A DNA stretch of 20,264 bases, from the IMG/VR virus record IMGVR_UViG_3300024415_000064, positions 1-20,264 of that record; one strand, given 5' to 3'. Numbering within the stretch: the first letter of the stretch is position 1; every line of letters begins with the position of its first letter. Of the stretch, positions 1 through 20,264 are shown in pieces. Under the pieces are notes generated by a model. The model saw nothing but the letters and a program-made list of their open reading frames with translations, was not told where the DNA came from and ran no database searches. The DNA comes from a virus. The translations under genes and the position numbers were made by a program.

Positions 1-3000
1 ACGCTTTAGAAGATGGTACTTTGTTTGATGACATAGCGTTAAAAGTAGATGCAAATGCAGTTGCAAACTTAGCTGCAGGAGATCCTACTGTATACATAGA
101 CTTTAGTGGTAGGCTTATACCAAACCAGGATGCTGTTGTAAACATTACAAACGGTAGTAAAGATTTTGGTAAAGCGGTTATTGTTAGAAAGACTCCTATT
201 AACAACATTAATGATCTTACAGCTAAGAGTAAAGAACAACTAGCTAAAGAACTAGGCTATAACTCTTTTACTGACATGAAGAAACAAGCTAAAGGCAAGC
301 TTGCAGACTTTATATTTAAATCAGCACAGGCTACAATTGTTAGATTAGAACCGTTTGTTGCTAACAGCACAGAACAAATTGAGTCTATGAATACTGTAGA
401 CCCTTATAACAACTTGTTAAACAACGTTCTTATTCTTTTAGAGACACAGCTAGCTCAAACAAAACAAAATATTAAAAACACAACGTTTGTTAAAAACAGA
501 CAGGCGCGACTAGCAAAACAAATTGCTGATATTAAAGCAGCTAAAGATGTGTTTGTATCTGTAGACTCTTTTTATGAAGAAGTAAAAGAAGCTAATGACT
601 TGTTAGATCTATTTTTAGCAAATGATAAACGTGAGTTAAAAGAACGTATAGAAGGATTTAATAAATATAGAATCTTACTTAACAGCTTTACTTTCTTAGA
701 TGAGTTACCTGGAGCACTTATTAAACAAATAGAAGCAGGGGAGCTAAAAGACGATAAGGATAATAGAAGTAAGATTAGTAAACTTAATGACTCTGTTGCA
801 CTGCTAAACAAACTACGTAATAAACTACAGGACGAGTACATACCAGTACTTGCTGAAAAGTTATATCCATTTGTAGAAGCGTCTGGTCCGGCTACTAAAG
901 AGTATGTAGACATACAACTAGATCACTTAAATAAACAAAGAGAAAAAATCAAAGCTAGCTCTAAAACCCAAAAAGAGAAAGCTAAGATGCTAGGGGTATT
1001 AAATAATAGAGTAGAAAAATTAAAATTACTTGTAGGTCAGGCACCACAGTCTGAAGAAGCTTTTGCAAGAGCATTGCGTTATAGTTTACAAGATGACTCT
1101 TATTTCTTTTACTTACTTACATCACCATCTACTTCTTCTGATCCTACACTTGCGGGTCTAATAAACATGAACCACCAGTTAAATGATCAGCAGAGAATGA
1201 GAATGCTTGCTGTACACAACAGACTACAGGATGCATATGACACATTAATAGAGGGTAAGACTATAGGTAACGACGTAAGTAAAATTTACGAATCTATTAT
1301 TGAATTAAAAAACAATAGAACAACTGGTAATAAAGATGTGTGGACCCTTGTTACTAAATATGATGATACATCTTTTGACAAGGCACAAGAGAAAGCAGAG
1401 TCAGAGCTTAAAGCAAGCTTGTTAGACTTACGTATTGCATATCTAGAAAAGATAGAACAAGACATTACCAAAGTAGAAAACAAACTAGCGCAGTACGATC
1501 AGTTAGAGAATAAAGAAGCAGTGTCTTTTGTTATAAACAGTTTAGAAAACAATCTAAAAAGACTGCAGACTATAAAAGTTAACGGTCCTACAGAAAAAGA
1601 ACTTGTAAGATTTGGTCTTAGAAGATCTGGATGGTTTAAAAATAACACTGTTGCAAAAAGCAGGGAAGAAATACAAGATGCTGCACGTAAAGCTGGAGGA
1701 GATGTTAAATCCTGGGCTCTTACACAAATGAATGCACAAGCAGCGTTAGAAAATGGCTTTATAAACCAAGAAGAGTTTGACGCTATTAATGCTGTAGAAA
1801 AAGCTAACAGTAAGTTCAAAGGTAAATCATCTGCATCTTACTTTGGGTATATGGTAACTAGACCTAACGAGTCTTACATAAATAAAAAATGGAATTCGTT
1901 ATATGATTCTAAAGATCAACCTAAAAACCAAGAAGGAGAAGCTCACCAAAAGTTTACTGAGATTTACAATGAGTCTTTAGCACTGGTATATAAAAAACAA
2001 AGTGTAAACATGGCATTGCCTTCTATACGTAAAGGAACATTAGATAGAGTTATTGAAAATGGAACATTAAGTGAAATTAAAGAAGCATACTCTAGACTGT
2101 TTACTGTAGATCAGGATGACTCAATTGCATATGGTATAGCAGCATTAGATAAACAATCAGAGCAGTATGCTCCTGTAATGTTTATGGAAGATATAAACTC
2201 TAATGATGTTTCTTTAGATGTAATGACATCTCTTAGTATGTTTGCTAACGGCGCTCTTACTTCTGAGAAAAACAACGAGCTTTTACAAATTGCATATTTA
2301 TTAAAAGACACATTTGCAAATAGACAAGTACAGGATCCAAAAAAATTAAACAAAACAGCGTTAGCTAAGTTTGGTAAAAAAGTATCTGACATACAAGAAG
2401 GAGAAAGCATTATAGAAAAAAGATTAGAAAAGTACATTGAAATGGTACTTTTAGGTAAGACTAAAAAAGTAGAAAAAGTAACTGTTGGTACTAAAGAAAT
2501 ACAAATAGACAAGATAGTTGATACATTACTAGGCTATACAGCTGTAACAACATTAGGTTTAGATTTCTTAAAAGGTACACGTAACTATTTGACTGCGTCT
2601 TTCCAACAACTTATTGAATCTGGGTCAAGTAGAGCTAACCCTACACTTATAAATGCATCACAGTTTGCAGACGGTCATAAAGAAATGATGACTCGTATAA
2701 AGGATTTGTATGATGACAAGTATAATAAACTAGGTAACAGATCTTTTATAGGACAGATGTTAATTAAGTTTGATGGCATACAAGGTAACTTTGAAGATCT
2801 AGTAGGTAAGCAGGTATCTGGTAGAACTGCTATGAGACAGTTTTTAAGTAGTGATACGTTATTAATTAACTATCATATTGGTGAGGTAGCTGCACAAGGA
2901 GGTGCTATGATTGCACATCTTAAAAATAAAGAAGTAACTCTAGACGGTAAAAAATACAACTTGTATAATGCTTTTTATGTAAACCCTAATACCGGATTAC

Positions 3001-3788
3001 TGGAACTAGTAGGAGGTACAGAAGCTGAGCAAGCAGAAGCACAAAAGCTTGTAACTAAAACAATAGCAGAGATAAGAGAAATGAATAGAAGACTGAATGG
3101 TAACTACAGACGTATGGATAAGACAGTGTTGTCTCAGACTACAGGAGGTAGAATGCTTGAGCTCTTTAGAAAATTCCTTGTACCTACATTGTTAAACAGA
3201 TATAGAACCCAGTTTGTTAATCACGAGACTAATCAAGTAGATGGTGGATTCCATAGATGGTTTATCAGTAATATGATGGACACATGGAGAACTAGTACAG
3301 AATCAAAAATTTTAGACAGACTAAAAGATGCGTATAAAAGATCTACTGTAACAGCTCAAGATAAAGAAAAAGCGTTTAGAGCTTTGTATGAAATGGGAAC
3401 ATTGGTAATTCTTTCTACTTTAGTAGGTATCTTATCCCAAATGGTAGAGGACGATGATGATGAAATACCAACAAGTGCTTATTATTTATTATATCTAATG
3501 ACTACGTTAAAAGGAGAGATTAATGCATTTGCACCTACACCTGGAGCAGTGTCTGATTTACTTAGAATATTAAGATCTCCTACAGCAATGACGAACTCTA
3601 TACTGCGTGTTGAAAAACTTCTTGCACAGTTAACAGATCCGTTTGCTGAGTATAAAAGAGACAGTGGTGTATGGAAAAAAGGAGAGAGTAAACTTAAAGT
3701 AAGAGTATTACAAACTTTAGGTTATAGTGGAGGAGTACAATTTGATCCTGAAACTGCTTGGAGAAACTTTACTAAGTTGACTAACTAA
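1..3788 (+). CDS. C-terminal part of a giant phage protein, probably virion/cargo (5' end outside window)
   Basis: The frame is open from the first complete codon at nt 3, with no stop before TAA at 3786-3788, so the gene starts upstream of the window and about 1,260 codons are visible. I see no enzyme motif. The middle (roughly nt 1390-1570) is rich in Leu/Glu/Lys heptads and likely forms coiled coil. Near the C-terminus (about nt 3391-3441) lies a single hydrophobic stretch, immediately followed by a run of acidic residues (EDDDDE) and then further hydrophobic helices. Giant proteins on the strand opposite the replication genes are typical of crAss-like and N4-like podoviruses, where they are packaged in the virion and injected with the DNA; that role is inferred from size and position. 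It could also be another structural or transcription-related polyprotein. It converges with the minus-strand operon and shares a bidirectional terminator with it. Confidence 0.85.
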   Translation, partial: ALEDGTLFDDIALKVDANAVANLAAGDPTVYIDFSGRLIPNQDAVVNITNGSKDFGKAVIVRKTPINNINDLTAKSKEQLAKELGYNSFTDMKKQAKGKLADFIFKSAQATIVRLEPFVANSTEQIESMNTVDPYNNLLNNVLILLETQLAQTKQNIKNTTFVKNRQARLAKQIADIKAAKDVFVSVDSFYEEVKEANDLLDLFLANDKRELKERIEGFNKYRILLNSFTFLDELPGALIKQIEAGELKDDKDNRSKISKLNDSVALLNKLRNKLQDEYIPVLAEKLYPFVEASGPATKEYVDIQLDHLNKQREKIKASSKTQKEKAKMLGVLNNRVEKLKLLVGQAPQSEEAFARALRYSLQDDSYFFYLLTSPSTSSDPTLAGLINMNHQLNDQQRMRMLAVHNRLQDAYDTLIEGKTIGNDVSKIYESIIELKNNRTTGNKDVWTLVTKYDDTSFDKAQEKAESELKASLLDLRIAYLEKIEQDITKVENKLAQYDQLENKEAVSFVINSLENNLKRLQTIKVNGPTEKELVRFGLRRSGWFKNNTVAKSREEIQDAARKAGGDVKSWALTQMNAQAALENGFINQEEFDAINAVEKANSKFKGKSSASYFGYMVTRPNESYINKKWNSLYDSKDQPKNQEGEAHQKFTEIYNESLALVYKKQSVNMALPSIRKGTLDRVIENGTLSEIKEAYSRLFTVDQDDSIAYGIAALDKQSEQYAPVMFMEDINSNDVSLDVMTSLSMFANGALTSEKNNELLQIAYLLKDTFANRQVQDPKKLNKTALAKFGKKVSDIQEGESIIEKRLEKYIEMVLLGKTKKVEKVTVGTKEIQIDKIVDTLLGYTAVTTLGLDFLKGTRNYLTASFQQLIESGSSRANPTLINASQFADGHKEMMTRIKDLYDDKYNKLGNRSFIGQMLIKFDGIQGNFEDLVGKQVSGRTAMRQFLSSDTLLINYHIGEVAAQGGAMIAHLKNKEVTLDGKKYNLYNAFYVNPNTGLLELVGGTEAEQAEAQKLVTKTIAEIREMNRRLNGNYRRMDKTVLSQTTGGRMLELFRKFLVPTLLNRYRTQFVNHETNQVDGGFHRWFISNMMDTWRTSTESKILDRLKDAYKRSTVTAQDKEKAFRALYEMGTLVILSTLVGILSQMVEDDDDEIPTSAYYLLYLMTTLKGEINAFAPTPGAVSDLLRILRSPTAMTNSILRVEKLLAQLTDPFAEYKRDSGVWKKGESKLKVRVLQTLGYSGGVQFDPETAWRNFTKLTN

Positions 3789-3797
3789 GAAAGAAAA

Positions 3798-3820
3798 AAG
3801 CCCCGCATATAGCGAGGCTT
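3798..3820. terminator. Bidirectional intrinsic terminator between convergent genes
   Basis: Perfect arms of 5 bp (AAGCC/GGCTT) and 3 bp (CGC/GCG), separated by one C/A mismatch, enclose a 5-nt loop. On the minus strand the hairpin is followed by an uninterrupted T6 tract, and on the plus strand by ATCTTT. It sits 9 nt after the stop of the giant plus-strand gene and 4 nt past the stop of the Lrp-like gene, exactly where two convergent transcripts should end. The minus-strand direction is the stronger of the two. Confidence 0.85.
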
Positions 3821-3824
3821 ATCT

Positions 3825-4331
3825 TTATAAGGAAACTTTTATTCTACGTGCTGTAAAATGTTCTTTCCTCGGTATTACAGTTTGGGCGTTGAAGCCATGT
3901 GCAATATATTTAGAAGTCAGTTTACTCATATAAGTAGTATAACTTTCTTCGTTTTTAAAATTGAGAGTTGCTAAGACAGTTGTATGATTAGGAACTGTTG
4001 CTAGAAGACCAAAGGCATTCTGTTGTGTGTCAGCTTCTACTAAATTAGTACATCTGTCCTCTTCCGTTAGTTCTTTTATAAGATCCTCTAGCTTATCATC
4101 TTTGATTAAGATTATAGCATAGAAGGAGTATAAAATTCCCCATTTCTTGAAAGAAGGCATATTGTTATCTTTAATATATCCTTCCTTTCTCAGCTTTCGC
4201 ACTCTCATAAGAGTAGGACCTTCACTAAGACCCACTTCTTTTGATATTGCTGCATTAGTAATACTTGCATTTTTTGAGATGAGATTTACAATCTTTGCAT
4301 CGATCTCATCTACTCTAGTTTTAATTGGCAT
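3825..4331 (-). CDS. Lrp/AsnC-family transcriptional regulator
   Basis: A 168-aa protein of typical Lrp/AsnC length and layout. Residues about 8-52 form the N-terminal winged helix-turn-helix, with the characteristic DEIDAKIVNLISKNA start and an HTH around residues 25-47 (NAAISKEVGLSEGPTLMRVR). The remainder, from about residue 65, has the alternating beta/alpha pattern of the RAM ligand-binding and oligomerisation domain. Family members bind DNA as dimers up to octamers and often sense amino acids. It is the promoter-distal gene of the minus-strand block, 25 nt after the UDG fusion stop and directly before the convergent terminator. Such regulators are unusual phage cargo; it might control phage late genes or the host's amino-acid regulons, but nothing in the sequence decides which. 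No Shine-Dalgarno; the leader is A/T-rich. Confidence 0.85.
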   Translation of the reverse strand: MPIKTRVDEIDAKIVNLISKNASITNAAISKEVGLSEGPTLMRVRKLRKEGYIKDNNMPSFKKWGILYSFYAIILIKDDKLEDLIKELTEEDRCTNLVEADTQQNAFGLLATVPNHTTVLATLNFKNEESYTTYMSKLTSKYIAHGFNAQTVIPRKEHFTARRIKVSL

Positions 4332-4356
4332 TGAACTATATTTAATTAAACAATCC

Positions 4357-5460
4357 CTACCATACTATTTCCTGAGTACTAAATTTTTCTAGAAACTCGT
4401 TACATTGGGTAAAAGGCTTAGATCCAAAAAATCCTGCCTTGCCTCCTGCGTACACTTCTGCTGCAGGATGTGGGGCTTTTATAACCTTAATGTAGTCACT
4501 TTCCTGCGTAGGCGCAAGTTTTTGTGACTCTTTACCCCATAGTATAAATACAATAGGTTTCTTTGATGCTATTTTAGAAACTATTAGTTTGTTTATAACA
4601 TCAAGAGTAAACTTTCCCCATCCTAAATTAGAATGTGAGTTAGCTTGCCCTTTATTAACTGTTAAAGTTTTGTTTAACAGCAGTACTCCTTGCTCAGACC
4701 ACCTAGTCAGTGTTGGACTATGAGCGCTCTTAAAAGCAAAGTTACCGGAGTAATAATCATCTTGGACTTCTTTTAATATGTTCCGTAGGCTAGGAGGTAC
4801 CTTAGTCTGACCTTCTCGTATAGAGAAAGCCAAACCGTGAGCACTTCCATCATGGTACGGATCTTGTCCTATTATTACAACATTTGTATCCAGAAAGCTG
4901 CAGTGTCTAAACGCATTAAACACCTCTTCTTTAACTGGAAAAACACAATTTTTTGATCTTAAAGCTGTTACAGATTGACCTATACTTTTCATATAGTCTT
5001 TATCAAATAGATCTCTAATTTCGCTATACCATTCGTACCCTAAGTATTCATATAACTTCTGGTTAGAAGGGTTTTTGTATTCTACTTTCCAATATTTAAT
5101 TGGTATGTAAACCTTAGAGGTATAGCTGGCATTTTTATATACCATTCTACCTGATCTTATTTTAGCTTCTTGGGTCGTAATGCGGTATATTGCATTACTA
5201 GTTTCGTATTCTATTTCGTTTGCAAAATCTAATATTCTTGCGTGTACACTCCAGGCTTTAGTTTTTCTATAAATATCAGATTCTTTTTCGTGCTTTTTGT
5301 ACACAACTGTTTCAGGAGTGGCTTGTACTAAAAATCCTAAATCTCTTATTCTATTCTCATTGCCTTGGTGTAGTTTTATACTGTAAGGACTTGTCTTATT
5401 TATAAGGAGTTTGTTATTATAATTGTCTACTATTTCTAGTACGTCAGATTGCTGTATCAT
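4357..5460 (-). CDS. ung: Uracil-DNA glycosylase with an extra N-terminal domain
   Basis: Residues about 140-365 match family 1 uracil-DNA glycosylase, which removes uracil from DNA to start base excision repair. The water-activating loop GQDPYH is at 198-203 (catalytic Asp200), PPSL at 222-225, the uracil-contacting Asn in LLLNKTLT near 263, SHSNLGW at 275-281, and the His loop is APHPAAEV with His331. The usual HPSP is here HPAA, and the DNA-intercalating loop before GFFG is longer than in E. coli Ung. Residues 1-135 are additional: a basic, Tyr/Lys-rich, beta-strand-like region I do not recognise. E. coli Ung is about 229 aa, so the extra domain accounts for the 367-aa length. The gene overlaps the upstream DnaA-domain gene by 17 nt and ends in TAG. 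UDGs are known in crAss-like phages. The catalytic residues look intact, so activity is likely. Confidence 0.92.
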   Translation of the reverse strand: MIQQSDVLEIVDNYNNKLLINKTSPYSIKLHQGNENRIRDLGFLVQATPETVVYKKHEKESDIYRKTKAWSVHARILDFANEIEYETSNAIYRITTQEAKIRSGRMVYKNASYTSKVYIPIKYWKVEYKNPSNQKLYEYLGYEWYSEIRDLFDKDYMKSIGQSVTALRSKNCVFPVKEEVFNAFRHCSFLDTNVVIIGQDPYHDGSAHGLAFSIREGQTKVPPSLRNILKEVQDDYYSGNFAFKSAHSPTLTRWSEQGVLLLNKTLTVNKGQANSHSNLGWGKFTLDVINKLIVSKIASKKPIVFILWGKESQKLAPTQESDYIKVIKAPHPAAEVYAGGKAGFFGSKPFTQCNEFLEKFSTQEIVW

Positions 5461-5929
5461 ATTCTACTGTTTTATCTTTTGCTAATTCTGTTCTTAATTC
5501 TTGTATTTCTATCATAAGAAGATCAACACGGTCATATACATTTTTATAATCAGTTGGATCAAATAACCGATTCTTTTCTAAATGTAATTTATCATCTAAA
5601 ATTTTGTCTATTATTGTTCTTACACGAGAATGCATTCTATCGAATAATAGTCTTGCTTCTTCAAACTGAGCTAAAGTCCAAGGTACTGTTTTATTTGCGT
5701 GTATGACTGTGGCGTGATCTTTACTTAGGTATGCTCCTATGGATGCTAAACTTTGGTTTGTATATGCTACTGCTAACATAAAAAAGATGCCTCTGTGTAG
5801 TACGTATTCTCTTTTTCTAGATACGACACGTATGTCTAATCTACCTGTTTCTACTACTATCTGTTCTATTGCATCTAAACTTATTAAACCTCGTTCTGCT
5901 CTAAGTGGTCTTATCTTTACTTCTTCCAT
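5444..5929 (-). CDS. Stand-alone DnaA domain IV-like DNA-binding protein
   Basis: A 161-aa protein whose residues about 18-85 match the C-terminal DNA-binding domain (domain IV) of the replication initiator DnaA: an initial helix (LDAIEQIVVETGR), a basic SRKREYVLHR segment, a long helix, and the signature DHATVIHA at 71-78, which equals the DnaA D-H/R-T-T-V-L-H-A box-recognition motif. The AAA+ ATPase domain III and the DnaB-loading domains I/II are absent. Residues 86-161 are helical and charged, with a likely coiled coil near 130-152, so it may dimerise. Binding DnaA-box-like DNA is expected from the family. Whether it acts in phage origin recognition, competes with host DnaA, or acts as a regulator is inference. 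It overlaps the UDG gene downstream (17 nt) and a 49-aa ORF upstream (29 nt). Confidence 0.82.
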   Translation of the reverse strand: MEEVKIRPLRAERGLISLDAIEQIVVETGRLDIRVVSRKREYVLHRGIFFMLAVAYTNQSLASIGAYLSKDHATVIHANKTVPWTLAQFEEARLLFDRMHSRVRTIIDKILDDKLHLEKNRLFDPTDYKNVYDRVDLLMIEIQELRTELAKDKTVEYDTAI

Positions 5930-6050
5930 TACTGTTTTTTATTAGTGCGTCTAATTTTTGCTGTAATTTTTGAATTTTGTGCTTAGTGTCAAAATTTTTC
6001 ACTTGTTTCAAAAAAGCAATTTGTTTCATTACTGTTTTAATCTTTTCCAT
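5901..6050 (-). CDS. Small basic hypothetical protein (49 aa)
   Basis: A short Lys-rich ORF beginning at ATG 6050 (MEKIKTVMKQ...). A start further upstream at 6089 is possible but would overlap the preceding gene by 53 nt rather than 14. The protein is predicted helical with regularly spaced hydrophobic residues (IAFLKQVKNF, IQKLQQKLDALI), compatible with a short coiled coil. It overlaps the genes on both sides and stops with TAG. Nothing identifies a function. Its only support is continuity of the tightly packed gene chain and the lack of another gene in the 5930-6036 interval. Confidence 0.5.
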   Translation of the reverse strand: MEKIKTVMKQIAFLKQVKNFDTKHKIQKLQQKLDALIKNSNGRSKDKTT

Positions 6051-6399
6051 GGTGGTTTTCAGGCTTACGATTTCTATTATACTGCTCAATATACCATTGC
6101 TGGTCTGTTACATCTTGTTCTAACTCACGCTGTAAGTTAGCAAGTGCTCTCCAGGCAACTTTTGCTGAGTGTCTAATACCATCGTCATCTATTGTGCCTG
6201 CATCTATAAGATGTCTAGCTAATGCATCAAGATCATCTGCAGACTTAGATTTGTCCCAATGTAAAGGTTTGTCTGGATGATGTTGTAAGTTTCCTTGTAA
6301 CGAAACTTTTGATATACATTTAATAGCATCAGGAAAGTATTTTAACACACCTGTAAATACTGGAGTTTCTTTTCTGTCTTCTGCTTTACTTTTTGTCAT
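6037..6399 (-). CDS. dATP/dGTP diphosphohydrolase N-terminal-like protein (DUF5664 type)
   Basis: With the start at ATG 6399 the protein is 120 aa. That start is preferred over 6450 because it reduces the overlap with the upstream gene from 65 to 14 nt and keeps the conserved part. Residues about 15-95 resemble the phage DUF5664 / dATP-dGTP diphosphohydrolase N-terminal family: an opening Gly-x-Leu-Lys-Tyr-x-Pro segment, then HWDKSKSADDLDALARHLID, an acidic GTIDDDGIRHSAKVAWRALA and a closing helix. Family members, including MazZ of phages with 2-aminoadenine DNA, are all-alpha NTP pyrophosphohydrolases that clean or reshape the purine dNTP pool; the conserved acidic and His residues presumably bind metal. 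The family is also common in phages with normal DNA. No PurZ or DatZ gene is seen here, so base modification cannot be claimed. Confidence 0.62.
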   Translation of the reverse strand: MTKSKAEDRKETPVFTGVLKYFPDAIKCISKVSLQGNLQHHPDKPLHWDKSKSADDLDALARHLIDAGTIDDDGIRHSAKVAWRALANLQRELEQDVTDQQWYIEQYNRNRKPENHHGKD

Positions 6400-6637
6400 G
6401 TGTTTTTTTCTTTTTTTCAAATGGGTTATACCGTTTAATAGGTTCTTCATTGCCTATGTTAAACTTTTCTAACACTTCTTCTTCACGACCTTTGCTACAA
6501 TAAATAATACAGCCGTCCTTATAAAAAGGACCAACTGTATCTTTATTTTTACGTCTTTGAGCTTCTAGCGCTTTTGCTTTAGCTAATGCGTCGTGTGCTT
6601 CTTTTTTACCTTTGAGTTTTTCTGTTCTTTTAATCAT
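6386..6637 (-). CDS. Small lysine-rich hypothetical protein (83 aa)
   Basis: A very basic 83-aa protein. Residues 1-35 are a Lys/Ala/Arg helix (EAHDALAKAKALEAQRRKNK), followed by a small beta-like core (GPFYKDGCIIYCSKGREEEV) with two cysteines, and a poly-lysine C-terminal tail. The charge suggests nucleic-acid binding, but no family is recognised. Its start overlaps the last 8 nt of the upstream nuclease gene and its end overlaps the next gene by 14 nt, so it is probably translationally coupled to both. The continuous overlap chain is the main reason for calling it real. Confidence 0.68.
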   Translation of the reverse strand: MIKRTEKLKGKKEAHDALAKAKALEAQRRKNKDTVGPFYKDGCIIYCSKGREEEVLEKFNIGNEEPIKRYNPFEKKKKTHDKK

Positions 6638-7547
6638 TGATTGAATTGAATATAGTTACACCTTTGTTTTCGTAGACCTCACGTGGTTCTATCCACTGTT
6701 GAGTATCTTGGTGATACTTTATTCTATTCAGAAGAGCTTGGTATTTTTGCCTGCCTTCATCAATTAATTTCTCACCGATTTCGAAGACGCGTACTTGATT
6801 ATAACCGGTTGTCTCTATAGCTATAATAAAACACTTCTGCACAGGCTTTCCTATCCACTCTAAGGCATCTTTATAAAACGCCAGCTGTCTATCATAATGA
6901 TAGTAGTCAAACGAGTCTCTAAAGAAAGAAAGTGCTTTTGATGTTGTTTTTAAATCTATAAGAGCATTGGAAGTGTATCTATCTATTTTAGATTTATACG
7001 CTTCATCTGGTCCCCAATATACATCCTCTTCGTTAACGCCGGGTGTTTCAAACAACAGCTCTTTAACTAACGCATGATTGTTTACAGACTCTTTTATGTT
7101 AGATAGCATTCCTGCCATCTTTTGGTCTATACAAATCTTGCCGTCCGCTCTATGTAAGAAGTCATAATAGTCCTTACCTTGATCGATGATTTTTTTGATT
7201 AATGTTTCTGGTTTCCAGGATTGTCCATACCCAAACTCTTTAGCAGAACCAAATATAAATTCATGGTGTGAGTTTATGTCCGTATCTAGTTCTCCTCTTG
7301 TAATTTGATATACTTTATCAATGATTCTTACAATAGTATCACTAGGTCTGTCAACATCTGAGACCATAAAAGTTTCAGGCTCTAAAAAATATTGGTGTAT
7401 AGTTGTGCCCGCATATAAAGAAGGTGTGCTATCTTGCTTAAGATTTCCGTCAATGTAGTCTTTAAACTTTCTTGGCGATCCTCCCTGTATCGGGTTTATG
7501 TAACTCAGAGACGAGTTACTAATTTTGTTACTTTGATAATAATCCAT
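6630..7547 (-). CDS. PD-(D/E)XK nuclease, RecE/exonuclease VIII-like
   Basis: A 305-aa protein with the motif order of the phage PDDEXK_12 / RecE-like exonuclease family. The opening SNSSLSYI segment precedes a Gly-x-x-x-His motif at G47-H51. The catalytic strand pair SKIDRY (Asp189) and LIDLKT (Asp198-x-Lys200) gives the D...DxK core, and YDRQLAFY at 218-225 supplies the conserved Gln221 helix. Such enzymes resect double-stranded ends to give single strands for annealing or recombination. Together with the Sak4-like ATPase elsewhere in this operon it could form a two-component recombination system; that pairing is inference. It is preceded by a 66-nt leader carrying regularly spaced ACAG repeats, and overlaps the next gene by 8 nt. 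Confidence 0.8.
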   Translation of the reverse strand: MDYYQSNKISNSSLSYINPIQGGSPRKFKDYIDGNLKQDSTPSLYAGTTIHQYFLEPETFMVSDVDRPSDTIVRIIDKVYQITRGELDTDINSHHEFIFGSAKEFGYGQSWKPETLIKKIIDQGKDYYDFLHRADGKICIDQKMAGMLSNIKESVNNHALVKELLFETPGVNEEDVYWGPDEAYKSKIDRYTSNALIDLKTTSKALSFFRDSFDYYHYDRQLAFYKDALEWIGKPVQKCFIIAIETTGYNQVRVFEIGEKLIDEGRQKYQALLNRIKYHQDTQQWIEPREVYENKGVTIFNSIND

Positions 7548-7555
7548 ATAAAATT

Positions 7556-7591
7556 CTGTTTAAACTGTACTTACTGTAATTTCTGTATGCA
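7556..7591. repeat. Four ACAG (CTGT) units at exact 9-nt spacing in an intergenic leader
   Basis: On the plus strand CTGT begins at 7556, 7565, 7574 and 7583, a perfect 9-nt period; on the minus strand this reads ACAG-N5 four times, three of them TACAG. The array occupies most of the non-coding gap between the small hairpin at 7598-7615 and the start of the nuclease gene at 7547. The position suits an operator, iteron-like protein-binding array or leader-RNA element. The units are short and the DNA is AT-rich, so function is unproven. Confidence 0.5.
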
Positions 7592-7597
7592 ATATAA

Positions 7598-7615
7598 AAG
7601 ATTCTTCTGAATCTT
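7598..7615 (-). terminator. Small hairpin, possible weak terminator after the 41-aa gene
   Basis: A perfect 7-bp stem (AAGATTC/GAATCTT) closes a 4-nt loop. On the minus strand it is followed by TTATATT, a short U-rich tail. The stop codon of the 41-aa Cys4 gene (7614-7616) lies partly in the stem. It is AT-rich and weaker than the other terminators in the window, so partial termination or 3'-end protection is possible. Confidence 0.5.
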
Positions 7616-7739
7616 ACAACATATCCGCTTCAAAACAACTGTTACTGCAATAACCAGGTTTACTCATTGGTTTCTCACAGTGCATACATGTGTGTTCGTC
7701 GTCATCATAAGCGGGGTTTCCGTAATCTACTGGGTCCAT
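7614..7739 (-). CDS. 41-aa Cys4 zinc-finger-like microprotein
   Basis: Translating ATG 7739 to TAA 7614-7616 gives a 41-aa peptide starting MDPVDYGNPAYDDDEHTC. It carries Cys18-x2-Cys21 (CMHC) and Cys31-x3-Cys35 (CSNSC), spaced as expected for a small treble-clef or zinc-ribbon knuckle. The acidic N-terminus is followed by a short basic linker between the cysteine pairs. The gene fits exactly between the SPL-like gene (stop at 7741, 1 nt gap) and the hairpin at 7598-7615, so it closes that small cluster. The Cys spacing and fit make chance unlikely despite the short length. Function unknown; zinc binding is inferred from the cysteines. Confidence 0.7.
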   Translation of the reverse strand: MDPVDYGNPAYDDDEHTCMHCEKPMSKPGYCSNSCFEADML

Positions 7740-7740
7740 A

Positions 7741-8574
7741 TTAAAATATATATCTAATTGTTTCTATAGGAAAGTACTTGCTGTATAGTTCTTTCCATTC
7801 ATTTAATAGTCTGCCTTTATGTTTTAATGGGTAACGCATTACACCGCTTTTGTTTTTTACCTCATTGCTGTATTGCATTAGGTGTCTTGCTTCCGGTGAT
7901 GCTTTAGCCATTTGATTTACATGGTTAGTTAAAACTATTACTTCGCATTTGTTAACACCAGCCACTGCAGATACTTCTTGAAACAACTCTTCATAAAGCT
8001 CATCCCAGTGATGATGAAATATAAGAGGGGAGTAGTTTATATGTACTTCCCATCCTAAGTCTTTTAATCTATTAATATCCTCAATACGAGAATAAATATC
8101 CTGCATTTTAGGCTCTACAACGGTAGAATATACCTGTGGCATAAGAGAAACACGTATACGAGGGCGTTTTTTGAAAGAATTTACGTCTGTTGTTAGTAGT
8201 TTTGGATACTTAGTAGCCATAGTACTATTCAATTGTGGGTGATCATCATAACGCTTAAGATAATCTATAAGCGGCTCAGGCATATGCTTTTGCATAAGCA
8301 CTAAATCTGTATTACATGCAATGTCTACCATTGTGTATACAGGGTCTTGTTGATCAGGTACTTTGTCGTAGGTCTTTTCCCACTCTACTACAGAATTAAA
8401 TATTTCATCAACATTCTCATTGACGTATACTCTAGTTCCATTATATCTAGACATATAACAGTATGTGTTTACACAACCACCAAAACATCCGTAGATAAGA
8501 TTTGGTGCAATGCAATTAGCACTGTTATTGTTTGGTTTTGTTACCAGGGTTTTTGTTTTCTGTGTTTTTATCAT
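7741..8574 (-). CDS. Spore photoproduct lyase-like radical SAM protein
   Basis: A 277-aa protein resembling spore photoproduct lyase (SPL), the radical SAM enzyme that reverses the UV photoproduct of thymines. The cluster region is GCFGGCVNTYCYMSRY, with Cys30, Cys34 and Cys39 and the YCY tyrosines Tyr38/Tyr40 typical of SPL. ACNTDLV contains Cys87, which aligns with the SPL hydrogen-donor cysteine (Cys141 of the Bacillus enzyme, from memory). The downstream HINYSPLIFHHHWDELYEELF matches the SPL His/Tyr-rich strand-helix. The cluster spacing is CX3CX4C instead of CX3CX2C, so cofactor binding may differ. The protein is shorter than Bacillus SPL (about 340 aa), mainly at the N-terminus. Family membership is well supported; photoproduct repair activity is inference, and another radical reaction on DNA or a nucleotide is possible. 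Its start lies inside the upstream HTH gene (50-nt overlap). Confidence 0.75.
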   Translation of the reverse strand: MIKTQKTKTLVTKPNNNSANCIAPNLIYGCFGGCVNTYCYMSRYNGTRVYVNENVDEIFNSVVEWEKTYDKVPDQQDPVYTMVDIACNTDLVLMQKHMPEPLIDYLKRYDDHPQLNSTMATKYPKLLTTDVNSFKKRPRIRVSLMPQVYSTVVEPKMQDIYSRIEDINRLKDLGWEVHINYSPLIFHHHWDELYEELFQEVSAVAGVNKCEVIVLTNHVNQMAKASPEARHLMQYSNEVKNKSGVMRYPLKHKGRLLNEWKELYSKYFPIETIRYIF

Positions 8575-8737
8575 TTCTATAATATTTACCTTTAGTTACT
8601 CCTATCGGATATTCTTTTAAATATCTGTATAAAGTTCTGTCTGTTATTCCTAATAGTTTTGAAGCCTCTTGTCTGTGTCCTGCGCACCTGTTTAACGCTT
8701 TACATATAAGTCTAATGTGCTCGTCTTTTATCGTCAT
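8525..8737 (-). CDS. Fis-type helix-turn-helix protein (70 aa)
   Basis: The start is placed at ATG 8737 because an ATG further upstream (8785) lies inside the terminator structure. The 70-aa product has a Fis/NtrC-type HTH (HTH_8): a first helix HIRLICKALNRCAGHRQEAS and a recognition helix LLGITDRTLYRYLKEY. Those two segments follow the family pattern A-L-x3-x-G-x-R-x-x-A-x-x-L-G-I-x-x-R-T-L-Y-R-x-L-K. The C-terminal 25 residues are Lys/Asn-rich and likely disordered. It has no ATPase or sensor domain, so it is a plain DNA-binding protein. It is the first gene after the branched terminator and overlaps the SPL-like gene by 50 nt, so it may regulate that cluster. Confidence 0.75.
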   Translation of the reverse strand: MTIKDEHIRLICKALNRCAGHRQEASKLLGITDRTLYRYLKEYPIGVTKGKYYRNDKNTENKNPGNKTKQ

Positions 8738-8754
8738 ATAATTTAGATTTATAA

Positions 8755-8810
8755 AAAGAGGGGTTGGGACTCGGTAACCCTGCACGTATTACTACGCTTG
8801 ACCCCTCTTT
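8755..8810 (-). terminator. Branched, structured terminator / possible small RNA after rIIB
   Basis: A perfect 10-bp stem (8801-8810 with 8755-8764, AAAGAGGGGT/ACCCCTCTTT) encloses 36 nt. On the minus strand the interior forms a 5-bp hairpin with a GUAA (GNRA) tetraloop (8784-8797) and a small GGG/CCC hairpin (8766-8780), giving a three-way-junction shape. The stem is followed by TTTTT, so it works as an intrinsic terminator 5 nt after the rIIB stop. The segment GGGTT at 8776-8780 can also pair with AACCC at 8761-8765, which would break the outer stem: a potential alternative fold. Confidence 0.75.
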
Positions 8811-8815
8811 CTAAA

Positions 8816-9952
8816 TTATGCTACCATTACAAGTCTCTCTTGTACGATATTTGCTTTTTCTGCTAACTGTGCAGAACTACTGTACTGTCCTATTTCTGCT
8901 AGTTGTTCTTCTAGCGACTCAGTCTCCCAAGTTTTATAATCATGCTCGAAATAAGGAGTTGTAATTGTTACATCATTAGTTAAATCTACAATACCATATG
9001 CATAGTACTCGCAGCATCTCATCTTCATGTAAGAATAATCTGATGGTACAGCTACAACATTCATAGGATTAACTAGTGTTGCTAAGAAGACAGTGTCTCC
9101 GCCTCCACCACCAAATCCTTTTACATATCCAGGAGCACCTACGTGCAAACCACTAGAACATGTATTGTTAGGATTGCTGTCACAAGAACTTCTAGGCATA
9201 GATACAGGAGAACCCAAACGAATTTGTGTACTACCACCATGCCAGTCAGTAAACTCTGGTGCATCTACATCACCTCCTAGATCGTTCATGCTATTAAACA
9301 TTTCATCTAGGTTACCAGCAACGTGCTGAGGTGCAATAAAATTACCTTTGCTGTCTGCTACAACTTCTGTTTTCACAATAGAAAACTTACCGTCAATATC
9401 CATAACTGTGTAATCTTTAGGATCCTCACCAGAAGCTTTAATTTGTATGTACTCTTTAGGTACCCACATATTTACAGCTTTATACGTCTTATCAGTTTTC
9501 TTAACAGACTTATAGGCAATAAAATAACCTGAGTCTGTAATTGGAAACTCATACTGGTCCATAAAAGAATACAAATCACGTTTAACGTGCTCTGCAGGAT
9601 TTAACATCAACAGCTTCCAGAAATTTACTAACGGAGTTATTGGATGTCCCTGATCTAAGAATTGTTTCATCTTAGTTAATAACTTGGTAGGTAGGGGCTC
9701 ACTGAACCCCTTTAAATACCAATTACCAAGACTGTCTCTAACAAGATCCTGACTGTTATAGACTCTAGATACAGGATCAAACTTCTCAATTAACTCTTTG
9801 ACTAAATTGTCTTTAGGGTTAAGTGCTACTGTTTTTACCTGCTCGTATAAAGTCTGTGCTTCATCTTTTGTAGCTTCTGTTTTGTAAAAACTGCTACCGT
9901 TTATTAGTGCAGTAACATCCTTGTTACTTCTAATTGCAAATACTTGATTCAT
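8816..9952 (-). CDS. rIIB: rIIB-like protein
   Basis: The start is set at ATG 9952 (MNQVFAIRSN); a longer frame to 10033 would mostly run inside rIIA. The 378-aa product resembles T4 rIIB. The central region has the DQGHPITPLVNFWKLLMLNP helix and DSGYFIAYKSVKK, and the diagnostic CSSGLHVGAPGYV precedes a glycine-rich GFGGGGGD and the VNPMNVVAVPSD strand. In T4, rIIA and rIIB are membrane-associated proteins needed to exclude or resist host defences such as RexAB, and they affect lysis timing; the molecular role is still unclear. The gene overlaps rIIA by 23 nt, in the same order as in T4, and ends at the branched terminator. The C-terminal 50 residues are variable. Pairing with rIIA makes the assignment firm. 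Confidence 0.85.
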   Translation of the reverse strand: MNQVFAIRSNKDVTALINGSSFYKTEATKDEAQTLYEQVKTVALNPKDNLVKELIEKFDPVSRVYNSQDLVRDSLGNWYLKGFSEPLPTKLLTKMKQFLDQGHPITPLVNFWKLLMLNPAEHVKRDLYSFMDQYEFPITDSGYFIAYKSVKKTDKTYKAVNMWVPKEYIQIKASGEDPKDYTVMDIDGKFSIVKTEVVADSKGNFIAPQHVAGNLDEMFNSMNDLGGDVDAPEFTDWHGGSTQIRLGSPVSMPRSSCDSNPNNTCSSGLHVGAPGYVKGFGGGGGDTVFLATLVNPMNVVAVPSDYSYMKMRCCEYYAYGIVDLTNDVTITTPYFEHDYKTWETESLEEQLAEIGQYSSSAQLAEKANIVQERLVMVA

Positions 9953-12215
9953 TGAAATAATTTTTAATTTTAAAATTGGTTTTTGAATAAAATTGAGGAA
10001 TAATATTTTTGATAATATCTTCCGCTTTGTCATCTCTAGTTGTATTCTTAGTTAAGAAATATCTCTCCAAGAATACTAACTTGTCTGCTTGCTTCTTAAG
10101 AAACTCTACCATGCCTTCCATATAGTAACCGCCTTGCTTACCATAAGCAGTAGCATTAGCATCACTCATAACTATATTGTAATGATTAAACAATCTTGTT
10201 ATGTTTTCTACACGTTGATCCGCTCTGTTCTGAGTACTTACATCCGTAATAATGGTTGCAAAATCAGTACGATACTTTCTAGGAATAGGAGATACATTAG
10301 AAGCCTCCCCTAATAGAACAGGATGTGTTTTTACAAGACCATCTAAATATTCTATGGACTTAGTGCACATAAAATAGTTATAGTTTTTTACTAAGAATTC
10401 TTTAATAGTAAGAGCACCTATCTGCTTGTACCACTTTAAGTGAGACTTAGCAATTTTATGCACTTGTATTCTAGAAGCATTGTAAAGAGGTCCGTAAGTA
10501 TCTCTACCTAATCTGTTCTTGCCTGTGTTAAACTTACTGTTATACAAAACAAGACCTAATCGTTTGAGCTCTTCCTCTTCTTCTGACGATGCATAGACAA
10601 TACTAACACCTTGGTTAACTAGTTTAGTTAGATCTTTGTAATACGCTTCTGTTTTATAAAATAGAACGTACTCTAGCTTCCTGTCATAGTCGTTGTACCA
10701 TCGCAGCTGTCTAGCACATACCAAATCTCTAGGAGGTTTAGCTTTAGCTACAGCTTTAACAGATGGTTTAAACGTATCAGGAACTACAAGATCATCATAG
10801 CTCTGTGTATTGTCTATAATATAGCGTAATAACAAAGGCTTTAGCTTTTCTAGCATTGCTACCTTACTTTGCTGCAAAGTATTTTTCCATGTATCATCAT
10901 CGGATAGTTCTAAACAAACAAAACTGTTAGTTCCAACAAGAGCCTGTTCTATGTACTCGTTCTTAATGCTACTTAACTTACCTCTCTTTCTAAAGAAAGC
11001 TGTGATAGGTCTTCTAGCAAAGTGATGAGAAGCGCTATTACTATATTTCTTAGTATTACGTTTACCATCAACAACAGAATAGCCTTTAAATATAAAATCA
11101 ATGTCAGAAGGTGTAACAGACATGCCCCACGGAGCAAACTCTGGTCTATCTGATCCGGGTATACAAAAGTCAATGCTAATGCTTTCTTCTTTTGTAACCG
11201 GTATAGTAGGAGTTCCTCTGTTTTCTTCACATAGATCTATGTAACGTTTAAAGTCTGTTTCTTCTTTCCACGATTTATAATATAGCTCTCTTAGCTCTTC
11301 TCTAGCATCTCTGTACTTTTGTTTAATAGCAGCTACAGTTCTATCGTTGTATTCTATAGATTCTCTAGACATAGTGACGTCTATATCACCAACATCAAAC
11401 TTAAGAGCTACCGTAGTCTGTGAGTACGTGTCTAGATAATCAATATCTTCTCCGTATCTACCAAGACCTACTTGATCTGCATTTAACGGGTAGCTTACAC
11501 CACCTAAACAAATAGAAAGCTTGAAGTCTGTATAACCAGTACTACCAGTTGCTATCCAGCTGTTACCAGACATAACTTTGTAGTTATTGTTTATACCCAT
11601 GCCTCTGTAAGAGATATTATCAAAGAAACGTAGCTGTCTTTTACACTCTGTAATAAACTTATCTTCGTCTCCTGATCTAACAGGCAATATAACTTCTGTA
11701 CCATTTCTAGTGTCTGTTGTGTTACTAGTCAACAGCTCAATTCTAGGGACTTGCTCACCTCTATGTACTATATAGTGGTATTCAATCCCATCGTGTATAG
11801 TTTTAACCTCAAAAGCGTCTGTATAAGCTAAAGGACTCTTTGCGCCTATACCAAAACCACCTATCTCGTTGTTAGTACCTCTCTTCGTAGAAGAAAAGTA
11901 TTTAGAATAAATGTTCTTGATTCTATCTGGACTTAGACCTACACCTACATCTTTAAAACAGATTTTACCTGATTTACCTGTAAGTGGGTCCGCTTTTGAT
12001 AATAGTATAACTACATCGTCTTTAATTCCTGCTTCTCTGTGTGAGTCGAAACAGTTTGAGGTCACCTCTCTTACGATTGACCCTATCTTATTAGAATATA
12101 AAGTATCAGAGAAACCCCTGAATAGTATTCCAATATTACTACTGTCTATACCAAAGTCTATAGACTCGGATATAGTACCTACATGCTGAATGTCAGCGTT
12201 ACTTACTAATTTCAT
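9930..12215 (-). CDS. rIIA: rIIA-like GHKL ATPase
   Basis: A 761-aa protein whose N-terminal ~200 residues form a Bergerat (GHKL: gyrase, Hsp90, histidine kinase, MutL) ATP-binding fold. The N-box is EVTSNCFDSH at 50-59 (Glu50, Asn54, Asp57), the G1 box is DVGVGLS at 89-95, and the G2 lid is GGFGIGAKSPL at 119-129. This layout, the ~725-aa size of T4 rIIA and the adjacent rIIB identify it as rIIA-like. In T4 it acts with rIIB at the membrane or nucleoid and counters host abortive infection. The C-terminal 500 residues match no domain I recognise. It starts 11 nt after the zinc-ribbon gene stop with an A-rich leader, and its last codons overlap rIIB. Confidence 0.86.
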   Translation of the reverse strand: MKLVSNADIQHVGTISESIDFGIDSSNIGILFRGFSDTLYSNKIGSIVREVTSNCFDSHREAGIKDDVVILLSKADPLTGKSGKICFKDVGVGLSPDRIKNIYSKYFSSTKRGTNNEIGGFGIGAKSPLAYTDAFEVKTIHDGIEYHYIVHRGEQVPRIELLTSNTTDTRNGTEVILPVRSGDEDKFITECKRQLRFFDNISYRGMGINNNYKVMSGNSWIATGSTGYTDFKLSICLGGVSYPLNADQVGLGRYGEDIDYLDTYSQTTVALKFDVGDIDVTMSRESIEYNDRTVAAIKQKYRDAREELRELYYKSWKEETDFKRYIDLCEENRGTPTIPVTKEESISIDFCIPGSDRPEFAPWGMSVTPSDIDFIFKGYSVVDGKRNTKKYSNSASHHFARRPITAFFRKRGKLSSIKNEYIEQALVGTNSFVCLELSDDDTWKNTLQQSKVAMLEKLKPLLLRYIIDNTQSYDDLVVPDTFKPSVKAVAKAKPPRDLVCARQLRWYNDYDRKLEYVLFYKTEAYYKDLTKLVNQGVSIVYASSEEEEELKRLGLVLYNSKFNTGKNRLGRDTYGPLYNASRIQVHKIAKSHLKWYKQIGALTIKEFLVKNYNYFMCTKSIEYLDGLVKTHPVLLGEASNVSPIPRKYRTDFATIITDVSTQNRADQRVENITRLFNHYNIVMSDANATAYGKQGGYYMEGMVEFLKKQADKLVFLERYFLTKNTTRDDKAEDIIKNIIPQFYSKTNFKIKNYFNESSICN

Positions 12216-12226
12216 ACTTTATTGTT

Positions 12227-12457
12227 TTATTTATATCTCACTGTTCGACTGTCTACCAAAACAAACTCTTGCCCACAACTCTTACATACACCTTCTTTTT
12301 TAGTGTAGTTCATGTCTATTTGTCCTTGTAAACAATTAGGACATGCAATTGCAGGACTTTGATCACTACAAAACATAGGTTCTTCTATTGGTGGTGGATT
12401 GATGTGCTCGTGTTCCCAGTCTAAATTATTGAGATAATATTCTTTCATTCTTCCCAT
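12227..12457 (-). CDS. Small zinc-ribbon protein (76 aa)
   Basis: A 76-aa protein with a C-terminal zinc ribbon: CPNC at 39-42 and CKSC at 58-61, separated by 15 residues with beta-strand character. The N-terminal 35 residues are acidic and proline-rich (INPPPIEEP). Starts at 12457 or 12448 are both possible; the first is only 2 nt after the previous stop. Zinc ribbons of this kind mediate nucleic-acid or protein contacts in transcription factors and helicases. No partner is evident, but it lies in the operon between the NinB-like gene and rIIA. Function unknown. Confidence 0.72.
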   Translation of the reverse strand: MGRMKEYYLNNLDWEHEHINPPPIEEPMFCSDQSPAIACPNCLQGQIDMNYTKKEGVCKSCGQEFVLVDSRTVRYK

Positions 12458-12459
12458 TA

Positions 12460-12942
12460 CTATTGATTTAATTTGATTTCTATTTTTTTGTCTATTGGCG
12501 TGTCAGGGTCTGGTATATCTATTTCTAGTGTTTCTGCTGCCCAGTTACGCACGTTTTCTAAATATGTGACAAATTCATCTGTAGATAACTCTCTAGTTGA
12601 CTTTGCTACTGTACCGATTACTACACCGGTATCCCGTACAATCCAATCGTCTCTTAAAAAGTTCTCTCTAAGAAACATATGTACATCGTCTCTAGTTATA
12701 GGACTGCTTACATTGTCTTGTTGAATGTCTGTACGTGTATAGCCTAGCTCTTTGAATCTTTCTTTAATGAGATAAACTATAACGCCCCAGTAATACCTGT
12801 TTTGTGGATTACTGCGTGTTTTGGTCTTTCTAATCGTAATTTCTACCTCTTTCTCGTGTAGTTTATTAAGATCGTCGTTCACCATTATAGGATCATCAGG
12901 AACAATACGACCGTTACTGACCTTCCCCGTAAAATGTATCAT
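12460..12942 (-). CDS. NinB-like recombination protein (tentative)
   Basis: A 160-aa protein with an N-terminal beta-rich part, then KTRSNPQNRYYWGVIVYLI, a pattern of the phage NinB/Orf-type recombination mediators (R-S-x-x-Q-N-x-x-x-W). A middle segment DDVHMFLRENFL and a closing GTVAKSTRELSTDEFVTYLE/VRNWAAETL helix pair follow. Lambda Orf/NinB assists loading of recombinases onto SSB-coated DNA. Its neighbours support a recombination role: the RusA-like resolvase immediately upstream overlaps it by 29 nt. The match is by eye to short motifs, so the family call is moderate; the protein is real in any case. It ends in TAG, 2 nt before the zinc-ribbon start. Confidence 0.5.
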   Translation of the reverse strand: MIHFTGKVSNGRIVPDDPIMVNDDLNKLHEKEVEITIRKTKTRSNPQNRYYWGVIVYLIKERFKELGYTRTDIQQDNVSSPITRDDVHMFLRENFLRDDWIVRDTGVVIGTVAKSTRELSTDEFVTYLENVRNWAAETLEIDIPDPDTPIDKKIEIKLNQ

Positions 12943-13516
12943 AGAATTTATGTTTTAGAATTTCATCACGAGTCTCTGTTGATATATGAAAAACTAGTTT
13001 TCTTTCTTCTTCTGTATCTACAGGAAAGAACCTAGGAGCACCCGCTTTAGTTATATATTTGATATCGTCATCAGGTAGTATACCTAATTTGACTACTAGA
13101 TCTTGAAAACACTTACCATATAACCACTGATTGTCTAAATCCCAATTTGCTTGTCTGACTGTGTCATAAAAGTCAAGAGATATAGATACTGGTAGTTTTT
13201 TGATAGGTTTAACATCTTTGAGGTAAGGCAGATAACTGTCTTTTACTGCATTTACTATCTTACTCCTCATGTGTGGGCTCATACGAGCATTATAAAGCTG
13301 CTGACCATTGATTGTAAGGTATTTTGCTGTTCCTATAGTTCTTGGGTTAGCCACTACATGGTTACCTTCACTATCTATCATTCTACCTTTCTTGTCGAAT
13401 CCGTTGTTAGCATACTTTTTGGGTATTTTACCTCCCTTTTTGTAGTATTTAATCCTACGTGATTTAGATACCATCACTTTCTTAATGAACTGTGGTATCT
13501 CTATTGATGTTGTCAT
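12914..13516 (-). CDS. RusA-like Holliday junction resolvase (probable)
   Basis: A 200-aa protein with a long basic N-terminus (about 60 residues) followed by a RusA-like core. The key stretch is ANWDLDNQWLYGKCFQDLV, with Asp126-x-Asp128-Asn129, then GILPDDDIKYI, with Asp149-151. RusA of E. coli uses Asp70, Asp72 and Asp91; the first-to-last spacing of about 21-23 residues is the same here. RusA dimers cut four-way DNA junctions and occur commonly in phage recombination operons. RusA itself is about 120 aa, so the extra N-terminal domain is unexplained and may bind DNA. The gene overlaps the NinB-like gene by 29 nt and starts 28 nt after the tiny membrane peptide gene. Confidence 0.62.
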   Translation of the reverse strand: MTTSIEIPQFIKKVMVSKSRRIKYYKKGGKIPKKYANNGFDKKGRMIDSEGNHVVANPRTIGTAKYLTINGQQLYNARMSPHMRSKIVNAVKDSYLPYLKDVKPIKKLPVSISLDFYDTVRQANWDLDNQWLYGKCFQDLVVKLGILPDDDIKYITKAGAPRFFPVDTEEERKLVFHISTETRDEILKHKFYDTFYGEGQ

Positions 13517-13544
13517 ACTCTTATTTTAAGATTAATACTATTTA

Positions 13545-13640
13545 CTATTTCCAGTCTTCGGGAAACAGTATTTTAGCTATTGCTTTACCTATTACTGCTG
13601 CTGCCCAGGCTATAATTAGCCAAAATATTGCTTTCATCAT
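13545..13640 (-). CDS. 31-aa single-pass membrane peptide
   Basis: The ATG at 13640 overlaps the primase TGA as ATGA, the classical arrangement for translational re-initiation, and a second ATG follows directly. The peptide starts MMKAIFWLIIAWAAAVIG, then a short KAIAKILF segment and a polar FPEDWK end, stopping with TAG at 13545-13547. About 20 consecutive residues are hydrophobic, so it should span or insert in the inner membrane, with one or two lysines near the far end. It fills the gap between primase and RusA-like genes that otherwise has no coding. Holin-like, host-modifying or signalling roles are possible; none can be chosen from sequence alone. Confidence 0.6.
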   Translation of the reverse strand: MMKAIFWLIIAWAAAVIGKAIAKILFPEDWK

Positions 13641-14635
13641 ATTTCTATTGTGTGTGCGTAGGTTTCCCTACATTGATTAATAATTTCTAGCGCTTTACTT
13701 GGACCATTGAGTTCTATGTAATCTGATATATCTTTAGCACCGTAATCTCTAGTGCCAAACCTACCGTCAGTCAAAAACAAAGGCTGTATGTTATATCTCT
13801 TAAGTAGAGTATTAGCCATCTTGACACCGGTTAGATCGAAATCCATAAAAGAAAAAATGTTTGTAAATCGTCTAGAAATCTGTGTCATGATACCATCATT
13901 TGGTATTACTGCTTCGGAAGCAGGAGCAGCTGCAACAATTCCTAATTGTCGTAGCGCCATAACATCTTTCATAGACTTTGTAATTACAATGTGATCACCA
14001 AACTCTGGTACTTGTTCTAGACCTTGCCAGCTGTTGTAATTAGATAACCATCTAAATGCGTTACGCTGAGGCATATAAATTTTATACTGCCCAGGACCAA
14101 ATCTATAAGCATATGCTAAATCGTTTTTACGTCTTGTGTATACTACCTTTGTGTTGTAAAATACTATTTCACAGGGGTATACATTATAAAGGGTTAATAC
14201 AGCTTTGTTAATTCCATACTTAGACCAGAAATCTCTATCGTATTGATCCCAAGGTCTAATTTTGATTTCTATCTTAGACTCTTTTGGTTCTAGTTTTGCT
14301 GGTTCGTATTCTCTTTTAACAACTGTTGCGTTGACACTGCCGTTTGTTAGACCAAAGTCTACAGCACATTTCTCAAGAGCTTTAGCGTAGGTAACACCAT
14401 ACTTATATTGTATGATCTTAATCCAATCGCCTGAGAACCCTTGCGCCCAATCTTTAAAGTAAATAGTCCCATTGATCATTTTAAATGAACAAGAAGGATT
14501 ATTATCTCTACGTAATGGGGATTTTACTTTTGCATTGACGTCAACTTTAATCCCTAAATAATATTCTAATATTTGAGCTTGATCTAGCCTCGCTAAGATG
14601 TACTCTTTAGTTATTACTGGGTTTAAATTATACAT
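13637..14635 (-). CDS. Toprim-type DNA primase, divergent
   Basis: A 332-aa protein with the layout of phage primases. Residues about 35-100 follow the CHC2 zinc-domain pattern (SPLRRDNNPSCSF ... IYFKDWAQGFSGDWIKII ... YAKALEKCAVDFGL), but the four zinc ligands are replaced. After a linker and a central region (about 130-215) comes a Toprim fold: HIVITKSMKDVMALRQLGI, then FSFMDFDLTGVKMANTLLK with the metal-binding Asp-x-Asp. The usual Toprim E-G pair is K-S here. Primases synthesise RNA primers for lagging-strand replication, and the DnaB-like helicase lies about 1.5 kb upstream. It starts 20 nt after a strong terminator, so it probably has its own transcription start or depends on read-through, and is coupled by ATGA to the next gene. 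Confidence 0.78.
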   Translation of the reverse strand: MYNLNPVITKEYILARLDQAQILEYYLGIKVDVNAKVKSPLRRDNNPSCSFKMINGTIYFKDWAQGFSGDWIKIIQYKYGVTYAKALEKCAVDFGLTNGSVNATVVKREYEPAKLEPKESKIEIKIRPWDQYDRDFWSKYGINKAVLTLYNVYPCEIVFYNTKVVYTRRKNDLAYAYRFGPGQYKIYMPQRNAFRWLSNYNSWQGLEQVPEFGDHIVITKSMKDVMALRQLGIVAAAPASEAVIPNDGIMTQISRRFTNIFSFMDFDLTGVKMANTLLKRYNIQPLFLTDGRFGTRDYGAKDISDYIELNGPSKALEIINQCRETYAHTIEI

Positions 14636-14655
14636 TTACTGTAGTTTGTAGACAA

Positions 14656-14680
14656 AAAAGGAGGCACGAAGCCTCCCTTT
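14656..14680 (-). terminator. Strong intrinsic terminator after the 208-aa gene
   Basis: On the minus strand a 10-bp stem with one G-U pair (AAAGGGAGGC with GCCTCCTTTT) closes a 5-nt loop, TTCGT, and is followed by further Ts. It lies 20 nt after the stop at 14701 and 20 nt before the primase start at 14635, splitting the replication genes into two transcription units or attenuating read-through. Confidence 0.88.
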
Positions 14681-14700
14681 ATAATGTCTGATTGAATGAA

Positions 14701-15327
14701 TTACCAAGTATCTCCTGCAGTAGAAGTACTAGTATTTGAACTAATCTCTGCTTCGTTAGTTGGTTGAGCAGGAGTAATGTTGTCTCTGTACCCTACAACT
14801 AACTGCTGCGCAGAGTCTTGAGGTAAACAGAAAGGCTGTACAGGACGAGAAGGAAATTGTAAATACTTACCTTGCTTGTCATATACACACTTAATCTTGA
14901 ACTTGTGTCCTTCATAAGAGTTACCAATCAACTCGATAAGGTTTTTACCAAGTTCATTCCATGTTGCACCACTAATTGCTACACGTTCTTTAGGAATAAA
15001 TGCAGACAAAATGTGGTGTAGTACTTCACCTGTATTTCTAATCAAGTCAGCATGTAACTGCTCAGGTGTAGAAGACCAGCTTCTTCCTGCTGCAGCTGCA
15101 TTCTTAGAAGACTCTTGTAGTCTTTCTAAACTTGTAACTTCCATTTGTGTATGTGTAAACTTAGCTCCTTCTTCGTCTTGGAAATAGAATCTAACAACGT
15201 TACCACCAGTTCCGTCTTGTCTAAGTGTGTCAAAAGTGACATCTACTAGTTGAACGTTCTCGTTGATACCCGGGCTCATTAGTTTATAACTAGGAGCACT
15301 TGTTTGTGTTTCTTGTAATTGATACAT
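14701..15327 (-). CDS. Hypothetical replication protein, possibly ssDNA-binding
   Basis: A 208-aa protein, well separated by a leader upstream and a strong terminator downstream, which suggests high-level independent expression. Residues about 20-75 and 140-180 look beta-rich (QLVDVTFDTLRQ, NVVRFYFQDEEG, HKFKIKCVYDKQGKYLQF), compatible with an OB fold, joined by a helical region with an Ala-rich loop. The C-terminal 30 residues are low-complexity Ser/Thr/Asn with few acidic residues, ending GDTW, loosely like the flexible tail of SSBs but without the DDxPF tip. Placement between the Sak4-like ATPase and primase favours a single-strand binding role, as in crAss-like phages. No diagnostic motif is seen, so treat this as a suggestion. 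The TTTTAAAATT element lies 7 nt before the start. Confidence 0.45.
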   Translation of the reverse strand: MYQLQETQTSAPSYKLMSPGINENVQLVDVTFDTLRQDGTGGNVVRFYFQDEEGAKFTHTQMEVTSLERLQESSKNAAAAGRSWSSTPEQLHADLIRNTGEVLHHILSAFIPKERVAISGATWNELGKNLIELIGNSYEGHKFKIKCVYDKQGKYLQFPSRPVQPFCLPQDSAQQLVVGYRDNITPAQPTNEAEISSNTSTSTAGDTW

Positions 15328-15387
15328 AATCGCTTTTTAAAATTAAAATTTGTTTTATTGTTATATTGACTACTAATATACAAAATA

Positions 15388-15406
15388 AACAGCAGAATCT
15401 TCTGTT
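15388..15406 (-). terminator. Possible weak terminator hairpin after the Sak4-like gene
   Basis: A 5-bp stem AACAG/CTGTT with a 9-nt interior that can fold further (CAGA/TCTG around AGAT). On the minus strand it is followed by TATTTTG. The stop codon at 15405-15407 is partly inside the stem, as at 7598-7615. It is short and AT-rich, so termination would be partial. The rest of the 77-nt gap (15328-15404) is A/T-rich leader, and I see no clear promoter in it. Confidence 0.35.
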
Positions 15407-16076
15407 ATTTTATACTTGTTTTATATATATTCTTCCAATCGAAGGGTAGTATTTTACCTGCTAAATGAGGTAAACGTGTACCTGCTTCTATCTCGTCGGA
15501 AGCCTCAAAAGAAATGCTTAACACATTGTCTTCGTTTCTATATACAAAACCAATTGCATCTGACTTAGCCATAATGTAATTCTTTAGTTTACCTGAAAGA
15601 TCTAAACTGCTTACGTTAACTTCTACTGAGTCCGTTCCGATGATTGTCTTCTTTCTGTGTCCTACAAGAATGATATGGTCGCTACAAGTTAATAAGGCGT
15701 CAATTAAACCCATAACTCTTGTACGCACTTGATTGTAACCGTCACCGAAAGGAAGCTTTGCAAAAGAATCTAAATTATTCTCTCTTGCAATGTCTTTCTC
15801 TATCCATGAGACTACGTTGTCAATTGTGTCTAGCGCAATATATTTATATCTATTAGGCTCTGCTTTAAGCGCACCTACTAGCTGTTTTAAATCTGATGTT
15901 GATCCTACCTCTACCTTTAAGGCATCGATATATTTACTACCTCGTTCTGTATCTATAATTAGACACCCTTCGAGTTTAGACAACATTGTTGTCTTACCTG
16001 CCTTTGATTGACCGAATATAGTCAGAAGGCTAGGATTTACTGTTTGTGATTTTACTACTGTCTTTGGTAATTCCAT
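15405..16076 (-). CDS. Sak4-like RecA-fold ATPase (AAA_24)
   Basis: A 223-aa protein from ATG 16076 (MELPKTVVKSQTVNP); an upstream ATG at 16124 would run into the helicase gene. It is a minimal RecA-type P-loop ATPase. Walker A is GQSKAGKT at 22-29, followed by IDTERGSKYI. Walker B is YIALDTID near 80, and HIILVGHRKK with KSDAIGFVYR form the sensor and core strands. This matches the AAA_24 / Sak4 family, phage single-strand annealing or recombinase proteins that work with SSB, and it is conserved in crAss-like phages. Neighbours (DnaB-like helicase before, possible SSB after) suit recombination-dependent replication. The RecE-like nuclease further along the block could supply its substrate. 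Confidence 0.83.
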   Translation of the reverse strand: MELPKTVVKSQTVNPSLLTIFGQSKAGKTTMLSKLEGCLIIDTERGSKYIDALKVEVGSTSDLKQLVGALKAEPNRYKYIALDTIDNVVSWIEKDIARENNLDSFAKLPFGDGYNQVRTRVMGLIDALLTCSDHIILVGHRKKTIIGTDSVEVNVSSLDLSGKLKNYIMAKSDAIGFVYRNEDNVLSISFEASDEIEAGTRLPHLAGKILPFDWKNIYKTSIK

Positions 16077-16086
16077 ATAATTGATT

Positions 16087-17049
16087 TTAAAATAAAGTTG
16101 AACTGTAATCGTCAAACCTACCATGTGATAAATTATTCTTAAGACGCACTAGACCTGCTGTACCTGTTCTGTTCTTCAAACAGTGTAGGGCAACAAGATC
16201 AGTAGTAGGAAATCTCTTCTTACCATAGTGCTCTATGTTTAATAATATCGGCTGATGTAATACCATAACTACGTCAGCTGCATGATAGATTTGTTTTGAA
16301 CCATGTATGTCTGTCTTGGTTGGATAATGCAGTGCAGGGTTAGTTGGATCTCTCCGTTCCTTACTCTCCATCTTGTCATTCATCTGACCAATAAGAATAT
16401 TACATGTTTGAAATTCTTTTCTTACTTGGATAAACATTTTACCCAGCTCAGCAAGAGATTGTATTTCGTTTTCACCAGGGTTAGGGGTAACCAACAAGGT
16501 GTGATCTAATGAGATAACAATTTTAGAGTCTTTAAACTCTTTGCAAAAATCATTGATAGTTGCATAGATTCTATCCCTATTAGAGGGGGTCTCTACATAA
16601 TAAACGTTTTCATTTTTCATCTTGGAGTACTCATTTCTGAGCTCTTCAAGTTCTTGTTCTGTCAAAGGGTTGTCAGATGAAACTAGTTTGCGGTAGTCTA
16701 CTTTACCAAGCTGACTCATTTTACGAATCATCTCGTCCTTTGCATGCATCTCGAAAGAAAAATGTAGAACCTTCACATCTTGATTACCTAGATAATTAGA
16801 TGTAAAGTCAGTGTGCAACATGTTGGTAAAGAATGACTTACCGTGACCTGATGCACCTGCTAGAAAATAGGTTTGACCAAAATGAAACCCACCGAGAAGC
16901 ATAGTGTTTACTTTCTGCCAGCGTGTAGCTAAGAAAGGACGCTGACCTGTTGCACCCTCGTAGAGGAACTTGTCTGCTTCCTTAATAGCTTGTTCTGCTG
17001 TCTTTATCTGTAAACTAGTAAACTTTGTCGTTTGGAGATTCAAATCCAT
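16087..17049 (-). CDS. DnaB-like replicative helicase
   Basis: A 320-aa RecA-fold helicase of the DnaB superfamily. Walker A GASGHGKS is at 65-72, with strand H2 VLHFSFEM around 93-100. Walker B is IVISLDHTLL, DIHGSKQIYHAADVVMVL forms H3/H4, and LHCLKNRTGTAG holds the K-x-R arginine-finger signature of DnaB hexamers. DnaB is normally about 450-470 aa with a separate N-terminal scaffold. Here only about 45 residues precede the helicase core, so the N-terminal domain is missing or reduced. It should unwind the fork 5'-3' as a hexamer and recruit the primase. It overlaps the putative loader gene by 35 nt. Confidence 0.88.
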   Translation of the reverse strand: MDLNLQTTKFTSLQIKTAEQAIKEADKFLYEGATGQRPFLATRWQKVNTMLLGGFHFGQTYFLAGASGHGKSFFTNMLHTDFTSNYLGNQDVKVLHFSFEMHAKDEMIRKMSQLGKVDYRKLVSSDNPLTEQELEELRNEYSKMKNENVYYVETPSNRDRIYATINDFCKEFKDSKIVISLDHTLLVTPNPGENEIQSLAELGKMFIQVRKEFQTCNILIGQMNDKMESKERRDPTNPALHYPTKTDIHGSKQIYHAADVVMVLHQPILLNIEHYGKKRFPTTDLVALHCLKNRTGTAGLVRLKNNLSHGRFDDYSSTLF

Positions 17050-17578
17050 CTATATCTGTTTTCATTAATTGTTCTACTGTTTTCCATTGTTCTGTTTCTA
17101 TCCACTTTTCCATGCCCATGTGTATCTGAGCATTGTTCTTTGCCCATTCTAAACATTCCATTACTTTAGTGTGTAGTGCACGTTTAGGTGCAATACTTTT
17201 CTTGTAAAAGGTCCGGGTTTTCATTGTTGCATTTCTACCAGGTAGTTTCTTACCGTTAATGTAAATCTGCAGGGGATAGGCTTCAAAGAATTCGTCATAT
17301 GCTGTTGATATATCAGTGTTATAAAGCTCTTTGATAAACTTATTAGTAACACGATAGTTATCTGCCCATGAAGTATCACTACTTCCCTCGTTAATTAAAT
17401 AACCCCGATCTTCTAAATCTTCTAGTTCTTTTAATTCAAAGCCACCATTCTCATGTACAAACTTGTACAAGGAAGCATAGTCATTTTCATAAATAATGTA
17501 TAAGAATAGAAATTGTGTAGGACTTATCTTATGCTTGCATAAGTAATCTACGTACTGTTTCGGAGTGTTTAATAACAT
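17015..17578 (-). CDS. Conserved phage protein, possible helicase loader
   Basis: A 187-aa protein directly upstream of, and overlapping by 35 nt, the DnaB-like helicase. The N-terminal half (residues about 1-75) looks like a winged-helix: KQYVDYLCKHKISPTQFLFL, then GFELKELEDLEDRGYLI. The second half contains FFEAYPLQIYINGKKLPG and a basic RTFYKKSIAPKRALHTKVME helix, then EKWIETEQW near the end. The order 'winged helix, then C-terminal helical domain, next to DnaB' is common for helicase loaders or replisome organisers of phages, and this resembles similar proteins of Bacteroidota phages. No ATPase motif is present, so it is not a DnaC-type loader. Function is inferred from position. Confidence 0.55.
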   Translation of the reverse strand: MLLNTPKQYVDYLCKHKISPTQFLFLYIIYENDYASLYKFVHENGGFELKELEDLEDRGYLINEGSSDTSWADNYRVTNKFIKELYNTDISTAYDEFFEAYPLQIYINGKKLPGRNATMKTRTFYKKSIAPKRALHTKVMECLEWAKNNAQIHMGMEKWIETEQWKTVEQLMKTDIDGFESPNDKVY

Positions 17579-17579
17579 A

Positions 17580-18815
17580 CTATATTACGTTTAAGTATTC
17601 TAGAGAAGCTTGACTCAAAGCCTCTTTGATTTCTTTAACTGAATTAACGTGAGTCGCGTTAATGGTTTTCTTCTGACGTTGACGTAGCCACTTTTCGTCT
17701 TGTGTATCTGCTATGTACAAGTTTATCATTAGACCAGTTTTACCTGGTGCCCAACGAATAGCTCTACCTGTACGCTGAAGATCTTGTCTTGATGTAGATG
17801 TACCACTGCATACTATTGCCATGGATACTCCTTGTATGTCAAAACCTTCGTCTAAGGCTCGAGCTGTTGATATAACCTTGATGTCGCTTCTTGGATCTTT
17901 GAAGTTCTCTATTGCCATTTGTTTAGCATAGGGTTTCATCTTAGAATGATAAGAAACTGCCCAGGGTTGCAACGTTTTTGTAAGCTCGTTAGCAAATTTT
18001 ACGGTCTCTGAAAATGTGATCGTAGGGACATCAAAGGTATCAATTAATTCCTTCGCAGCCAAAAACTTAGAAGGATGGTTGTACAAAAATGTCTTACGAT
18101 TACGCATGTTTTTAGACCACTGTATAGCAGCTGTCATGATACCATTTACATCATATCCTGTCTTTGCTGCATAGTGCTCTCTATACTCTTGAGATTTTAA
18201 ACATTTCATTGCGGCTTGAAAATTAAAATCAAACCACTTGAAATACTTATTGAATCCGTCGTGTAGTTTTTCGTATGCGTATCTGTCTTTGTCATTAAGC
18301 TCAATAGCTAGGTTGTATACCTTAAAATTAGATACATAGCCCATAGCAAGCGCTTCTTTCATACTAATCGTGTCTACGACAGGACAGTATTGTTCTATAA
18401 TATAGTGCTTCTTGTCACTACGCTCTAACGTAGCTGTAAGCCCTAATATGTAATGATAGTGAACGTTAGAAAATATAGTCTTGAACACATCAGAGGCATA
18501 GTTATGTACCTCGTCAAGAACTAATAGATCTACAGAGCTCATACCTTTAACACCGGTATTGATTACTTGGATCTTTACGTTCTTTAGTTCAAGGTTTGTA
18601 ATTACCTCTTTCCACTGCTCAAATAAGTATCGGGTTGGAACTACAACTAATGTTGTATTATCAGGCAACTTCTTGTTCATGTCTTGTATAATAAGACACG
18701 CTACATAGGTCTTCCCAAAGCCTGTTACGGCTTCGAGAGTTCCTTTGTAACCTGACTGCTTCCAAACGTCAACTACACGTCTTTGACGTGCAAGTTTCTT
18801 TACGTCTATTTTCAT
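17580..18815 (-). CDS. SF2 DNA helicase (XPB/UvsW-like)
   Basis: A 411-aa superfamily 2 helicase. Motif I TGFGKT is at 31-36, Ia VVVPTRYLFEQW around 57-68, motif II DEVH at 101-104, motif III LTAT at 126-129, motif V STARALDEGFDI and motif VI QRTGRAIR in the second RecA-like lobe. The DEVH box and compact form resemble RAD25/UvsW-type enzymes that remodel forks and branched DNA. crAss-like phages usually carry an SNF2-type SF2 helicase here; this one is closer by eye to the XPB/UvsW kind. A helical insertion (about 175-250) sits between the lobes. Start ATG 18815 overlaps the upstream TGA as ATGA, so the two genes are translationally coupled. It probably supports replication restart or recombination. 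Confidence 0.85.
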   Translation of the reverse strand: MKIDVKKLARQRRVVDVWKQSGYKGTLEAVTGFGKTYVACLIIQDMNKKLPDNTTLVVVPTRYLFEQWKEVITNLELKNVKIQVINTGVKGMSSVDLLVLDEVHNYASDVFKTIFSNVHYHYILGLTATLERSDKKHYIIEQYCPVVDTISMKEALAMGYVSNFKVYNLAIELNDKDRYAYEKLHDGFNKYFKWFDFNFQAAMKCLKSQEYREHYAAKTGYDVNGIMTAAIQWSKNMRNRKTFLYNHPSKFLAAKELIDTFDVPTITFSETVKFANELTKTLQPWAVSYHSKMKPYAKQMAIENFKDPRSDIKVISTARALDEGFDIQGVSMAIVCSGTSTSRQDLQRTGRAIRWAPGKTGLMINLYIADTQDEKWLRQRQKKTINATHVNSVKEIKEALSQASLEYLNVI

Positions 18816-19540
18816 AGGTTTATATAGTTTTTAAAATAATCATGCACCTTGTGGTAATCCTTGAATTCGTTCAATGGATGTGAACGCTTCAAAGCCTCAG
18901 TTACATTATTATATAGGTTCCATGAGTTAAAAGAGTCTGTATCCTCTTGCATAGCAAAATGCACAGAGTCAGAGATTTCATTCTTAACTACGGATGCTTG
19001 CGTAGGTGTTAGTATACTATCACGTACGTAAAGCTCTCCAAGAATGTGAGACACCTCTGTCATACCATCTAATCGATGCTCTCTAAAATCATTTATATCT
19101 TTGTTAATCTCTCCAAAGGTCTTTCTCAATGACCCTAGAGTGACATGTATCATCTGATCTAAGTGATCCATCACTTTAGAACGATGCACTTTAGCTGCTG
19201 TAGCCTCTCCTGATATCATACCATTCATACAAATCATTACTCTAGCACCACATGCAATTCCTACACGTCGTGTCTTGTTGTATGAGTTTATGATACCTAT
19301 CATAGGCTTGACAGGTAAATTACTCTTAGTTGCAAGAGTATAATATGCAATAACAACATCGTTATTCATTGCACCTCTGTAACTAATATCTTCTACAGTC
19401 CAATTGTTACGAGCTATCTCTTTTTCGACACGCTCAAACAGTGTTTCGTGTGCTACAGGACCGTAAGTGTTTGTAGCTGATGGTACCGGCTGTGCTAGTA
19501 CTGCATCTCTTGTTGTTTTAAATCCATTCATAATTACCAA
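18812..19540 (-). CDS. DUF932-like phage/plasmid protein
   Basis: A 242-aa protein; ATG 19540 or the second Met (19531) could be the start. The core INSYNKTRRVGIACGARVMICMNGMIS resembles the DUF932 family signature (x-N-S-x-x-x-x-x-x-R-V-x-x-G-x-R-x-x-C-x-N-G), followed by a His-containing helix HRSKVMDHLDQM. DUF932 proteins are common in phages, plasmids and integrative elements, are predicted globular and cytosolic, and have no established function. Being coupled by ATGA to the SF2 helicase and near the operon head, it could act in early DNA metabolism. The C-terminal 80 residues are helical without further motifs. Family call is by eye. Confidence 0.6.
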   Translation of the reverse strand: MVIMNGFKTTRDAVLAQPVPSATNTYGPVAHETLFERVEKEIARNNWTVEDISYRGAMNNDVVIAYYTLATKSNLPVKPMIGIINSYNKTRRVGIACGARVMICMNGMISGEATAAKVHRSKVMDHLDQMIHVTLGSLRKTFGEINKDINDFREHRLDGMTEVSHILGELYVRDSILTPTQASVVKNEISDSVHFAMQEDTDSFNSWNLYNNVTEALKRSHPLNEFKDYHKVHDYFKNYINL

Positions 19541-20133
19541 ATTTCAAATCCTCCTGATTGATAGCAAAACAGTGCAAACTGTAATACATTTTTCTCACTA
19601 AATGGATAACTACCAGCCCAGCTTTTCTGTGCCCATAAATCATCCCATTGTTGTTTGTAAGGCTCAGGATAGTTTACAGGAGCTATTCCATCATCACCTG
19701 TTGCTTCTACAACCTTTACATGTAGTTCTTTACGGCTTTCTTCTAGCTTTTCATTCTGTTCTTGTGCTAGATTAAACTCTATCATATGACTCTCTTCATG
19801 CTGTTTTGTATGACCGTTATCTATTAGTTTATGCAATTGCAATGCAAGCTCAATAGATGCCTCTTCACTTATTGTTGCACCACTGTTACTCATGCCTTCA
19901 TCTTTCTGCTGGTCAGTTAAACAGGTAGTGTTTTCAATTACGTAATCCCACAAAGGACGCCACCACCATACATTGTTTCTAAAATAATGTCCTGGTACTT
20001 CTTCCTCGTAAGTTTCTAGATCAGCAAAGAACTTTTCTTTCTCTTCCTCTGTTGGTTCTGATGCCCAGTCTATCTCTGGTTTTACTATTTTCTTTGGATT
20101 GTGTGGTTTTAATCCGTATACGTCAAATCCCAT
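19534..20133 (-). CDS. Conserved phage protein of unknown function (MGxDVYG / WWWRPLWDY type)
   Basis: A 199-aa protein starting MGFDVYGLKPHNPKK and containing YFRNNVWWWRPLWDYV. Its C-terminus is FALFCYQSGGFEIW. I recognise this combination (MG-DVYG start, a Trp-rich block, a GGFxI end) as recurring in many tailed-phage hypothetical proteins, but no function is established. An acidic Glu-rich stretch (EEEKEKFFADLETYEEE) and a central helical region with GHTKQHEESH lie between. It starts 2 nt after the preceding stop and overlaps the DUF932-like gene by 7 nt. The tryptophan cluster may form a binding pocket. Confidence 0.75.
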   Translation of the reverse strand: MGFDVYGLKPHNPKKIVKPEIDWASEPTEEEKEKFFADLETYEEEVPGHYFRNNVWWWRPLWDYVIENTTCLTDQQKDEGMSNSGATISEEASIELALQLHKLIDNGHTKQHEESHMIEFNLAQEQNEKLEESRKELHVKVVEATGDDGIAPVNYPEPYKQQWDDLWAQKSWAGSYPFSEKNVLQFALFCYQSGGFEIW

Positions 20134-20135
20134 AT

Positions 20136-20264
20136 CTATATTGTTTTAAGTATTATATTAATTTCTGATTTTAATTTGATTGCTTTATCTATGTGCACAC
20201 CCTTAACAGAGTTGTTGAGGTTTGTACACACAGTAAAAAGCATGTTATCTAAGCTTGTTATTTT
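20136..20264 (-). CDS. C-terminal end of an unknown protein (5' end outside window)
   Basis: A minus-strand frame is open from the right edge for 42 codons and ends with TAG at 20136-20138, 2 nt before the next start codon. The visible end includes TVCTNLNNSVKGVHIDKAI and a Lys/Ile-rich helix. The in-frame ATG at 20243 lies within this frame, so it may also be a 35-aa peptide beginning there. Continuity of the operon makes a longer upstream gene more likely. No family is recognisable from this fragment. Confidence 0.5.
   Translation of the reverse strand, partial: KITSLDNMLFTVCTNLNNSVKGVHIDKAIKLKSEINIILKTI

Follow-up and report, generated by a model that had tools for sequence, protein, structure and literature searches.

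A spore photoproduct lyase-like protein of a crAss-like phage with a lengthened CX3CX4C cluster loop: a candidate enzyme for the reversal of DNA photoproducts

Introduction

The motif CX3CX2C is the usual mark by which radical SAM enzymes are recognised. Spore photoproduct lyase (SPL, SplB) is a spore enzyme that repairs ultraviolet-damaged DNA independently of light. In its reaction, the 5'-deoxyadenosyl radical abstracts the H6proR atom from the spore photoproduct and the lesion fragments; Cys141 then donates a hydrogen atom, and the radical is passed back via Tyr99 so that SAM is regenerated (PMC3742179). SPL-family genes in bacteria that form no spores are already documented, with SOS control of splB inferred for some of them (PMC3323433, PMC3765255), and an SOS-regulated role in UV repair was proposed for the splB homologues of alpha- and betaproteobacteria (PMC3323433). 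Several radical SAM enzymes function with non-canonical spacings, namely ThiC (CX2CX4C), HmdB (CX5CX2C) and QueE (CX14CX2C) (PMC4389238).

Here we describe a gene in a 20,264-nucleotide stretch of viral DNA (the window), whose product combines the catalytic residues of SPL with the spacing CX3CX4C. In the literature searched, which covered few subscription papers, no report was found of a CX3CX4C radical SAM enzyme or of an SPL in phages.

The gene, its neighbourhood and its virus

The gene (Table 1) is an ORF on the minus strand that starts with ATG and contains no internal stop codons. A first-pass annotation, which gave no strand, had described it as an SPL-like radical SAM enzyme; Cys30, Cys34, Cys39, Tyr38, Tyr40 and Cys87 (within IACNTDLV) were all found where it had placed them. 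Compared with the nearest distinct relative, dN is 0.056 and dS is 0.53 (dN/dS of about 0.1), and the gene is under purifying selection.

Table 1 Features of the SPL-like gene and its immediate neighbours in the window
Feature	Position	Strand	Basis
SPL-family radical SAM enzyme, 277 aa	7741..8574	-	ORF, profiles, AlphaFold model
Cluster loop C30-x3-C34-x4-C39 (residues 30-39, CFGGCVNTYC), followed by Tyr40	8458..8487	-	
Cys87 codon; aligns to the SPL hydrogen-donor Cys140(Gt)/Cys141(Bs)	8314..8316	-	
Equivalent of the SPL lesion-recognition hairpin, shortened: residues 236-250, SNEVKNKSGVMRYPL; Lys-Asn for SPL Arg-Tyr	7825..7869	-	
Fis-like helix-turn-helix ORF; the SPL-like gene overlaps it with its 5' end	8525..8785	-	
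41-aa cysteine-rich (zinc-ribbon-like) ORF, starting one base past the stop codon of the SPL-like gene	7614..7739	-	
Exonuclease VIII-like PD-(D/E)XK protein (DUF3799), neighbour	6630..7547	-	

The SPL-like gene is flanked by replication and recombination genes of the same strand (exonuclease, UDG, primase, DnaB and helicase), while the Fis-like ORF is close to it in some relatives only. Other minus-strand genes of the window include one for an AsnC-type HTH protein (3825-4331), the UDG gene, whose product is extended at the N-terminus by a long stretch that matches nothing in Pfam (4357-5460), a gene for a phage protein bearing a DnaA C-terminal DNA-binding domain (5444-5929), and one for a small protein (6037-6450) with a match to PF18909, the dATP/dGTP diphosphohydrolase N-terminal domain, which is found downstream in 46 loci of the window's own clade (clade 1, see below). 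Upstream, at 8816-12215, rIIB-like and rIIA-like ORFs overlap by about 100 bases if the earliest possible start codon of each is used.

At the edge of the window, which truncates it, a plus-strand ORF of 1261 aa (3-3788) resembles a putative RNA polymerase subunit of the crAss001 group, and the closest relatives of the DnaB and the helicase are from crAss-like, Cellulophaga and Flavobacterium phages. Judged by its sequence, the window comes from a crAss-like phage, the host of which, going by the phage group, is probably a member of Bacteroidota that forms no spores; this agrees with the phage origin and the non-sporulating host that had been proposed earlier. Among 20 long relatives, the records of which may be incomplete, UDG is encoded by 14 and thymidylate synthase by one, and neither a light-driven photolyase nor a T4-type pyrimidine-dimer glycosylase was found in any. 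With gene names assigned by eye, a (d)NMP-kinase-like gene lies directly upstream of the SPL-like gene in 13 of 28 loci of a second clade (clade 2), and in 32 of 124 clade-1 loci it is immediately followed by a MazG-like gene.

Family assignment and predicted fold

The protein matches the Pfam SPL family PF20903 with 55.5 bits (E 5.5e-15), above the gathering score of 27. Against the NCBIfam models it obtains 137.9 bits for TIGR03886 (4.5e-40) and 47.7 bits for TIGR04070, the true SPL (9.8e-13), far under the respective equivalog cut-offs of 437.55 and 400; by score it belongs to neither equivalog family. When PDB sequences were searched with phmmer, SPL alone was significant, the best match being the Geobacillus enzyme 4fhc (2.8e-8). 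This alignment pairs Cys87 with the hydrogen donor Cys140, Tyr38 with Tyr96 and Tyr40 with Tyr98, and leaves a gap of two residues between the second and third cluster cysteines. The PHROGs collection contained no significant family for the protein. Neither a tblastn search of 50,697 catalogued phage records with a clade-1, a clade-2 and a partial clade-3 protein nor a search with the window DNA gave a match.

The AlphaFold2 model, based on 65 aligned viral sequences, is of high confidence (pLDDT 93.4, pTM 0.91). SPL structures were the best matches both in Foldseek (about 1e-13) and in VIA-align, where SPL reached Z 25.9 over 264 residues with an rmsd of 2.4 and the next family 13.9. Residues 1-277 align structurally to SPL residues 62-341, and thus the N-terminal part of SPL, about 60 residues, is absent. 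The protein belongs to the SPL superfamily, with a shorter N-terminus, and the assignment proposed from the sequence is borne out by the profiles and by the comparison with the SPL crystal structure. The least confident part of the model is the cluster loop (pLDDT of about 72 for residues 31-50); in a canonical viral relative with the x2 spacing, the same region has a pLDDT of about 90, and the match to SPL reaches Z 30.5. The three invariant cysteines of the window protein stand at the radical SAM cluster positions with the x3/x4 spacing, in a model that was built without cofactors and is neutral as to cluster binding by the longer loop.

Spacing of the cluster cysteines among relatives

Homologues were collected from IMG/VR, and the spacing was tallied with an HMM on the best ORF of each locus. 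Several of the scans were baited with the motif itself, and the counts therefore describe presence and constancy within the matches listed, not frequencies; since separate scans can return the same contig, distinct sequences were counted as well. The spacing CX3CX4C was found at no fewer than 252 loci (at least 165 distinct sequences), which establishes that the unusual motif is conserved in homologues. Viral members with CX3CX2C occupy at least 107 loci (at least 97 distinct sequences) and those with CX3CX3C at least five (at least three distinct: L403/L447, L421/L441 and L413). A pattern scan for CX3CX5C found no family member. The fairest tests of the spacing are a clade-2 scan without cluster-motif patterns, which returned 51 relatives, all the motif-bearing ones being x4, and a clade-1 scan in which five of the six patterns lay outside the motif. 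Among the matches listed in the first scan, all 80 relatives had the x4 spacing.

The viral relatives fall into three clades. Members of clade 1, which are window-like, are about 69-93% identical in the cases compared and carry CX3CX4C, as does clade 2 (e.g. L179), about 40% identical to the window protein; clade 3 (c3; e.g. L278 and L308), about 29-35% identical, has the canonical CX3CX2C. One member of the window's own clade, otherwise constantly x4, is x3 (L413). The loop length thus varies from two through three to four residues within one viral family and the donor cysteine is almost always kept: among the matches listed, it is present in 249 of 249 readable x4 loci, 5 of 5 x3 loci and 104 of 106 x2 loci. 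The two x2 exceptions, L250 and L402, are one sequence from one viral contig, a CX3CX2C member with Glu instead of the donor Cys (GESSD) that groups, on a long branch, with bacterial TIGR03886 proteins.

A sequencing or frameshift error, which the first-pass annotation had raised, is excluded as the origin of the x4 spacing: the low dN/dS indicates selection on the protein, and the same spacing recurs in many samples and in two clades about 40% identical to each other. Nor is the spacing by itself a sign of a different reaction, as had also been suggested, since x2 or x3 occurs in viral relatives whose catalytic residues are the same.

Among 349 Pseudomonadota genomes that have TIGR03886, a search for a cellular CX3CX4C member yielded a single case, a phage-like contig in a MAG, which was the contig on which the scan was centred. 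A scan of the genome collection with clade-1 patterns only returned just three MAG contigs, with proteins 73-77% identical to that of the window. These clade-1 genes, in bins of Pseudomonadales, Sphingomonadaceae and Campylobacteraceae (L082, L083 and L084), are probably on phage contigs inside bacterial bins.

In a tree computed without the loop columns, clades 1 and 2, joined by L413 and L421, make up a single group (100/100), followed outwards by the x3 member L403 (96/82), clade 3 (85/77) and finally bacterial TIGR03886 with L250. The placement of L421 and L250 is unsure, as both are long branches. The tree requires four changes of spacing and one of the donor; such counts alone give no direction, and the most economical reading is a lengthening from 2 to 3 to 4 with a reversion of L413 to 3.

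Active-site residues and hairpin

Within the viral family, four cysteines alone are (nearly) invariant, C30, C34, C39 and C87, and they match the four that are conserved in B. subtilis SPL (PMC3742179). Tyr97 and Tyr99 of that enzyme correspond to Y38 and Y40, and the conservation of the donor cysteine and of both tyrosines, claimed at the outset, is evident from the alignment with SPL. Besides the cluster cysteines and the two tyrosines, S18, D90, K122, R139, R141, S143, E211 and Y275 are common to SPL, the bacterial groups and the viral clades, and the window protein further shares E154, P183 and Y248 with SPL. We also considered C21 as an extra cluster ligand and rejected it: all aligned relatives of the first scan have it, but clade 2 and some members of clade 1 have Ala at this position.

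A further departure of the window clade from SPL concerns the hairpin, the residues R304 and Y305 (Gt) of which we take to be substrate contacts in lesion recognition. This pair reads Lys-Asn in the window clade, where the hairpin is shorter; most members of clades 2 and 3 keep the hairpin Tyr, and clade 3 retains the longer hairpin.

Proposed mechanism and alternatives

From these results, we infer cluster binding, radical chemistry, a DNA substrate and the nature of the lesion, and the following mechanism may be proposed. Cys30, Cys34 and Cys39 would hold one [4Fe-4S] cluster in a loop two residues over the usual length, and the cluster would split SAM to give the 5'-deoxyadenosyl radical. 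The radical would then take a hydrogen from a thymine photoproduct, the spore photoproduct or a close relative of it, in viral DNA during infection; Cys87 would give a hydrogen atom to the opened lesion, and the thiyl radical would be relayed back through Tyr40 with regeneration of SAM, as in SPL. All residues of the SPL radical relay are retained in the viral protein. That the protein is a radical SAM enzyme appears highly probable. We consider the reversal of a thymine photoproduct in DNA, with the longer cluster loop tolerated, to be the most likely function (probability of roughly 0.58), because the relay residues are kept and non-canonical spacings work in other enzymes. The family and fold matches, the low dN/dS, the location among replication and repair genes, and the occurrence of UDG without a light-driven photolyase or T4-type glycosylase in most of the long relatives also speak for it. 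Against it stand the profile scores far under the equivalog cut-offs, the absent N-terminal region, the replacement of the Arg-Tyr pair, the low confidence of the model in the cluster loop, and the small share that the spore photoproduct has among lesions unless the DNA is dry or in the A form. Since the lesion-recognition hairpin is shortened in the window clade, the exact lesion may differ.

If the protein does not reverse a photoproduct, it most probably acts on a different nucleic-acid substrate, because the hairpin is altered and some relatives have nucleotide-metabolism neighbours. A working radical SAM enzyme of the SPL fold might carry out phage base or nucleotide modification, or act on a different lesion, with a protective or anti-defence role. 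Such a function is possible though rather unlikely: the changed and shortened hairpin, the (d)NMP-kinase-like and MazG-like genes adjoining relatives, and H178 and N180, which are common to TIGR03886 and not to SPL, speak for it, but the lyase-specific set of Cys87, Tyr38 and Tyr40 is retained, 19 of the 20 long relatives have no thymidylate-synthase-type enzyme, and a non-systematic look near the gene recognised no hypermodification gene set. Action on RNA or protein, as in tRNA modification or peptide maturation, with the SPL fold kept by chance, is improbable. Although other radical SAM enzymes occur in phages and RlmN, MiaB and viperin structures appear low in the fold list, SPL stands alone at its Z score, and neither a peptide substrate gene nor an extra SPASM- or TRAM-like domain was seen.

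The low confidence of the model in the cluster loop would also suit a degenerate or structural remnant, whose x4 loop would have lost its ability to hold a cluster, and TIGR03886 offers a precedent for the loss of the donor residue in the superfamily. However, loss of function would free the cysteines, whereas the three cluster cysteines and the donor are invariant in the x4 sequences and dN/dS is low, so that a remnant is very unlikely; a sequencing or frame error has practically no probability left, given the recurrence of x4 in two divergent clades.

More tentatively, reversal of photoproducts would mean that a large family of crAss-like phages has its own light-independent enzyme for this purpose in spore-free hosts, and that in one lineage the motif was stretched stepwise from CX3CX2C through CX3CX3C to CX3CX4C while the catalytic chain of hydrogen transfer stayed intact; the length of the motif would then not be a fixed requirement of the chemistry. 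The x2, x3 and x4 loops around one otherwise conserved active site constitute a natural experiment on the rigidity of the motif. The family extends SPL-type proteins to a largely uncultured phage group in which no light-driven photolyase was found among the long relatives, and would permit asking if phage DNA, while packaged or replicating, acquires the spore photoproduct or lesions resembling it.

Comparison with known systems

The enzymes with functional non-canonical spacings, ThiC, HmdB and QueE, have functions unrelated to that proposed here, and none of them has CX3CX4C. SPL itself (TIGR04070; Geobacillus structures 4FHC and 4FHD) shares with the window protein the fold, the cluster cysteines, the tyrosine pair, the donor cysteine and many core residues, at about 20% identity over the structural alignment; it differs in having CX3CX2C, the first 60 or so residues and the R304-Y305 hairpin pair. 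The splB group of non-spore-formers (L100-L102 and L226) has the donor cysteine, as does the window protein, but carries CX3CX2C and is nearer to SPL than to the viral family.

Among cellular proteins, the nearest relatives found, in the profile searches as in the tree, are the TIGR03886 proteins of Deinococcus, Methylobacterium, Streptomyces and others. They have HxNxSP and a C-terminal RY[AI]F in common with the window protein, the H178 and N180 of which are G and I in SPL, but they possess the canonical CX3CX2C and the N-terminal region, and in 10 of the 10 members read the donor Cys is replaced by Glu. The ten proteins L091-L095, L223-L225, L228 and L229, which read GENGD or GENSD at this site, are annotated as 'spore photoproduct lyase family protein'; with Glu at the position of the hydrogen-donor cysteine, the annotation of the bacterial TIGR03886 proteins as lyases seems doubtful. 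On a Streptomyces plasmid (L225, 1096-3852), a cryptochrome/photolyase gene immediately precedes the TIGR03886 gene, suggesting a role of TIGR03886 in UV repair. The contrast between these proteins, with a normal motif and Glu for the donor, and the viral ones makes the role of the cysteine testable across the family. Finally, within the same viral family and with the same donor cysteine, clade 3 (L278, L308) has a two-residue loop, and L403, L413 and L421 a three-residue one.
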